A stretch of DNA of 64,000 nucleotides from Chthoniobacterales bacterium (GTDB lineage: Bacteria; Verrucomicrobiota; Verrucomicrobiia; Chthoniobacterales; UBA10450): contig JACDGS010000015.1 in the NCBI GenBank assembly GCA_013821455.1, positions 1 through 64,000 on the forward strand, in the 5' to 3' direction. Position numbers and translations under genes: made by a program. The notes beneath the pieces are model-generated. The model ran no database searches and was not told the origin of the DNA. It saw only the letters and a list, made by a program, of their open reading frames with translations. Each line of letters opens with the position of its first letter. Within the stretch, counting starts at the first letter, position 1. Below, piece after piece: positions 1 through 64,000 of the stretch.

Positions 1-126
1 CCCGAGCGGAACGACGTGAAGTCGACGGATCCCGTGGGGCGTTCCGTGGAAGCCTGCGATCTGCCGGCACCGGGGCTTCCCGGAAACCCGGCGGGATCCC
101 TCGACTTCGCTCGGGATGACGGTCGG
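1..126. repeat. Intergenic palindromic (REP-like) repeat
   Basis: This stretch holds an imperfect palindrome built on GGATCCC-type arms and ends in the phrase CTCGGGATGACGGT. The same arms (GTCATCCCGAGC... / ...GGGATCCCTCG) recur near 50.2, 50.75, 53.9 and 61.05 kb, always between genes. No ORF is credible here. The left end may be cut by the window edge. Confidence 0.6.
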
Positions 127-164
127 TGGCTGTTGGAGAAACTGCCGCCTAACGACTTGCCAAC

Positions 165-1898
165 CTAAACGGTCGCGGGCGTTTTCTGCTGGTGATAATG
201 CACGAGGCGGAAGCCCCATTCGATCAAGGTCGCCAGCTCGTGGTCGGCTGCTTTTCGCTGATGCAGGAAACGCGCGACCTTCGCCTGAAGTGGTTTCTGA
301 TCCTCCCGCTCGTCGAGAATCTCGAAAATTTCCAGGGAGAGAAGCCAGTCGTTAGGGTGTTCGGCCTGCTGCGTTTCCCAGATTTCGCCGAGCCGCTCGT
401 AGCCGGCTTTGCGCGTGCGAATATCGCGCACTTGTTGGTAGAGGTTTTCCAGTTTTCGCCGCTGCGCGTCGGATGGATTCTTGATCGTGCGCTCTTTGGG
501 AATGAGCGCGACTTGATTGAAGGCGTCTTTGTCAGCGGCGCCGTTAAAGACGGAAACGATCTTCGTTCCGACGGCCATGTCATACGTCCCCCACGACGGA
601 TCGAAAAGGACGCGCTCGCCCAGCTTTGCGATGCAATTTGAAAAGGTGATGACGACGAGTTTGCCGGCGTGGCGCAAAAGTTTTTCGACTTTGCCTGTCA
701 CACTAATTCCGCTCTCGAATTGGAGAGTCGCCGTTTCACCTGCGCGCAGTTCGACTTCGGTCCAGCAGCCGATTGGGGAACCAAAACCTTCGGCGTGATA
801 ATCGCGGCCGTGGCCGGACAATTCCATCCCGTCGACCGCGAGCGCCGTAGGACCGGTTGTGCGCAGGTAAATCGGCTCATCGTTAGGCCCAGTCAGGACT
901 TCGGTATAAGTGCCGGAAACTTGAAGCCCGGAGTCATACTCGCAGGTCGCGGTGTTCCGGCTGTCGATCGCTTTTGTGATTCCTTCCAGCCCGCCCACGC
1001 GGAAGGCCATCCTGCTCGCGAACTGCTCCAGGACATCGGCCAATTGTTTAAAATCCTCGGTCACGAAGAGCTGCGGTTGTTTTGTCGTGATGTCGAAAGC
1101 GGTCTTCGCCGCGCCTAACGAGTAAAGGATCTTTTTGACCTTCGGCTCGAGACAGGAAACCGACTCGCCGATCGAGGAAAGCAGACCCGCGCCATAGATT
1201 TTCGGGTTATCCATCGGCCCGATGAGTCCGTACTCAACGGTCCACCAATGGAAGCGCGAGAGGAGCGCCATCTCCGAAGGCTCGCCCAGGTCGCGCTGCC
1301 GTTCCTCGACCAGTTTCGTGGCCGCGGCGAGTTCGTTAGGCTCGGGGTTCGGCTGCTCCTTCAAAATCGAGAGATGCCGGATCGCTTCGTAGAGTTCGAA
1401 GTCTTTTTTTGACGACATCGCCTTCGCACCGACCTCGCCGAAACGTTGCAGATAATCCGCGTATTCCTGATCGACGATGATCGGCGCGTGGCCCGCGGCT
1501 TCGTGCACGATGTCGGGCGCGGGCGTGTATTCGATGTGATTGATCTGGCGCATGTCGCAGGCGATCACGAGCACGCGATAGGCTTGGAATTCCATGAAGG
1601 CCGCTGGCGGAATAAAACCGTCCACCGCGACACAACCCCAGCCGATTTTGCCGAGGATGTCGTTCATCTCGTCGATGCGCGGGATGCGGTCGAACGAGAT
1701 CCCGGTGTCGAGCAAACCCTGAAAGTAGAGTTTGTGGGCGTATTCCTTCAGGAAGAAAACATTCTGCCGCATGATGAAGCGCCAGACGGCGTGATCGATC
1801 GAGGTGTAGTCGTCGTAGCGCTGATCGACCGCGAATTGGAGCAAATGCTTTGGCAGGGCGGCGACGGCGGCGTTGGCGGATTTCGGTTTTGAATTCAT
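165..1898 (-). CDS. phhA: Biopterin-dependent aromatic amino acid hydroxylase (phenylalanine 4-monooxygenase-like)
   Basis: Cytoplasmic non-haem iron enzyme expected to hydroxylate an aromatic amino acid, typically phenylalanine to tyrosine, using tetrahydropterin and O2. The catalytic domain fills roughly the first 310 residues: the HEAAGH motif supplies two iron-binding histidines and the Glu in WTVEYGL the third ligand. The remaining ~260 residues are an extension absent from short proteobacterial PhhA but present in long ~580-residue versions of the family in other phyla. The ATG at 1898 has an AGGAG eight bases upstream. It is a single gene, with a REP-like palindrome beyond its 3' end and a sigma-factor operon upstream on the same strand. 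Five octamer words lie in or just beyond it. Substrate preference (Phe versus Trp) cannot be read from sequence. Confidence 0.88.
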   Translation of the reverse strand: MNSKPKSANAAVAALPKHLLQFAVDQRYDDYTSIDHAVWRFIMRQNVFFLKEYAHKLYFQGLLDTGISFDRIPRIDEMNDILGKIGWGCVAVDGFIPPAAFMEFQAYRVLVIACDMRQINHIEYTPAPDIVHEAAGHAPIIVDQEYADYLQRFGEVGAKAMSSKKDFELYEAIRHLSILKEQPNPEPNELAAATKLVEERQRDLGEPSEMALLSRFHWWTVEYGLIGPMDNPKIYGAGLLSSIGESVSCLEPKVKKILYSLGAAKTAFDITTKQPQLFVTEDFKQLADVLEQFASRMAFRVGGLEGITKAIDSRNTATCEYDSGLQVSGTYTEVLTGPNDEPIYLRTTGPTALAVDGMELSGHGRDYHAEGFGSPIGCWTEVELRAGETATLQFESGISVTGKVEKLLRHAGKLVVITFSNCIAKLGERVLFDPSWGTYDMAVGTKIVSVFNGAADKDAFNQVALIPKERTIKNPSDAQRRKLENLYQQVRDIRTRKAGYERLGEIWETQQAEHPNDWLLSLEIFEILDEREDQKPLQAKVARFLHQRKAADHELATLIEWGFRLVHYHQQKTPATV

Positions 1899-2025
1899 AA
1901 GCGCGCTCCTGCTCTCTGGACGTGATGGACCTGGCCGCGACGGGCCGACGTTAGAATCGCGGCGGATTGTCCGCCGGGCAAGCGCTACGCGCGATTTCTC
2001 CCCAGAGAATGATTCGCAGGCCGAG

Positions 2026-2442
2026 TCAGGGATTCGGCCGATTGTCAGTGATCTCGCGTGCCTGGTCTTCGCTCGGGAGGGTCTGGTGTTGCGCCTCCAT
2101 CTTTTCGAGCTTGGCGCGCTGTTCCGGAGTCAGCTCCGGCTGCAATGCGACGGCGGCGGCGGCAAATGCCGCGTGGACGCGCTGGCCTGTCTCCGTGCGA
2201 ATCCGTTCCAACTCGCGCGCAGTTTTTTCCAAAATTGGTTTTGTTTTGGCCACCTGTTCGGGCGTGAGATCGAGCCGCGATTGCATGCGGCGTCGAACTT
2301 TTTCCGAAAGGGTGGACTGATGCGAGAAGTCGAGCCGATGCGGGCGCGAGCGATCGATGCCGACGAATACTCCCGCGAGGAGCCCGGCGATGAAAACCAC
2401 CAGGAAGCCGCCCAATAATTTCCAGCGAAGTGGTGCGCTCAT
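2026..2442 (-). CDS. Membrane-anchored Spy/CpxP-like protein
   Basis: Protein of 138 aa with one N-terminal membrane segment (about residues 8-28) followed by a helical periplasmic part. The phrase LDLTPEQVAK and a second LTPEQRAKL match the LTxxQ repeats of Spy/CpxP/ZraP-type periplasmic proteins, which act as chaperones or metal sensors. It is the last gene of a three-gene minus-strand operon (sigma factor, small membrane protein, this gene) and overlaps the middle gene by 4 nt, so it is probably translationally coupled. A soluble relative is encoded divergently at 3470. Role in envelope-stress signalling is inferred from context. Confidence 0.7.
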   Translation of the reverse strand: MSAPLRWKLLGGFLVVFIAGLLAGVFVGIDRSRPHRLDFSHQSTLSEKVRRRMQSRLDLTPEQVAKTKPILEKTARELERIRTETGQRVHAAFAAAAVALQPELTPEQRAKLEKMEAQHQTLPSEDQAREITDNRPNP

Positions 2443-2750
2443 TGGCCGAAGACCCCGCCAATCGCCGTGTCGGCGATAGAAAATTCATTGCCAAAAGGTT
2501 CCGCCGCTTCATCGCCATCGTGCAGCTCGCGATAAGCCCCCGCGGTCGCGAGGACGATCAGGCTCGCCGCGATGAGCATGACCCGGCGAAGCAGTCGCCC
2601 AATCTCCACGGGATCGGTCGGCAAGGTGGCGCGCCAGAGCGCGACCACGCGGGTGTCGAAACCAAACGGCATCTCCGGCGCGGGTTCGTTAGGCACGGAG
2701 GCCGCGGCACGGAGCAAACGAGGGACGGAAGAGGAGGTGGAGGTTTTCAT
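2439..2750 (-). CDS. Small membrane protein, putative anti-sigma factor
   Basis: Protein of 103 aa starting at the ATG at 2750, which overlaps the stop of the upstream sigma-factor gene (ATGA-type overlap at 2747-2750). One membrane helix is visible around residues 57-73 (VMLIAASLIVLATAGAY). There is no recognisable zinc-binding anti-sigma domain. Its position between an ECF-type sigma gene and a Spy-like gene makes an anti-sigma or membrane-tether role plausible. The longer reading starting at 3113 in the ORF track is a shadow of the sigma gene. Confidence 0.6.
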   Translation of the reverse strand: MKTSTSSSVPRLLRAAASVPNEPAPEMPFGFDTRVVALWRATLPTDPVEIGRLLRRVMLIAASLIVLATAGAYRELHDGDEAAEPFGNEFSIADTAIGGVFGQ

Positions 2751-3331
2751 TTTTCTTCTCGGGCGGTGACTAACGTGAGCTGTTGTTTCAGTTTTTGGCG
2801 GGCTCGGAAAGCGCGAACTTTTACGAGCGACGCGTTCCAGCCGGTGCGCTGCTGGATTTCTGCGATGGAAAGCTGCTGCAGATAAAGAAGGTCGATCACC
2901 AGACGATCGCGCGGCTTCAGGGAAGCGAGCAGATGCTCGACCAGATCGCGCGCGGCGAATTTGAGATCGGGCCCGACTTCCTCGGAAGTGGCGGCGAGAT
3001 TTTGCACGACCGCTTCTTCGTCCTCGCTCAGATCGGCGTAGCGCAACTCCGGCCGGATTTTTTCCGACTGGATTTGGTTCAGGCAGGTATTGATCGCGAC
3101 GCGCGAAACCCAATGCTCGAGCGGCACTTTGCCGGAAAACTGCGGCAGTTTTTGGAAAATCTTGATGAAAATCATCTGGCAGAGATCCTCCTCCGCGGCG
3201 CGGCGTGGACGATGAGAGCGGACCAACTTGGCGACGAGGGGATGCAGGCGGCGCACCATTTCGCGCTCGGCTGCTTCGTCGTGCTGGAGAACCGCGGGCA
3301 CAAGCTCGCCGGCATCCAATTCCTGGGCCAT
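2747..3331 (-). CDS. ECF-type RNA polymerase sigma factor
   Basis: Sigma-70 family protein of about 194 aa. Region 2 is seen in the EEDLCQMIFIKIF..LPQF stretch and the following HWVSRVAINTCLN. Region 4 is the C-terminal helix-turn-helix around SIAEIQQRTGWNASLVKVRAFRAR. The ATG at 3331 is chosen over the TTG at 3340. It is the first gene of a three-gene operon with two envelope proteins, and transcribes away from a soluble Spy-like gene at 3470. The arrangement suggests an envelope-stress regulon that includes the Spy-like proteins, which is inference. Confidence 0.82.
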   Translation of the reverse strand: MAQELDAGELVPAVLQHDEAAEREMVRRLHPLVAKLVRSHRPRRAAEEDLCQMIFIKIFQKLPQFSGKVPLEHWVSRVAINTCLNQIQSEKIRPELRYADLSEDEEAVVQNLAATSEEVGPDLKFAARDLVEHLLASLKPRDRLVIDLLYLQQLSIAEIQQRTGWNASLVKVRAFRARQKLKQQLTLVTAREEK

Positions 3332-3469
3332 GTCATCCAAAAGGTATCCACACTAACGTCGATGACCGGCCTGCGCGCGTCCGGGTTACAAGCGGCTTTT
3401 CGGTCGGCGAAAATCGAGCGGGTAAATTGTAACTCGCTTCTCCTCAGGCGCGTCATTAAAGCTAAGGAA

Positions 3470-3880
3470 ATGAAACTAAAACTGATCTCACTCACAGCTC
3501 TCACCGCTTTCGCCCTCGGCGGCGCGGCGTTGGCGCAGGACCAACCTAACGATGCTCCGCAGGGGCGCGGCGGACACGGCGGCGGCGGCATGCGCCACGA
3601 TCCGATGGAGAAATTGACCGACTCGCTCAACCTCACGCCTGAGCAGAAGACGAAAATCCAGCCAATCCTCGACGAAGCGAAGCCGAAGATGGAACAAATC
3701 CACCGGGATGCGATGGAGAAATCCAAAGCCGTCATGGACGACGCCGAGGCCAAGATTCGTCCGCTGCTTACAGCCGATCAGCAAAAGAAACTCGACGAAC
3801 AAAAGAACAATCGGCGCGGTGGCGGTCGCAAAGGCCGGCACGGTGGCGGTAGCGGCGGCGGCGAACCGGACGAAGGTTAG
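3470..3880 (+). CDS. Periplasmic Spy/CpxP-like heavy-metal/stress protein
   Basis: Protein of 136 aa with a signal peptide (first ~22 residues, ending ALAQ), a Gly/His-rich linker, then a helical core with LNLTPEQKTKIQ and LLTADQQKKL, the LTxxQ signature of Spy/CpxP-like chaperones. The C-terminus is Gly/Arg/His-rich, which could bind metal. The ATG at 3470 follows AAGGAA closely. It is divergent from the sigma factor at 3331, so it may be a target of that sigma factor. A hairpin plus T-tract follows the stop. An octamer word encodes Pro-Asn-Asp just after the signal peptide and another abuts the stop codon. Confidence 0.75.
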   Translation: MKLKLISLTALTAFALGGAALAQDQPNDAPQGRGGHGGGGMRHDPMEKLTDSLNLTPEQKTKIQPILDEAKPKMEQIHRDAMEKSKAVMDDAEAKIRPLLTADQQKKLDEQKNNRRGGGRKGRHGGGSGGGEPDEG

Positions 3881-3905
3881 TCGTTAGGCCAGAGAAGATT
3901 TGAAG

Positions 3906-3938
3906 GCGGCGGCAATCGTAAGTTGCCGCCGCTTTTCG
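3906..3938 (+). terminator. Rho-independent terminator after the Spy-like gene
   Basis: Perfect 10-bp stem GCGGCGGCAA / TTGCCGCCGC with a 7-nt loop, followed by TTTT. It sits 25 bp after the stop at 3880 on the same strand. The octamer TCGTTAGG overlaps its T-tract. Confidence 0.8.
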
Positions 3939-4409
3939 TTAGGCCGGAGCGATCGGGATTTCGAGGAGCGGGAGCTCGCGTGCTTTGCCTTCCATTTGGG
4001 TGTGGAGAGTCCCGACGCGACGCGCGCCCATGTGCAGGTAAAATCCCTCCGCATTGGGATCGGATTCGATTGTTAGGCGGGTGACGCCCAGCTCGGCGGC
4101 CCGCGCCACGGCGTGGCGGAAAAGAGCTGCGCCGGCGCCGTGACCGATCCAATCCGGAAACACCCAGAGATGTTCCAGCCGCCAGACACGTTTAACACGG
4201 TGCAGTGCGTAAAAGCCGACCGTTTGCGCACCAGCGATGGCTTTGAAGACTTCGTTCCCAGCGATGAACTTCGACGTGACCAGAAGGTTTTCACCCCATT
4301 CCTCGAGCGCAGCGGCCGAGTAGCCCCAATGCGCCTTTGCCGCGCGCGAGACGAGACTTAACTCCGCCGCGTCGGCTGGAATTGCCCTAACGATTTCGAG
4401 ACTTTCCAT
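3939..4409 (-). CDS. GNAT family N-acetyltransferase
   Basis: Protein of 156 aa with the GNAT fold: the acetyl-CoA pyrophosphate loop appears as GHGAGAALFRHAVARA, preceded by the beta strand LEHLWVFPDWIG and followed by RLTIESDPNAEGFYLHMGAR, the typical motif A-B order. Substrate unknown. The stop codon TAA lies inside an octamer word (GCCTAACGA read on the minus strand), and another word lies near the start codon. It converges with the Spy-like gene on the terminator at 3906-3938. Confidence 0.85.
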   Translation of the reverse strand: MESLEIVRAIPADAAELSLVSRAAKAHWGYSAAALEEWGENLLVTSKFIAGNEVFKAIAGAQTVGFYALHRVKRVWRLEHLWVFPDWIGHGAGAALFRHAVARAAELGVTRLTIESDPNAEGFYLHMGARRVGTLHTQMEGKARELPLLEIPIAPA

Positions 4410-4451
4410 CTTCGCTCAAGCTGGAAGGACGCCGCCGAAAGAGCTCGCTTA

Positions 4452-4488
4452 AACAGAAAGGCGAGGACGGCTTTCGCCGCCCTCGCCC
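4452..4488 (-). terminator. Rho-independent terminator (minus strand)
   Basis: On the minus strand a stem GGCGAGGGCGGC / GCCGTCCTCGCC with a GAAA loop is followed by TTTCTGTTT. It lies downstream of the CsbD-like gene (stop at 4549) and upstream of the GNAT start. Confidence 0.8.
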
Positions 4489-4548
4489 GTTCAAGATTTG
4501 AAAAGTCTGCGGGCCAGAAGGGGCGCGCTCGCTTAACGAGTCGATCCC

Positions 4549-4728
4549 TTATTTTCCGAAAACCTTCTTCACGTCACCGACCTTTTGCTGGACCTTCCCC
4601 TCCACCTTGTCCGCGGTTCCGCGATCCTGCAGATCGGGATTGCCGATCACCTTCCCCGTTTTTTCTTTTACCGCACCGATGGCTTGTTTTGCTGTTCCTT
4701 TGGCTTTGTCTTCTGAGCTTGAGTTCAT
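4549..4728 (-). CDS. CsbD family stress-response protein
   Basis: A 59-aa ORF too short for the supplied track. It reads MNSSSEDKAKGTAKQAIGAV..., with GKVIGNPDLQDRGTADKVEGKVQQKVGDVKKVFGK at the C-terminus, the hallmark of the CsbD family of small hydrophilic stress proteins. Function in the family is unclear beyond induction under general stress. A strong terminator follows on the same strand. Confidence 0.88.
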   Translation of the reverse strand: MNSSSEDKAKGTAKQAIGAVKEKTGKVIGNPDLQDRGTADKVEGKVQQKVGDVKKVFGK

Positions 4729-4782
4729 ACTCGTAATTCGTAGTTGGTCCCGCGGCAGGCCGTGCCGCTTTTGCCCCGTCGG

Positions 4783-6060
4783 TTAGCGCGCACTCGGCCC
4801 GAGGATTTTGAAGATGTCCCCGCTCGTGATGGCCACGATGTAGAGCTCGCCGCTCGCATCCTCGCCTAGCGAAGTCGGATTATTCAGCGGGTAGTTGCCC
4901 ACCGGCGTCGGGAACAGCTCCGTCGTGATGTCCTGGAAATTCGTCGCCGTGTTGCCGTTCACGTTCAAAGTCCAAATCCGGCCCGTGGTGTAATCCGGCC
5001 CGAGATAGTCCGCGAAAACGTAAACGCCTTTGAGCGAGGGAATGCGTTTCCCGCGATAAACGTAACCGCCAATGACCGTCACGCCGACCGTGTGTGGATA
5101 ATCGTAGATCGGATCGAGCGCGTTCGGCGGAACCGGATCGTTCGGGTAGGCCGGATTCTGGATTGTGCCTTCGCGCACCCGCCAGCCGTAGTTTTCCCCG
5201 CCGCCGGGATTGGCCGCAAGCTGCGCGTCCACCTCTTCGCGCGAATCCTGACCGACATCGCCAATGTACAGATTACCAGTCTGGCGATCGAAGCTGTCGC
5301 GGAAAGGATTGCGCAAGCCGTAGCAGAAGATCTCCTGCCGATTCACGGTCGAGCCGGCAAATGGATTGTTCGCCGGAATAGTGTAAGTGCCGAGCCGAGT
5401 CCCAATGTGAATGCGCAGCATCTTGCCCAGAAGCGTCGTGAGGTTTTGCGCGTTGCCGCCCGGCTCGATGTGTCCCGTGCCGGCGTCGTTGCTCGCGCCG
5501 CCATCGCCCGTCGCGATGTAAAGATTTCCCTCATCTCCGGCCCGCGGACTAAATCCGATCCAGCCGCCGTTGTGATTACTTTCCGGCTGGTCGTAGCTGA
5601 GCAGGATGCGCTCGCTAGCCGGATCGGCCACGTTGGGATCGGTCGAAACCCGGAACTGCGCGATGTGACTGACCCCCTGCCCGAAGCTCCCGCCCGGCCC
5701 GACGTAGTTAACATAGAACCGCCGATTCGCCGCGTAGTTCTGATCGAAGGCGAGCCCGAGCAAACCTTCCTCGCCATTGAGCGAAATCTCGCTCGAGATA
5801 TCGAGAAATGGCGTCGCGTTCGTCGCCCCGGTCTTCAGATTTAGAATCTTAATCTGGCCAGTAAGCTGGACCACAAAAAGCCGCGTCCGATCACCCGGCG
5901 GCGCCGTGACAAAGACCGGTTCGACAAACCCCGTGGCCACCCGCGTGGCGCTAAGTCCAGGGACGGCTTGGGCATGGAGTGAAGTGAGAGAAGTGAAGAA
6001 CAACGCGAGGCTGGCAGCCCCGGCGAAAGTCCGGCCAGCAAAGAATGGCTTGAGTGACAT
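4783..6060 (-). CDS. Secreted PQQ-dependent sugar dehydrogenase (glucose/sorbosone dehydrogenase family)
   Basis: Protein of 425 aa with a signal peptide (about residues 1-31, LTSLHAQA) and a six-bladed beta-propeller of the GSDH family. Family hallmarks include GFVEPVFVTAPPGD near the start, EGLLGLAFDQNY, YATGDGG-like IATGDGGASNDAG, YGLRNPFRDSFD and IGDVGQDSREEVD. Such enzymes oxidise aldose sugars in the periplasm with PQQ and calcium. No PQQ biosynthesis genes are in the window. The ATG at 6060 follows an AAGGAT-like sequence. Confidence 0.85.
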   Translation of the reverse strand: MSLKPFFAGRTFAGAASLALFFTSLTSLHAQAVPGLSATRVATGFVEPVFVTAPPGDRTRLFVVQLTGQIKILNLKTGATNATPFLDISSEISLNGEEGLLGLAFDQNYAANRRFYVNYVGPGGSFGQGVSHIAQFRVSTDPNVADPASERILLSYDQPESNHNGGWIGFSPRAGDEGNLYIATGDGGASNDAGTGHIEPGGNAQNLTTLLGKMLRIHIGTRLGTYTIPANNPFAGSTVNRQEIFCYGLRNPFRDSFDRQTGNLYIGDVGQDSREEVDAQLAANPGGGENYGWRVREGTIQNPAYPNDPVPPNALDPIYDYPHTVGVTVIGGYVYRGKRIPSLKGVYVFADYLGPDYTTGRIWTLNVNGNTATNFQDITTELFPTPVGNYPLNNPTSLGEDASGELYIVAITSGDIFKILGPSAR

Positions 6061-6377
6061 CCTTATTCTTTATACGCGCGAACCGGAATAGCAAGGAGGT
6101 CGACAAAGTTAGTGCCTAACGAATAAAGCTCTCGCACGTGAAGGAGCGCGCTGGTGGATTAGTCGATTCCCGCCCTCTGCGAAACAAGGCGCCGGGCGAG
6201 CGATCTCCCCGTCGCCTTTTCTTTCGTAGCGCGATACTTTTGCCCGCACGGGCGGTGCGCCGTCTCCGCGCAACTGCCAGAGCCCAGCTCGCCGATTGTC
6301 TTCAAGCCGCCGGGGCGCAGGGGCGTAGGAGCAAATCAAGGCTTGCTCTCCCGGACCGCGGCGTTAAAAAGATTCCC
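6061..6377. other. Intergenic stretch, no gene supported
   Basis: About 317 bp between the sugar dehydrogenase start and a small ORF. It contains one octamer word at 6115. ORFs on both strands are short, overlap one another and show no family signature. The divergent promoter of the dehydrogenase should lie here but I cannot point to convincing -35/-10 boxes. Confidence 0.5.
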
Positions 6378-6605
6378 ATGACTTCCCCTTACCCTTACCG
6401 CCCATCCGCAAGGCCAGAAATAGGCGAAAACCCGTTTCGTCCATTTCTCGTTAACCAAATCGGCTGGCACGTTTATCTTGACAGCCACGCTACAATTGCA
6501 GCCGATTCGGCTAACTCTGCGTTGCAGCGAAACCTCGGTAATGCTCTGAGTGAAAATGACCTTTGGTACTCGGTTACGCTGAACTCCGTTTCATTAGACG
6601 TATGA
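6378..6605 (+). pseudogene. Small unknown ORF cut by the cassette-array left boundary
   Basis: A 75-codon reading frame starting at the ATG at 6378. No family is recognised. Its last codons lie inside the first cassette: the cassette boundary (TTAGAC at 6594) falls four codons before the stop. It is therefore either a chance ORF or a gene whose 3' end was replaced when the array inserted. Confidence 0.35.
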
Positions 6606-6618
6606 GTCTACGCGGCAG

Positions 6619-7026
6619 ATGAACACTCCCGGAATCGCAGCGATCCTCGTTGCGTTCTTGGTCGGCATTGTCTTCGTTGCGGCGCATGGTTGGTGGCGGC
6701 GCATCGGCATTGTCTGCCTCGTCGGGTCCATCGCGACGGCGGGTTTCTTTCTCATGCGAGATCGCCGCATCGGCTCGGGGGCAGCTAGGATCGCCATTGG
6801 CGATTCGCAGGCACATGTCCTCGCACTCCTCGGCCGTCCCACGCAGATTACAGATTGCAGCACTGGCTACGGCGGCTACAAGCGTGGCGAACTCGATAAG
6901 AGCGAGATTGCGCCCGGCTGCGTGGAAGAGTATTGGTATTACTCGTTCTACTTTCCTGCGTCATCCACATACAGCTTTGACAGCGACAAGAAAGTTATTC
7001 GGAAGTATGACCTCAACTCGCCCTAA
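6619..7026 (+). CDS. Cassette 1: small membrane-anchored protein, unknown function
   Basis: Protein of 135 aa with two predicted N-terminal membrane helices (about residues 5-22 and 29-46) and a soluble C-terminal part beginning IAIGDSQAHVLALLGRP, which resembles the GxxxxxVxxLLGxP start of BamE/SmpA-like domains; this is a loose similarity only. It sits 20 bp inside the 5' boundary of cassette 1 and ends 24 bp before its attC site, the normal layout for a cassette gene with no promoter of its own. Confidence 0.65.
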   Translation: MNTPGIAAILVAFLVGIVFVAAHGWWRRIGIVCLVGSIATAGFFLMRDRRIGSGAARIAIGDSQAHVLALLGRPTQITDCSTGYGGYKRGELDKSEIAPGCVEEYWYYSFYFPASSTYSFDSDKKVIRKYDLNSP

Positions 7027-7050
7027 GGCTTTTAGCTGCCACGCCGAAAC

Positions 7051-7173
7051 GTCTAACCATGCGATGCAGCCAACCCCTGGCCGGCGTACGGCTTAGTTTC
7101 TCATGACTCCAACCTCTTCACCCGCCGCCACACGCGCCCTCGCCAGCGGTGGCTGATCTTGTTCTCGTTAGAT
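7051..7173 (+). repeat. attC site of cassette 1
   Basis: 123 bp from R'' GTCTAAC to R' GTTAGAT. Inner L'' GATGCAGCCAACC and L' GGTGGCTGATC are complementary apart from unpaired bases, as in folded attC bottom strands. About 85-90 percent identical to the next three sites by eye. Confidence 0.9.
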
Positions 7174-7184
7174 CGTGTAGCAAT

Positions 7185-7592
7185 ATGAATGCGGGTGAAT
7201 TGAAGGAGCTTGCGACAAGATACACTGCTGCGTGGTGCAGCCAGAATGCGCAGAGTGTCGCGGCGTTCTTCGCGCGAGGCGGTACGTTGAAGATCAATGA
7301 TGGGAGTCCCTCCATCGGTCGGACGGCGATCACCGAAGCAGCGCAAGGCTTTATGACCTCATTTCCCGACCTGGTTGTGACGATGGACGCAATCACCCTC
7401 ACCGACGGCGACCACGCGGTATATCGCTGGGCGCTGAGAGGGACAAACTTCGGGCCGGGCGGCACTGGCAAAGCCGTGCGAATCTGCGGTTACGAGAAAT
7501 GGACCATCGGGGCAGAAGGGCTGATCGCAGAGTCCGAGGGACATTTCGATGAAGCTGATTACAAACGCCAGTTGCAAGCGAGCCCGATCTAA
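7185..7592 (+). CDS. Cassette 2: NTF2/SnoaL-like protein
   Basis: Protein of 135 aa. The ATG at 7185 is preferred; the longer track ORF starts inside the preceding attC. The pattern YTAAWCSQNAQSVAAFFARGG...GR.AITEAAQGFMTSFPDLVVTMD, then YRWALRGTNFGPGGTGK, matches the NTF2-like superfamily of SnoaL-type small cone-shaped folds, used by many unrelated enzymes and binding proteins. Specific function cannot be assigned. The stop codon overlaps the R'' box of its own attC, a typical feature of compact cassettes. Confidence 0.8.
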   Translation: MNAGELKELATRYTAAWCSQNAQSVAAFFARGGTLKINDGSPSIGRTAITEAAQGFMTSFPDLVVTMDAITLTDGDHAVYRWALRGTNFGPGGTGKAVRICGYEKWTIGAEGLIAESEGHFDEADYKRQLQASPI

Positions 7593-7709
7593 CCATGCGA
7601 TGCAGCCAACCACTGGTCGGCGTACGCTCAAGTTTCTCATGACTCAAACCTTGTCTCCCGCCACCACGCGCGCTTCCGCCAGCGGTGGCTGATCTTGTTC
7701 TCGTTAGAC
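7587..7709 (+). repeat. attC site of cassette 2
   Basis: 123 bp from R'' ATCTAAC to R' GTTAGAC. Its R'' is the exact complement of the 5' end of cassette 2 (GTTAGAT), not of its current R', showing assembly by site-specific recombination. Confidence 0.9.
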
Positions 7710-7722
7710 CTCATCGTCACTA

Positions 7723-8448
7723 ATGGAACTCTACATCCACCGCAACGGAGAGCAGTTCGGCCCATACACCGAGGACCAAGTTCGCTCTGACCTACTCGCT
7801 GGTACAATCCAGCTAACGGATCTCGCGTGGTATGAGGGCGCTGAGGATTGGACGCCACTATCAGACGTTCCCGGCTTCGCCCAGCGCAGCACGCCGCCGC
7901 CTGTCCGGCCCGCAGCGCTTCGCGCCACTCGGCCGGTCGAGCTTCCGCAGATCAGTCGCGATAGTCTCGGTTCTTACGCGAGTTCTACGTTGCAACCAAA
8001 CGAGACGCCGCTTTATAAGACATCTGTTCACTGGATTATCTTTGTAGGCACAGGCATTCTTGCGTTCTTTCTTCTCGTCTTTCTCGCGTTACCTATGGCT
8101 ATCGGCATTCAGGCGGAGTCGCATTCGCCCGCCGGTTGGCTCGCACTGTTCCTACCGGTTGTGGTGGTTCTTCCGGGAGTCGTCGTCTACACGACGAGCG
8201 AGCTCGTCATTACAGATCGCCGCGTGCTCATTAAGGTAGGGTTTGTTCGTCGCCGCACGCTCGAGATGTTCATCTCCAAGATTGAATCAGTCGGAGTAAG
8301 TCAGGGGTTATTCGGACGCTTGTTCGACTAAGGCACCGTTACCATTAGAGGTACAGGCGGCTCCGCTGAACCGTTTAAGACTATCGCGGACCCACTCGGA
8401 TTCAGAAATTGTGTCCAGCGTATTCAGAGTCACACGGAGCCACGCTAA
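7723..8448 (+). pseudogene. Cassette 3: GYF_2 (DUF4339) / bacterial PH domain membrane protein, nonsense mutation
   Basis: N-terminal GYF_2 domain (IHRNGEQFGPYTEDQ...LAWYEGAEDWTPLSDVP), a linker, two membrane helices (about residues 100-123 and 135-153) and a PH-like domain (ELVITDRRVLIKVGFVRRRTLEM). The reading frame stops at TAA 8329-8331 exactly where the family has a conserved DYGTV: the sequence is FD-stop-GTVTIRGTGG, and the same frame continues 39 codons to TAA 8446-8448 just before the attC. A Tyr codon has probably become TAA, removing the end of the PH domain. The shortened 202-aa product might still be made. Confidence 0.8.
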
Positions 8449-8452
8449 TGAG

Positions 8453-8597
8453 GTCTAACCAGGGCGATGCAGCCAACCGCTGGCCGGCGTACGCTCAAGT
8501 TTTCCATGACTCCAACCTCACAGCCCGCCGCCACGCGCGCCCTCGCCAGTCGCAGACTCGCCGTGGAGAGCGGTGGCTGATCTTGCTCTCGTTAGGC
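8453..8597 (+). repeat. attC site of cassette 3
   Basis: 145 bp from R'' GTCTAAC to R' GTTAGGC. Same family as the two sites before it but with about 20 extra bases in the variable terminal-loop region. The R' box is also an exact copy of the genome-wide octamer (TCGTTAGG). Confidence 0.88.
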
Positions 8598-8611
8598 CAC
8601 TATTCACGCCC

Positions 8612-9112
8612 ATGCCACTAAGCAACATTGTCGTTATTGTCATTCGCTTGTTCTCGCTGAACTGGCTGTTGACCTCCGTGCCGCTCTTCTTAGCGGCAAC
8701 AGCGAGTCCGTTGCCCAACGACCGGAATATGGCCGGTGTTTTGATGCTCTACGCCCCCTCCGTGCTCTTGCTCATCCTCGCAGCGGTGCTCTGGATTCTC
8801 GCGCCCGCCATCGCGCGACTAGTCAGCCGCGGCGTAGATACGACGGTGAGCGTCGGCGGTCTTTCCCGATCCGATCTTTACAGTTTCGCTTTTGTATTTC
8901 TCGGACTTTTCTTCATTCTTTCCTCGTTCGCGAATGTCGTCGACTGGGCTCACTATTTCGCCACGGTTTCCCACCCTGACGCACGCGTTCGCAACCTGTA
9001 TCAGCTTACTCGACCGTGTCTCACTCTGGGACTGGGGGTCGTTTCATTGCTCGGTGCGCCGAGCTGGACCAAGAAGCTCGTAGCCCATGACGAAAAGAGC
9101 CAAGTGGCCTAA
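8612..9112 (+). CDS. Cassette 4: membrane protein, unknown
   Basis: Protein of 166 aa with about four hydrophobic helices (residues ~8-28, 44-66, 88-110, 130-150 approximately). The ATG at 8612 is chosen because the longer track ORF begins inside the previous attC. No family is recognised. The stop codon overlaps the R'' box of the following attC. Small membrane proteins of unknown role are common cassette cargo. Confidence 0.7.
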   Translation: MPLSNIVVIVIRLFSLNWLLTSVPLFLAATASPLPNDRNMAGVLMLYAPSVLLLILAAVLWILAPAIARLVSRGVDTTVSVGGLSRSDLYSFAFVFLGLFFILSSFANVVDWAHYFATVSHPDARVRNLYQLTRPCLTLGLGVVSLLGAPSWTKKLVAHDEKSQVA

Positions 9113-9228
9113 GCAGGCGATGCAGGCAACCACTGGCCAGCGTACGCCCAAGTTTCCATGACTCCAACCTCAAATCCCGCCGCCACGCGCGCCCTCGCCA
9201 GCGGTGGCTGATCTTATTCTCGTTAGGT
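9107..9228 (+). repeat. attC site of cassette 4
   Basis: 122 bp from an imperfect R'' GCCTAAG to R' GTTAGGT. Inner arms and the central region match the other sites of the array. The last base of the R'' box differs from consensus (G for C). Its R' is preceded by TC, giving another exact octamer word. Confidence 0.85.
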
Positions 9229-9241
9229 TCTTGCGACCGCC

Positions 9242-9961
9242 GTGTTGAGCAACTCCAAGCCAAATACATATTCACGCCGCTGGTTTGAGTCCTTTCATGC
9301 CGGGATCAGCGAAACGCGGACTATGATTGAGGTCGATTTTATTTCGTCGTTCGCGCCGTTAACCCAGTTCCCTAAACTGGCCGATGTCTGTTGCGGAATG
9401 GGGCGTCACGCCCGCGCTTTAAGTAAGCGTGGCTATACAGTGACGGGCGTTGAGCGCGATCTCGCGGCCGTCGCCAAGGCTCGCGAGCTAGGCGGTGGCC
9501 CGTGCTATATCGAGGCGGACCTGCGCGATTATCAACCAGAGATAGCGGCGTATGACGCCGTCATCGTGATGGGGCAGAGTTTTGGGCATTTCGACGCCGC
9601 GGCAAATCGAGCGGTACTCGGGCGGTTGGCCACTGGGTTAAGGCCGAGCGGTCGTTTGATTCTTGACCTATGGCATCCGGAGTTCTTCGCGTCTCATCAA
9701 GGTGAGCGAGATTTTGAATTAGCCGATGGAATTGTTCGTGAAACGAAACGAGTTCGAGGCGATCGGCTCTTTGTGCATCTGGCTTACCCGACCGGTGAAC
9801 AGGAAGATTTCGAGTGGCAGTTATTCAGCCGGACCGACATGAAAGCGTTGGCGTCCTCGCTCGGATTAACTCTCGTTGCCTGCTGCATGGATTTCGATTG
9901 CTCGGACGAGGTTCGCGCGGCAACGCCCCGAATCCAATTTGTCTTGGAGCGCAATGTGTAA
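9242..9961 (+). CDS. Cassette 5: class I SAM-dependent methyltransferase
   Basis: Protein of 239 aa starting at a GTG. Motif I reads LADVCCGMGRHARAL, followed by an acidic residue in VTGVERD and a motif II region YDAVIVMGQSFGHF; the LILDLWHPEFF strand follows. This is the class I SAM-binding fold. The acceptor is not predictable. It begins 14 bp inside the cassette and is followed by a divergent attC. Confidence 0.82.
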   Translation: MLSNSKPNTYSRRWFESFHAGISETRTMIEVDFISSFAPLTQFPKLADVCCGMGRHARALSKRGYTVTGVERDLAAVAKARELGGGPCYIEADLRDYQPEIAAYDAVIVMGQSFGHFDAAANRAVLGRLATGLRPSGRLILDLWHPEFFASHQGERDFELADGIVRETKRVRGDRLFVHLAYPTGEQEDFEWQLFSRTDMKALASSLGLTLVACCMDFDCSDEVRAATPRIQFVLERNV

Positions 9962-10030
9962 GGGGCATGACCATTTGGAACTCGAACCTCTGGCCAAGGT
10001 ATGTTTCGCGTTTCCTGTGAGGCCAACATC

Positions 10031-10159
10031 CTTTAACAAAGCCGCGCGTGTGCTGGCCAAATGATGGGTTGCTTCTATCGATCCGTCGCGAGCACACATT
10101 CAGACTCCGGTCTTTAAGGTGATGTTGCGGCTTGTCGGTCCAATCCTTTCTCGTTAGGC
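10031..10159 (+). repeat. Probable divergent attC site of cassette 5
   Basis: Ends with R' GTTAGGC in TTTCTCGTTAGGCT. The left part holds a degenerate R'' (CTTTAAC) and L'' CAAAGCCGC, which is nearly complementary to L' GCGGCTTGT. Its central sequence is unlike the other four sites, so this cassette came from a different attC family or the site has decayed. Confidence 0.55.
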
Positions 10160-10187
10160 TCCCTCCGTCAAAGGCCGAGGCTCGACG

Positions 10188-10883
10188 ATGCAACGCGAAA
10201 GTGACCGCCTGACTCCCCTCTACGCACGACTGCTTCTTCGCCTAACGAGGCCGTTCCCGAATTTCGATGTGGCGTTCATCGGGCCGTTGCGCGCAAGGGC
10301 AACGCAGGCCATGCATCTCCGAGCGGGAGACCGTGTGCTCGACGTTGGTTGCGGGATAGGCGGGAGCTTTCTGTTCCTGGCGGACGCGGTCGGCCCCTCG
10401 GGCGAAGTTCTCGGCGTCGAAATCAGTCCGGCAACTGTCGCCCACGCCCAGCGTCGCATAGAGACGAATCGGTGGACCAATGTCCATGTCGTGCAGGGCG
10501 CGGCTCAGACGGTTCGGCTCGCGGGATGGTACGACGGTCTGATCATGTTCGGGGCGCCGGACGTCTATGCTTCTGCGAAAGCACTTGAGAATATCCTGCC
10601 TCATCTGCGCGTCGGAGCGCGGATTGTCTTGTTCGGGGCGAGAACGACGAACGGTGTCGCCGGCAAACTGCTGAATCCAATGCTGAAGCTCGCCGTGTCG
10701 AAGCTGTCGTTCGCGACGACCCCTCTCCCGGACGCCGAACCCTGGCACTTGGTTCGCGCCGTGACCGAAAATCTGGAGATTCGCGAGTATTTTTTCGGTG
10801 CCATGTTTCTGGCTGCGGGCTCACTCGCGCAGAATTGGACCGCCGCCCTGAAGGATGCCGTTACGAATAAGAGTGGAGCATGA
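10188..10883 (+). CDS. Class I SAM-dependent methyltransferase at the distal end of the array
   Basis: Protein of 231 aa with motif I VLDVGCGIGGSFLFLA, an acidic post-motif (VEISPATVAHA) and a downstream YDGLIMFGAPDVY. Methyltransferase_11-type fold, acceptor unknown. It follows the last recognised R' box by 28 bp like the other cassette genes, but no attC is evident after it, so it may be the native chromosomal gene next to the array or a cassette that lost its attC. An octamer word lies in its fifteenth to twentieth codons. Confidence 0.8.
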   Translation: MQRESDRLTPLYARLLLRLTRPFPNFDVAFIGPLRARATQAMHLRAGDRVLDVGCGIGGSFLFLADAVGPSGEVLGVEISPATVAHAQRRIETNRWTNVHVVQGAAQTVRLAGWYDGLIMFGAPDVYASAKALENILPHLRVGARIVLFGARTTNGVAGKLLNPMLKLAVSKLSFATTPLPDAEPWHLVRAVTENLEIREYFFGAMFLAAGSLAQNWTAALKDAVTNKSGA

Positions 10884-11009
10884 TAAAGCGCCCGACTTCT
10901 TTCTGGGGCGGACGCGAAGTATTTCAAAATCCGGATTTCCCTAACGAAAAGCCCGCGTAGCGAAGAGAGCAATTGAAAGGCGCAGGCGCGCGACTACTAT
11001 GCAGGCGCG

Positions 11010-13463
11010 GTGGCCAAACGCACTCAGCACAATGCATGGAATGAAGTTTACGCGCTCATCCTTCTCGGGGTCGGGACGCTCCTCTTCCTTGCCCTGATCT
11101 CCTACGTCCCGAAGGACATCCCGACCTGGTTTCCGCTTCTTAATTCCACCTCGTCGCCGAACCGGCCGGCGCAGAATTTTCTCGGACCGCTGGGCGCAGT
11201 CGGCGCGGGGATTTGTTACTTTCTCATCGGCGCCGCTTCTTATCTGCTGGCCGCGACGCTGCTCGGATTTGGCGGGGCGAAGCTTTTTTACGGCGAGCTG
11301 CGGGTCAGCCGGCGGGTGGGCTGGATGATTCTCTTCATCGCTTCCGGCGCGTGTCTGCTTCATCTGCAGCCGTGGTTTTTGCATGACTGGCGGCGCGAGT
11401 TCAAAATCCAGGGGCCGGGCGGATGGGTCGGTTATTTTTTTGGCCGGCATATCTTCCGCCTCGCGCTCGGCAAAGGGTCGGTCATCGTCCTGGCCGGGAT
11501 TTACCTAACGAGTCTAATCCTCATGACCGGCCTGCGGCCCGTCTATCTCGTTAGGCAAAGCGTTCTCGCGAGCAAGCGCGCGGTCGTTGTTCTGCGCCTT
11601 TGGTTTCTCCGTCGCCGGATGCGGAAGACGGACCTGAAAGGCCAGCTCGAAATCAGCCAGCAGCAGATCGCAAAACAGCAGCGCGTCCTGGAAAAGAAGC
11701 TGCGCAAAAAAGGTGCGCCTCTTCTCGACGGGCCGGTGCTGGCGACGCCGGAGGAGTTTGCCAATCGTCCGGAGCCGAAGGTCGTGGACACGACGGCGTT
11801 GCCTAACGAGTCCGCCACACCGCGCAAAAAACCTTCGCTGGCCGAATTGAAGCGTGGAAAAAAAAGCGCCAAAGCCGAGCCTGCCCTAACGACAGCGCAG
11901 GGATGGGACGCCGAGAGTTACGAGTTGCCCGGAATCGATTTGCTCGAGGAGCACGATCCCGCCGGGCGCGTCGCCGCCGATCCGGCTGAGCTGGCGGAAA
12001 TTCAGCAGACGTTGATCGACACACTTGATCAATTCGGGATCAAGGTTGCGGCCGGCGACATCACCAAAGGTCCGACGATCACGCGCTACGAAGTCTATCC
12101 GGCGAAAGGCGTGCGCGTGGATAAGATCGTTAGTCTGGAGCGCGATCTCGCCCGCGCCACGCGGGCCGAGCGGATAAATATTCTCGCGCCGATTCCGGGC
12201 AAAGACACCGTCGGCATCGAGCTGGCGAACACGCGCAAAGTCAAAGTGACGTTGCGCGAGCTGTTGCAATCGGAGGATTGGAACGCGAGCACGGCGAAGC
12301 TCCCGATCGCGCTGGGCAAAGACGTTTACGGCAAAACCATCATCGCCGATCTCGCGCAGATGCCGCACCTGCTCGTCGCGGGCACGACGGGCAGCGGCAA
12401 GAGCGTCTGCATCAATGCGCTTATCGCGAGCATGCTTTACCGGTTCACGCCGGATCAGCTCCGCTTCATCATGATCGATCCGAAGGTGGTTGAGATGCAG
12501 GTTTACAACACGCTGCCGCATCTCGTGATCCCGGTCGTGACCGATCCCAAAAAAGTGCTACTCGCGCTGCGCTGGGTGATCGATGAAATGGAGAAGCGCT
12601 ACAAAATTTTCGCCAAAGCTGGCGTGCGCAACATCACCAGCTTCAACGCACGCCCGCCGAAAAAAACGCAGGCGGAACTCGATCTTGTAGCCGGGGGCGC
12701 TGACCCCGGCGGGGCCAACGATGCCATGCTAAATGAGCGGCCGGGGTCACCGCCCCCGGCTACAATCAAAGTCCCGCGCGACGACGAGCTGATTGTGCCT
12801 GATCACATGAGTTACATCGTCGTCATCATCGATGAGCTGGCCGACCTGATGCAGACCGCGCCGGCCGATGTCGAGAGCGCGATCGCGCGCATTACGCAGA
12901 TGGCGCGCGCGGCTGGCATTCATCTCATCGTCGCGACGCAGACGCCGCGCGCCGATGTCATCACCGGCGTGATTAAGGCGAACATCCCGAGCCGCATCGC
13001 TTTCCAGGTCGCGAGCAAGATCGACAGCCGCGTCATCCTCGACGAGAACGGCGCCGATCGATTGTTAGGCCAGGGCGACATGCTCTATCTGCCGCCGAGC
13101 ACTTCACGTCTCATCCGCGCGCAAGGCGTGCTTGTGACCGATGAGGAAATCACCCGGCTGGTCGAGTTCGTGAGCGCGCAAAGTTCACCTGCGTACGATC
13201 TCGCGGCGCACGAACAAATGAGTTCCGCCAGCGCGCCTAACGATGACGATGTGACCGACGAAGACGAGGAACTGGTCGAGAAATGTCTCGAAATTATCCG
13301 CCAGGAAAAACGCGCTTCCACTTCGCTCCTGCAACGCCGGCTCCGGCTCGGCTACACCCGCGCGGCCAGGATCGTTGATATTCTGGAGCAGCGCGGCATA
13401 TTGGGACCCGGCGAAGGCGCGAAGCCGCGCGAGATTCTCGTCGATCTCGACGCCGCCGTCTGA
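11010..13463 (+). CDS. ftsK: DNA translocase FtsK/SpoIIIE
   Basis: Protein of 817 aa starting at GTG. Four to five N-terminal membrane helices (about residues 12-190), a linker, then the RecA-like motor with Walker A GTTGSGKS and Walker B VVIIDELADL, and a C-terminal winged-helix gamma domain (LVEKCLEIIRQEKRASTSLLQRR...) that in the family reads KOPS. It pumps chromosome ends through the septum for dimer resolution. Unusual: between the Walker motifs, residues ~560-585 are encoded by an in-frame palindromic repeat (12686-12764). Six octamer words lie in the gene. It starts a + strand run with the RodZ-like gene and rimO. Confidence 0.95.
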   Translation: MAKRTQHNAWNEVYALILLGVGTLLFLALISYVPKDIPTWFPLLNSTSSPNRPAQNFLGPLGAVGAGICYFLIGAASYLLAATLLGFGGAKLFYGELRVSRRVGWMILFIASGACLLHLQPWFLHDWRREFKIQGPGGWVGYFFGRHIFRLALGKGSVIVLAGIYLTSLILMTGLRPVYLVRQSVLASKRAVVVLRLWFLRRRMRKTDLKGQLEISQQQIAKQQRVLEKKLRKKGAPLLDGPVLATPEEFANRPEPKVVDTTALPNESATPRKKPSLAELKRGKKSAKAEPALTTAQGWDAESYELPGIDLLEEHDPAGRVAADPAELAEIQQTLIDTLDQFGIKVAAGDITKGPTITRYEVYPAKGVRVDKIVSLERDLARATRAERINILAPIPGKDTVGIELANTRKVKVTLRELLQSEDWNASTAKLPIALGKDVYGKTIIADLAQMPHLLVAGTTGSGKSVCINALIASMLYRFTPDQLRFIMIDPKVVEMQVYNTLPHLVIPVVTDPKKVLLALRWVIDEMEKRYKIFAKAGVRNITSFNARPPKKTQAELDLVAGGADPGGANDAMLNERPGSPPPATIKVPRDDELIVPDHMSYIVVIIDELADLMQTAPADVESAIARITQMARAAGIHLIVATQTPRADVITGVIKANIPSRIAFQVASKIDSRVILDENGADRLLGQGDMLYLPPSTSRLIRAQGVLVTDEEITRLVEFVSAQSSPAYDLAAHEQMSSASAPNDDDVTDEDEELVEKCLEIIRQEKRASTSLLQRRLRLGYTRAARIVDILEQRGILGPGEGAKPREILVDLDAAV
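12686..12764 (+). repeat. Palindromic element inserted in frame inside ftsK
   Basis: A 79-bp segment whose ends are a 25-bp inverted repeat with one mismatch: TGTAGCCGGGGGCGCTGAC at the left and, as reverse complement, TGTAGCCGGGGGCGGTGAC at the right. It keeps the reading frame and encodes a Gly/Pro-rich loop (VAGGADPGGANDAM...) just before the Walker B strand. Confidence 0.85.
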
Positions 13464-13476
13464 TCCCACCACCCCG

Positions 13477-14130
13477 ATGGAAGCTCTCGGCCCTAAACTC
13501 AAGCAGGCGCGTCTCTCGCGAAAGATCACGCTCGAAGAAGCGTCGCGCATTACCAAGATCCGTCCGTCGCGCATCGCCGAGATCGAGCAGGAAGATTTTT
13601 CCAGCTTCCCCAGTCTCGCCTATGCCAAAGGCTTCCTCCTCATCTATGGGAAATTTCTCGACGTCGATGTCACGCCCTATCTCGATGCGTTTGAAATCTC
13701 CGACCGCGTGACGGTGGATGGATATTCCTATCTGCAGGATAACGGCCCCGCCGCACCGCCGCCGCTCGTGCGCCGGCAACCGCGCAAGAGCCCGGCCTTC
13801 GTGCCTTTTCTGATCGCGGTCGCGGTCCTCGTGATCGGCATATATTTGATCCGTCTGATGCTCAACGTGCAGCGCATCACGCCTGCGCACGACAACTCGA
13901 CAGGCGCGCTCACTTCCGCCTCGGCGACCGCGACGCCGCCACCAACTGCGCTCGGTGAGATCGTCGCGCCGCGCGCCCAACCGGTGGAGGGAACACCTGC
14001 AAGCGAAGCCGGCGTGACTCCACGGGCAACACTTCGCCAACCGGAAGTGCGTCGCGCCGAGCCCGTGAATCCGGAAGACGAGCCGTCGAATCCTTCGCCT
14101 AACGAGTCGCCGCGCGGAGGCCGTCGTTGA
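13477..14130 (+). CDS. RodZ-like HTH membrane protein
   Basis: Protein of 217 aa. Residues ~1-70 form a Cro/CI-type helix-turn-helix domain (LKQARLSRKITLEEASRITKIRPSRIAEIE), followed by a basic linker, one membrane helix near residues 108-130 (FVPFLIAVAVLVIGIYLI) and a short Pro/Ala-rich periplasmic tail. This is the RodZ layout; RodZ links MreB to the cell-wall machinery. The usual C-terminal DUF4115 domain is absent. The ATG at 13477 lies 13 bp after ftsK, and the stop overlaps the rimO start, so the three genes are likely cotranscribed. Confidence 0.78.
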   Translation: MEALGPKLKQARLSRKITLEEASRITKIRPSRIAEIEQEDFSSFPSLAYAKGFLLIYGKFLDVDVTPYLDAFEISDRVTVDGYSYLQDNGPAAPPPLVRRQPRKSPAFVPFLIAVAVLVIGIYLIRLMLNVQRITPAHDNSTGALTSASATATPPPTALGEIVAPRAQPVEGTPASEAGVTPRATLRQPEVRRAEPVNPEDEPSNPSPNESPRGGRR

Positions 14131-15509
14131 ACGCGGAGCCGCCCGCGGCTTCCGGTCGCCTAACGACGGTGGGAATGATCAGTCTTGGCTGCGCCAAGAA
14201 TTTGGTCGATGCGGAAATCATGCTCGGGAGCGTGCGCGCGCAGGGGATGGAAATCACTCCCCACGCCGAGGAGGCGGATGTGCTCGTGATTAATACCTGC
14301 GCTTTCATCGATTCCGCCAAGGAAGAATCGATCGAAGCTATTCTCGAAGCGCACGAGCAACGCGGCCTAACGAAACGGCCTAACCAAAAGCTGATCGTAA
14401 GCGGTTGCATGTCGCAGCGTTTCGCGCGCGAACTGCGGGCGCAATTGCCCGAGGTGGACGCGTTCATCGGGCTCGACCAGGTGAGCGAACTGGGCGCCAT
14501 CGTTAGGCGAGTCGTTAGGCAGGAGACAGTTCCCGGCGAGAATTTCGTGACCAAAGGGCCGACCTATATTCCCGACTGGGACACGCCGCGTTTCCGTCTC
14601 ACGCCCGCGCATAGCGCCTATGTGAAAATCGCCGAGGGCTGCAATCATCCCTGTAGTTTTTGCGTGATCCCGCAAATGCGCGGCCGCCATCGCAGCCGGC
14701 CGCCGGGATCCATTCTGGCCGAAGTGCGCGGCCTCGTGGCGGAAGGCGTGGGGGAGATTAATCTGATCAGCCAGGACACCACTTATTACGGGATGGATTT
14801 GTGGGAACAAAAGGCCGGCCCGCGGCAGCCGGTTGATTCCGCACGGGGGCTCACGCTCTCGGCCTTGCTCCGCGAGCTGGAAAAAATCGACGGCGAATTT
14901 TGGGTGCGCCTTCTTTACACCCATCCCGCGCATTGGAGCGACGAACTGATCGAGACCATCGCGCAATGCGGTAAAGTCGCGCGCTATGTCGATATGCCGT
15001 TGCAGCATATCGACGAGGCGATGCTTGGCCGGATGCGCCGCGAAACGTCACGCGAGCACATCGAAAATTTGATCGTTAGGCTGCGCGCCGGCATTCCGGG
15101 ACTTGCTTTGCGCACGACTTTTATCGTTGGTTTTCCGGGCGAAACGGAAGCGGAGTTTGAGTCGCTGCTCGGGTTCATCGAGCGCGTCCGTTTTGAGCGG
15201 CTTGGAATTTTCAAATACTCGCAGGAGGAAGGCTCGCGCGCCGCGAAAATGCCGGGGCAAATCCCGGCGTCGGTCAAGAATGCGCGCTACCGCCGCGCCA
15301 TGACCTTGCAACAAAAAATCGCGCGCGAGCTGGCCGCGGCCCAGGTCGGCCGCGAACTCCGTTTGCTCGTCGATCAGCCGCTGATTGCGCGCACGGAAGC
15401 AGACGCGCCGGAGGTCGATTGTCGCGTGCTATTGCAGGAGGCCGCACCGGTCGGGGAGTTCGTTAGGCGCACGATTCGCGGTGCGCGTGGCTACGATCTT
15501 CTCGCCTAA
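14127..15509 (+). CDS. rimO: Ribosomal protein S12 methylthiotransferase RimO
   Basis: Radical-SAM methylthiotransferase of 460 aa that modifies an aspartate of ribosomal protein S12. The N-terminal UPF0004 domain shows ISLGCAKNLVDAE with cluster-binding cysteines (also NTCAF and VSGCMSQR). The radical SAM motif is EGCNHPCSFC, and a TRAM domain is at the C-terminus. The TTG at 14127 overlaps the previous stop (TTGA). The stop TAA lies inside an octamer word and the gene carries several others (14159, 14366, 14500, 14512, 15073, 15460). Confidence 0.93.
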   Translation: MNAEPPAASGRLTTVGMISLGCAKNLVDAEIMLGSVRAQGMEITPHAEEADVLVINTCAFIDSAKEESIEAILEAHEQRGLTKRPNQKLIVSGCMSQRFARELRAQLPEVDAFIGLDQVSELGAIVRRVVRQETVPGENFVTKGPTYIPDWDTPRFRLTPAHSAYVKIAEGCNHPCSFCVIPQMRGRHRSRPPGSILAEVRGLVAEGVGEINLISQDTTYYGMDLWEQKAGPRQPVDSARGLTLSALLRELEKIDGEFWVRLLYTHPAHWSDELIETIAQCGKVARYVDMPLQHIDEAMLGRMRRETSREHIENLIVRLRAGIPGLALRTTFIVGFPGETEAEFESLLGFIERVRFERLGIFKYSQEEGSRAAKMPGQIPASVKNARYRRAMTLQQKIARELAAAQVGRELRLLVDQPLIARTEADAPEVDCRVLLQEAAPVGEFVRRTIRGARGYDLLA

Positions 15510-15615
15510 CGAACGGATTTTCCGGGGCCGCCGCGGATTGGTATTTGACAGCCGGCACGCAGGTGGGCAGAGAAGATTCTCGCAATTTCAAAGCCACGAC
15601 TTTACGTTAATTTGC

Positions 15616-16422
15616 ATGGCCGATTTAAACGAACCTAAGAAGGAAACCGTTCGGATCACGCTGCCCCCGCGTCCGGCGACCGTGCCAGTCGCACGCGAAA
15701 AAGATACCGTGCGGATAAATTTGCCGACCCGTCTGCCTGGCGCCGCGCCGACCGTTCCGCTGCCTCCGCCGAGTGCCGGTGCACCGCCGCCGCCGCCGCC
15801 AAAACCCGCGGCGCCGGCCAGCATCACGCCCTCTTCGGTCAGGCCGGCTCCACCAGTCGTTAGGCCGCCGTTGCCGCCAGCTCCGGGAAGCGGGGTACGA
15901 CCGTCCGCGCCGCCTTCGCTACCCGCCCGCCCGCCTTCTCCCCCAACAACTTCATTGCCCAGGCCGCCTGAACCAGTTCGCCCCTCTGCCGCTGCGCCGC
16001 TGGCGCCGACAGGGGCAAAACCCGCCGCGCCACCGGTGCGCCCGCCTCTTTCGCCGCCGCGGCCTCCTTCTGTGCCGCCGACCACGGCGCTGAAACCGCC
16101 GTCCGCGCCCGCTTTGTTACCGGCGGTTCCGAAGCCGGTCACGCCGGCGAAGGTCGAGACTTCCGAGAGCGCGGTGGCTCCGCGAAAAGAAACCGCGCGC
16201 ATCGGCGCGGCTCCCGAATCGCCGATGAAGGCGACGGTCAAGCTTGGCACGACGCAACCTTTAAGTTCTCCGCCCGTCGGGGCGATTCGCACCGCGCCCT
16301 CCCTCGCCGCTCCGGCTCTGGTGCAAGTGCCGGTTGACTCTGTGCCGACCGGCTTTTGTTGGGCCTTGCTCGCCGTTTCTGTGCTAACCTTATTGATCCA
16401 ACTCTGGACTTACTTCTCTTAA
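15616..16422 (+). CDS. Proline-rich protein with C-terminal membrane helix
   Basis: Protein of 268 aa from the ATG at 15616. The body is low-complexity Pro/Ala/Ser with recurring short phrases (KETVRITLPP, DTVRINLPT, ETARIG, ATVKLG), and the last ~25 residues form one membrane helix (FCWALLAVSVLTLLIQLWTYF). Such tail-anchored Pro-rich proteins are found next to core genes in Verrucomicrobia but have no assigned function. It ends 8 bp before trxA and may be cotranscribed with it. The Gly-rich ORF on the opposite strand is a shadow. Confidence 0.6.
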   Translation: MADLNEPKKETVRITLPPRPATVPVAREKDTVRINLPTRLPGAAPTVPLPPPSAGAPPPPPPKPAAPASITPSSVRPAPPVVRPPLPPAPGSGVRPSAPPSLPARPPSPPTTSLPRPPEPVRPSAAAPLAPTGAKPAAPPVRPPLSPPRPPSVPPTTALKPPSAPALLPAVPKPVTPAKVETSESAVAPRKETARIGAAPESPMKATVKLGTTQPLSSPPVGAIRTAPSLAAPALVQVPVDSVPTGFCWALLAVSVLTLLIQLWTYFS

Positions 16423-16430
16423 AAAAAATC

Positions 16431-16760
16431 ATGGACGACTCTTCCGCGGTAACAATCGACGAAGCGAATTTCGAAAACGAAGTCACTAAAAGCGACCAGC
16501 CGGTGCTGGTCGATTTCTGGGCGGAATGGTGTGGTCCGTGCAAAATGATCGCGCCGATTCTGGACGAGATCGCGAAGGAAAAAGCGGGGACCATCAAAGT
16601 CGCGAAGGTCAACGTCGATAACAATCAGAGTCTCTCCATGCGCTACAACGTGCGCTCGATTCCGACGCTCCTCTTTTTCAAGGGCGGCGAAGTGCGCGAC
16701 CAGGTCACGGGCATGACGAGCAAGAAGGACCTGCTGAGCCGGCTCGACGCGCTGGCTTAA
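16431..16760 (+). CDS. trxA: Thioredoxin
   Basis: Protein of 109 aa with the complete thioredoxin fold and active site WCGPCK; the cis-Pro loop is RSIPTLLFF. It reduces disulfides in the cytoplasm using electrons from thioredoxin reductase. The ATG at 16431 is preferred over the longer track start. No octamer word lies inside the gene; one follows at 16782. Confidence 0.95.
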   Translation: MDDSSAVTIDEANFENEVTKSDQPVLVDFWAEWCGPCKMIAPILDEIAKEKAGTIKVAKVNVDNNQSLSMRYNVRSIPTLLFFKGGEVRDQVTGMTSKKDLLSRLDALA

Positions 16761-16794
16761 GGCGGCGCCGCAGTCCTTTACTCGTTAGGTAACG

Positions 16795-18369
16795 TTAGGG
16801 GACGACGGTCAGAGTGAGATCGTTGCCATCGCCACCTTCGTAGCTGGCTTGGAACTTATTGCTGCCCACGGTGAGGATCGCGCCGTCGGGCAGGTTGGAG
16901 AAGGTTCCGCTGATCGGGAGGCTGGAAAGGTTGCTAATGACGGTCAAGGTCGTGCCCGCAGCCAAGGTGCCGACGATGCGGGATTGAAAGGTGAAAGCGG
17001 CCTGACTAATAGTGACACTTCCAGCCACGACCTTATCGGTCCGAATCTTCCGGCCTTTCGCCCTGGCGGTGTAGAGATAGGTGGCATCAGATTTCAGAGT
17101 TAGCTGGCCTGTCACCGTAAATGTCGAGTTCTTGTTAGTGCCGGCGGCCGGTGCTAGGACCGCGCCGGACCCGGCTCCGGTTCCGAAAGAAGCCGTCGCC
17201 ACAGTACCACTGCCGCCCACGGTGCCGCTGTTCACTTGCAGGCTGCCGGGGCCAGTGGCGGAACCGCCCCCGTTCGCGGCCACGAGCGTGCCGGCACTCA
17301 TCGTGACGCCGCCGGTTAAAGAATTCGCGCCAGTCAAAGTCAGCGTGCCGGTGCCAACCTTAGTCAGCATCCCGGGTCCGCCACCGGTGCCATCCTGCAA
17401 CATACCCGAAAAAACGGTGCTAAGTGAGTTACTACCGACCGTGAGATTGACTTTCCCTAGAGACACGATGCCGTCACCTTCCAACGACCCGATCGTTAGG
17501 GTATGAGAAGTTCGGCCGGTAAGATCGAGAGTGCCGTTGCCTGACAATTCGATCCGTGAGGTCCCGCCCTCGGACGTGCCAAGGAATGAGAGGAAGCCGC
17601 CATCGGCGCCGGCGACGCTGCCGTCCGCGATCAAGGTCGCATCGGCCGCGGTGGAGCTTCCGCTTGCGGCGAAAACAACTATCCCGCCGCCCGCTCCCGC
17701 GACCGCGCCGCCATGCGCGGTGATGGTCGCGTGGTCCGACGTCGCCTGATCAAAGAAGGTCGCGTCAGCTCCTTGCGCCGCGTTCGTTAGGCCACCGTTC
17801 ACGGTGATGTTCGCGCTCGCGGCGGTTGAGTCAGTGGCAAAGGTCATGTGGCTACCATAGATATCGGACCCGCCAGCGAGATTTATGCTACTACTCCCTG
17901 CGCTCGAGCTATCTTCAAAGAAGAGGCTGGAAATGAGATTCGGAGCATCAACCGAGTAAATCGTCTCGTCGCCGGCGCTGGAGCTGTTGTGAAAAACAAT
18001 CTGGGCGACGACTCCTCGGAAAGCATCCAAGACCATCGTCTGCGTAACACCGGAGTTATTGGTGATGCCGGCGCCGTAGAAGTTAAGCGTGCGACCGTGC
18101 CCGAAAGCGATGGTATAAGCGCTCGCCCCGGCATTGAAGACGATGCCGCCCAGACTGGTTGGGACGGAGAAGGTGGGATCGGTCACATTGGACAGGCCGA
18201 AAGTAGCGATGTCTGAGGTGCCGTTAGGCACCGTCGCGGGCGTCCAGTTGGCGGCGGAATTCCAATCGTTCGTGGCCGGGTTGAGATCCCAGGTCGCGCT
18301 GCCGGCGCGCGCAACGTGGGTCGCCAAAGCCAGAGTTAACGTCAGAAAGAGAAGTCGCAGAGTTTTCAT
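16795..18369 (-). CDS. Exported beta-strand-repeat (autotransporter-associated) surface protein 1
   Basis: Protein of 524 aa with a signal peptide (about residues 1-22, ending VARAG). It opens with SATWDLNPATNDWNSAANWTP, typical of verrucomicrobial autotransporter-associated repeat proteins, followed by Gly/Ser/Thr-rich beta-helix sequence and the repeat phrase LTKVGTGTLTLTGANSLTGG. The C-terminus ends YEGGDGNDLTLTVVP, with no outer-membrane barrel. Likely secreted or surface-attached by an unknown route. It is closely related to the genes at 18518 and 21630. Its stop sits in a near-match of the octamer. Confidence 0.8.
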   Translation of the reverse strand: MKTLRLLFLTLTLALATHVARAGSATWDLNPATNDWNSAANWTPATVPNGTSDIATFGLSNVTDPTFSVPTSLGGIVFNAGASAYTIAFGHGRTLNFYGAGITNNSGVTQTMVLDAFRGVVAQIVFHNSSSAGDETIYSVDAPNLISSLFFEDSSSAGSSSINLAGGSDIYGSHMTFATDSTAASANITVNGGLTNAAQGADATFFDQATSDHATITAHGGAVAGAGGGIVVFAASGSSTAADATLIADGSVAGADGGFLSFLGTSEGGTSRIELSGNGTLDLTGRTSHTLTIGSLEGDGIVSLGKVNLTVGSNSLSTVFSGMLQDGTGGGPGMLTKVGTGTLTLTGANSLTGGVTMSAGTLVAANGGGSATGPGSLQVNSGTVGGSGTVATASFGTGAGSGAVLAPAAGTNKNSTFTVTGQLTLKSDATYLYTARAKGRKIRTDKVVAGSVTISQAAFTFQSRIVGTLAAGTTLTVISNLSSLPISGTFSNLPDGAILTVGSNKFQASYEGGDGNDLTLTVVP

Positions 18370-18517
18370 AAAGTTGCTTTCGTTAGGCGCGCTCGTGCAC
18401 GAACGCAGGCTTCCTCTTAGCCGGACTGACTCCGGTCTGCAAGATTAAATTCCGAAACGCGCTTCCTTCCGCTCAAGCTGAAAACTCGTTGCGAGCGGAC
18501 AGGCTCAACGGCTTTTG

Positions 18518-20089
18518 CTATGGCACCAAGGTCAAGGTGAGGTCATTCCCATCGCCGCCTTCGTAGCTGGCTTGGAAGTTATTTCCACTTACCATTAGGA
18601 TGGCGCCCTCGGAGAGGTTGCTGAAGGTACCGCTAGTAGGATTGGCGCTGGTGTTGCTAATAACAGTCAAGATCAATCCCTGGCGTAAGTGGCCTTGCAC
18701 TTGGCCGCTGAAGTTAAACGTCGCCCCGCTGTTAATGGTCACTCCGTTGGCGATGACTTTATCCGCGCGCGCTTTGTTCCCTTTGGCTTTGAAGGTACAG
18801 GTATAAGTACTATCTGACTTGAAGGTCAATCCACTTAGACTCGTTAGGCTAGCTTCTTGCTTCGTCCCATGCGCCGGGGCGAGGAATGCCCCCGCGCCGC
18901 TCCCGGTGCCGATAGTTACTGCACCCGCGATGATTCCTTTCCCGCCTAACGTCCCCGCGTTCACACTTACCGCCGCTGTGCCTGTGCCCGAGCCGTTTGT
19001 GTTACTAATGACTAACGTTCCCGCACTCACCGCCGTCCCATTGGTATAAAGATTCGCGCCGCTAAGCGTCAACGTGCCCGTTCCTATCTTCGTTAGGGCG
19101 CCACTTCCGCTATCGCCCGCCGGGCTCCCAGGATACAGGACGCCGGAGAAGGCAGTGCTGAGGTTGTTGCTTCCGACAATCAACATCCCCCGGCCGAGAT
19201 AAGCCGAGCCATCGCCTTCCAGCGACCCAAGGGTAAGGCTTGCGCCGATGTGATCACTCATGTCCATGGAGCCATTGCCGAAGAGTTCCAGCCTCGCCGT
19301 GCCACCCGTGGAGCCGTCCTTAAATTGGATGACGCCACCGCCCGCCCCACTCACGCCGCCATTTGCGATAATGGTCGCATTACCCGCACTGGGGCGGGCT
19401 AGGAGAAAGAAAGTATAGCCACCCAGAGCGCCACTGACTGACCCGCCGTCGTTAATAATCGTACAATCGGCTGCGCTCGCAGTGTGGTAAAAGGCGACAT
19501 ATCCTCCATCTCCCCCATCGATCACACCGCCTAAGGTATGAAAGGTCGCCGAGCCCGCAGTGGCACCAAGATCAAATTGCACGCCGCCGGGAGTTCCATC
19601 GAGGGTGGTGCGCGGTTCGAGTGTAAAATTGACGAGACTTCCTGCAGTGCCGCTGGCAAACGCGAAGCCGCCGCCGTGACCCATCTGATCGACCCCGGCT
19701 ACGAAATTCTGCTGCACCCCGGAAGTATTGACGACGCCCGCACCGTAGAACGTCAGCCCGACGTCAGGCAAGGTCGCGATTCCATAGGAGCTTGCACCCG
19801 GGTTGAAGGCGACCGTTCCCAGGGTGACATTTTGCGAGATGGAGAGCTGGGTGATTGTGGACCCTTCGAATGTTCCTATATCGGTCGAAGTATTGGGCAC
19901 TTGATTCGAGGACCAATTCGCCGCGGTGTTCCAATCGTTATTCGTCGGGTTAGCGAGCCAGGTGCCGCTCTCGGCATAGGTGATTGGGCGTGCCCCAATC
20001 AGCGCGCACGCGGCTAGAAGATTCAAATTGACGCGCACAAAGCGCTGGTGGGCACCTAGTAGGCTTCGATATGTCGGGATTGTTTTCAT
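18518..20089 (-). CDS. Exported beta-strand-repeat surface protein 2
   Basis: Protein of 523 aa, paralogue of the gene at 16795 with the same plan: N-terminal export signal with a longer n-region, SGTWLANPTNNDWNTAANW opening, repetitive beta-helix body with LTKIGTGTLTLSGANLYT, and C-terminal YEGGDGNDLTLTLVP. The ATG at 20089 has GGAGA seven bases upstream. No barrel or sortase-like signal is visible. Function unknown; adhesion or surface coat is a guess from the family. Confidence 0.8.
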   Translation of the reverse strand: MKTIPTYRSLLGAHQRFVRVNLNLLAACALIGARPITYAESGTWLANPTNNDWNTAANWSSNQVPNTSTDIGTFEGSTITQLSISQNVTLGTVAFNPGASSYGIATLPDVGLTFYGAGVVNTSGVQQNFVAGVDQMGHGGGFAFASGTAGSLVNFTLEPRTTLDGTPGGVQFDLGATAGSATFHTLGGVIDGGDGGYVAFYHTASAADCTIINDGGSVSGALGGYTFFLLARPSAGNATIIANGGVSGAGGGVIQFKDGSTGGTARLELFGNGSMDMSDHIGASLTLGSLEGDGSAYLGRGMLIVGSNNLSTAFSGVLYPGSPAGDSGSGALTKIGTGTLTLSGANLYTNGTAVSAGTLVISNTNGSGTGTAAVSVNAGTLGGKGIIAGAVTIGTGSGAGAFLAPAHGTKQEASLTSLSGLTFKSDSTYTCTFKAKGNKARADKVIANGVTINSGATFNFSGQVQGHLRQGLILTVISNTSANPTSGTFSNLSEGAILMVSGNNFQASYEGGDGNDLTLTLVP

Positions 20090-20114
20090 GATCTGTCTCC
20101 TTGGCTTGGGGAAA

Positions 20115-21293
20115 TCAATGGCCGGCTGGTGTCTTCAGGTTTGCAGCATCAAAAAAGTCGATGACTCTGGTGCTCACGCGCTGCGCATAAGGATATCCAT
20201 CGTCGAATTCCCGCCAGAACTGAAAAGCATGCAAACGACTGTCTGGTATCGTTTCAGCTTTATACAAACCAGGGTCGATCCCAGCCGTTTGCAGAGCGCA
20301 TTGCAGGTCTACTATCTGATGAAATGGCATCGGATCGTATTGAGTGTTAATGAAAAAAATCGGTCTGAAAGGCTTATCGGCCGTTGGCGCGGTGACTTTA
20401 GCTACCGGTGAAACGCTTCTTTGAATTGTACGGTCAAAAGTGTTGGTATAGTTTTGGACCAGATCAATAAATTGTGGAAGTGGATCGTCGCCCGCCGGAT
20501 ATCCAACCTCCTGAGTGCGATCGGAGAGATCGTACGCTCCCGATAAACATGCGGCGGCATCTGGTCGATCGCTGGCCGACCAATTGGCCGAGGGAACTGT
20601 ATCGAGTGCTACGAATGCCGCATGACTGCCGCCGGCAGAACCGCCGACCACCGCTACCTTCCCATTGCAACGAGGGTCCGCGCGCGCCGCCCGCACTTCA
20701 GCTTTTATATCGTCAGTTTGTTCTGGAGGTCGCCCCGATGCCGCAACGTCGTGACACGGCTGCTTTTTGATAACTTCACACGGGGCGAGTCGATAACTAA
20801 CAATGAAGGCGTAATAGCCAGCGGATGCGAGGTCCGTGGCACAATTTTCCAACAGTCCGGAATACATACCCCCCGTTTTGAAGCCGCCTTCGTGGACAAC
20901 CAATACCGCAGGCCATGGCGAAGGGGCGCCATTGGTCGGAGGATAGGGACGCCACTCCAGGGTCGAGCCGTCGCCGGGTTGGTAGAGGCTCGGGATAGCC
21001 GTCGCAGTCGGGTCGGGTTGCGGGCTTGGAGTCTGGTGGGGCGAGCAGGTCGAGCAGGCAGCTGGTGTCGGCGTCGTCGTTGGGGGCGTGGCCGTCGGCG
21101 TCACGGTACATGTCGGAGTAGGCGAGTACGGCGGAGTCGGCGTTTGCGCGTTGAGAGTTGGCGTTAATTTAAGGCTAAGCAGCACAAAGAAAAAACAGCC
21201 TGCCGCGGAAAGCAGACATAGAAAAACATGCTTAGCGATGCTCGTGCGTGTGCGACGATGCGGGTGCGACGATGCGAGGTTCTTGGAGTTCAT
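20115..21293 (-). CDS. Exported alpha/beta-hydrolase (esterase/lipase family)
   Basis: About 392 aa from the ATG at 21293. An N-terminal membrane/signal segment is followed by a long Thr/Pro linker (TPTPPYSPTPTCTVTPTATPP) and an alpha/beta-hydrolase domain. The nucleophile elbow is VVGGSAGGSHA (GxSxG), an oxyanion-type VVHEGGF precedes it, and a catalytic His is likely in SRLHAFQF. Similar to BD-FAE/carboxylesterase families acting on small or sugar esters. The linker and signal suggest a surface-exposed enzyme. It lies between two surface-protein genes on the same strand. Confidence 0.75.
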   Translation of the reverse strand: MNSKNLASSHPHRRTRTSIAKHVFLCLLSAAGCFFFVLLSLKLTPTLNAQTPTPPYSPTPTCTVTPTATPPTTTPTPAACSTCSPHQTPSPQPDPTATAIPSLYQPGDGSTLEWRPYPPTNGAPSPWPAVLVVHEGGFKTGGMYSGLLENCATDLASAGYYAFIVSYRLAPCEVIKKQPCHDVAASGRPPEQTDDIKAEVRAARADPRCNGKVAVVGGSAGGSHAAFVALDTVPSANWSASDRPDAAACLSGAYDLSDRTQEVGYPAGDDPLPQFIDLVQNYTNTFDRTIQRSVSPVAKVTAPTADKPFRPIFFINTQYDPMPFHQIVDLQCALQTAGIDPGLYKAETIPDSRLHAFQFWREFDDGYPYAQRVSTRVIDFFDAANLKTPAGH

Positions 21294-21629
21294 TGGTGAC
21301 GTTGCTAGCAATTTCTATTTGGCCTGTCACGCCTTTTCTTCACCTCCCGGATTTTTTTCGAATGCGATGACTGGGGCTATGGGAGGCCGACGAACGGAGT
21401 CACAAAAAGGTTTCGAGCGGCAACAGTTCGAGCAGCGGCGTTTTGGCGATCTGTCTCGAGCGGACGATGGCTTCCGCGGTGATATGTCGGCATGCCCCTA
21501 CGGCGGCATTTTCGTGCCTCGGGAGTGGGAAGGGGAGGGGGCGGAGCCGGCGGGCTGGAAGGCCGCCAGCCGAGACGGGCAAGATGTCTAATCTTCCGGT
21601 GCAACGTTCTTTTGGAAACGCCCCTAAGA
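21294..21629. other. Intergenic stretch between esterase and broken surface gene
   Basis: About 336 bp. ORFs on both strands are Pro/Arg/Gly-rich, overlap, and have no recognised domain. No octamer word. The minus-strand ORF 21377-21604 could be the remnant of something repeated elsewhere, but I cannot support a gene. Confidence 0.45.
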
Positions 21630-23276
21630 CTAAGGGACGACCGTCAGCGTGAGGTCGTTGCCGTCGCCGCCTTCATAGTTGGCCTGAAGGTTATTGCCGC
21701 CGGCCGTGATGATAGCGCCGTCGGGTAGATTGCCGAAAGTGCCGCTGATAGGTGTTGTCGCGGTGTTGTTGATCAAGGTGAAGACGAAGCCCTGGCTTAA
21801 AGTTCCCTGGATTATCCCGCTGAAGTTAAAGGTAGCGCCGTTGTTGATTGTGACTCCTTTGGCAATGACCTTATCGGCCCTGGCCTTATTCATCTTCGCC
21901 TTGGCGGTGTAAGTGTAAGTGCTAGCAGCGTTGAATGTGAGTGTGCTTTGCATTGTGAGTGTTAGTTGATGCCCGGTACCATGGGCGGGAGCGAGGATAC
22001 CTCCCGCGTTGATCGTCACCGCGCCGGCCAGCGTGCCGCTCCCACCTAACGTTCCGCCGTTTACCTGCACCGGGCCGGAGCCGGTGGCGGAGCCGTTGCG
22101 GTTGGTGGCGACAACCGTCCCGGCAGTGATGATAGTGCCGCCCGTATAACCATTGGCGCCGCTCAGCGTGAGTCTGCCAGTTCCAATCTTTGTTAGGGCG
22201 CCGTTAATTTGGTTAGGTGAGATGATGCCGGAAAAGAGAGTGTTGAGGTTGTTGCTACCGATAGTTAGACCGCTCGCACTTAGATTAAAATGCCATCACC
22301 TTCGAGCGAGCCGATAACGACGGAAGCGATGCCATTAGTCACGAGCGTGCCATCGCCGAATATCTCTACGCGCGCGGTGCCGCCACTCGCTTGGGAGCTG
22401 ATGGAAATGACACCGCCCAAACCACCGTTTTGCCCGCCATTCGCGACGAGCAACGCAATACCGGCGTTGGAGAACTCGTAGAAACTAATTGCCCCTCCTG
22501 CCGCACCCGCGACCATTCCACCTTCAGCAACGAGGAAGCCGTCACCTACGGTCGACCCATCGTAGAAGTTAACGCTTCCGCTGGTGCCGAAGTTGTCGTG
22601 ACTATCGGCGGTGCTGGCGTTGATCGTGAAGACGGCGCTCGCTGACGTTGAGTTATCGAAGAATGAAACTCCGCCTCCGAAATTACCGGCGCCCGCACCA
22701 CCATCGAGAACAAAGACCGCGCGCTCGGCCGTAGCGCTATCGTGAAATAACACGCCGCCACCGTTAGCGTGGCACATGAAACTCGACTGGTCCGCCGTCG
22801 TCGTATTAGCGAAAAGGGCGGCGCCGTTCGCCCCCAGGTTATAGACCACTCCCGCGCCGGAGGCAGCGCTCTTGGTGAAAGTAACCGTCCGGATATCATT
22901 CGAATTGGCTCCCATGGCGGTAAAGTTCTGCATGATCCCGGAGTTATTGACGATACCGGCTCCGCTGACAGTTAGCCCGCCCGATTGCCCTATGAACATA
23001 ACTCCGGGAGGCGAGATGTTATAGGCACTGGCCCCCCGGATTGAAGACGATGCTGCCGACCGTTGTCATTTCCGAAAACGAGATACCGGTAAGATTGGAA
23101 ACGCCGAAAGTCGCGACATCGGTTAGGCTATCAGGCACGGTCGCGGGCGTCCAGTTGGCGGCCGTGTTCCAATCGTTGTTAGTAGGATTAAGATCCCAGG
23201 TCGCGCTGCCCGCATGAGTGACATGGGTGGCCAAAGCCAGAGTGAGAGTCAAAAAGAGATATCGTAGTGCTTTCAT
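21630..23276 (-). pseudogene. Exported beta-strand-repeat surface protein 3, two frameshifts
   Basis: Third paralogue. The start MKALRYLFLTLTLALATHVTHAG and the end YEGGDGNDLTLTVVP match gene 1. Reading is broken twice. Near 23032 a run of six C (+ strand) gives FNPGGQCL-stop where the paralogues read FNPGASAY; removing one base restores FNPGASAYNISPPGV. Near 22285 the frame GSLEGDGILI-stop needs one added base to continue into NLSASGLTIGSNNLNTLF. The remaining 650 bp to 21630 is open. Both lesions are in short homopolymers, so assembly error is possible, but the gene is probably decayed. Confidence 0.8.
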
Positions 23277-23504
23277 AGAGTTAGGTTCGTTAGGCGCGCG
23301 TTTATTGAACGTCATCAACATAGTACCAGGGGTTACCCTTGCATTTCGAGCTATTTTTTCGAAGAAGTGCCATTCCTTACGGCGGGAAGAAGGACGGAGG
23401 CAGGTTTCGCTCGCGCCGCGGGTCGCATCGCCGAAAAGCTCGGAGGGCTTGTCGCGCAATCCCTGGCCTGCGTCGGGCGGTTTGTGCCATTACACGGGAG
23501 ACCA

Positions 23505-23738
23505 ATGAATCGCCTCTGCTTCGGCGACAACCTCCAGTGGTTGCGCGACCCGAAAGAGTTCCCCGACGCCAGCGTCGATCTCGTTTACCTCGACCCGCCC
23601 TTTAACTCCAACGCCGACTACAACGTCCGCTTCCGCGAGAGCAGCGACGAAGCGAGTCAGGCGCAATTCCACGCCTTCACCGACACCTCAAGCTGGGCCG
23701 ACGCGGCCGAGACCTACCATCAATTCATCGACGTCTGA
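23505..23738 (+). pseudogene. N-terminal fragment of a site-specific DNA methyltransferase
   Basis: 77 codons from ATG 23505. It reads LCFGDNLQWLRD..VDLVYLDPPFNSNADYN, the N-terminus of an N4/N6-type methyltransferase (PF01555 family) with catalytic DPPF at residues 30-33. The frame ends after DAAETYHQFIDV instead of running on for several hundred residues. The matching C-terminal end is found at 25091-25219, beyond a restriction-modification operon, so the gene was split. Confidence 0.85.
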
Positions 23739-23798
23739 TCGCCCGTCACTGCAATTCCTTCTGGATCCGTCATCCGGTAAGGACTAGATCCGAGATGA

Positions 23799-24388
23799 AT
23801 GGCGATCGAGGAATTTTCTGACTTCATTCAGACCAATTACGAGATTCATGAGTGGCGTCATGCCTCCGCCATTTTGAGGCCGATTTTGCAAACGAATACC
23901 GCGACCTCACTGACGTTTTGAGCGGATTCCGAATTAACCGAAGCCAGTTAGTAATCGGCGGGGGAAGAAAGTCAGATATCGCCGGCTGGATGGACACGCA
24001 GTTCTATCAGCGCGGGTGGAAGGAAAAGCACTTCGATACAAAGATCGTCGTTGATACTACCGAATTCCAGTCGCCAACTCATAAAGTTGACTGCTTTAGA
24101 AACCGCGTCGCGTTGGAAGTCGAATGGAACAACAAGGACCCGTTTTTTGACCGCGACCTAAACAACTTCCGGCTTCTCTTCGAGCTGCGGGCCATCTCCA
24201 TCGGAATCATTGTTACTCGGTGCGACGAATTACAAGGCGTATTCAATGAGCTCCGCATTGGGACAAAGTACGGCGCGAGCACCACACACATGGGGAAACT
24301 TCTCCCGCGCATCGAAGGCGGTGGCGGAGGAGGTTGTCCAATCCTCGCGATTGGGATAAAGAAAAGCCTCTATGACGAAAATCATTAG
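23799..24388 (+). pseudogene. BglII-like restriction endonuclease, probably frameshifted near its start
   Basis: The main frame (track 23852-24388, 178 aa) contains HKVDCFRNRVALEVEWNNKDPFFDRDL and FRLLFELRAISIGIIVTRCDEL, characteristic of the BglII/BstYI PD-(D/E)xK endonuclease family (PF09195). The expected N-terminus lies in another frame: from ATG 23799, MAIEEFSDFIQTNYEIHEWRHASAI, then a T-run at about 23871-23874; adding one T joins it as HASAIFEADFANEYRDL. The gene overlaps the methyltransferase start by 17 nt, forming a type II R-M operon. If the shift is real, cleavage is probably lost or reduced, while the GTG at 23852 may still give a shorter product. Confidence 0.75.
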
Positions 24389-25073
24389 TCGCGTCCTCCC
24401 GGCCCCGGCGGTTGACCTAAGCGAAAAAGTCTGGGGCCGCTTCGGAACCATCCTCGCCGACCCACCCTGGCAGTTTCAGAATCGGACCGGAAAGGTCGCG
24501 CCAGAACACCGACGCCTCTTGCGCTATCCGACGATGGAGTTGCAGGAAATCATGGATCTGCCGGTGGGCAGCGTGGCCGGCGCCCGCTCCCACCTTTATC
24601 TGTGGGTCCCTAACGCGCTGCTCCAAGAAGGTCTGCAAGTGATGAAAGCCTGGGGCTTCACCTACAAGGCCAATATCGTCTGGTTTAAGGTGCGTAAAGA
24701 CGGCGGCCCGGATGGCCGGGGAGTAGGCTTTTACTTTCGCAACGTCACCGAGCTTATTCTCTTCGGAGTTCGCGGTAGCATGAGAACGCTGCAAGCCGGT
24801 CGTACCCAGGTCAACATGCTCGCTACCCGTAAACGTGAGCATTCCAGAAAGCCCGACGAGATATACGATATCATCGAGTCATGTTCGGTAGGTCCTTACC
24901 TTGAGCTCTTCGCTAGGTTCTGCCGGGAAGGCTGGCAGCAATGGGGCAATGAAGACGTAGAACAGAATACAATGTTTAATGTTGCTCATCGAAAGGGCCA
25001 CGTTGAACCCCAACTGCGTTTGCTGGAGTCACCTCAAGGCTACCGCGGGGGAAGCGAAAAACGCTCTGCTTGA
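24372..25073 (+). CDS. MT-A70 family adenine-N6 DNA methyltransferase
   Basis: Protein of 233 aa with the MT-A70 signature: DPPW at residues 30-33 (ILADPPWQFQ), SHLYLWVPNALL, FKANIVWFK-like YKANIVWFKVRKDG, and the C-terminal EHSRKPDEIYDIIE..PYLELFAR. In bacteria such enzymes methylate adenine in DNA, and their position beside a BglII-like endonuclease indicates the protective methyltransferase of a type II system. It overlaps the endonuclease gene by 17 nt. No octamer word lies in this operon, consistent with recent arrival. Confidence 0.85.
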   Translation: MTKIISRVLPAPAVDLSEKVWGRFGTILADPPWQFQNRTGKVAPEHRRLLRYPTMELQEIMDLPVGSVAGARSHLYLWVPNALLQEGLQVMKAWGFTYKANIVWFKVRKDGGPDGRGVGFYFRNVTELILFGVRGSMRTLQAGRTQVNMLATRKREHSRKPDEIYDIIESCSVGPYLELFARFCREGWQQWGNEDVEQNTMFNVAHRKGHVEPQLRLLESPQGYRGGSEKRSA

Positions 25074-25090
25074 ATTGCTATTAACGGCAA

Positions 25091-25219
25091 CTCTTGCAAA
25101 AGGGCTACCCAAAAATCCAGATCGTCACCATCGCCGGCCTCCTCGACGGACCGATACCATCAATGCCCCCGCAACTAAACCCCTTCACCATGGTCGGAAG
25201 AGAGACTAACGAAACGTAA
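25091..25219 (+). pseudogene. C-terminal fragment of the split DNA methyltransferase
   Basis: In frame +2 relative to the track ORF the sequence reads LLQKGYPKIQIVTIAGLLDG...MPPQLNPFTMVGRETNET-stop. The KIQIVTIAGLLDG phrase is the usual C-terminal end of the same N6-methyltransferase family whose N-terminus is at 23505. An in-frame TAA lies immediately before, so it is only a 42-codon remnant. Confidence 0.7.
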
Positions 25220-25261
25220 GCAGACGGAGATGTTGTAAAGAAATTTCGTTAGCCGAAACTA

Positions 25262-26644
25262 ATGGAGGACGTGTCGATCGAAGGAAAATGGTGGATTTTT
25301 GGAGCTGAAGCCCCGCCGCAATTTGGCGCGCTAACAAATTCCGATGGTCTCCGCCTGAGCGTTAAAGTTCCTCAGGATCTTTCGATTGGGGAAACAATGG
25401 GCGAGCCTGTCAGATTCGGCCAGGATACGTCGGTTCCTGAGATTATCGTAGGAAGGAACGCGCACAACCGACCGGTGACGTTATTCGGATGTTTTGCGCT
25501 GCCAGCGATTTCTGCGGGGTTAAAGACTTACGACATTCAGGCAATCGCCGGCGTTGAAGGCTTGGAATTCGAGACGTGGGGTGAAAAGGGTATCTTTGCA
25601 GCAAGTCTCGATATCGAGATGTTACATAGTTGGCTTGGGGACAAGGTTCTGAAGCAGTCGACTATTGAAGGAGGAGAATCCGTATGGAGCGAGATTTCGG
25701 CGAAAGACTTGGTAGTCGATGTCACGCCAGAAATTCAAATGAGGATCGTTCGGTTCGTCGCGATCTCGGAAGAGTGGAGCGAGTATCGCTTCAGCGGAAA
25801 ACCTAGAGTCTGGCTACATTTTAAGTTTCCTCAGTCACTCTATGACGTTAGCAATCGATGGATTCCTTTCGTGGTTCGCTTTTTCTCACTTCTCGTTGGA
25901 GTAGGATTACGCTACAACGCGGTCGAAGTTTACAAGGACGATCCCTACGCACCCAACTTCGAGGGCCTCCCGGTTGAAGGAACCATCATTCGAAGCCGGC
26001 AGGCGCGGCGGACCAAAAAGGAAATCATCACTCCTTTTATGCTTGCTTCCTACCCGAGGATTGCAACTCAGTTCACAGAGATAGTTCAAAAATGGGCCGA
26101 AGTAGACTCGAAGCTGGGACCGGTCATAGACCTATTCGCAATCGTCGCTCTTCGTGATCGCCGCCTGCACGCAGACGCCGAATTTCTCTTTCTTGTGCAG
26201 GCGCTAGAAGTCTATCACGCGAGAATGTTCGATTCTAAAGCGCTTCCTACCGAAGAACATCGTCGCCGGGTTGATGCGATCGTCGATGCCGCTCCAGAAG
26301 CGCTACGCAACTGGACACTTCGAAAGTTGCGGTTCGGAAATTATAAATATTTGGATGAAAGAATCGCCGAGGTCTTTCAGCGTCACGAAGATGAGGCTCG
26401 GCAACTCTTCGACGATGTCGAGCAGCTTCCAGAGAAAATTCGCTATACCCGAAATCATCTCACTCATCACAGTGCAGATATTGACTCACCCAAATACCTG
26501 AAAGCTCCCGCAATGGCGCAGGTAAACTTTTATCTTCGGGTTTTTCTTTGGGTATGCTTGCTCAAGGAGACCGGTGCGCCGCGAGATGCTATTAATCGTC
26601 TCATCGGTAAACACAGGGATGCGAAATTTGTGAACCTGAGTTGA
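25262..26644 (+). CDS. ApeA-like HEPN anti-phage protein
   Basis: Protein of 460 aa. The N-terminal ~290 residues resemble the ApeA N-terminal domain (GKWWIFG...LFGCF and later WLHFKFP...LLVGVGLRYN); the C-terminal ~170 residues are a HEPN-like all-helical domain with LHADAEFLFLVQALEVYHARMF and the RxxxxH ribonuclease motif RNHLTHH (R397, H402). ApeA proteins are abortive-infection RNases. Location 43 bp after a methyltransferase remnant and next to an R-M system supports a defence role. Base composition is more AT-rich than neighbours and no octamer word is present, both hinting at transfer. Confidence 0.75.
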   Translation: MEDVSIEGKWWIFGAEAPPQFGALTNSDGLRLSVKVPQDLSIGETMGEPVRFGQDTSVPEIIVGRNAHNRPVTLFGCFALPAISAGLKTYDIQAIAGVEGLEFETWGEKGIFAASLDIEMLHSWLGDKVLKQSTIEGGESVWSEISAKDLVVDVTPEIQMRIVRFVAISEEWSEYRFSGKPRVWLHFKFPQSLYDVSNRWIPFVVRFFSLLVGVGLRYNAVEVYKDDPYAPNFEGLPVEGTIIRSRQARRTKKEIITPFMLASYPRIATQFTEIVQKWAEVDSKLGPVIDLFAIVALRDRRLHADAEFLFLVQALEVYHARMFDSKALPTEEHRRRVDAIVDAAPEALRNWTLRKLRFGNYKYLDERIAEVFQRHEDEARQLFDDVEQLPEKIRYTRNHLTHHSADIDSPKYLKAPAMAQVNFYLRVFLWVCLLKETGAPRDAINRLIGKHRDAKFVNLS

Positions 26645-26829
26645 TAGAGCTCTATAAGTAAGGGTCAGTTTACTGTCGACACTCATTCCTCAGTCCCTGC
26701 CGCTCGCTGTCTTTAAACTTCGGTCGCAAGAGCGTGTAACTCCTATCCGGGTGATCTTCAGATCGGGTGGCATTTGCCTTGAAATCCTACCCGCCTTGGC
26801 AGACTCGCGTCTCGAAAAGGATACGCACT

Positions 26830-27992
26830 ATGAAAAACCCAATTACTCATTCTAACATCATCGTTCTGCTAGCTACCACCTGGCTCTCGCTCGCGAGTGT
26901 CGCATTCGCCGTCACCCCTCCGCCCGGTGGCGACTATCCCGGAGCTAATACCGCTTTGGGTGAGGACGCACTTCTCAATCTGACGTCGGGCCAGACCAAC
27001 ACCGCGTTGGGTTTCAATGCGCTCCTAAGTGTAACCTCTGGCTTTGGCAATACGGCGACCGGCGGCTATGCGCTCGCGTCGGATACCAGTGGCGGCCCAA
27101 ACACGGCCGACGGCGGCCTGGCCCTGCAAAATAATACGACCGGCTTTTTTAACACCGCTCTGGGAAGCTCTGCGCTGACGAACAATACGACAGGAGCATC
27201 AACACCGCCGTCGGCCAATCCGCGCTCTATACCAGCACTATCGGGCATGACAATGTTGCGGTCGGGATGGATGCGCTGCTCTTCGCTACAACAGGAAACT
27301 TTAACACCGCCGTCGGGAACTCGGCGCTGGGCGACGTGTCCACGGGAAGCACGAATATCGCGGTTGGTTTTGCCGCCGGCAGTGCGCTTAAGACCGGCAC
27401 CTACAACATCGACATCGGCAACCGGGGAGGCGGGCCGAAGGAGTCTTACAAGGTCCGCATCGGCACGCCGGGAATACAAAACAACGCCTATATCGCCGGC
27501 ATCTACGGAGCTACGGTAGCTGCCGGTGTGCCCGTGGTCGTAGATGGCGACGGCCGCTTGGGCACGACCACCTCGTCGGCCCGCTTCAAGGAAGCGATCA
27601 AGCCGATGGATAAGTCGAGCGAAGCGTTGCTCAAGCTCCAGCCGGTGACTTTCCGTTATAAGAAAGACTTAGACTCGTTAGGTATTCCGCAGTTCGGTCT
27701 CGTTGCGGAGGAAGTAGCGAAGGTCGATCCCGACCTGGTCGCGCGCGATGAGTCAGGCGAACCTTACACGGTGCGCTACGAAGCGGTGAACGCGATGTTG
27801 CTCAATGAGTTCCTCAAAGAACACCGCAAGGTGGAAGGGTTGGAAACTTCCCTCGCGCAGGAGAGGAAGATCTCGGCCGCGGCGATTGCCGAACTCAAGC
27901 TCATGCTCCAGGAGCAGGCCCTGCAGCTCGAGAAGGTGAGCGCACGGCTGCAGTCGAAGGAGACAGAGCCGCGCCTGGTAGGAAATCGGTAG
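26830..27992 (+). pseudogene. Surface repeat protein with S74 chaperone end, copy 1, frameshifted
   Basis: Starts at ATG 26830 with a signal peptide and the phrase VTPPPGGDYPGANTALGEDALL shared with copy 3. The body has NTAxGxxAL...NTTG repeats. Near 27195 the frame breaks: TTG followed by ASTPPS where one extra A (GGAAGC) would give TGSINTAVGQSALYTS, continuing in the frame of track ORF 27267-27992. The C-terminal part holds TTSSARFKEAIKPMD and the S74 intramolecular-chaperone domain, then a coiled coil. An octamer word lies in the conserved LDSLGIPQFG segment. Confidence 0.78.
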
Positions 27993-28140
27993 GGTCGCAG
28001 GCGCACAGAAGGATCAGGACTGAACTTGAGGAAGAACTTGCCAGGCGATTTCTTCGATCCCGTGAATCCTGTAAATCCTGTCTGGTTTGATCTTACAACC
28101 AGGTAGCAGGACCTTTACTAGTTAGGCTAGCAGGTCGGTG
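27993..28140. other. Intergenic, degenerate short repeats
   Basis: The stretch contains two adjacent ATCCTGTAAATCCTGT-like units. Similar units flank GxxExxY genes in many genomes, so this may be an old element scar. Nothing else is seen. Confidence 0.35.
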
Positions 28141-31008
28141 TCAACGCGCGGCGTCCAGGACAGTCCTCGGCTCGGGCGCGGCGAGAATTTTCTGGAAACG
28201 CGGGTTGCTCCGCAGTGAGTCCCATTCCCAGCGCAGGCGCAGGTCGGCCCGGGTGATGTTTTCGGGAAAGTCAGGAAACTCAACCGGGCCAGGAGTGGTG
28301 AGGAGCCGTTCGATGAGCGCCAGGGCCTGCTCCTGTTCGCCGGTGAGCGCATAGACAAGGGCCAGGGTACCGGCGCAGCCAGCGCCATGAAATGCGTTCT
28401 GGCTTTCGGGCTCCAACTCAACCGCGCGACGCGCTTCCTGGAGAGCTTCCTCCTTTCGCTTTATAAGGGCATAGAGTAATCCGAGTCGAGCGTGCGGCGC
28501 GTCATCGTTAGGGTCCTTGCGTTGCCACTCTTTGAGAGCTGGTAGGGCCGCGGCAAAGTAACGCTGAGCTGATTGAGCGTCGCCGTGGGCCAGAGCGGTG
28601 CGAGCCTGAAAAAAGGTTTTCGGTGCTTCACCATTCTTACGAAAATTGTCCAAGGGATAATCGCGTAAAACCTTTTCCGCGCTCGCGTAATCGCGCTCTA
28701 GCATGGCCAGGTCCCAGGATGCCAGGGCCAGGTCTCCATCAGGAGGAGAGCGAGCCGGAACGCTTTGTAGGATTTTTCTACCGGCGGCAGGATTGCCGTT
28801 CCGAAACACTTCCAGGTAGGCAAGGCCAGTTTTGGCATATGTATCATCCGGTGTTATCTCCAGTGCGCGGGTAAAACCCTTAACTGCGGCGGGCCAGTCG
28901 CGCACAAAGACGTGATTTTCGGCGGCACTATCAATAACATAAGTGTTGCGAGGATCGAGGGCCAGGGCGCGGTCGAAGCTAGCTACTGAGTCGCGCCAGC
29001 GTCCCTGCCGCCGGTAGATGCCAGCCATATAAACATAGGTCACCGCGTTATTAGGAGAGCTAGCAACCGAAAGCTTAAATTCCTTTAGCGCCGCATCGTA
29101 CTTCTTCTCTCCCCAAAAGAGGCAAAGACCCATCGCCATATGTGCTTCCCCCAAAGTAGGCGCGAGGCGCAAAGCTTCTTCCGCCTGGGCGCGCGCTTTT
29201 GCCTTGCGCGCCTGGTCCTCGTCTTGCGTGGCGACCCAACTGTTGACCAGAGAAGCCTCCGCATGAGCCAGGGCAAAGTTGGGATCAAGCGCCGTGGCCT
29301 GCATGAGAAGCTGCTCCACTGCTATCTCATCTGCCAAGCTATCGCGCGTCGCTTCCTTCCCGACTGCTTTCAGGTAAAGCACATAGGCTTCTGAGTTAGT
29401 GGTAGGCTCTACTTCCAGACGCGCCTTTTCTTCTGGCGCCAGCCTGGCGTCCAGAGTCGCCGCAATCTGGGTCGCTAACTCACCTTGCAAGCCAATCGAA
29501 TCGGCCACGATGCGATCGTAATGCTCGGCCCATAGGTGTCGATCGTTACGGGCGTCGATCAACTGGACGTTAATAAGCACACGGTTACCCTCGCGGCGCA
29601 CGCTGCCTTGCAGAATATTTGCGACGCCCAGGGATTTCCCAATCTCGCGCACATCGCGGCCATCAGGCTTTTGATAGGCCGCGACGCTGGTGCGGCTGAT
29701 GACTTTCAAGTCGTGAATCTGCGCGAGACTGGTGAGTAAGTCGTCCTGGATGCCGGCGGCGAACTCCGCATTCTCCTTGTTACTAACAAGAGCTTGGAAA
29801 GGCAGGACGGCGATACTCTTACTAGAGAGTGGTAAGTCTGGTGACTTAGCGATAGGACTACGCAATAACCAGAGGATGATCGTAGTCAGGATAAGACAGG
29901 CAGTGACCGCGCTGGAGAGAATCGGGTTGCGCCGCGCCCAGCGCCAGAGACGTGCTGGCGGCAGGATAGGACGCGTATGGATCGGGCGACCTTCCAGCCA
30001 ACACTCCAGGTCTTCGGCCAGTGCTCCCGCAGATTGGTAGCGCGCTCCTGGCTCTCGCTCCAGGGCACGCACCACGATCGTCTCCAGGTCGCGATCGAGC
30101 GAGGGCGCGAGCGTACGCAGATGCGGCGCGGGAGTTATCGAAGCCTGATGGATAACGCTAAGAACATTCGTCCCGGTGAAGGGCGGCCGCCCAGTCAATA
30201 AGTGAAATAGAATTGCGCCAAGGCTATAAGTATCCGCAGCGGGAGTAAGCTCCGCCGTAGCGGCTGCCGCTTGCTCCGGCGCGATATAACCCGGAGTACC
30301 AAAGGTAGTCAGGCTTTGCGTGAGATCACTTTCTTCGGTGAGCCATTTCGCGAGGCCGAAGTCACTGACCATCGGTTCGCCATGACTATCGAGCAGGATA
30401 TTTCCCGGTTGCAGGTCGCGATGGAGGATGCCTGCGTGATGCGCATAGTCGATGGCGCGCGCGACCTTGGCCAGCAAGCGCGCACATTCGTTAGGCTTGT
30501 TGCGCAGCCTGGGGAGCGCGGCGCGCAAGCTTCCGCCCGTCGCGTATTTCATGCTAAAGAAGGGCAGGCCATCCTCGCTCTCACTCACTTCGTAAATAGG
30601 AAGGATGTTAGGATGATCGAGGCCCGCGGCGGCTTCCGCTTCGCGCCGGAAACGCGCCAGAGTCTCATGAGAGTCAGTCTGGTAAGCCAGCACGCGCTTT
30701 AGCGCCACGATGCGGCGGGAATGTCGCTGCCGCGCACGGTAGATAACACCCATGCCGCCACGGCCTATCTCTTCCAGGATCTCATAATTCCCCAGGTGCC
30801 ATTCCTTATCCGGGACGTCGGCTTCCGTCAGGACACTTTCGAATAACTCGGCGGACGCTTCGCCTTCTGCTTCCATCGCTTCCCGGAGAAGACAACTCGC
30901 ACAAATCCCTTGGCCTACCTGGGTGGTAAGTCCACACCGCTCACACTTAGTGACACGCTCGGTCATTCCGGTAAACGAAGCGGAAAGGCCGGTTAACTCA
31001 CTCATCAA
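28141..31008 (-). CDS. Membrane Ser/Thr protein kinase with FlgO/TolB-N-like domain and TPRs
   Basis: Protein of 955 aa. A short zinc-ribbon (CERCGLTTQVGQGICASC) is followed by a Hanks-type kinase with VALKRV, catalytic ILHRDLQPGNILLD and VSDFGLAKW. Then one membrane helix (~residue 368-388), a FlgO/TolB-N-like domain (IAVLPFQALVSNKENAEFAAGIQDDLLTSL) and about ten TPR units to the C-terminus. It overlaps the upstream sigma-factor gene by 4 nt, so kinase and sigma are coupled, a layout common in Planctomycetes and Verrucomicrobia, where the kinase may regulate its sigma factor. The periplasmic half shares its domain order with the cyclase protein at 41893. Confidence 0.88.
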   Translation of the reverse strand: MMSELTGLSASFTGMTERVTKCERCGLTTQVGQGICASCLLREAMEAEGEASAELFESVLTEADVPDKEWHLGNYEILEEIGRGGMGVIYRARQRHSRRIVALKRVLAYQTDSHETLARFRREAEAAAGLDHPNILPIYEVSESEDGLPFFSMKYATGGSLRAALPRLRNKPNECARLLAKVARAIDYAHHAGILHRDLQPGNILLDSHGEPMVSDFGLAKWLTEESDLTQSLTTFGTPGYIAPEQAAAATAELTPAADTYSLGAILFHLLTGRPPFTGTNVLSVIHQASITPAPHLRTLAPSLDRDLETIVVRALEREPGARYQSAGALAEDLECWLEGRPIHTRPILPPARLWRWARRNPILSSAVTACLILTTIILWLLRSPIAKSPDLPLSSKSIAVLPFQALVSNKENAEFAAGIQDDLLTSLAQIHDLKVISRTSVAAYQKPDGRDVREIGKSLGVANILQGSVRREGNRVLINVQLIDARNDRHLWAEHYDRIVADSIGLQGELATQIAATLDARLAPEEKARLEVEPTTNSEAYVLYLKAVGKEATRDSLADEIAVEQLLMQATALDPNFALAHAEASLVNSWVATQDEDQARKAKARAQAEEALRLAPTLGEAHMAMGLCLFWGEKKYDAALKEFKLSVASSPNNAVTYVYMAGIYRRQGRWRDSVASFDRALALDPRNTYVIDSAAENHVFVRDWPAAVKGFTRALEITPDDTYAKTGLAYLEVFRNGNPAAGRKILQSVPARSPPDGDLALASWDLAMLERDYASAEKVLRDYPLDNFRKNGEAPKTFFQARTALAHGDAQSAQRYFAAALPALKEWQRKDPNDDAPHARLGLLYALIKRKEEALQEARRAVELEPESQNAFHGAGCAGTLALVYALTGEQEQALALIERLLTTPGPVEFPDFPENITRADLRLRWEWDSLRSNPRFQKILAAPEPRTVLDAAR

Positions 31009-31763
31009 GTGCCAGCGGCAAGCGCGGTGAAGAGATAGCGCATTTCGTCATCTACATCCGCGGGATTAGCGACTGTCTGCGCGACCTCGTTGCGTAAGAG
31101 CCAACGGTAACGCCGCCGCAGATTGTGCAGTTGCTTTTTCACCATCGTCTCTGCGATATCCAAGCGCGCCGCCAGGCTGGCATAAGAGGTCTCGCCGCGC
31201 TCGGCGGTGAGATAAGTGCTAAGTGTCTCGAAAAGCCGGCGGCGTCCTTTGGCTTCGCATTCCTCGCGCAGGCGTTGCAGCGCTTTCTCTACTACGGTCG
31301 CGGCCCAGCGTAAGTCGAAGAGTGCCTCCGGTGGTAAAGAGTCCAACGTTTGCGCGGAGATAGATAGCTGCGAGGGAGCTTCCTTCATCCAATCGTCCCA
31401 GGAGATGAAAGTAAGATCGCCTCCGCGCTTATGTGTCTTGGCCTTCTCCGCAGCATGACTTAGAAAATTCTGGAGTGACTTAAGGAGAAACGAACGAAAG
31501 CGACCGCGACTTTCATCCGCCTGCCGGAGCCAGTTACTCTCCAGGATCATAAGGAAAAAATCCTGCGTCAGATCCTGCGCATCCTCGGGCGAATAACCGC
31601 GGCGGCAGACGAAAGAAAAGATCGGCCGCCAATAACTGCGACATAACTCGCTTAGCGCCTGCCGGGCAGCTTGTTCGCCGCTCCCGAAGCCGGCTCCAGT
31701 CACAATGAGGCTCCAGCGCGTTGTGGCGAAGACGCCCGGCTCGGTTGCATCCTCTGTCTGCAT
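31005..31763 (-). CDS. ECF-type sigma factor linked to a Ser/Thr kinase
   Basis: About 252 aa from the ATG at 31763; the track start at 31826 is possible. Region 2: RSYWRPIFSFVCRRGYSPEDAQDLTQDFFLMIL; region 4: ETSYASLAARLDIAETMVKKQLHNLRRRYRWLLR. FATTRWSLI near the start is typical of the large ECF group found beside Ser/Thr kinases in Planctomycetes/Verrucomicrobia. It contains an extra inserted stretch between regions 2 and 4 (WDDWMKEAPSQLSI...). First gene of a two-gene operon with the kinase. Confidence 0.85.
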   Translation of the reverse strand: MQTEDATEPGVFATTRWSLIVTGAGFGSGEQAARQALSELCRSYWRPIFSFVCRRGYSPEDAQDLTQDFFLMILESNWLRQADESRGRFRSFLLKSLQNFLSHAAEKAKTHKRGGDLTFISWDDWMKEAPSQLSISAQTLDSLPPEALFDLRWAATVVEKALQRLREECEAKGRRRLFETLSTYLTAERGETSYASLAARLDIAETMVKKQLHNLRRRYRWLLRNEVAQTVANPADVDDEMRYLFTALAAGT

Positions 31764-31974
31764 CCTTGGATTCACGCTGCCTACAGGGTGGTTCCATTTT
31801 TCTTTTGGGACAAGCGCAAAAACCACATCGCGACCGTCCGTCAGGCTCGTGGCAAAAATAGTTGGGAACTTCGACTTCTCGTTCCGTTAGTACTCAGTGG
31901 CAAAGAGCCATCCAACAACACAACCAAAACCAGCGGAGCACCCTCACTCCCATAAAAGAAGGAACCTAACAACT

Positions 31975-32505
31975 ATGACTACACTGAGAGTAACACCAAC
32001 TCGCCGCCACTCCGTGCGGCGCGCCGCACTTATCGCAACGATGACTATCATCGCCGGTAGCGTGCTAACTATCACCTCAGCCAAGGCGACCGATCCTGTC
32101 GGCGTCACGACCACAATCCTGACCGGGCCTGATAGCCTGCCAGGTTTCACCATCCACCTTAAAACAGACAACTGGAAGATTCGGATGGAAGCCAACTCCG
32201 CGACCGACGTCTATGTCGTGGATAACGTCTTCGCGGCGAACGCCAACACCGGATGGCACTCGCACCCTGGCCCAAGCATAATTACCGTCCTTTCGGGGAC
32301 GATCACATCCTATGAAGGCGACGACCCGATGTGCACTCCGCACTTTCATCCCGCGGGGACGGCCTTCGTCGATCAAGGCGGGACTCATGTGCATCTGTTG
32401 CGCAATGAAGGAACCGACACCGCGGAGACGATCGCGACCCAACTCATCCCCGCCGGGGCCGACCGAAGACTCGACGAGCCCGATCCCGGCTTTTGTCCCT
32501 TCTAA
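31975..32505 (+). CDS. Exported cupin-domain protein
   Basis: Protein of 176 aa from ATG 31975, with AAGAAGGAA upstream. Signal peptide of about 38 residues with twin arginines (TRRHSVRRAALIATMTIIAGS...), ending AKA. The cupin core shows GWHSHPGPSIITVLSGTITSYEGDD (first cupin motif with two His) and FHPAGTAFVDQGGTHVHLLRNEG (second motif). Metal-binding beta-barrel with unknown substrate. It starts about 210 bp from, and divergent to, the ECF sigma gene, so it is a candidate target of that sigma factor. Confidence 0.78.
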   Translation: MTTLRVTPTRRHSVRRAALIATMTIIAGSVLTITSAKATDPVGVTTTILTGPDSLPGFTIHLKTDNWKIRMEANSATDVYVVDNVFAANANTGWHSHPGPSIITVLSGTITSYEGDDPMCTPHFHPAGTAFVDQGGTHVHLLRNEGTDTAETIATQLIPAGADRRLDEPDPGFCPF

Positions 32506-32721
32506 GAACTAGTGAGTTAGCGACCTTCTCCTTTACCGGCAAACCAGCGATGGGAAGCCGGTAGGGAGTTGGTAGCTTACCAAGCAGCAGGGACACTCCC
32601 CGGAGTAGGAATAAAGGTAAGTGATTTTCATGGGCTTTAAACAATTCGGAACTTCGGTTTTCTATGCCATTAGTACTTTGTGCCAAAAAACCAAAGCAAC
32701 ACACTGAAGGGGAAAAACCTT

Positions 32722-34407
32722 ATGAACACTTCTAACTCCAAACCACAGTCGAAGCAGTTACCAACCAGCTTCCTTACTTCACCCTCTGGGCGACGAGTTT
32801 GGCTCTTATTTATTTGCGTCCTGGCCGGGCTCGCGCTCGTGCCCGTGACCTGGGCGCAGACCTGCGAAGATGGTTGCTTTTTCAGCAACACCTACCAGGG
32901 CCAGGACGCGTTGCTCAACTTCGGTTCCGGAGGTAATGACACCGCCTTCGGCGCTGATGCGCTCACCAATAACACGGGCGTTGATAACACCGCGATCGGG
33001 ACATATGCCATGCTGGTGAACACCACTGGCATCGATGACACAGCCATAGGTTCTCAAGCGCTCTATAACAACACCACTGGCATCTACAACGTGGCCAATG
33101 GTTTTGACGCGCTCCTTTCCAATACCACAGGCTCCTTCAATACCGCCGTCGGGGCAGGGGGGCTTCAGAGCAACACCACCGGTGTCTCCAACACGGCCAC
33201 GGGGTTTAACGCGCTCGTTAGCAACACCACTGGCGCCTACAACACGGCCAACGGTCTTTCCGCGCTCCTTTCCAATACCACGGGTAACTACAACACCGCC
33301 ACGGGACTTGATGCGCTCGAAAACAACACCACTGCCGCTTTCAATACAGCCACAGGAGTTGAAGCGCTCCAAAACAACACTACTGGCTCCCTCAACACAG
33401 CCAACGGCTATTTAGCGCTCGCAAATAACGTGACGGGCAACTCCAATGCGGCCATGGGAGTTGAAGCGCTCGAAAACAACACCACTGGCTCCTTCAACAC
33501 CGCGACGGGGGTTGATGCGCTCGAAGACAACACGCTAGGCAACAACAATACGGCCGAGGGCTATTTTGCGCTCTCCCATAACACCACCGGCAACAGCAAC
33601 CTGGCCGCGGGGGTAAACGCGCTTTTATCCAATACCACGGGAAGTCAAAACACGGCCGGGGGACAAGGAGCGCTCTACAAGAACACGAGCGCGGGCAATA
33701 ACACGGCCTATGGGTTTCAAGCCCTGAATCAAAACACGACCGGAGCGAGTAACACCGCTTGCGGCGAGCAGGCCTTACTCAATAACAGCACCGGAAAGAG
33801 CAACATCGCCTTGGGCGAACTCGCCGGCAGCGGCCTGACGAGTGGGAGCAACAACATCGACCTTGGTGCCATCGGCGGGGCGGGGGAAAGCAATACCATG
33901 CGCCTGGGGAAACTGGGGGTGCAAACTGCGACCTACATTATCGGCATCCGCGGGGCGACGGTGGCGGGTGGAGTGGGGGTGGTAGTGGATAACAACGGGC
34001 ACATGGGCACGATCACTTCCTCGGCGCGCTACAAGGACCACATCCAGCCGATGAATAAGGCGAGTGAAGCATTGCTTAACCTTAAACCGGTGACATTCCG
34101 TTATAAGAAAGAGTTAGACTCGTTAGGTATTCCGCAGTTTGGCTTGGTGGCGGAAGAGGTGGCAAAAGTCGATCCCGATCTGGTCGCGCGCGACGACGAA
34201 GGCAAACCTTACACCGTGCGCTACGAAGCGGTGAACGCGATGTTGCTCAATGAGTTCCTCAAGGAACACAAAAAAGTTCAGGATTTAGAAGCGGCCGTAA
34301 CAAGGCTGGAAAGGCTGGCGGAAAAGCAGGCGGCGCAATTAGAGAAGGTGAGTGAACGGCTGGAGACGACGTCTTCATCGCCGCGGCTGGTCTGGACTAA
34401 CAAATAA
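32722..34407 (+). CDS. Surface repeat protein with S74 chaperone end, copy 2 (intact)
   Basis: Protein of 561 aa. Signal sequence (residues ~25-47, LLFICVLAGLALVPVTWAQ), then about twenty 17-residue repeats of the form NTTGxxNTAxGxxALxx encoded by 51-nt tandem units, similar in spirit to YadA-head repeats, which form trimeric beta-rolls. The C-terminus has ITSSARYKDHIQPM, a peptidase-S74 type intramolecular chaperone domain (SLGIPQFGLVAEEVAKVDPDLVARD), and a coiled coil. S74 domains assist trimer folding and then cut themselves off. Probably a secreted trimeric fibre; the export route is unknown. Only intact member of three. Confidence 0.82.
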   Translation: MNTSNSKPQSKQLPTSFLTSPSGRRVWLLFICVLAGLALVPVTWAQTCEDGCFFSNTYQGQDALLNFGSGGNDTAFGADALTNNTGVDNTAIGTYAMLVNTTGIDDTAIGSQALYNNTTGIYNVANGFDALLSNTTGSFNTAVGAGGLQSNTTGVSNTATGFNALVSNTTGAYNTANGLSALLSNTTGNYNTATGLDALENNTTAAFNTATGVEALQNNTTGSLNTANGYLALANNVTGNSNAAMGVEALENNTTGSFNTATGVDALEDNTLGNNNTAEGYFALSHNTTGNSNLAAGVNALLSNTTGSQNTAGGQGALYKNTSAGNNTAYGFQALNQNTTGASNTACGEQALLNNSTGKSNIALGELAGSGLTSGSNNIDLGAIGGAGESNTMRLGKLGVQTATYIIGIRGATVAGGVGVVVDNNGHMGTITSSARYKDHIQPMNKASEALLNLKPVTFRYKKELDSLGIPQFGLVAEEVAKVDPDLVARDDEGKPYTVRYEAVNAMLLNEFLKEHKKVQDLEAAVTRLERLAEKQAAQLEKVSERLETTSSSPRLVWTNK

Positions 34408-34471
34408 AGGACTGGGTTTGGCTTGACACGGCGCCAGGCTGCCCTTCATCCTGCGTTTCACAAGGAGACAC

Positions 34472-35674
34472 ATGATGAAAAAGGTAAGCACCCGAATTAG
34501 CTTTTGTGGTTTGTTAGTTGTGGCCGGTCTTTCGCTGGCTCCAAGGATCTTAGCAGTGACTCCGCCACCAGGCGGTGGTTACCCGGGCGAGAACACCGCC
34601 CTGGGCGATGACGCCCTCTTTAGTCTCCAGCCGAACGCTCACGATAACGTCGCGCTCGGAATCGACGCGTTATACCACGATACTAGTGGAACGAGTAATA
34701 CCGCCGCGGGCGCCTTCGCCCTTTTCTCCAACACCACTGGCGCTGCGAATACCGCGGTTGGCTCTCAGGCGCTCTATAACAATACGAACGGCTATGCCAA
34801 TACGGCCGTTGGCCTCTCCGCTCTCGCTAGCGCCACAACGGCCACCGGGAATACGGCGGTAGGTAATGTCGCGCTCACCTCCACCACTGGCTCCTCAAAC
34901 ACGGCGGTTGGCCACGCCGCGCTGACCCTTGACTCAACCGGTATCGATAACTGCGCCTTCGGATACGAGGCCCTCCTCGAAAATAGCACAGGGTCTTCCA
35001 ATATTGCTCTCGGGAAAGACGCCCTTAATCTCTGCACGACCGGTTCCAACAACATCGCGATCGGAGTCCTGGCCGCGAGCAAGGTTATCGCGGGTAACTA
35101 CGACATTGTCATCGGAACGGTTGGCGGCGGCCCGAAAGAATCAAACACGATTCGCATTGGCACGCCTGGCATTCAGAACCATGCCTACATCGCCGGCATC
35201 TACGGCGGCACTGTGTCGGGAGTGAGTGTGATGGTGGATAGCAGCGGCCGGCTCGGCACCGCCACTTCCTCCGCGCGGTTTAAGGAGACGATCAAGCCCA
35301 TGGATAAAGTGAGCGAAGCCTTGCTCAAGCTGTAGCCGGTGACTTTCCGGTATAAGAAAGGGTTAGACTCGTTAGGCACACCGCAGTTCGGCCTGGTCGC
35401 AGAAGAAGTAGAGAAAGTCGATCCCGACCTGGTGGCGCGGGATGAGTCAGGCAAGCCGTACACCGTTCGCTACGAAGCGGTGAATGCGATGTTACTCAAT
35501 GAATTTCTCAAGGAGCACAAGGCGGTCGCTTCCCTCAAGACTACCGTTGCCGCACAGCAGAAAGAAATCGCTGAGTTACTCGCCGGTTTGAAAGAACAGC
35601 GCAAGGAAATCCAAAAGGTGAATGCGAAACTGGAAGCCTCACGACCCGCTTCGCGTGTGGCCGATAACGAGTAA
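34472..35674 (+). pseudogene. Surface repeat protein with S74 chaperone end, copy 3, nonsense codon
   Basis: Starts at ATGATG 34472/34475 after AAGGAGA. Signal peptide, TPPPGGGYPGENTALGDDAL opening and NTAxG repeats as in copy 1. The frame stops at TAG 35333-35335 in SEALLKL-stop-PVTFRYKKG; copies 1 and 2 have Gln or Lys there (LKLQPVTF, LNLKPVTF), so CAG to TAG is the likely change. The same frame continues to 35674 through the S74 domain and coiled coil. Loss of the S74 domain should block correct folding unless the codon is read through. Confidence 0.82.
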
Positions 35675-35687
35675 ACCCGGCCCCCCG

Positions 35688-35761
35688 TGCGCCCGGCGCG
35701 GCTCGAACGCGCAACCTACAGCTTCGGAGGCTGTCACTCTATCCAGTTGAGCTACGGGCGC
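35688..35761 (-). tRNA. tRNA-Arg (anticodon CCG)
   Basis: Minus strand: acceptor GCGCCCG pairs with CGGGCGC, D-arm GCTCAACTGGATAGAGT, anticodon stem ACAGC/GCTGT with loop CTCCGAA giving anticodon CCG (reads CGG), T-arm GCGTTCGAGCCGCGC, discriminator A. 74 nt, no encoded CCA. Confidence 0.95.
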
Positions 35762-35972
35762 AGTGGAGCCGGGATTATAACGGCCGCGCCTGAAAGCACA
35801 AACCGACGGAGGAGTACGGCTGCAGCTCCTTCCCGGTGGGAGGCATGGGTGTCTCTGCCCCGTCCCAGTCGAGACGATCGCTCCCCACAGGGAAGCGGCT
35901 ACAGGTCTCTTTACAATCCGACGTTCTCGCGCTACTGATTCGGCCCCCTTTTTCCAGCCGGAGACCAGAATT

Positions 35973-36311
35973 ATGAATATCATCGACACCATCGCCAAAG
36001 AGCAGCAGAAAACCGACGTGACCAAATTCAAAGTGGGCGACGGCGTGCGCGTCCACACGCGCGTGCGCGAAGGTGAGAAAGAGCGTATCCAGATTTTCGC
36101 CGGCATCTGCATCGGCCGCAAAGGGACCGGCTTGAACCAGTCGTTCACCGTCCGCCGCATCTCTTATGGTGAAGGGGTGGAGCGTGTGTTCCCGATCCAC
36201 TCGCCGCGCATCGCGAAGGTGGAAGTGGAAAAAGTGGGCAAGGCACGCCGCTCGAAGCTGAATTACCTGCGTAATCGCAAGGGTAAGGAAGCGACTGCGG
36301 TGCGGGAGTAG
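35973..36311 (+). CDS. rplS: Ribosomal protein L19 (bL19)
   Basis: Protein of 112 aa with the L19 signature KVGDGVRVHTRVREGEKERIQIFAG and FTVRRISYGEGVERVFPIHSPRI, and a basic C-terminus. It lies at the interface of the two ribosomal subunits. No trmD or rpsP is adjacent, unlike many genomes. No octamer word is present in this highly expressed gene. It is followed by a TIR-like repeat and then rnhB. Confidence 0.96.
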   Translation: MNIIDTIAKEQQKTDVTKFKVGDGVRVHTRVREGEKERIQIFAGICIGRKGTGLNQSFTVRRISYGEGVERVFPIHSPRIAKVEVEKVGKARRSKLNYLRNRKGKEATAVRE

Positions 36312-36319
36312 CAGTTTTT

Positions 36320-36424
36320 CGTCCACAGATTTCGCAGATTCACGCAGATTTTTCGGATGAAACTGCGCTTCCGAAGTTCGGTTGCGAAATAATCTGTGAA
36401 AATCTGTGAAATCTGTGGATAAAC
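36320..36424. repeat. Solo copy of the GxxExxY-element terminal repeats (hairpin)
   Basis: Left arm CGTCCACAGATTTCGCAGAT at 36320, right arm ending AAATCTGTGGATAAAC near 36424, as an imperfect inverted repeat around a ~40-bp middle. The left arm is nearly identical to the ends of the element at 39108-39551. It looks like a miniature or gene-less derivative between rplS and rnhB. Confidence 0.7.
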
Positions 36425-36434
36425 TTCTCCGCAG

Positions 36435-37052
36435 ATGCGCTGCGGACTTCGTCACGAGAAAAAACTGCGGTCGTTAGGCATCGTCCGCATCGCCGGCATC
36501 GATGAAGCCGGCCGCGGTGCGCTCGCCGGGCCGGTCGTCGCGGCCGCCGCGGTTTTGCCGGAGCGTTTTCGGCACAAGAAGCTGAAGGATTCCAAACAGC
36601 TCTCGCCGGAATTACGCGAAGAAATTTTCGCCTACCTAACGACTCACTCCGAGATCGTCTGGGCCGTCGGCGTGGTCGATCATCTCGAGATCGATCGCAT
36701 CAACATCCTGCGCGCGTCCCATGCGGCGATGCGCGTGGCAGTCGCTGGCCTAACGATTTCACCAGAGCATGTGCTCATCGATGGCCTGCCGGTTTTTCCA
36801 TTTCCGCTTCCGCAAACTGCGATCATCGATGGCGACTGTCTCAGCCTGAGCATCGCCGCCGCGAGCGTGATCGCGAAGGTCACGCGCGATCGTTTGATGC
36901 GGGAATTTTGCGCGCAATTTCCGCAGTATTGTTTCAGTCAGCACAAAGGTTACGGCACGCCGCAACACCTCGCGAAACTTCATGAGCACGGGCCTTGTCC
37001 GATTCATCGCCGATCATTCGAACCGGTGGCGCAGCCGCTTTTCGCGTTCTAG
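36435..37052 (+). CDS. rnhB: Ribonuclease HII
   Basis: Protein of 205 aa that removes RNA from RNA-DNA hybrids and single misincorporated ribonucleotides. Motifs: RIAGIDEAGRGALAGPVVAAAA (metal-binding Asp-Glu), KLKDSKQLSP, and DGDCLSLSIAAASVIAKVTRDRLM. The ATG at 36435 begins right after a TIR-like repeat, so the first ~17 residues may be non-native and a downstream start is possible. It overlaps the YraN gene by 71 nt. Confidence 0.92.
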   Translation: MRCGLRHEKKLRSLGIVRIAGIDEAGRGALAGPVVAAAAVLPERFRHKKLKDSKQLSPELREEIFAYLTTHSEIVWAVGVVDHLEIDRINILRASHAAMRVAVAGLTISPEHVLIDGLPVFPFPLPQTAIIDGDCLSLSIAAASVIAKVTRDRLMREFCAQFPQYCFSQHKGYGTPQHLAKLHEHGPCPIHRRSFEPVAQPLFAF

Positions 37053-37434
37053 TCCCGAGCATCTTCAGCTCGGCGCGCGGGGGGAAAAGCTGGCCGCACG
37101 CTATCTCCGGCGGCAGGGTTACAAGGTTCTCTACCGCAACTTCCGGGGAAAACATGGCGGCGAAATCGACCTCGTCTGCCGCGACGATGACACACTCGTT
37201 TTCGTCGAGGTAAAGACCCGCACGCGTGAAGATTTCGGTCGGCCGCTCGATGCCGTGAACCGGCAGAAGCAACGGCGGATCTCGTTAGGCGCGTTTGCCT
37301 GGCTGCGATTGTTAGGCAACCCCGATATTCTTTTTCGCTTCGACGTCGTGGAAGTCGTGATTGCCTTAAACGCCGAGCCGCGGATAGAGTTGGTCAAAGA
37401 CGCCTTCCAGTTACCCGCGCCATATATCTACTAG
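36982..37434 (+). CDS. YraN family (UPF0102) endonuclease-like protein
   Basis: Protein of 150 aa. LGARGEKLAARYLRRQGYKVLYRNFRGKHGGEIDLVCRDDDTLVFVEVKTRT carries the UPF0102 pattern with the E-ID-EVK residues of a restriction-like fold. Biochemical role is unsettled in the family. It follows and overlaps rnhB, a common pairing. The start may be slightly later, since the first ~20 residues are encoded in the overlap. Confidence 0.88.
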   Translation: MSTGLVRFIADHSNRWRSRFSRSSPEHLQLGARGEKLAARYLRRQGYKVLYRNFRGKHGGEIDLVCRDDDTLVFVEVKTRTREDFGRPLDAVNRQKQRRISLGAFAWLRLLGNPDILFRFDVVEVVIALNAEPRIELVKDAFQLPAPYIY

Positions 37435-37652
37435 ACTTAGCAGGGGCTTTTGGCACGGGCCGGAACAGTTTGCCGCGATGTTAGGAAGCAGATGACCGAG
37501 TCGCGCCGCCGGCACCTGACACCAACGCAGGTTAACTGTCATTCTCGCACACGCTCCCTAAGAGAGGCGCGGCGAACGCCCTTGTCAGACCGCTAAGTGT
37601 GTTGACACTGATACGTACGCTCAGCGAAGCGGCTACTGAGTTCGATCCAAAC

Positions 37653-39086
37653 TTAGTAGCGGTAATGTTCCGACTTATAGGGACCTTCGACGGGCACGCC
37701 GAGATACTCGGCCTGCTTCTCGCTTAGGACAGTGAGCTTCACGCCGATCTTTTGCAGATGCAGACGCGCGACTTCTTCGTCGAGTTGTTTGCTCAGCACA
37801 TAGACACCTATTTTGTAAGTGTCCTTGTTCTTCCAAAGATCGAGCTGCGCGAGCACTTGGTTCGAGAACGAGTTAGACATGACAAAGCTAGGGTGACCCG
37901 TGGCGCAACCGAGATTCACCAGCCGGCCTTCCGCCAGCATGAAGATCGCGTGACCATCCTTGAAGGTATACTTGTCAACTCCCGCTTTGATGTTAAGCCG
38001 CTCGACATCCTTCGCGTCATTTAACGGATCGACCTGAATCTCGTTATCGAAGTGACCAATGTTACAAACCACCGCCTGATCTTTCATCTTACTCATGTGC
38101 GCGAGAGTGATGATATCGACGTTACCAGTGGTAGTGACATAGATGTCGCCCCATCCGAGTGTGTCTTCGATCGTCGTTACCTGATAACCTTCCATCGCCG
38201 CCTGGAGAGCATTGATTGGGTCGATCTCAGTGATGATAACTCGTGCGCCTTGGCCGCGGAGCGATTGCGCGCATCCTTTGCCCACGTCTCCATAACCACA
38301 TATGACCGCGACCTTACCCGCAATCATAACATCAAGCGCGCGATTCAAACCATCGACCAATGAATGCCGGCAGCCGTATAAGTTATCGAACTTAGACTTA
38401 GTCACTGAGTCGTTGACGTTAATCGCCGGAATAAGCAGTTGACCCTGTTGCTGCATCTTATAGAGACGATGCACGCCAGTCGTAGTCTCTTCCGAGACGC
38501 CGCGCCAGTCCTTTACCATTTCATGCCAGCGGAAAGGATTCTCACGCTTCACTTCCTGGAGTAAGTCTTTAATGACTTGCTCTTCCTTACTGCCACTTGC
38601 CGATTTAACCCAGTCACTACCTTCTTCTAATTGGTAGCCCTTGTGAATGAAGAGAGTGACATCGCCACCATCATCGACCACGAGTTGCGGACCTTTACCG
38701 TCCGGGAACGAGATGGCCTGGTTGGTGCACCACCAATATTCTTCGAGACTCTCACCTTTCCACGCGAAAACTGGGACGCCAGCTTTGGCCATCGCCGCCG
38801 CAGCGTGATCCTGGGTCGAGAAAATGTTGCAGCTCGCCCAGCGCACATCCGCACCGAGGGCGATTAGCGTTTCGATCAGGACCGCGGTCTGGATCGTCAT
38901 GTGCAACGAGCCGGTAATGCGCACGCCTAGGAGAGGTTTATCCTTGGCATACTTCTCGCGGATCGACATCAGACCAGGCATCTCCTGCTCGGCAATGGTG
39001 ATCTCTTTGCGGCCCCAATCGGCCAGGCTGATGTCGGCGACCTTATAGTCGTTAGTCTCGGTTTTAGTTATAGTTTTGGTGCTCAT
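37653..39086 (-). CDS. ahcY: Adenosylhomocysteinase (SAH hydrolase)
   Basis: Protein of 477 aa from the ATG at 39086; the longer track ORF runs into a repeat. It splits S-adenosylhomocysteine into adenosine and homocysteine using NAD. Key features: [12 protein letters not shown], the NAD-binding [18 protein letters not shown]-like loop, [19 protein letters not shown], and C-terminal KSEHYRY. Same strand and direction as metK, completing the SAM cycle, with a GxxExxY element inserted between them. No octamer word occurs in the gene. Confidence 0.96.
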
Positions 39087-39093
39087 AGATTTT

Positions 39094-39513
39094 TTACAGA
39101 TAGATTTCGTCCACAGATTTAGCAGATTTACACAGATTTTCGGAGGGGCCAAAGACAAGGCGCTTATGCTCAAGGCTGCTAGACCCAAAGTTTAAGAGCA
39201 AACCGCGATGAAGACCGGTCGCCTTGAGTTCGTTGATAAGTTGCGCTTCGTCGGCGCTCGTTAGGCGGGAGATGGCTTTCGTCTCGACGATGATATTTTC
39301 GAAACAGATGAAATCGGCACGATAAGCGCAGGTCAGGAGCTTACCCTTGTAGCGAATTGGCAGGGCGACCTCAGCCTTGAAAGGAATCTTACACTCCTGA
39401 AATTCCAAGGCGAGTGCAGTCTGATAGACCATTTCAAGAAACCCGCGACCTAACTGTCGATGAACCTCCATCGCCGCGCCAATAATGGCAAAGGTCTCAG
39501 GGTCTTTCTCCAT
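39094..39513 (-). CDS. GxxExxY protein (PDDEXK-like) inside a TIR-bounded element
   Basis: Protein of 139 aa. [22 protein letters not shown] gives the GxxExxY signature, with a nuclease-like core [18 protein letters not shown] (D, ExK). The function of the family is unknown. The gene is bounded by a 33-bp inverted repeat (39108-39140 and 39519-39551), and its C-terminus is encoded by the left repeat ([14 protein letters not shown]). It separates metK from ahcY. It carries the only octamer word (39258) between 37.3 and 41.0 kb. Confidence 0.85.
39108..39140 (+). repeat. Terminal inverted repeat, left end of GxxExxY element
   Basis: Reads CGTCCACAGATTTAGCAGAT..., matching the reverse complement of 39519-39551 with two differences over 33 bp. 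Confidence 0.85.
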
Positions 39514-39518
39514 TCCTA

Positions 39519-39551
39519 AAAATCTGTGTAAATCTGCGAAATCTGTGGACG
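39519..39551 (-). repeat. Terminal inverted repeat, right end of GxxExxY element
   Basis: AAAATCTGTGTAAATCTGCG... on the + strand; inverted partner of 39108-39140. It ends 2 bp before the metK stop codon. Confidence 0.85.
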
Positions 39552-39552
39552 A

Positions 39553-40752
39553 CTACTTCGCCGCCTTTTTGAGTGCCGCAGCTTTGTCCGTCTTTTCCCA
39601 GGTGATATCGGGATCGTCTTTGCCGAAGTGCCCATAGTTAGTCGTCTTGCTATAGATAGGTCTTAGTAAGTCTAACTGGTCGATAATGTCCGCGGGCTTG
39701 AAGGAAAAGACGCGATTAACCGCGCGCTCGATCGCTTCTTCCGGAACCGTATTCGACTCAAAGGTATTGATGTTCATACTCACCGGATCGGGATAGCCGA
39801 TAGCGTAGGCGAATTGAATCTCACAACGCTTCGCTAAGCCCGAGGCGACCACATTCTTAGCCACCCAACGTCCCATGTAGGCCGCGCTGCGATCGACTTT
39901 GCTCGGATCCTTACCAGAGAAGGCTCCGCCGCCGTGTCTGCCCCAGCCGCCATAGCTATCAACAATAATTTTGCGACCCGTCAGGCCGGTATCGCCTTGC
40001 GGTCCGCCGATAACGAAGCGGCCGGTAGGGTTGATCAGAAATTGAGTAACTCCATTCAGCATCGACTTAGGCAGCACTTTGCGAATGATTTTCTCGATGC
40101 AGAATTTTTCTATCTCGGCGTGTTCCTTATCCTCTGTGTGTTGGGTTGAGATAACGACGTTGGAGATACCAACCGGCTTGCCGCCTTCATAGATGACGGA
40201 GACTTGCGACTTCGCATCCGGGCGCAGCCATTCCGCTTTGCCGCTCTTACGAATACGCGTTAACTCGCGGCCGAGACGATGCGCGAACATGATCGGCGCC
40301 GGCATCAGCTCTTCCGTATCGTCGCAGGCAAAACCGAACATCAACCCTTGATCTCCGGCGCCTTGCTCGGACGACTTTTTCCCCTTCGCCATCTTCGCAT
40401 CGACACCTTGCGAAATATCGTCCGATTGATCGGTGATCACAGTGTTGACGAAAATCTTCCGCGCATGAAAAACGTCGTCGTCGTGCACGTAACCAATCTC
40501 GCGCACGGTATCGCGCACGATTTTGTTGATCGGAATCACATCCTCGAGCTGCTGACCTTTCTTCAGATTCGGAATGGTGATCTCACCGCCGACGATGACG
40601 AGGTTGCTCTTGGCGTAAGTCTCGCAGGCGACGCGGCTCGTCTTATCCTGCCTCAGGCAAGCGTCGAGGACAGCATCCGAAATGGTATCGCAAACTTTGT
40701 CCGGATGACCTTCACCGACGGACTCTGAGGAAAAAATAAAACGACGAAGCAT
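39553..40752 (-). CDS. metK: S-adenosylmethionine synthetase
   Basis: Protein of 399 aa making SAM from methionine and ATP. Motifs: [21 protein letters not shown] at the N-terminus, [21 protein letters not shown], the P-loop-like [17 protein letters not shown], and [19 protein letters not shown]. First gene before ahcY on the same strand. It is divergent from an ArsR-methyltransferase regulator, which probably controls it in response to SAM or SAH. No octamer word. Confidence 0.97.
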
Positions 40753-40862
40753 GAGAAAAAGTTGGGCTGAAAGTTAACTGTTCAGAGCGCCGGAGGCCGC
40801 GCGTTATTCCGATTGATCATATTGACCAATCATGATGCGTCGATATATCGTATCTTCATCCG
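40753..40862. promoter_or_regulatory. metK / ArsR-type regulator divergent promoter region with palindrome
   Basis: 110 bp between two divergent starts. It contains the perfect 10-bp palindrome CGATATATCG at 40841-40850, ending 12 bp before the regulator ATG, and a second dyad-like run GATTGATCATATTGACCAATC at 40811-40831. These are candidate operators for the adjacent ArsR-type regulator. No known SAM riboswitch fold was recognised. Confidence 0.5.
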
Positions 40863-41798
40863 ATGGCGTCAACCTTAAATTTTCTGCGTCTCCTGGCCGA
40901 CCCGACCCGGCTGCGTTTGCTCCTCCTCCTGGAGCAGGAGGAATTGTCCGTCGCGGAACTGCAGGACATTCTCGGCATGGGGCAGTCGCGCATCTCCAGT
41001 CACCTCGCGCAGCTCAAGCGCGCCGGCGTCGTGGCTGATCGTCGTGCGGGAAAAAATGTTTATTACGGCCTAACGACCAAAGGCGGCGCCGACCCACAGC
41101 AGGCGAAAATCGCGGAGCTCACGCGCACGCTCGCGCGCGAAATGCCCGAGACCCAGCGCGACCGCACCGCGCTCAAAGTAGTCCTGCGCAAACGCCACGA
41201 CACGACGCGGGAATACTTCGATCAACTCGCGGGACGCTTCGGTCGCAGCTATGTGCCGGGCCGCTCGTGGCAGGCACTCGCGCACACCGTGATCGCGTTG
41301 TTACCCCCGCTCACCGTGGCGGATCTCGGCGCGGGCGAGGGGACGCTCTCGCAACTGCTCGCGAAAACCGCGCACAAAGTCATCGCCATCGATAACGCGC
41401 CGAAGATGGTCGAGTTCGGCGCGCAACTCGCGAAGAAGCACGGCTTCAAGAATCTCGAATACCGCCTCGGCGATATCGAAGATCCGCCGATCGATAAGAG
41501 CAGCGTTGATCTCGCTATTTTCAGCCAGGCGTTGCATCACGCGCTCCATCCCGAGCGCGCCCTTGCCGCGGCGTGCCGCATTTTAAAAAAGGGCGGCCGG
41601 GTCGTCGTGCTCGATCTGTTAAGCCACCGGTTTGAAAAAGCGCGCGAACTTTACGCCGACCATTGGTTAGGCTTTAGCGAAGTACAGTTGCAGCAATGGC
41701 TAGAAGAAGCCGGCTTCCAGAACATCGAAGTCACGGTCGTCTCCCGCGAAAAAGAAAGCCCGCATTTCCAAACCGTTTTCGCGAGCGGAATCAAGTAA
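40863..41798 (+). CDS. ArsR-type regulator fused to a SAM-binding methyltransferase domain (SahR-like)
   Basis: Protein of 311 aa. Residues 1-75: winged helix of the ArsR class (LLADPTRLRLLLLLEQEELSVAELQDILGMGQSRISSHLAQLKRAGVV). Residues ~135-290: class I methyltransferase fold with VADLGAGEGTLSQLLA, VIAIDNAPKMVEFG and DLAIFSQALHH. No metal-binding cysteines are seen. In Proteobacteria the ArsR-family SahR, which has this layout, represses SAM-cycle genes and senses SAH. Its position divergent to metK and ahcY makes the same role likely here (inference). Confidence 0.85.
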   Translation: MASTLNFLRLLADPTRLRLLLLLEQEELSVAELQDILGMGQSRISSHLAQLKRAGVVADRRAGKNVYYGLTTKGGADPQQAKIAELTRTLAREMPETQRDRTALKVVLRKRHDTTREYFDQLAGRFGRSYVPGRSWQALAHTVIALLPPLTVADLGAGEGTLSQLLAKTAHKVIAIDNAPKMVEFGAQLAKKHGFKNLEYRLGDIEDPPIDKSSVDLAIFSQALHHALHPERALAAACRILKKGGRVVVLDLLSHRFEKARELYADHWLGFSEVQLQQWLEEAGFQNIEVTVVSREKESPHFQTVFASGIK

Positions 41799-41892
41799 GC
41801 ACTGACGCTTTCCAAGAATGCGCTTGAGTTCGCGGGTGCAATCATAATTATTCTGGTGCTCACGAAGGCACGCTGAGAATCTCCGCTCACTT

Positions 41893-43971
41893 ATGGCCCC
41901 GGACGCTGAACCGGATTTGAAGCTTGAAATAGCACACATCCTAACCATTGATGTGGTCGCTTACTCCACGCTGCTGATCAACGCGCAAACTCGCCTCATG
42001 CAGGCGCTAGTGCAGACGGTGCGCTCGACCCCGCGGTTCCGCGACGCCGAAGCCGGAGGCAAACTGATCCGGTTGCCGACCGGAGATGGGATGGCGCTCG
42101 TTTTTCTTGACGACGCCGAGGCGCCGCTGGAGTGCGCCATCCAGATCGTCGAAGGCTTGCGCGAGCATCCGGAAATAACTCTGCGCATGGGAATCCATAG
42201 CGGAGCGGTTAACACCATCCGTGACGTCAACGACCAATCAAACGTCGCGGGCGCCGGCATCGACATGGCGCAGCGAGTGATGGATTGCGGCGATGCGGGT
42301 CACATTCTGGTTTCGAAACGCGTCGCCGACGATCTCGCACCGCACCCACGCTGGAATCGGCATTTGCATGACCTTGGCGAATGCGTGGTCAAACACGGAC
42401 GCCGGATAGCGATTTATAACTTCTATTCCGACTCGTTAGGCAACCCCGCAACGCCGTCAAAACTGCAATGCGCCGCGACAGCGCCACCCCCGCCTCGATC
42501 GCCAGCTAACCGGAATTGGGCGGTGGCTGCCGTCGTTCTTCTTTTGCTATCCCTCTTCGCGGCTGCTTTCTTTTTTTTTGGCCGCTCTTTCCCTCCAAAA
42601 CATTCGGTCGCCGTTCTCCCGTTCGCCGACGCCAGCCCGGCCAAGGATCAGGAATATTTTAGCGATGGGATTACGGAACAAATCATCAACTCAATCGCAA
42701 AGGTTCGTGGGCTCTTCGTTGTCGGTCGAACCTCCTCTTTTGCTTTCAAAGGCAAGAATCAAGACGTGAGGCTCGTGGGACGAAGCTTGAACGTTAATTA
42801 TGTCTTAGAAGGAAGTGTTAGTCGTGCTGGGGGCCGCTTTCGCGTCGATGCGCAGTTAGTCACGACTAGTCAGGGTTATCAGGTCTGGTCGAAGAGTTAT
42901 GACTCAAACGAGAAGGATATTCTGTCGTTGCAAAGCGACGTCGCGCAGAAAGTCGCTTCGGCCTTGCGCGTCGAGATGGGTATTACCGAGAGTCAACAAG
43001 TTGCCAGGGCGCCGACCTATGATCCCGAGGCCTACGATTTCTACCTTCGGGGGCGTTATTTGCTGAACAAGCGCACGCCCGAGTCAGCCCAGAGTGGGCT
43101 ACAGTTTTTCCAGCGCGCGGTACTGAAGGATCCGCGCTTTGCTTTAGGTCATGCCGGCATCGCCGATGCCAATATCCTCTTAGGGAAACTCGGCGTCCTT
43201 TCCGCAGCCGAAGCAGCTACGCGCGCGCGTCCCGAGGTGTCCAAAGCGATTGCGCTCGATGATCAATTGGCCGACGGCTACGTCGCGCGCGGCACATTGC
43301 TTACCGACTTCGATTGGAACTGGCCAGCGGCAGAATTGGATTTCAAGAAAGCCATCGAACTCAATCCTAGCAGTGCGGCCGCTCATCATTGGTATGCGCG
43401 GCACTTAGCGGAGTTAGGCCGCTTTGGGGAAGCGCAGCACGAAATCGAAGCGGCACAGAAAATCGATCCACTCTCTCCTGCGATCGCAGTTTCCAAGGCT
43501 AAGATTCTTCTCGTCGCCCAGCAGCCCAGAGAAGCGATCGACGCCTGTAACCGCGCTCTTGAGATAGAGCCAAATTTTGCTTCTGCTTATTCCCTTCTTG
43601 GCCAAGCCTATTCCTTAAACGGCGAGCACGATAAGGCCATTGCTGCCGTGACGAGATATGTGCAACTCTCGCGCGATTCTGGTTACGCCAATCTAGAGCT
43701 AGCGTATGCCTATGTCATGGCTGGAAATACTAAAGAGGCCGATCGCATTGTGCATGACGTTACAACTGCAGGAAAGGCGTTTTCCCCTTACGATATGGCA
43801 ACGATTTATTCAGCAAGGTCTGACCTACAAACCGGCTTTCACTGGCTCAGAGAAGCCGTGCGCGGTCATTCGGTCGATTCGGTTTGGTTGCGCGTAGATC
43901 CGCGTCTTCGTAATCTCCAAGCGAATAGCGAGTTCACTCGACTCTTAGATCGGGTGCAGGCGAGCCGCTAA
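41893..43971 (+). CDS. Class III nucleotide cyclase-like protein with FlgO/TolB-N-like domain and TPRs
   Basis: Protein of 692 aa. N-terminal ~185 residues: class III cyclase fold with metal Asp in LTIDVVAYS and GDGMALVF, and transition-state Arg in GAGIDMAQRVMD, where the usual Asn is Asp, so activity is uncertain. One membrane helix (~residues 213-233), then HSVAVLPFADASPAKDQEYFSDGITEQII, the same FlgO/TolB-N-like module as in the kinase at 28141, and C-terminal TPRs. It is a single gene. Signal and partner unknown; likely couples a periplasmic assembly to nucleotide signalling. Confidence 0.82.
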   Translation: MAPDAEPDLKLEIAHILTIDVVAYSTLLINAQTRLMQALVQTVRSTPRFRDAEAGGKLIRLPTGDGMALVFLDDAEAPLECAIQIVEGLREHPEITLRMGIHSGAVNTIRDVNDQSNVAGAGIDMAQRVMDCGDAGHILVSKRVADDLAPHPRWNRHLHDLGECVVKHGRRIAIYNFYSDSLGNPATPSKLQCAATAPPPPRSPANRNWAVAAVVLLLLSLFAAAFFFFGRSFPPKHSVAVLPFADASPAKDQEYFSDGITEQIINSIAKVRGLFVVGRTSSFAFKGKNQDVRLVGRSLNVNYVLEGSVSRAGGRFRVDAQLVTTSQGYQVWSKSYDSNEKDILSLQSDVAQKVASALRVEMGITESQQVARAPTYDPEAYDFYLRGRYLLNKRTPESAQSGLQFFQRAVLKDPRFALGHAGIADANILLGKLGVLSAAEAATRARPEVSKAIALDDQLADGYVARGTLLTDFDWNWPAAELDFKKAIELNPSSAAAHHWYARHLAELGRFGEAQHEIEAAQKIDPLSPAIAVSKAKILLVAQQPREAIDACNRALEIEPNFASAYSLLGQAYSLNGEHDKAIAAVTRYVQLSRDSGYANLELAYAYVMAGNTKEADRIVHDVTTAGKAFSPYDMATIYSARSDLQTGFHWLREAVRGHSVDSVWLRVDPRLRNLQANSEFTRLLDRVQASR

Positions 43972-44026
43972 AATTCTGGTAAGAAAAGACTTTTCAAGCC
44001 CCGCACAGGAGTGCTAAACAGCGCTC

Positions 44027-44431
44027 ATGAAACGTAATAACGACGTAAAGTGGAAGAGGTTGATAAAGGAACTAGTCTCGTTAAAGAAAGGCACGAAACG
44101 TTACTCGGCAATGGTGAGAAAGGTTCTGGACAGGCTAGCTTCTCTAGATGATCGAACCGATCCTCTAACGCTCAGGGGTATGTTGGATGAATTGGAAAAT
44201 GACGTAGCATTCAGGGGGCGCGTATTTGATGTGTTTCAACTGAATTTGTCAGAAAGAGATTTTCATCGCTATCTTAGGAAGCTTTACAACCCGTCTCCCG
44301 AGGAACTTGTTGAATTGCAAATGATCGATTCGCCAGTCGACCCTGAAGCGAATGGAGCGGTCGGAACGCTCGCGTGTACTGATCATACGCGACTCGTCCT
44401 ACCCAGTATCATAAGAGATATTTTAACCTGA
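44027..44431 (+). CDS. Small unknown protein, possible partner or substrate of the LanKC-like enzyme
   Basis: Protein of 134 aa, highly charged and helical over its first ~95 residues (KRLIKELVSLKKGTKRYSAMVRKVLDRL), then a change to a small Gly/Ser/Thr-containing tail with a single Cys (GAVGTLACTDH...). No family is recognised. It overlaps the extended reading frame of the downstream lanthipeptide-synthetase-like gene. Leader-plus-tail shape and position would fit a RiPP precursor, but an N-terminal piece of the downstream gene separated by a frameshift is an alternative. More AT-rich than neighbours. Confidence 0.5.
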   Translation: MKRNNDVKWKRLIKELVSLKKGTKRYSAMVRKVLDRLASLDDRTDPLTLRGMLDELENDVAFRGRVFDVFQLNLSERDFHRYLRKLYNPSPEELVELQMIDSPVDPEANGAVGTLACTDHTRLVLPSIIRDILT

Positions 44432-45621
44432 GACTTGCCCAAGGTTGGAAGCTTCATGTTTCGGCGACAATTCTGTCAAGTGGCAGGGTTTTGGCGCAAG
44501 TCGATGAAATTGTTAAACGAGAACGGGTTCCTTATAAGTATATTATCGACCCGCATCAACTGCTGGTAATCAACTCAGGCTCGTTAGGCTTCTCTCAAAT
44601 TGGAAAATTCATCACGATCTATCCTCGTTCAACGAAGGAAGCAGTGAGGTTGGCGGAGATGTTACATTGTGCCACACTCGGGCTAGCAGGACCCAAGATT
44701 CCTTTTGACGCCCGATTCCGACCCGGCAGCTTGGTCTATTATCGGTACGGTTCCTTTCGCGGCACTCGTGCGAAGCCAATTGGTTATATCCGCGGCCCGG
44801 ACGGGAAGTTGCAGCGTGATCAACGCGGCCCAAAGAGCGCGGTGCCACCGTGGTTGGACGATCCCTTTCCGAAAAGGCGCAAGCCAAGACGTTCGTTAGG
44901 CCCGATCGGTCGCGATTATCTGGTGGTGAACGCGAAAGCACAGCGCGGCAAAGGCGGCGTTTACGAAGCGATCGATCTTTCGGTCGCGCCCCCGCGGGCA
45001 GTTATCATCAAGGAAGGACGACGCCACGGTGAGACCGATCGCGATGGCAAGGATGCGCGGCAACGCCTGCGACATGAAGGGAAAGTCCTTCGACACTTAC
45101 GCCACGCTGGGCTTCCGGTACCGGAGGTCTTTCGTGAATTCATCCAAAGCGAGAATCGCTATCTCGTCATTGAGATGATCGACGCCCGGCCTCTCCTAAC
45201 CGCGAAACAGTTAGGGCCGACGCCGGCCTCATGGAGGCGCGCGGACAAGATTCTTCGACAACTCGCTCCGCTGCTTCAGCAACTGCACGCTGCTGGCTGG
45301 GTTTGGCGCGATTGTCATCCGTCGCATCTCTTGCTGCAGCGCGGACAAATATGGCTGATCGATTTCGAAACGGCCTGCCGCCCTAACGAACGACGCATCT
45401 CGCCCTGGGGCTCGGCAAACTATCTTCCGCCGGGTTACCGCGACAAGACTTACCGTTCGGCCGGGACCTTGGAGGACGACTACGCGCTAGGCGTGCTCGC
45501 GTTCCAAGCTATGTGCGGGGATTTGCCCCCGCCGACCTTTCGGAGGCGGTTTAAATTCTACAGACGGTCTCATTGTCCCTCCCACCTACTCGATCGCATA
45601 GAGAATTTGTTGCGATATTAA
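44428..45621 (+). CDS. Class III lanthipeptide synthetase-like lyase-kinase lacking the LanC cyclase domain
   Basis: About 397 aa if begun at CTG 44428; the track start is TTG 44491. Family homology begins before 44491: the in-frame upstream sequence reads AQGWKLHVSAT, the conserved start of the LanKC/RamC lyase domain. It continues VPYKYIIDPHQLLVINS, GKFITIYP, GPKIPFDARF and YYRYGSFRG. A kinase-like domain follows (AVIIKEGR, RDCHPSHLLL, LIDFETA). The protein ends after the kinase, so the usual ~350-residue LanC domain is missing. No standard start codon lies in the open stretch 44383-44490, so start choice, coupling to the upstream gene or a frameshift is unresolved. Expected chemistry: phosphorylation and elimination on Ser/Thr of a peptide, without ring closure. 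Confidence 0.72.
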   Translation: MRLAQGWKLHVSATILSSGRVLAQVDEIVKRERVPYKYIIDPHQLLVINSGSLGFSQIGKFITIYPRSTKEAVRLAEMLHCATLGLAGPKIPFDARFRPGSLVYYRYGSFRGTRAKPIGYIRGPDGKLQRDQRGPKSAVPPWLDDPFPKRRKPRRSLGPIGRDYLVVNAKAQRGKGGVYEAIDLSVAPPRAVIIKEGRRHGETDRDGKDARQRLRHEGKVLRHLRHAGLPVPEVFREFIQSENRYLVIEMIDARPLLTAKQLGPTPASWRRADKILRQLAPLLQQLHAAGWVWRDCHPSHLLLQRGQIWLIDFETACRPNERRISPWGSANYLPPGYRDKTYRSAGTLEDDYALGVLAFQAMCGDLPPPTFRRRFKFYRRSHCPSHLLDRIENLLRY

Positions 45622-45684
45622 TCGCCGCTAGTGTCATCGAAAGAGCGAGCAACGGCATTCTGTGCAGTGCGTTTCTAGAGAGTC

Positions 45685-47064
45685 ATGAAATACGATCTTA
45701 TTGTCATCGGCGGCGGACCGGCGGGATATGTGGGCGCGATTCGCGCGGCGCAGCTTGGCAAGAAGGTGGCTTGCGTGGAGAAGGAGCGGGCTGGGGGCAC
45801 TTGTTTGAACTGGGGGTGCATCCCGACCAAGTCGCTCCTGCGTAATGCGGAGCTTTACCATCTCATAAGTCATCGCGCGGCGGACTTTGGTTTTAAAGTC
45901 GAAGGGCTAAGCTATGACTGGGATAAGGTCATCAAACGGTCGCGCGATGTTTCGGATAAGAACGCGGCCGGAGTCGAGTTCCTCTTCAAGAAAAACAAGA
46001 TTGATTATATTCGCGGCGAAGCTGCGCTCGAAAAGGAGGGCGAAGTCGCGGTGAAGCTCGCCGATGGAAAAGCCGAGATTCACGGCGCTGGAAATATTCT
46101 TGTCGCGACGGGTGTAGTCTCGCGTGCGCTGCCGGGACTTCCTTTTGATGGTAAAACGGTCATAGGCAGCCGGGAGGCGATGGTTCTGTCGCCGCAACCG
46201 AAGAGCATGGTTATCATCGGCGCGGGGGCGATCGGGGTGGAGTTCGCTTACTTCTACAATGCCTTCGGCACGAAGGTCACGTTGCTCGAGATGTTGCCTA
46301 ACATTCTCCCGGTGGAAGATACCGAGGTCTCGCAGACGCTGGAAAAAGCCCTAACGAGACAAGGAATCAGGATCCTTGCCAACACGAAAACGACTAAGGC
46401 TGAGGTGACGAAAAAGGGCGTGCGCGTGCAGGTGGAAGGAAAAGTCGCCGAGACGATGGAGGCCGACGTTTGCCTGGTGGCGATTGGTGTCGCGCCGTTG
46501 TTGCCTAACGGAAAATTAAAGCTCGAATTGACTGACCGCGGTTATATTAAGACGGGCGAACGCTACGAGACCAATCTAGCGAGTGTTTATGCGGCGGGCG
46601 ATATCATCGGACCGCCGTGGCTCGCGCATGTCGCGAGCTGGGAGGCGATTCAGGCGGTGGAAGGAATGTTTGGCGAGACTGACCCGCGCAAGGTGCGCAC
46701 ATTTCCGGGGTGCACTTATTGCCACCCGCAAGTGGCAAGTGTCGGTCTGACGGAACGCGCGGCGAAAGAAGCGGGTCGCAAATTCCGCATTGGGAAATTC
46801 CCATTCAGCGCGAGCGGCAAAGCGCGCGCGATCGGCGAGACGGATGGCTTCGTTAAGCTCATCATCGGCGAACCCCATGGCGAGATTCTGGGCGCGCATA
46901 TTATCGGGCCCGAGGCGACAGAGATGATTGCAGAGCTAGGTCTCGCGATGACTCTCGAGGCGACGTACGAAGAAATCGAAGCGACGATTCATGCGCATCC
47001 GACGTTGAGCGAAGCGGTCCACGAAGCGGCCGGCCAAGCCTTTGGCCACGCCATCCACCTTTAG
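45685..47064 (+). CDS. lpdA: Dihydrolipoyl dehydrogenase
   Basis: E3 flavoprotein of 459 aa that reoxidises lipoamide in pyruvate and 2-oxoglutarate dehydrogenase complexes. FAD-binding GGGPAGYVGAIRAAQLG, redox disulfide GGTCLNWGCIPTKS (C40/C45), NAD-binding VIIGAGAIGVEFAYF, and catalytic His-Glu in HAHPTLSEAVHEA. No E1/E2 genes adjoin. The octamer CCTAACGA begins directly after the TAG stop. Confidence 0.95.
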   Translation: MKYDLIVIGGGPAGYVGAIRAAQLGKKVACVEKERAGGTCLNWGCIPTKSLLRNAELYHLISHRAADFGFKVEGLSYDWDKVIKRSRDVSDKNAAGVEFLFKKNKIDYIRGEAALEKEGEVAVKLADGKAEIHGAGNILVATGVVSRALPGLPFDGKTVIGSREAMVLSPQPKSMVIIGAGAIGVEFAYFYNAFGTKVTLLEMLPNILPVEDTEVSQTLEKALTRQGIRILANTKTTKAEVTKKGVRVQVEGKVAETMEADVCLVAIGVAPLLPNGKLKLELTDRGYIKTGERYETNLASVYAAGDIIGPPWLAHVASWEAIQAVEGMFGETDPRKVRTFPGCTYCHPQVASVGLTERAAKEAGRKFRIGKFPFSASGKARAIGETDGFVKLIIGEPHGEILGAHIIGPEATEMIAELGLAMTLEATYEEIEATIHAHPTLSEAVHEAAGQAFGHAIHL

Positions 47065-47090
47065 CCTAACGAGTAAAGGACTCGCGTGGC

Positions 47091-47318
47091 CTAGGTCGAG
47101 CTACGGCCGCCGGTGACGAAGACCACGATGCCGGCGACAATGCAAAGTCCGCCCACAATCGGCCCGATGGGAACCGGATGGTTTTCAGTCTTATTGATCT
47201 CGAGCGGGCCCGCTTTGACCACATTCTCTTTGGTCGCAAAACTGGTATAGCCGCCATACCCAAGGACGACTACGCCGATAACGACAAGAATAAGTCCGAG
47301 GATAGCTCCGGGTTTCAT
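47091..47318 (-). CDS. DUF3185 small membrane protein
   Basis: Protein of 75 aa with two membrane helices (residues ~3-24 and 50-69) and the pattern GLILVVIGVVVLGYGGYTSFATKENVVKAGPLEI, typical of the DUF3185 family. Function unknown. It follows another tiny membrane-protein gene on the same strand by 13 bp. Confidence 0.75.
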   Translation of the reverse strand: MKPGAILGLILVVIGVVVLGYGGYTSFATKENVVKAGPLEINKTENHPVPIGPIVGGLCIVAGIVVFVTGGRSST

Positions 47319-47331
47319 AAGTCGATCTAGG

Positions 47332-47481
47332 TTAAACGCCGCGACGTCCGGAGACGAGTTGGATAATGAAGATCACGATCGCGATAACAAGAAGCACGTG
47401 AATGATCGGGCCGACCGTGAAAGTCCCGACTACTCCCAGTAACCAAAGCACCAGTAAAATTACAATAATTGTCCAAAGCAT
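47332..47481 (-). CDS. Lmo0937-family tiny membrane protein
   Basis: A 49-aa reading frame below the track threshold: MLWTIIVILLVLWLLGVVGTF...HVLLVIAIVIFIIQLVSG, two membrane helices, matching the lmo0937-type small membrane proteins. The start is supported by a perfect AGGAGG ten bases upstream on the minus strand. Likely cotranscribed with the DUF3185 gene. Confidence 0.85.
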   Translation of the reverse strand: MLWTIIVILLVLWLLGVVGTFTVGPIIHVLLVIAIVIFIIQLVSGRRGV

Positions 47482-47658
47482 AAATAATCCTCCTAAGTTA
47501 ACTTCCTTTCCTTCGTGGCGCGCACCGCGATTGCGCGTGTTTGTGCCTTCTTTTTTTAAAACTGGTTTTCGCGCCCGCGCAAAAAACTTTGTCACGGGCG
47601 CGGAACTTGCACTTACGCGAGCCAAGCTTCTCGCCTCGTCACGGCCTGCGGCGGCATT

Positions 47659-48120
47659 ATGTTTCAACAAACTTTTCTCATGCTCACGCTCAGCGCCTTT
47701 CTGGGTGGCGGCAGTCTTCATGGTGTGGTCGTTGGAAAAATCTTCCGGCCGCTGCATTCGTTAGGCACGGACGGCATTTATCGTTTGGAGGTGCGGGACG
47801 GCGAAAACAAAGTGCGGCGTCAGATGGTTTCGCATGAAATTTTTGCCCTCTACGATGTGGGCGATGTCTTCGACGACAAACTCTCGGTGGAGGAAGTGCG
47901 TCGTCGCCACGAAGCGGTTCGTGTCCGCAAGGCCGCGGCTGTTGCGCCGCCGGAAAAATTAGCCGTCGCGCCCGCGCCCGCGCTCGCGTCCACGGCAGTG
48001 CCTGCGGCTTCGCCAACTCCGACGGCCTCGCCGGCACCGGATCAACGCATTGCCGCGAACGAATACGCGCCGCAGTTATTTCTCCAGCTAGATCGGTTGC
48101 CGGAAACGGAAGGCTTTTAG
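47659..48120 (+). CDS. Exported protein of unknown function
   Basis: Protein of 153 aa. A hydrophobic N-terminus (FLMLTLSAFLGGGSLHGVVVG) may be a signal peptide, followed by a small domain (GIYRLEVRDGENKVRRQMVSHEIFALYDVGD) and an Ala/Pro-rich tail (APAPALASTAVPAASPTPTASPAP). No family recognised. It lies just upstream of ligA. Confidence 0.55.
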   Translation: MFQQTFLMLTLSAFLGGGSLHGVVVGKIFRPLHSLGTDGIYRLEVRDGENKVRRQMVSHEIFALYDVGDVFDDKLSVEEVRRRHEAVRVRKAAAVAPPEKLAVAPAPALASTAVPAASPTPTASPAPDQRIAANEYAPQLFLQLDRLPETEGF

Positions 48121-48169
48121 CCGGTCTCAGCGCAGGAAATTGTCGTCGGCGCGGTCATCCGTATGCTGA

Positions 48170-50185
<2,016 letters not shown>

Positions 50186-50212
50186 CTCGGCGGAAACGGC
50201 GTCATCTGGCCG

Positions 50213-50333
50213 TCATCCCGAGCGAAGGGTAGCCCGGTCGAGGGATCCCGCGGATTTTCCGGGAATAGCGCGCGCTGGGCAGCCAGGCTTTACGGTCGCT
50301 CCGCGGGATCCCTCGGCTCCGCACGGGATGACG
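50213..50333. repeat. Intergenic palindromic (REP-like) repeat pair
   Basis: Begins GTCATCCCGAGCGAAGGG and ends with its inverted counterpart GGGATCCCTCGGCTCCGCACGGGATGAC, with GGGATCCC arms inside. Same family as those at 1-126, 50745, 53905 and 61033. Confidence 0.8.
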
Positions 50334-50392
50334 GACTTGCGGAGCTCGCGCGCAAGCGGGCGAGAGAAGATTGCTTTCCGTTAGGCGAGCAG

Positions 50393-50671
50393 ATGACAAA
50401 AGGATTTGCTAACGGCGGAGCGGACGTGCGACCGAATATTTACCCTGATGTCGATCTCGCCTACGCACATCTTTTTGTAAACGACCCGCCGGTTAAGTTG
50501 CTCGACGACCACGGACATCTGCGGCACGGAAATTTTGATGCGTCGGTCGATAGCGTGAGCGCTTCGCTCACCTTGCGCTGGAGAGAGCCGCGGCGGTCGT
50601 TAGGCAAAACGCCGGCAAGGACTTGGCGGGCGATCGTAAAAAGGCGGTCGGCCAACAGGCGACCTGCCTAA
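50393..50671 (+). CDS. Doubtful small ORF
   Basis: 92-codon ORF with no recognised domain and Arg-rich second half, lying in a 609-bp gap between ligA and the HtrA-like gene. A 64-codon ORF on the opposite strand (50461-50655) is about equally plausible. Its stop falls inside an octamer word. Apart from repeats and three octamer words (50597, 50667, 50792) nothing else is seen in this gap. Confidence 0.25.
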   Translation: MTKGFANGGADVRPNIYPDVDLAYAHLFVNDPPVKLLDDHGHLRHGNFDASVDSVSASLTLRWREPRRSLGKTPARTWRAIVKRRSANRRPA

Positions 50672-50744
50672 CGAGAAGCAGTTGGAGGGGAGTTCCGTTT
50701 TCGGAAAGCGTGTCCGCGCAAACACTGCGAAGGAAGAGCCAAGT

Positions 50745-50785
50745 CCTCCCTGCTCGAGGGGTCCCTCGCTCCGCTCGGGATGACA
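50745..50785. repeat. Half copy of the REP-like palindrome
   Basis: CTCGAGGGGTCCCTCGCTCCGCTCGGGATGACA resembles the right half of the 50213-50333 repeat. It lies just downstream of the HtrA-like gene, which reads toward it. Confidence 0.6.
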
Positions 50786-50794
50786 GTTGGGTCG

Positions 50795-51907
50795 TTAGGG
50801 CGTTTTGTCCGAATCGAGGCGTAGCGGGACGACGGTTTTTTTCGTGGGACCCAGGGCCATCACCTCGGAAGCGTTCGGTCCCTCGGCGGGAACGAGCGGG
50901 CGGGCGACAACCGCTCCGGCTTGGACAGTGAAGGTCATTTTCTGATCGCCGCGCATGACGGTGATGGGAACGGAGTCGCCGGCGCTGATGAAAAACGATG
51001 CGTCGATCACATCTTCGGGTTGGTGCACCGGCACGTTGCCGACTTGCAGCAGCATGTCGCCCGCCTCCAACCCCGAGTCGGCGGCCGGCGCGTCTTTGCG
51101 GATTTGGGTCATCTGGGCATCGGAGCCTTCGACGCTTTTATCGGCCACCTGCACATCGATGCCGATCCAGCCGTGGCGCGCGTCACCGAAACGGATGTAA
51201 TCGCGCCGGATTTTTTCCGCGGCGTCGATCGGCAGCGCGTAACAAGCCGAGCCGCTATCGACGCTGCTGATGAGGATGCCGACGACTTCGCCTTTGAAAT
51301 TCAAAAGCGGCGCGCCGGCTTCCCCGCGCTGCGTGGGTAGATTGACGCGGACGTGTGTGGTCGAGAAATAACGGCCGAGATATTTCCGATCGAATCCTGC
51401 GACCATGCCGAAGCTCGGCGATTCCGGCAGATCGAGTGGATAACCAATCGCAACTACTGGCGTCGCCAAGCCGACGGAAGAGGATTTGCCGATCGGCAAA
51501 AACGGCGTTGCCGCATCGACTTTGAGCAGGGCGATGCCGCTGCGCACATCAGCCATCAACTGCGTGGCGTGATATTTTTTTCCATCGAACTGGACGGTGA
51601 AATTATCCGCGTCGCCTCCGACAGAATACGAAGTGTAAATCGTGCCCGTCGGATCGACGAAGAAACCGGTGCCGGAAAGTTCGCTGTGTTCATCGACGGC
51701 GTGAATTTTCACCACCGCTTTCCCGCAACGCTCGAAAACTGATTTTACTTCGCGGCTGATAGCCCCCGCGGTGTCGTCCTGCGCGCGCAGGATCGCAGGC
51801 GCAGCCAGCCTAACGAGAAGGATGGCCGCGAGTGCGGGAAGGAAAGCGCCGCGGCCGCGCCAAAAGATGGGAGCCGAGCGGAGGCTAGAAATTGAAAGAC
51901 GGCTCAT
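50795..51907 (-). CDS. HtrA/Deg-like exported protein with degenerate catalytic triad
   Basis: Protein of 370 aa with signal peptide (residues ~20-42), trypsin-like domain and one PDZ domain (WIGIDVQVADK...DSGLEAGDMLLQVGNVPVHQPEDV). All three catalytic positions appear changed. The His region reads TGFFVDPTGTIYTSYSVGG, where active members have a TNxHV-type motif. The Asp region reads DVRSGIALLKVD where members have D-LALLK. The Ser region reads RGEAGAPLLN instead of GNSGGPL. Likely a protease-fold binding or sensing protein. It overlaps the upstream gene by 23 nt in a sigma-factor operon. Its stop lies inside an octamer word. Confidence 0.82.
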   Translation of the reverse strand: MSRLSISSLRSAPIFWRGRGAFLPALAAILLVRLAAPAILRAQDDTAGAISREVKSVFERCGKAVVKIHAVDEHSELSGTGFFVDPTGTIYTSYSVGGDADNFTVQFDGKKYHATQLMADVRSGIALLKVDAATPFLPIGKSSSVGLATPVVAIGYPLDLPESPSFGMVAGFDRKYLGRYFSTTHVRVNLPTQRGEAGAPLLNFKGEVVGILISSVDSGSACYALPIDAAEKIRRDYIRFGDARHGWIGIDVQVADKSVEGSDAQMTQIRKDAPAADSGLEAGDMLLQVGNVPVHQPEDVIDASFFISAGDSVPITVMRGDQKMTFTVQAGAVVARPLVPAEGPNASEVMALGPTKKTVVPLRLDSDKTP

Positions 51908-52397
51908 AACTCACAGGCAGCCGGTCGAGCACATAACGCGGAGGCGTCTGCGCGCGGTGAGTGTAGGCGCTTTCATCAATCTGACGGGAGAGATCCGGCC
52001 CGAGGCTGCGACTCGCCAGGGTCACGGGCGAGCTCAAGGTGAAATGATCGGCCGGCGCGGTGGCCATGGGCACGACGGCTTCCGCGTTGACCGCGAAACT
52101 CTCGGTCTGCGGCGAAGCCTGATAAATTTTCAGCGAAACAACGGCGGCGCAGACGAGCACCGCTGCGAGAGCCGCGGGATAAGAAGTGAGCGACGGAATG
52201 CTGAACCGGAAAAACGAATCGGAGAGCCGGTGCCAGATCACGCTCCAAAGCGGCTCGCGCAAAAGCTCGTCGCGTTGGCGGCGATGAAACTCGTGCAGGA
52301 AATCCTCGAAGTAAGCAGGAGGCGGTTGCTCGAACTTTTTCAAGCGAAGCAATTTTCCGATTTCGCTGCTGAGTTCGTTGTCGTCGAAGTTGTCCAT
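51885..52397 (-). CDS. Single-pass membrane protein, putative anti-sigma factor
   Basis: Protein of 170 aa. A charged N-terminal cytoplasmic part (DNFDDNELSSEIGKLLRLKKFEQPPPAYFEDFLHEF), one membrane helix around residues 93-111 (YPAALAAVLVCAAVVSLKIY) and a periplasmic tail. No zinc motif. It lies 14 bp downstream of a sigma-factor gene and overlaps the HtrA-like gene, the usual place for an anti-sigma factor. Confidence 0.65.
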   Translation of the reverse strand: MDNFDDNELSSEIGKLLRLKKFEQPPPAYFEDFLHEFHRRQRDELLREPLWSVIWHRLSDSFFRFSIPSLTSYPAALAAVLVCAAVVSLKIYQASPQTESFAVNAEAVVPMATAPADHFTLSSPVTLASRSLGPDLSRQIDESAYTHRAQTPPRYVLDRLPVSYEPSFNF

Positions 52398-52411
52398 GCG
52401 GCGGTGAAGCG

Positions 52412-53008
52412 TTAACCAACGGGGTTCTTGCGGAATTCGTCCAGATAATTTTGCAGTTGTCGATTCGCGTAAAACAAACGCGAGCGCACGGTGCCTTCGG
52501 AAACTCCCAGGATTTTGCTGATCTCAGCGTGAGGCATTCCCTGGATATGAAACATGGTGACGACCGCTCTGTGTTCTTCAGACAGCTTCATCATGGACTC
52601 GTTCAATCTGCGCTGGAGATCGGAAAGATCGGCTTCGCGCACCGGACTGCTCGTGGAAGTGAGCTCGATGAATTCCTTATCATTCTGAATGCTCGCGTCC
52701 ACGTCGTCGAGGCTGAGGTGATAACGCCGGCCGCGTTTCTTGAGGAAGTTCAGCGTCATGTTCACCGCGATGGTGTGAATCCAGGTGTAGAACGACGACT
52801 TGCCGCGGAAGCCTTTGATCGCGCGATACGCCTTCGCGAAAACGTCCTGGAGCAGGTCGTTCGTGTCCTCGTGGTTCGAGGTCATGTTGTAAACGAGACC
52901 GTAAAGGCGCGGCGAATATTTCACCACGAGATCGTCAAACGCGGCGGCATCGCCCGTTTGCGCGCGGGCGACGAGCGCCTGGTCTTCGTCGGTTCGCGGT
53001 TGATCCAT
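52412..53008 (-). CDS. ECF (RpoE-like) sigma factor
   Basis: About 198 aa from the ATG at 53008; the track start at 53101 adds 31 residues not typical of the family. Region 2: DDLVVKYSPRLYGLVYNMTSNHEDTNDLLQDVFAKAYRAIKGF and SSFYTWIHTIAVNMTLNFLKK. Region 4: LSEEHRAVVTMFHIQGMPHAEISKILGVSEGTVRSRLFYANRQL. It heads an operon with a putative anti-sigma factor and a dead HtrA-like protein, resembling envelope-stress sigmaE modules. Confidence 0.88.
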   Translation of the reverse strand: MDQPRTDEDQALVARAQTGDAAAFDDLVVKYSPRLYGLVYNMTSNHEDTNDLLQDVFAKAYRAIKGFRGKSSFYTWIHTIAVNMTLNFLKKRGRRYHLSLDDVDASIQNDKEFIELTSTSSPVREADLSDLQRRLNESMMKLSEEHRAVVTMFHIQGMPHAEISKILGVSEGTVRSRLFYANRQLQNYLDEFRKNPVG

Positions 53009-53103
53009 CGCCGTGCGGCTACGTTTAGCACGCGTGGGCGAGGGCGACGATAGTAAATCGGTTAGGCGACGCGGGACTTGAATAGCGAGAGCGGAAGACA
53101 TCG

Positions 53104-53817
53104 TTAATTACGGCGATCGCGCACGGAGAGGAGCCAAAGGAGGTTGCCTAACGTTGCGATAAACGCGGCGACGTAGGTCCAGGCCGCGGCGTTGAGAACC
53201 TTGTTCACGCCGACCGTCTCGGTGCCCGGCTGGATGATTCCCATTTGGCCGAGGATAATTTTCGCGCGATGCGAAGCGTCGAACTCGACCGGCAAAGTGA
53301 TGAGCTGGAAAAGAAGAAGCGCGAGATAGCAATAGATGCCCACCGTGATGAGCCCGGTCATGTGGAAGAAAAGTCCGCCAATGATCGCGAACGGCAGAAT
53401 GCGGGTCGCGATTCCAGTGACCGGCACGATGACCATGCGCGCCTTGAGCGGCGCATACGCTTTCGCGTGCTGGATGGCGTGACCAGTTTCATGCGCGGCG
53501 ATTCCGAGCGCCGCGACTGACGGCGTGTTAAAAACATTTGAAGACAGACAAAGCCGCTTGCTCGTCGGGTCGTAATGATCGCCGAGATAATCGTTGATCT
53601 CGACGACGCTGACGTCGCGGATATTCGCAGCCTGCAAAATTTCGCGGGCCGCTTCCGCGCCGGTGATGTTCGAGCTCGCGCGCACCGCGCCCCATTTCTT
53701 GAAAGCGCCTTTGACGCGAAACTGCGCCCACAAACCGATGAGCAGCGGGATGCCGACGAGGAAGAGATAATTAGAGGAGAAAAACATTCCGCCTCCGTAA
53801 CCGTAGGGATGAAACAT
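53104..53817 (-). CDS. Membrane zinc metallopeptidase (YugP/Zn_peptidase_2 family)
   Basis: Protein of 237 aa with membrane helices at the N-terminus (~14-30) and three to four later ones. Active site AAHETGHAIQH (HExxH), preceded by LGDHYDPTSKRLCLSSNVF, the hallmark of the PF04298 family. Members are membrane-embedded metalloproteases of little-known function. The start could also be the Met at codon 11. Confidence 0.88.
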   Translation of the reverse strand: MFHPYGYGGGMFFSSNYLFLVGIPLLIGLWAQFRVKGAFKKWGAVRASSNITGAEAAREILQAANIRDVSVVEINDYLGDHYDPTSKRLCLSSNVFNTPSVAALGIAAHETGHAIQHAKAYAPLKARMVIVPVTGIATRILPFAIIGGLFFHMTGLITVGIYCYLALLLFQLITLPVEFDASHRAKIILGQMGIIQPGTETVGVNKVLNAAAWTYVAAFIATLGNLLWLLSVRDRRN

Positions 53818-53904
53818 GTGGGTGGAAAAAGATCGTCGTTTGGTTAGACGCCTGAGTGTGCGGATCGTTCATCCTGGAGAGACCGATGCGAAAGAAGACG
53901 ACCG

Positions 53905-53945
53905 CACCTGTCATCCCTCGACTCCGCTGCGCTGCGTTCGAGAGG
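53905..53945. repeat. Degenerate REP-like repeat
   Basis: GTCATCCCTCGACTCCGCTGCGCTGCG... followed by a partial complement; weaker member of the family of intergenic palindromes. Confidence 0.45.
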
Positions 53946-53946
53946 A

Positions 53947-55077
53947 CTAAATTTCGAGCCGGTTCTCGAAGCGTGAGAGCATTTTGATTCCGCTTTTCGT
54001 TAGGGCGACGACGTCTTCCGTGCGCACGCCGCCGAGTCCCGGATAGTAGAGGCCGGGTTCCACGGTGAGAACCTGACCTTCTTTGAACACCGTCTTCTGA
54101 AAACGCGGAAACTCGTGAATCTCCAATCCAAGCCCGTGACCTGTTCCGTGAAAAAAGCCAGTCTGTCTTCCATCGCGCACTTCCGTAGGAAAACCCTGGT
54201 CGGTAAAAAATTGCTTCACCTCTGTGTGCAGCTTCAGGCCATCGATTCCGGGCTTCATTTTTTTCAACGCGAGCGCTTGGCCTGCGTTCACCGTTTCCCA
54301 AAGTCTGCGTTGCGCGCCGCTGGCGCGACCGCGCACAACCGTTCTCGTTAGGTCACCATAGTAACCACTCGCCGCCGCGCGCGGAAAAATATCGAGAATG
54401 ATCAGGCTATCCGCCCTCAACGGACCATGCCCGCGCTCGTGCGGATCGCAGGCCTGCTCGGCGCCGGCGACGATTGTGTTCGCAGGCAAACCACCGGCGC
54501 GCAAAATAGCTGCATCAATTTCCGAACGCAGGATTTCCGAGGTCAGAACCTTGCCCGACCATTCCAGCTTCTGCCCTTTCCCGGGCTTCGATTTCTTCAG
54601 CACCTCGATGCCACGCGCCATGCCCGCCTCGGTGATTTCGAGCGCCTTGCGCAGCAGCCGCAGCTCCGCTTCGGTCTTGGTCTCGCGCGCCGGCCAGTAA
54701 AGTTCGCCCGCCGGCTCGACCCGGATTTTGTTCGCCTCCAACTCGCGTGCAAAACCCAGCGGAAACCGCGCGGGCACATAAGCCGATTTTACCTTTTGCT
54801 TCTTCAAAAAGTGCGCGAGCACTTTCTCGTAGGGTGGCGCCTTCGCCTTCTTGCCTTGCACTTCTTTTTCAAATTTGCTGTAAGGCAAAATCTCATCCGC
54901 CTCGGCCTGCTTGCGCCCGCGATCGAACTCGAGATCACTCAGCACCAGCGTCCGCTTGCCCTCTCGCTCGAGAAAAATAAAAGGATCGGGCGCAAAAAAT
55001 TTCGTGGCGTAGAGCATGTCCGCGTCGCTCTCACTCGCCGCGACCATGAGGCGTGTTCGGTTTTTCGTTTTAATCAT
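53947..55077 (-). CDS. Xaa-Pro aminopeptidase / M24 family metallopeptidase
   Basis: About 376 aa from the ATG at 55077; the longer track start overlaps the ABC gene. N-terminal creatinase-like domain, then the pita-bread domain with metal ligands DIFPRAAASGYYGDLTRTVV (Asp, Asp), GTGHGLGLEIHEFP (His), VLTVEPGLYYPG (Glu) and RTEDVVAL (Glu). It cleaves N-terminal residues before proline. Single gene downstream of the ABC transporter. Confidence 0.88.
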   Translation of the reverse strand: MIKTKNRTRLMVAASESDADMLYATKFFAPDPFIFLEREGKRTLVLSDLEFDRGRKQAEADEILPYSKFEKEVQGKKAKAPPYEKVLAHFLKKQKVKSAYVPARFPLGFARELEANKIRVEPAGELYWPARETKTEAELRLLRKALEITEAGMARGIEVLKKSKPGKGQKLEWSGKVLTSEILRSEIDAAILRAGGLPANTIVAGAEQACDPHERGHGPLRADSLIILDIFPRAAASGYYGDLTRTVVRGRASGAQRRLWETVNAGQALALKKMKPGIDGLKLHTEVKQFFTDQGFPTEVRDGRQTGFFHGTGHGLGLEIHEFPRFQKTVFKEGQVLTVEPGLYYPGLGGVRTEDVVALTKSGIKMLSRFENRLEI

Positions 55078-55181
55078 CGAAGGCGATCCTAAACTGGCGA
55101 GATGACCTCGGCGAATCTCGCGCGTGATCTGGTTAGGCAACTCCTGTCGCAATGCTGCCGCGTCGCGGAGCTCCGCCTCCA

Positions 55182-58100
55182 TCAACTGCGGCGCACTTCG
55201 AGTTGGCGTCGCAAGATCCAGTGGAGGAGCGCGAGTAACCCCAAGCTCGAAAGGACGAGCACGAGGGTGTTGAAAACAAACACGCTCACGGCCGTGTTGA
55301 AGTAGCGCTTTTGCGCGCCAAAGAAAACGTTAGGCCGGCCACCGCGGCGGTAATCGCTTTGCTCCATCTCAGCATTCGAAATCAGGTCGGAGACCTTTTG
55401 GTTCACGTAAAGCTGCTCTGCAGTGAGCGGACCGTTCGCATACGCAAAGTAGCGCCGTTGAAACGGCATTTCCCCGCTCAGAATCCGATCGATCTGCTGG
55501 AGATAGCGATCGATTTCGCGACTGGTGTGCGCTTCGAGGCCGGAAAGGACGGCGAGCGTCTCCTTCAAATCGTCGAGTCGTTTGGCATCGCCCGGGTTGC
55601 TCTCGTGGCGAGCGACGATCATGTCGATTTGCCGCTGGGCTTCGTCCTGCCTTTTCGTTAGGGGATTCAGTTTCGCCTGAGCCACGACGAGCTCTTCGTA
55701 GGACCAGCGCATGGCCACGAACTCGCAGATGAAGGGCACCTGGAGGCGGCTATCCATTTTCTTATTTTCGTCGCTGTCGGGGTGCTCGTGAAACCAGCGC
55801 GCGAAGGTATGCACGAGATCGAGGTTGCGATTCATGTCCTGATATTTGATCAGCGCGCCTCCCATTACGATCTGCGGGATGAGGACGAAAGGCACTACGT
55901 TGGCGGCCGTTTTCGGGTCGGCCACGACGGATGAGACCACCAAGCCTAACGATACGCCACTCATTGCAGTCATGAAAACGATCGCAAGATCGGGCCAGAA
56001 CATGCCGCGAATCCCGAGAATTGTGCTTCCGATGAGAAGGAAGAGAACAGACTGCACGAGAGCGAACACGCCTAACGACACCGTCTTCGCGAAGATATAA
56101 TAGCTCAGGCGGACGTTGAGATTCCGCTCTCGCTGTAGAGTCGCGCGATCGCGAATAATGTCGTCGGCGCTATTCGTTAGGCCAAGGAACATCGCGACGA
56201 TGAGCGTGAGGAAAAGGAATGTCGGAATGTGATAGGCCGAGGCGAAGTCGTACTGGCCGCTATCGGAATAACGCAGAATCAACCCGATGAAGACCGCGAG
56301 GAGCGGAGCGAAACCGATAGTGACCACGAGATTGCCCCGGTTGCGCAGCTTGCTGAGGAAGGCGCGGCGCAAAAGCGTGCGCAGTTGCGTCCACTCATCG
56401 TGCCAGCGGATCGGCTCGCGTAATTTTTGCGGCGGGGCCGGCGGCAACGGCAGGACCGGGTCGCGCCGCAGCGGCACCTGCTTCACATCCTGGATGAGGC
56501 GAAACGCTTCGTATTTATCGCGCCAAAATTCCGGCGAATAACGACGCGCCGGCATGAGTTGGCCGCGATTATTCTCCTCGTAAATAATGTCGCCGCTCAG
56601 ATCGCGCAGCGGCGTTTCGAGAACGTCGAAAATAAATTCCGGACGCGTCGTGCCGCAGGCTTCGCACGCGCCGAGATCCGCGCCGAATTGATGCTGATGT
56701 TCCGCCTCCGCGAAATAACGGAGCATGTCGCTCGGCGTGCCGAAAAAGACGAGTCGCCCGCCCTTATCGAGCAGGATGGCCTTGTGAAACATCTGGAAAA
56801 GTTTCGAACTCGGCTGGTGAATTGTAACAATGATTATTTTGTTATGCGCCATCCCGCGAATGATCTCGATGACGTGCTCGGAATCTTTCGAAGACAAACC
56901 GGAGGTCGGTTCGTCGAAGAGATAAACGTCGGCCGAGCCGATCATATCGAGACCGATATTGAGGCGTTTGCGCTCGCCGCCGCTGAGCGTTTTTTTCACC
57001 GGGCTGCCGACGACGCTGTCACGGCGTTCGCTTAAGCCGAGCTCGAGCAATTTCGCATCCAGCCGCCGCGTGCGATCACGCCGCGAAAGATGTGGCGAGC
57101 GAATCGCGGCCGCGAATTGCAGGTTCTCGCCGATCGTGAGCTGTTCATCGAACGCATCCTCCTGTGGGATATAGCTAACGTAGCGTTTGAGCGCGTCGAG
57201 GTTTTGGTAGAGCGGCTGGCCGTTGAGCAGGATGTCGCCGCGGGTCGGTTGCAGTTGGCCGCCGACGACGCGCATGAGCGTGCTCTTGCCCGAGCCGCTC
57301 GCGCCCATGACGCAAACCAGCTCACCGCGATTGACCGCGAAGCTGATGGCTTCCAGCGCCACGTCGCTGTTGCTGAAGTGATGGTTAACGTCCACTACCT
57401 CTAGGTTGCGAATGATGTTGCGTTCTTCCTCGATGATTCGTTCCGAAAAATCGCACCGCAGAAATTGGCCGACATCGATCCGAATGGTGTCGCCATCAGC
57501 GAGCGGCGCGGTCGTACGCACTGCGAGGTCGCCCACCATGATCGGTCGGTCCGATTCGAGCACTTCGAGCGTGCCGACGCGCTTGTCGTAATCGCACAAA
57601 ATTTTCAGGAGCACGTCGCCTGCGGTTCCGGGTGAAAGGAGAATGTCGTCCGCTTCGAGCAGGCTCGGATTATTCGAGACGAGATATTCCGACTTCGAGG
57701 CCTTGAGTTGAAAACGTCCGCCCATCGCGCGTGCGCGGCGGCGCAGATCGACGAGGTCCAGCTCGGTGTCGTTGTGAAAAACGATCCGATCTTCCAGGGC
57801 CGCCTCGACTTTGGTTCCGGCTTTGAGGTCGATTCCATTCAAAGTCGCGCGCACATCGCGCAACGCCTTGACCTTCACTTTCAAACCGAAAGTGACCTCG
57901 AGTGAACTATCGCGCGACTTTACGCGCTCCATTTCCACTTCGTCGGAATCGCGATTCACCCGGACGAAAATTTGTGGGAGCGAAACGTTTTTCTTGGCGT
58001 TGAAATAAGTCGCGAGATCCTGAAACGAAAGCACCTGATCGCCGATGAGAATGCGCTGGCCCGGATAGATGCGGCAGAAGCCTCCGCGCGCGAGTGGCCG

Positions 58101-58793
58101 TCCGCGCACCGAGACGGGTTGGGTGCTGTAGTTTTTCAGGAGGATGAGATCGTGATAACGAAACGCGAGGAGCCGATCGCTTTCCGTTAGGCTCTTTAGC
58201 ACTACATCGGAATGGCCGTTGGTGCCAAACGAAACCGCCTCGAGCGGGGAAGCGCCACGCTGATAAACGCCGGGATCGGATTCCTCCGAAGCGTTCAATT
58301 GATAAACAATATCAATCGCCTGCGCCGCCATGCCGAGCTGCGACATGAAAGAGTAAAACGCGACGACCTGTTCCTGCTTCAGCCCGGCTTGCGAAATCAA
58401 ATCGTAGAGCTGAACACCGAGCATGATTTTGCGATCGGCGCTGAGCGAAGCGGCCAGCTTTTGCGCCATGGCCGAGAGATCCTGCTGCTCGTAAAGCGCC
58501 TGCCGGAAAAGCATCCGCAACTCGGAGTAAACCGTCTCCGGATAATCGTAGCGGAGAAAGCCTAACGAGGAATCGATTTCCTCCTCCAGCAGCACGCCAT
58601 CGGCTTTCGAAAAACTCGCCAGCACCTGGATGAGCAAGGGCAAAAGATTAGGCCCTTCCGAAACGCTGCGGGGTTTGCGCATCGCCCGGCGCATCCAACG
58701 CCGGCTGCGCCGCCGAAAGCGATAGGCCAGCGGCGTCATGCGCTGGACGGCGCGATCGATCCGGTCTGCTACTGATGAGACAAATTCTGACAT
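55182..58793 (-). CDS. Giant ABCG-like transporter with TerB-like and FHA-like N-terminal regions
   Basis: About 1203 aa from the ATG at 58793. Residues ~45-180 look like a TerB-type helical domain (ASFSKADGVLLEEEIDSSLGFLR). Two FHA-like beta segments follow (LLKNYSTQPVSVRGRPLARGGFCRIYPGQRILIGDQ; later RPIMVGDLAVRTTAPLADGD). The ABC domain has GASGSGKST, LSGGERKR, LFDEPTSGLSSKD and TIHQPSS, the ABCG/White pattern. Six or so membrane helices with a cytoplasmic helical insert end the protein. Exported substrate unknown. Its regulatory front end suggests control by phosphorylated partners (inference). Divergent from ftsH. Confidence 0.85.
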   Translation of the reverse strand: MSEFVSSVADRIDRAVQRMTPLAYRFRRRSRRWMRRAMRKPRSVSEGPNLLPLLIQVLASFSKADGVLLEEEIDSSLGFLRYDYPETVYSELRMLFRQALYEQQDLSAMAQKLAASLSADRKIMLGVQLYDLISQAGLKQEQVVAFYSFMSQLGMAAQAIDIVYQLNASEESDPGVYQRGASPLEAVSFGTNGHSDVVLKSLTESDRLLAFRYHDLILLKNYSTQPVSVRGRPLARGGFCRIYPGQRILIGDQVLSFQDLATYFNAKKNVSLPQIFVRVNRDSDEVEMERVKSRDSSLEVTFGLKVKVKALRDVRATLNGIDLKAGTKVEAALEDRIVFHNDTELDLVDLRRRARAMGGRFQLKASKSEYLVSNNPSLLEADDILLSPGTAGDVLLKILCDYDKRVGTLEVLESDRPIMVGDLAVRTTAPLADGDTIRIDVGQFLRCDFSERIIEEERNIIRNLEVVDVNHHFSNSDVALEAISFAVNRGELVCVMGASGSGKSTLMRVVGGQLQPTRGDILLNGQPLYQNLDALKRYVSYIPQEDAFDEQLTIGENLQFAAAIRSPHLSRRDRTRRLDAKLLELGLSERRDSVVGSPVKKTLSGGERKRLNIGLDMIGSADVYLFDEPTSGLSSKDSEHVIEIIRGMAHNKIIIVTIHQPSSKLFQMFHKAILLDKGGRLVFFGTPSDMLRYFAEAEHQHQFGADLGACEACGTTRPEFIFDVLETPLRDLSGDIIYEENNRGQLMPARRYSPEFWRDKYEAFRLIQDVKQVPLRRDPVLPLPPAPPQKLREPIRWHDEWTQLRTLLRRAFLSKLRNRGNLVVTIGFAPLLAVFIGLILRYSDSGQYDFASAYHIPTFLFLTLIVAMFLGLTNSADDIIRDRATLQRERNLNVRLSYYIFAKTVSLGVFALVQSVLFLLIGSTILGIRGMFWPDLAIVFMTAMSGVSLGLVVSSVVADPKTAANVVPFVLIPQIVMGGALIKYQDMNRNLDLVHTFARWFHEHPDSDENKKMDSRLQVPFICEFVAMRWSYEELVVAQAKLNPLTKRQDEAQRQIDMIVARHESNPGDAKRLDDLKETLAVLSGLEAHTSREIDRYLQQIDRILSGEMPFQRRYFAYANGPLTAEQLYVNQKVSDLISNAEMEQSDYRRGGRPNVFFGAQKRYFNTAVSVFVFNTLVLVLSSLGLLALLHWILRRQLEVRRS

Positions 58794-58963
58794 TTTTGGA
58801 TTCGGCGGCAAAATTACCCGCGTCTATTGCGAGGCGCAATGAACCTCGCGGCCTTCCGCGTTGTCTTAGGGAAAGCAGGATTCGGCCCGGGTCCTGCTCT
58901 TTTGCAATGCCAATCGCTTCATGATACTTATTTTGCTCGCGCTTTCCGGACGCGATTTCTCCT

Positions 58964-61009
58964 ATGGCTCAGCCCGATCGTAACTCTTCCAAAGAAAACA
59001 AACCCCGCGGCGGCGATCCCAATTTCAACTGGCGTGGCGTCATTCTGTTCGCGATCGCGTTTGCCCTCATCGGGCTCGCGATTCTTTTCCGCGGCGGCGC
59101 CGGTTACACCACGGAAGAAAACGTTCCCTACAATCGTTTCCTCGAACTGCTCGATCACAAACAGCTCGTTAACGATCCAAAATATCCGCTCCTTCTTGTG
59201 GTCGAGGACGGCCGGCCGACGCAAAGCATTCGCGGCGCTTATTTGCGGCCAGGAGTTGGCAACGCGCCCGCGCAACAGGTGCCGTTCCGCACCACGATCT
59301 ACCTAAATTTCACGACCGATCTGCAGCAGAAATTGGCTGATGCGAACATGCAGCCCGCGATTCGCACGGAGTCTAATGTTCTCGCGCAAGCGGTCATTGG
59401 CTTTGTGCCGATCGCGCTCTTCCTCTTGGTTCTCTATTTTCTTTTCCGCCAGCAAATCAGGATGGCGGGCAAAGGCGCGCTGAACTTCGGCAAATCGAAG
59501 GCGCGCATGCTGGCGCGGGATAAAAACAAAATCACCTTCCGCGATGTCGCCGGTGTAGAAGAGGCGAAAGATGAAGTGCAGGAGCTGGTCGAGTTCCTGC
59601 GCGATCCGAAAAAATTTCAGAAGTTAGGCGGACGAATTCCCAAGGGCGTGTTGCTCGTTGGGCCGCCGGGAACAGGGAAGACGCTTCTTGCACGCGCCAT
59701 CGCGGGCGAGGCGGATGTTCCGTTTTTCTCGATCAGCGGTTCGGACTTTGTCGAGATGTTCGTCGGTGTCGGCGCGAGCCGTGTGCGCGACATGTTTGAG
59801 CAAGGCAAGAAATCTGCGCCGTGCATTATTTTTATCGACGAAATCGACGCGGTCGGTCGCCATCGCGGGCATGGTGTCGGCGGCGGGCATGACGAACGCG
59901 AGCAGACGTTGAATGCGTTGCTCGTCGAGATGGATGGCTTCGATACGCAGGAAGGCGTCATCATCATCGCGGCCACGAACCGCCCCGATGTGCTCGATCC
60001 CGCGCTGCTGCGCCCGGGTCGTTTCGATCGCCAGATCACGGTGAATTTGCCGGACGTAAAAGGCCGCGAGGAAATCCTCCGCGTTCACTCCAAGAAAGTG
60101 AAACTCGCGGAAGGCGTCGATATGGGTGTCGTCGCGCGCGGCACACCCGGATATTCCGGCGCGGAGTTGGCGAATGTGATCAACGAAGCGGCGCTTCTTG
60201 CGGCGCGGCGCGGTTTAAAAGGCATTGGTCTTCCCGAGCTCGAAGAAGCGCGCGACAAAGTGCGTTGGGGCAAGGAACGCCGCAGCCTCGCGCTGAGCGA
60301 AAAGGAAAAGACCAACACCGCCTATCACGAAGCCGGCCACGCGCTCTTGCTCGAATTGCTCGAACACACCGAGCCCTTGCACAAGGTCACCATCATCCCG
60401 CGCGGCCCATCGTTAGGCAGCACGATGTGGCTTCCACTCGAAGATAAATACACCCAGCGCCGCAACGAGCTGCTCGACGATCTCGTCGTGAGCATGGGCG
60501 GCCGCGTCGCAGAGGAAATTGTCTTCGGCGACGTCACGAGCGGCGCACGCGGCGACATTCAGATGGCCACTCGGCTCGCGCGCAAAATGGTTTGCGAATG
60601 GGGCATGAGCGAAAAGATGGGCATGGTCGAATACGGTGAACACGAGGATTACGTGTTCCTCGGCCGCGACATTTCGCGGGCCCGCGACTACAGCGAAGCG
60701 ACCGCCGAGCAAATCGATCGCGAAGTGCGCAAGCTGGTGGACGACGCCTACTCGCGCGCGACGCAAATGCTCACCGCGCAGCGCGCCAAGCTTGAGATCA
60801 TCGCCAAAGCCCTCCTCGAATTCGAAACCCTCGATGGCGGGCAAATTCGCGAAATCATCGAGCACGGACGGATGCTCAATCCGCCGCCAGGTCCTTTGCC
60901 TCCGGCTTCCGGGGAAAAGATGGCGCCGGAAAAACCGCCCAAGCAAGTGGTCATCGCGCCTGACGTCGCTCCGCCTCTGGGCGGCGGACTGAGCGGCGCG
61001 CCCGCCTAA
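58964..61009 (+). CDS. ftsH: ATP-dependent zinc metalloprotease FtsH
   Basis: Membrane AAA+ protease of 681 aa degrading misfolded membrane proteins and short-lived regulators. Two N-terminal helices (~residues 24-42 and 143-163), Walker A GPPGTGKT, Walker [16 protein letters not shown] region with RPGRFDR, and zinc site YHEAGHALL. Full length. The stop TAA lies within an octamer word (GCCTAACGA); only one other word occurs in the gene. A REP-like repeat follows. Confidence 0.97.
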
Positions 61010-61032
61010 CGACGCTTAGGCTTTCCGCTTCC

Positions 61033-61155
61033 GTCATCCCGAGCGCAGTGAAGCGAAGCGCAACGGAGTCGAGGGATCCCGTCGAGCAATCCCGTCGAGC
61101 AATCCACAGCTTCGCCGCGTATTGATTTCGCTACGCCCCGCTCGGGATAACGGCC
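61033..61155. repeat. Intergenic palindromic repeat entering the next gene
   Basis: GTCATCCCGAGCGCAGTGAAGC at the left and its degenerate inverse CGCCCCGCTCGGGATAACGG at the right, with a duplicated ATCCCGTCGAGCA unit between. The right end supplies the last codons of the methyltransferase gene at 61131 (AVIPSGA). Confidence 0.75.
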
Positions 61156-61862
61156 TTCGGTGGAAACAGAACGTTCTCCCGTTCCACCGCCGCGCCGCGC
61201 CGCAGAAAAACCTCGAGGATTTCCGGCGTGTAATATTCCCCGGCGTAAGCCGGATTAAGTCCAAAAAAAATCTGTCCGCCTGGATTTAAATGGCGCTCCA
61301 GATCCGCGATGAGAAACTCCCACTCGTTAGGCCCCCAGCGCCAGGAGTTGTCTTTCCCGCCGTGAAATGCAGTCGAGAACGCCGTGATCAAGTCGAACTT
61401 GCGCCCGAAATCCGGGAGTGCCTCTTCCGCCTCGATGCGGTAAATGCCGCGTTCCACGCCTAACAACTTCACTAATTCATCGAAAACCGGAATCCCGCCG
61501 GTATCGAGTCCGAGGCCGCGATGCCCTTGTGCCTGGGCGACGAAAAGGAAAAAGCCACCGCCGCAGCCGAGGTCGAGAATATCCTTCGGACTCGTTAGGT
61601 GAAGATTGAGATCCTGCACGCGGCGAATATTGAGGCGCAAATATTTTTCCAGCTCGAGATACTTCGCGTAATGCCGCCAGCTCGCCGGCGCGGTCGACGG
61701 CGGCGAGCCTAACTCAGCGCGCAACTTGCGCAGCCGCTCCTGATCGATCCTGGCGAGCAGCGGCGCGAGCGGAATAGGATGCAGCCCGCGCCGCAGACGA
61801 CGCCACGACCTGCGATACGTTAGCGGCTGAAAAACTTTCGCGATTTTGTGGTAGAACTTCAC
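61131..61862 (-). CDS. Class I SAM-dependent methyltransferase
   Basis: Protein of 243 aa starting at GTG with a GTGA overlap with the rarA stop, so the pair is coupled. Basic N-terminus (YHKIAKVFQPLTYRRSWRRLRRG), motif I ILDLGCGGGFFLFVAQ, and a later DLITAFSTAFHGG. The C-terminal residues are encoded in a REP-like repeat, so the original end may have been altered. Acceptor unknown. Confidence 0.8.
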   Translation of the reverse strand: MKFYHKIAKVFQPLTYRRSWRRLRRGLHPIPLAPLLARIDQERLRKLRAELGSPPSTAPASWRHYAKYLELEKYLRLNIRRVQDLNLHLTSPKDILDLGCGGGFFLFVAQAQGHRGLGLDTGGIPVFDELVKLLGVERGIYRIEAEEALPDFGRKFDLITAFSTAFHGGKDNSWRWGPNEWEFLIADLERHLNPGGQIFFGLNPAYAGEYYTPEILEVFLRRGAAVERENVLFPPKAVIPSGA

Positions 61863-63031
61863 GCCTCACGATCCGGATTAACGGGAAAATGCTTATTCTT
61901 TAGTCTCTCCGGAACTCGTTCGGTTTGCTCCGACTCGATTTCCTCCGTCGCCGCGCCTAACGACTCGTAGGCTTCGCGATTCTTTGGCGCGCGGCACATG
62001 TAGCAAACCGCGTGGGCGAGGGGAATGCGCGCTTCCGGCATCCCGACAAACTCAACTGCCTGCTGCGTTGCGATCGCCAACGGGAGCGCTTCCGCATCCG
62101 CCAACCCGACATCTTCACTCGCGAAAATCACAATCCGCCGCGCGATGAAGCGAAAGTCCTCACCGGCGTGCAGCATTTTCGCGAGCCAGTAAATCGCGCC
62201 CTTTTCATCCGAGGCGCGCATGCTTTTGATAAATGCGCTGATGGTATCGTAATGCGCGTCGCCCGCACGGTCGTAAACGATGGCTTTCGTCTGAATACTC
62301 TCCTCCGCGACCTTGAGTGTAAAATGAACAGTCCTTTGCTCGTTAGGCGGAGTTGTCAGAACGCCAATCTCGAGGGCGTTGAGACATTTGCGCGCGTCGC
62401 CGTCACTTAGCTTCGCGAGATGGCGTTTCGCTTCCACGTCCATTCGCACCTTATACTTACCCAGTCCGCGCTCCTTGTCGGCCAGCGCGCGATCGATCAG
62501 CTCCTCCAGGTCAGTTACGCCTAACGACTCTAACTGGAAGACCTGCGAGCGCGAGACGAGCGCGCTGTTAACATAGAAGAACGGGTTATAAGTCGTCGCG
62601 CCGATGAGTCGCAGGTTTCCGCTTTCCACGTCGGGCAAGAGAATGTCCTGCTGCGCTTTGTTGAAATGATGAATCTCATCGACAAAAAGAATCGTCCGCT
62701 GACCCGAAGTGCGCCGGCGGTTCGCGGCCGCCGCTACGACCTTGCGCATCTCCGCGACGTTACTTTCCACCCCGCTGAGTTTTTCGAACTTCGACTCCGT
62801 CATGTGCGCGATGATTTGGGCGAGCGTCGTTTTTCCGGTTCCAGGCGGGCCGGAAAGAATCACGGAAGGCAGCCGATCTGCCTCGATCGCGCGCCGCAGC
62901 AGTTTCCCCGGAGAAAGAATGTGCTTTTGCCCCACAAACTCTTCGAGCGAACGCGGACGCATCCGACTCGCGAGCGGCGCCGCGGGGTCTGTTGCTTCCT
63001 CCGTTTCCGGCGCGGTGAAAAGATCATCCAC
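61859..63031 (-). CDS. rarA: Replication-associated recombination protein A (RarA/MgsA, AAA+ ATPase)
   Basis: Protein of 390 aa starting at GTG. It acts at stalled replication forks with SSB and DNA polymerase. Features: LASRMRPRSLEEFVGQKHIL, Walker [11 protein letters not shown], Walker B ILFVDEIHHFNKAQQD, sensor region IGATTYNPFF, and the C-terminal YWLAKMLHAGEDFRFIARRIVIFASEDVGLADAEAL typical of RarA. Three octamer words lie in the gene. Confidence 0.94.
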   Translation of the reverse strand: MDDLFTAPETEEATDPAAPLASRMRPRSLEEFVGQKHILSPGKLLRRAIEADRLPSVILSGPPGTGKTTLAQIIAHMTESKFEKLSGVESNVAEMRKVVAAAANRRRTSGQRTILFVDEIHHFNKAQQDILLPDVESGNLRLIGATTYNPFFYVNSALVSRSQVFQLESLGVTDLEELIDRALADKERGLGKYKVRMDVEAKRHLAKLSDGDARKCLNALEIGVLTTPPNEQRTVHFTLKVAEESIQTKAIVYDRAGDAHYDTISAFIKSMRASDEKGAIYWLAKMLHAGEDFRFIARRIVIFASEDVGLADAEALPLAIATQQAVEFVGMPEARIPLAHAVCYMCRAPKNREAYESLGAATEEIESEQTERVPERLKNKHFPVNPDREA

Positions 63032-63118
63032 GCGCTAGACTAACGGCGCGTATTTGGTTTGTCAGCCGCTTGACCGAGCCTCACCGCGCCCGCATTCTTT
63101 TTCGCGGCTCACCTTTTC

Positions 63119-63622
63119 ATGAAAACCATTCTCGTTCCGATCGATTTTTCTTCCGCGATGGCGGGCGTCGTCGCACAAGCGCGCGAGTTGGCGCGCGCCT
63201 GTGACGCGGAACTGCATCTGGTCCACGTGCGCGATCTCGCGAGCTTACCGGCATACCCCGCGCCGGCGGTCGGTTTTCCCGGAATGGGTGTGGCGGAAAT
63301 GGGAGTGACTGGAGGTGTCACCATGGCGGTGCCCGGACTCCTGCCAGAGGAAATGCCTAACGAAAAGGGACCGGACCGCGTTATAGCTCTGGCTGAGGAG
63401 CTGCGCCATCAAGGCTTGCGCGCATCCGTGCACGAGCGCGCTGGAGCCGTCGTCGAGGAAATTCTCAAGTTGGCCGACGAGTTATCCGCCGACCTGATCG
63501 TTTTGGGTTCGCACGGTCACGGCTCGGTCTACAACCTGCTTGTAGGAAGTGTAACTGAAGGCGTCATCAAAGCAGGTCGGCATCCCGTATTGCTCGTTCC
63601 GATTGCGGTCGCAGCGAAATAG
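63119..63622 (+). CDS. Universal stress protein (UspA family)
   Basis: Protein of 167 aa. ILVPIDFSSAMAGVVAQA at the N-terminus and the C-terminal nucleotide-binding signature LIVLGSHGHGSVYNLLVGSVTEGVIKAGRHPVLLVPI (G-2x-G-9x-G-S/T type). It contains a Gly/Met-rich insert around residues 55-75 (GFPGMGVAEMGVTGGVTMAVPG). ATP-binding is likely; specific role unknown. Confidence 0.92.
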   Translation: MKTILVPIDFSSAMAGVVAQARELARACDAELHLVHVRDLASLPAYPAPAVGFPGMGVAEMGVTGGVTMAVPGLLPEEMPNEKGPDRVIALAEELRHQGLRASVHERAGAVVEEILKLADELSADLIVLGSHGHGSVYNLLVGSVTEGVIKAGRHPVLLVPIAVAAK

Positions 63623-63671
63623 CGGGCCCGCGGCTTGCGTCCCGCGCCGTTTCTCCGAAAGGTCTGTTCCC

Positions 63672-64000
63672 ATGCGCCCGCGCGGACTTTTTTTCTCGCT
63701 CCTGCTTCTATTCGCCATTCCCGCTGGCCTAACGAGTGCCGCAAAGCTCCCTTTCGAAACGGTCTTTGCAGGACGCGCGACTTTCGACAAGCTCGTCGCC
63801 GAGGCAAAGGCGAATAACTGGCGTGCGCTTCCTCTCGGGGAGCGTGTCGCCACAATCGGTCATGCGCTCACCGGGACGCGCTATAAGTCCTTCACGTTGG
63901 AAATCGACGATCACATCGAGGCGGCCTCCGTTAACTTTAAAGGCGTCGATTGCTGGACCTTCTTTGAAATCTCGCTCGCCTTTGCCCGCATGCTCGATGA
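63672..64000 (+). CDS. DUF1460 (N-acetylmuramoyl-L-alanine amidase-like) protein, cut by window end
   Basis: An open frame from ATG 63672 that runs off the window and is therefore missing from the ORF track. Signal peptide (LFFSLLLLFAIPAGLTSAA), then LPLGERVATIGHALTGTRYKSFTLE and VNFKGVDCWTFFEISLAFARML, the DUF1460 pattern with catalytic Cys in VDCWTF. Such exported proteins have a cysteine-hydrolase fold related to cell-wall amidases. At least 109 residues visible. An octamer word lies in the signal-peptide coding region. Confidence 0.8.
   Translation, partial: MRPRGLFFSLLLLFAIPAGLTSAAKLPFETVFAGRATFDKLVAEAKANNWRALPLGERVATIGHALTGTRYKSFTLEIDDHIEAASVNFKGVDCWTFFEISLAFARMLD

Follow-up and report, generated by a model that had tools for sequence, protein, structure and literature searches.

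What can an enzyme do that joins a lanthipeptide-type lyase domain to a kinase domain but carries no cyclase? The question is raised by a locus in a Chthoniobacterales soil bacterium (Verrucomicrobiota; GenBank assembly GCA_013821455.1), which we analyzed within a window of 64,000 nucleotides of contig JACDGS010000015.1. A sequence-only reading had described a LanKC-like lyase-kinase preceded by a leader-like small protein, here called ORF1, and had suggested that the two might form a dehydration-only RiPP pathway, or that the kinase-lyase might modify a protein partner. Both open reading frames (ORFs) lie where that reading had put them (Table 1). Our best reading is that the two belong to a dehydration-only RiPP pathway whose enzyme is a new form of class III/IV dehydratase, with a chemistry that we infer from the comparisons below.

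Table 1. Features of the lyase-kinase locus in window coordinates
Feature	Position	Strand	Basis or remark
TPR protein with cyclase-like N-terminus	41893..43971	+	directly upstream of ORF1; role uncertain
ORF1, precursor-like partner, 134 aa	44027..44431	+	profile of relatives' upstream small ORFs
ORF1 residues 47-127, helical leader-like part and core start	44165..44407	+	precursor-profile alignment
Putative core CTDHTRLVLPSIIRDILT (boundary inferred)	44375..44428	+	Cys117-Thr118 is the conserved element
Lyase-kinase enzyme frame	44428..45621	+	CTG 44428 is the earliest candidate start 5' of the catalytic motif
RamC_N phospho-Ser/Thr lyase domain	44437..44889	+	PF25816, E 2.4e-40, model 33-186 of 191
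Protein kinase domain (DFE motif) at the C-terminal end	44914..45618	+	PF00069, E 3.4e-14

The enzyme retains the lyase and kinase residues of lanthipeptide synthetases

The motifs by which the enzyme had been assigned to the class III lanthipeptide lyases, AQGWKLHVSAT, GKFITIYP, and VYYRYGSFRG, are present, and the RamC_N match is far above chance; about the first 30 model positions are missing from it. The kinase domain that had been placed after the lyase domain was also recovered. Comparison with lanthipeptide synthetases in the PDB gave E values of 1.6e-32 and weaker, with 8car (CuvL) and the ThurKC entries as the best matches, and a structural model of an intact relative (mean pLDDT 81) was closest to CuvL and ThurKC over both lyase and kinase. 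In NCBIfam, the enzyme scored 307 of 650 bits for LanL and 243 of 575 bits for LanKC, and the first half of the models alone was matched. A role as a defense kinase (PD-T4-6, MAD6) was considered and rejected, as the PADLOC and NCBIfam matches are confined to the generic kinase part.

Mutation of K65, H67, K94, K108, K117, D152, R163, or R191 in ThurKC affects dehydration (PMC10604976). Seven of these eight lyase residues, K65, H67, K94, K117, D152, R163, and R191, are kept in the window enzyme according to our alignment and fall on positions conserved in its family (K62, H64, K91, K114, D148, R160, and R186 in A1 numbering); the eighth, Lys108 in ThurKC, is Gly in the cyclase-free enzyme. Lys251, Glu273, Asp351, and the DFE motif of the kinase are invariant in 14 sequences and also in a set of 21 that includes the window. 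The dN/dS of the enzyme is 0.16-0.20.

Cyclase-free enzymes form a lineage of their own

The LanC domain had been reported as missing from the gene and its surroundings, and our searches agree: the frame stops at 45621 after the kinase, lpdA follows from 45685, 63 bases on, and no LanC domain was found in the enzyme gene or elsewhere on its contig. The enzyme has the lyase and kinase domains of LanKC and LanL and resembles their dehydrating half; because it has no LanC domain, we file it as neither. The sequence-only reading had named two findings that would speak against it, a downstream LanC domain lost by frameshift and homologues in which both ORFs form one protein. The first is ruled out, because the enzymes of relatives from the same GTDB family are uninterrupted proteins, about 420-500 aa long, in which nothing follows the kinase either; 22 homologues from six phyla likewise stop there. 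As for the second, no homologue joins the two ORFs; their frame relation varies among loci, and no good slippery site was apparent by eye.

A scan of 85,462 species, with one genome per species, added cyclase-free enzymes from Cyanobacteria (FACHB-502), Acidobacteriota, Propionibacteriales, Myxococcales, and another verrucomicrobial subdivision, as well as two Thermomicrobiales enzymes that are about twice as long and have LanC motifs. A Salipiger plasmid provided one further cyclase-free member. A maximum-likelihood tree set apart 23 cyclase-free enzymes, including that of the window, from 7 LanC-bearing enzymes, with support of 99.8/100 for the separating branch. Judged by this tree and the shared end after the kinase, the enzyme belongs to an old cyclase-free lineage and is not a broken LanKC. 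RamC_N was detected in 2 of 388 genomes sampled across the phylum, both from the window's GTDB family; a search within that family detected it in 18 of 83 genomes.

A cyclase encoded elsewhere in the genome might still act in trans, which would make this an ordinary class III/IV lanthipeptide pathway. The host does have one LanC-containing protein, its only LanC-like match, a LanM-like class II ORF of ~950 aa on another contig (G000:C54, L068), and one relative (G004) has two LanC-like ORFs of stand-alone size. However, LanC-like proteins are absent from 11 of 13 related carrier genomes, one of them estimated to be 100% complete, and from 4 of 6 distant carriers. This alternative is thus largely refuted, and we regard it as very improbable.

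ORF1 belongs to a family of small proteins encoded next to the enzyme

Conservation of the gene pair in other genomes had been proposed as a check, and the pair is indeed conserved: in relatives, a small ORF, at times in two copies, lies immediately upstream of the enzyme in at least 11 chthoniobacterial loci and also in Alphaproteobacteria, Cyanobacteria, and Actinomycetota. Single-sequence searches with ORF1 in 98 relatives gave matches at chance level only, and a profile alone succeeded. Built from 15 small ORFs upstream of relatives' enzymes, with the window left out, the profile matched ORF1 among the window ORFs with an E value of 2.3e-6; none of the other window ORFs and none of 300 ORF1 shuffles was significant. 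It also picked ORF1 from the 2287 ORFs of all loci (E 3.7e-6). When iterated over these ORFs at E 0.01, it recruited solely ORFs immediately upstream of an enzyme, namely ORF1, two from Salipiger, one cyanobacterial, and one from Propionibacteriales, which together span four phyla. Two further upstream ORFs, an acidobacterial one and a myxococcal one that ends in poly-Thr, were borderline only. By these profile comparisons, ORF1 is a real partner of the lyase-kinase. A different origin for ORF1, in which it would be the enzyme's own N-helix in a displaced position, was considered from a resemblance seen by eye between its KWKRLIKEL...RYS and the RHWLALVKKL...CYS of relatives and rejected, as alignment gives it no support and the small-protein profile fits far better.

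As the earlier description of the 134-aa protein had it, ORF1 has a single Cys, at residue 117, and a Thr immediately follows. That description had overlooked the conservation of this element: across 14 chthoniobacterial partner proteins, the core Cys is the one invariant position of the alignment and the next Thr is near-invariant; in ORF1, dehydration is predicted at Thr118. Translation from an internal ATG at 44111 would yield a protein of 106 aa, nearer the length of the relatives. The structure model of ORF1 is confidently helical up to about residue 96 and of low confidence over residues 109-118, and a fold search with it gave no match (best E 1.6). A search of its own genome found ORF1 to be the only copy. 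The dN/dS of the small protein is about 0.13-0.17, with dS near saturation.

ORF1 has the features of a leader-plus-core precursor: by the profile, its family is conserved next to the enzyme and shares a leader, and its core offers a conserved Cys-Thr for modification. The distant partners have Thr-rich cores, CTCNSTTVTTTTSPICTGTTTTGSG and CTCHSRTVITTSTPLCTTTTTTTSA in Salipiger and poly-Thr in the cyanobacterial and Propionibacteriales proteins. Leaders of three distant partners match the NHLP clan model (NF038399) weakly (E 2e-4 to 0.011, 15.8-21.2 bits), all below the curated cutoff of 40 bits and so outside NHLP family membership; ORF1 and the chthoniobacterial members have no match to this model.

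The partner family was not found in a second verrucomicrobial enzyme clade (L082, L083, and L088 to L090). Upstream in two of these loci (L082, 7588-7770; L090, 6918-7106) is another conserved small ORF, KLIRLDDLIPKQDVTGGRQLLFGVTDTTQ, which is GG-leader-like, and several TKLSDLTPKKDARGG small ORFs also occur on these two contigs and on that of L083.

The gene pair is an optional cassette at a fixed place

The precursor and enzyme genes adjoin genes for TPR proteins and lie downstream of an ArsR-methyltransferase gene. Every chthoniobacterial locus that extends far enough has a TPR gene in this upstream position. Four relatives lack the enzyme (G010, G039, G044, and G052; L131 to L134); in these, the pair was not found at the same synteny, and in G044 and G052 the downstream TPR gene directly follows the methyltransferase gene. 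The precursor-enzyme unit is therefore an optional cassette at a fixed place.

These surroundings bear on an alternative function, a protein modification or signaling module in which a single Thr of a small regulatory protein is phosphorylated, or irreversibly converted, by the kinase-lyase, and the protein itself stays uncleaved and inside the cell. Consistent with such a module, the chthoniobacterial partners are protein sized with one conserved Cys-Thr, the neighbors are TPR and cyclase-like proteins, and no protease or transporter was seen next to the pair. Moreover, one genome fuses the small protein to the TPR protein, where it can be read as the C-terminal end (L058, 1-981; L075, 694-981). 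However, these genomes commonly carry such TPR genes, which leaves their role uncertain, and the partners of distant relatives, with NHLP-like leaders and Thr-rich low-complexity tails, have the usual shape of RiPP precursors. We consider a signaling module unlikely.

Farther upstream, at window positions 39094-39513 on the minus strand, an ORF for a GxxExxY-like small protein was seen by eye between metK-like and ahcY-like genes.

A dehydration-only pathway is proposed

Our preferred interpretation is that ORF1 is probably a leader-plus-core precursor and the lyase-kinase its dehydratase, together forming a dehydration-only RiPP pathway that converts Thr to dehydrobutyrine (Dhb). The enzyme would recognize the helical N-terminal part of ORF1, and its kinase domain would phosphorylate core Thr residues, the Thr of Cys-Thr here and many Thr residues in distant relatives. 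The RamC_N domain would then eliminate the phosphate by beta-elimination to leave Dhb. With no LanC-type ring closure, the product would be a dehydrated peptide or small protein, to which a thiol might perhaps add spontaneously or through another enzyme. The sequences themselves establish the domain composition, the catalytic residues, the lack of LanC, the descent, and the pairing; from these we infer the identity of the substrate, its binding and dehydration, the fate of the Dhb, and the role of the product. The sequence-only reading, which had offered a dehydration-only RiPP or a protein partner, is supported, with the chemistry a matter of prediction.

The RiPP-like shape of the distant partners, a weakly NHLP-like leader followed by a Thr-rich core, supports the precursor interpretation. 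Several observations count against the proposed pathway: the short chthoniobacterial core with one conserved Thr is unusual for a RiPP, no protease or transporter adjoins the pair, the second verrucomicrobial clade is without the partner family, and the window enzyme is missing N-terminal codons and a standard start (see below). A broader proposal, to which we give somewhat less than even chances, is that these pairs constitute a separate multi-phylum class of dehydration-only RiPPs, with a cyclase-free RamC_N-kinase dehydratase and NHLP-like precursors. Poly-Thr would become poly-Dhb in distant members, and in Chthoniobacterales a protein-sized precursor would carry a single Cys-Dhb.

Comparison with known dehydratases

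LanKC and LanL enzymes (CuvL, ThurKC, CurKC, PneKC, and SalKC) share with the present enzyme a homologous RamC_N domain and kinase, the same catalytic residues, and a nearby gene for a leader-bearing small partner. They differ in that the LanC-like cyclase domain is theirs alone, they fall in a separate lineage of the tree, and class III leaders are unlike those of the partners. He et al., in 2023, reportedly described class VI lanthipeptide synthetases of Streptococcus. According to a review (PMC10676316), class VI synthetases have truncated cyclase and lyase domains and are known from streptococci only. They resemble the present enzyme as reduced LanKC-like enzymes acting on a short precursor, but that description sets them apart, since the lyase is complete in relatives of the present enzyme and the cyclase is wholly absent. 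Dehydration without a LanC domain is also known from class V lanthipeptide, thioamitide, and kintamdin biosynthesis, where a kinase and a HopA1-type lyase act as a pair (LanK/LanY, KinD/KinC; PMC9415263, PMC9486802). Those pairs are two separate APH-like and HopA1-like proteins accompanied by further cyclizing enzymes, whereas here a single RamC_N-kinase protein is found.

NorKC/LanKCHbt was considered as a cyclase-less precedent and set aside, as the abstract describing it gives no sign that the cyclase is absent. No description of a cyclase-less LanKC was found in the literature searched, mainly open-access papers. Genome mining for lanthipeptides has taken LanC-domain proteins as its anchor (e.g., PMC7268733), and mining keyed on this domain would pass over the cyclase-free lineage. 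If the pairs work as proposed, they would offer a minimal dehydratase from nature whose substrates are defined, give access to peptides with a high content of electrophilic Dhb, and allow a clean test of the role of the LanKC lyase-kinase without its cyclase. The range of class III-type dehydration would also widen to include Verrucomicrobiota, Cyanobacteria, and Alphaproteobacteria.

The window copy of the enzyme may be impaired

A further feature that the sequence-only reading had missed is a problem at the 5' end of the enzyme gene. No ATG, GTG, or TTG precedes the first catalytic residues (Lys and His); the first standard start, TTG 44491, lies inside the lyase domain, 3' of AQGWKLHVSAT. 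CTG 44428 is the sole candidate start before this motif and overlaps the TGA of ORF1 as CTGA. From the precursor stop to QGWK there are 8 bp in the window versus 95-164 bp in 11 chthoniobacterial relatives, so that some 30-50 codons are missing, including the N-helix and a W-x-Y-S-R segment. The loss of this segment may have impaired the window's own copy.

It could be that the copy is a decaying gene in which a deletion took the start and the N-helix, so that nothing functional is made here even though the copies of relatives work. This explanation concerns the window copy only and is compatible with the dehydration pathway proposed for the family. In addition to the short spacing and the missing start, it is favored by a His in the catalytic loop of the kinase, two residues past the catalytic Asp, where relatives have Lys, and by gene remnants in two genomes. 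The remnant in G054 (L066, 6212-6592) combines a cyclase-like N-terminus with a piece from the C-terminal end of the kinase, and that in G018 (C182) is an enzyme-gene fragment with a TGA, which together indicate that the enzyme gene can decay. Against decay, the remaining 394 codons are open with all other invariant residues kept, and differences between the window and L078 are concentrated at third positions (252 versus 123 and 94). Non-ATG starts are, moreover, normal in the clade: an in-frame ATG before QGWK is found in none of 11 chthoniobacterial enzyme genes (L069 to L079), nor in the window, with GTG or TTG in its place, and L077, like the window, is without any of the three. Weak starts are therefore usual here, but the deletion is not. 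We give decay of the window copy a nearly even chance.

The partner genes, in contrast to those of the enzymes, start with ATG in 12 of 14 cases, mostly with a good ribosome-binding site. This difference may keep the enzyme low relative to its substrate.
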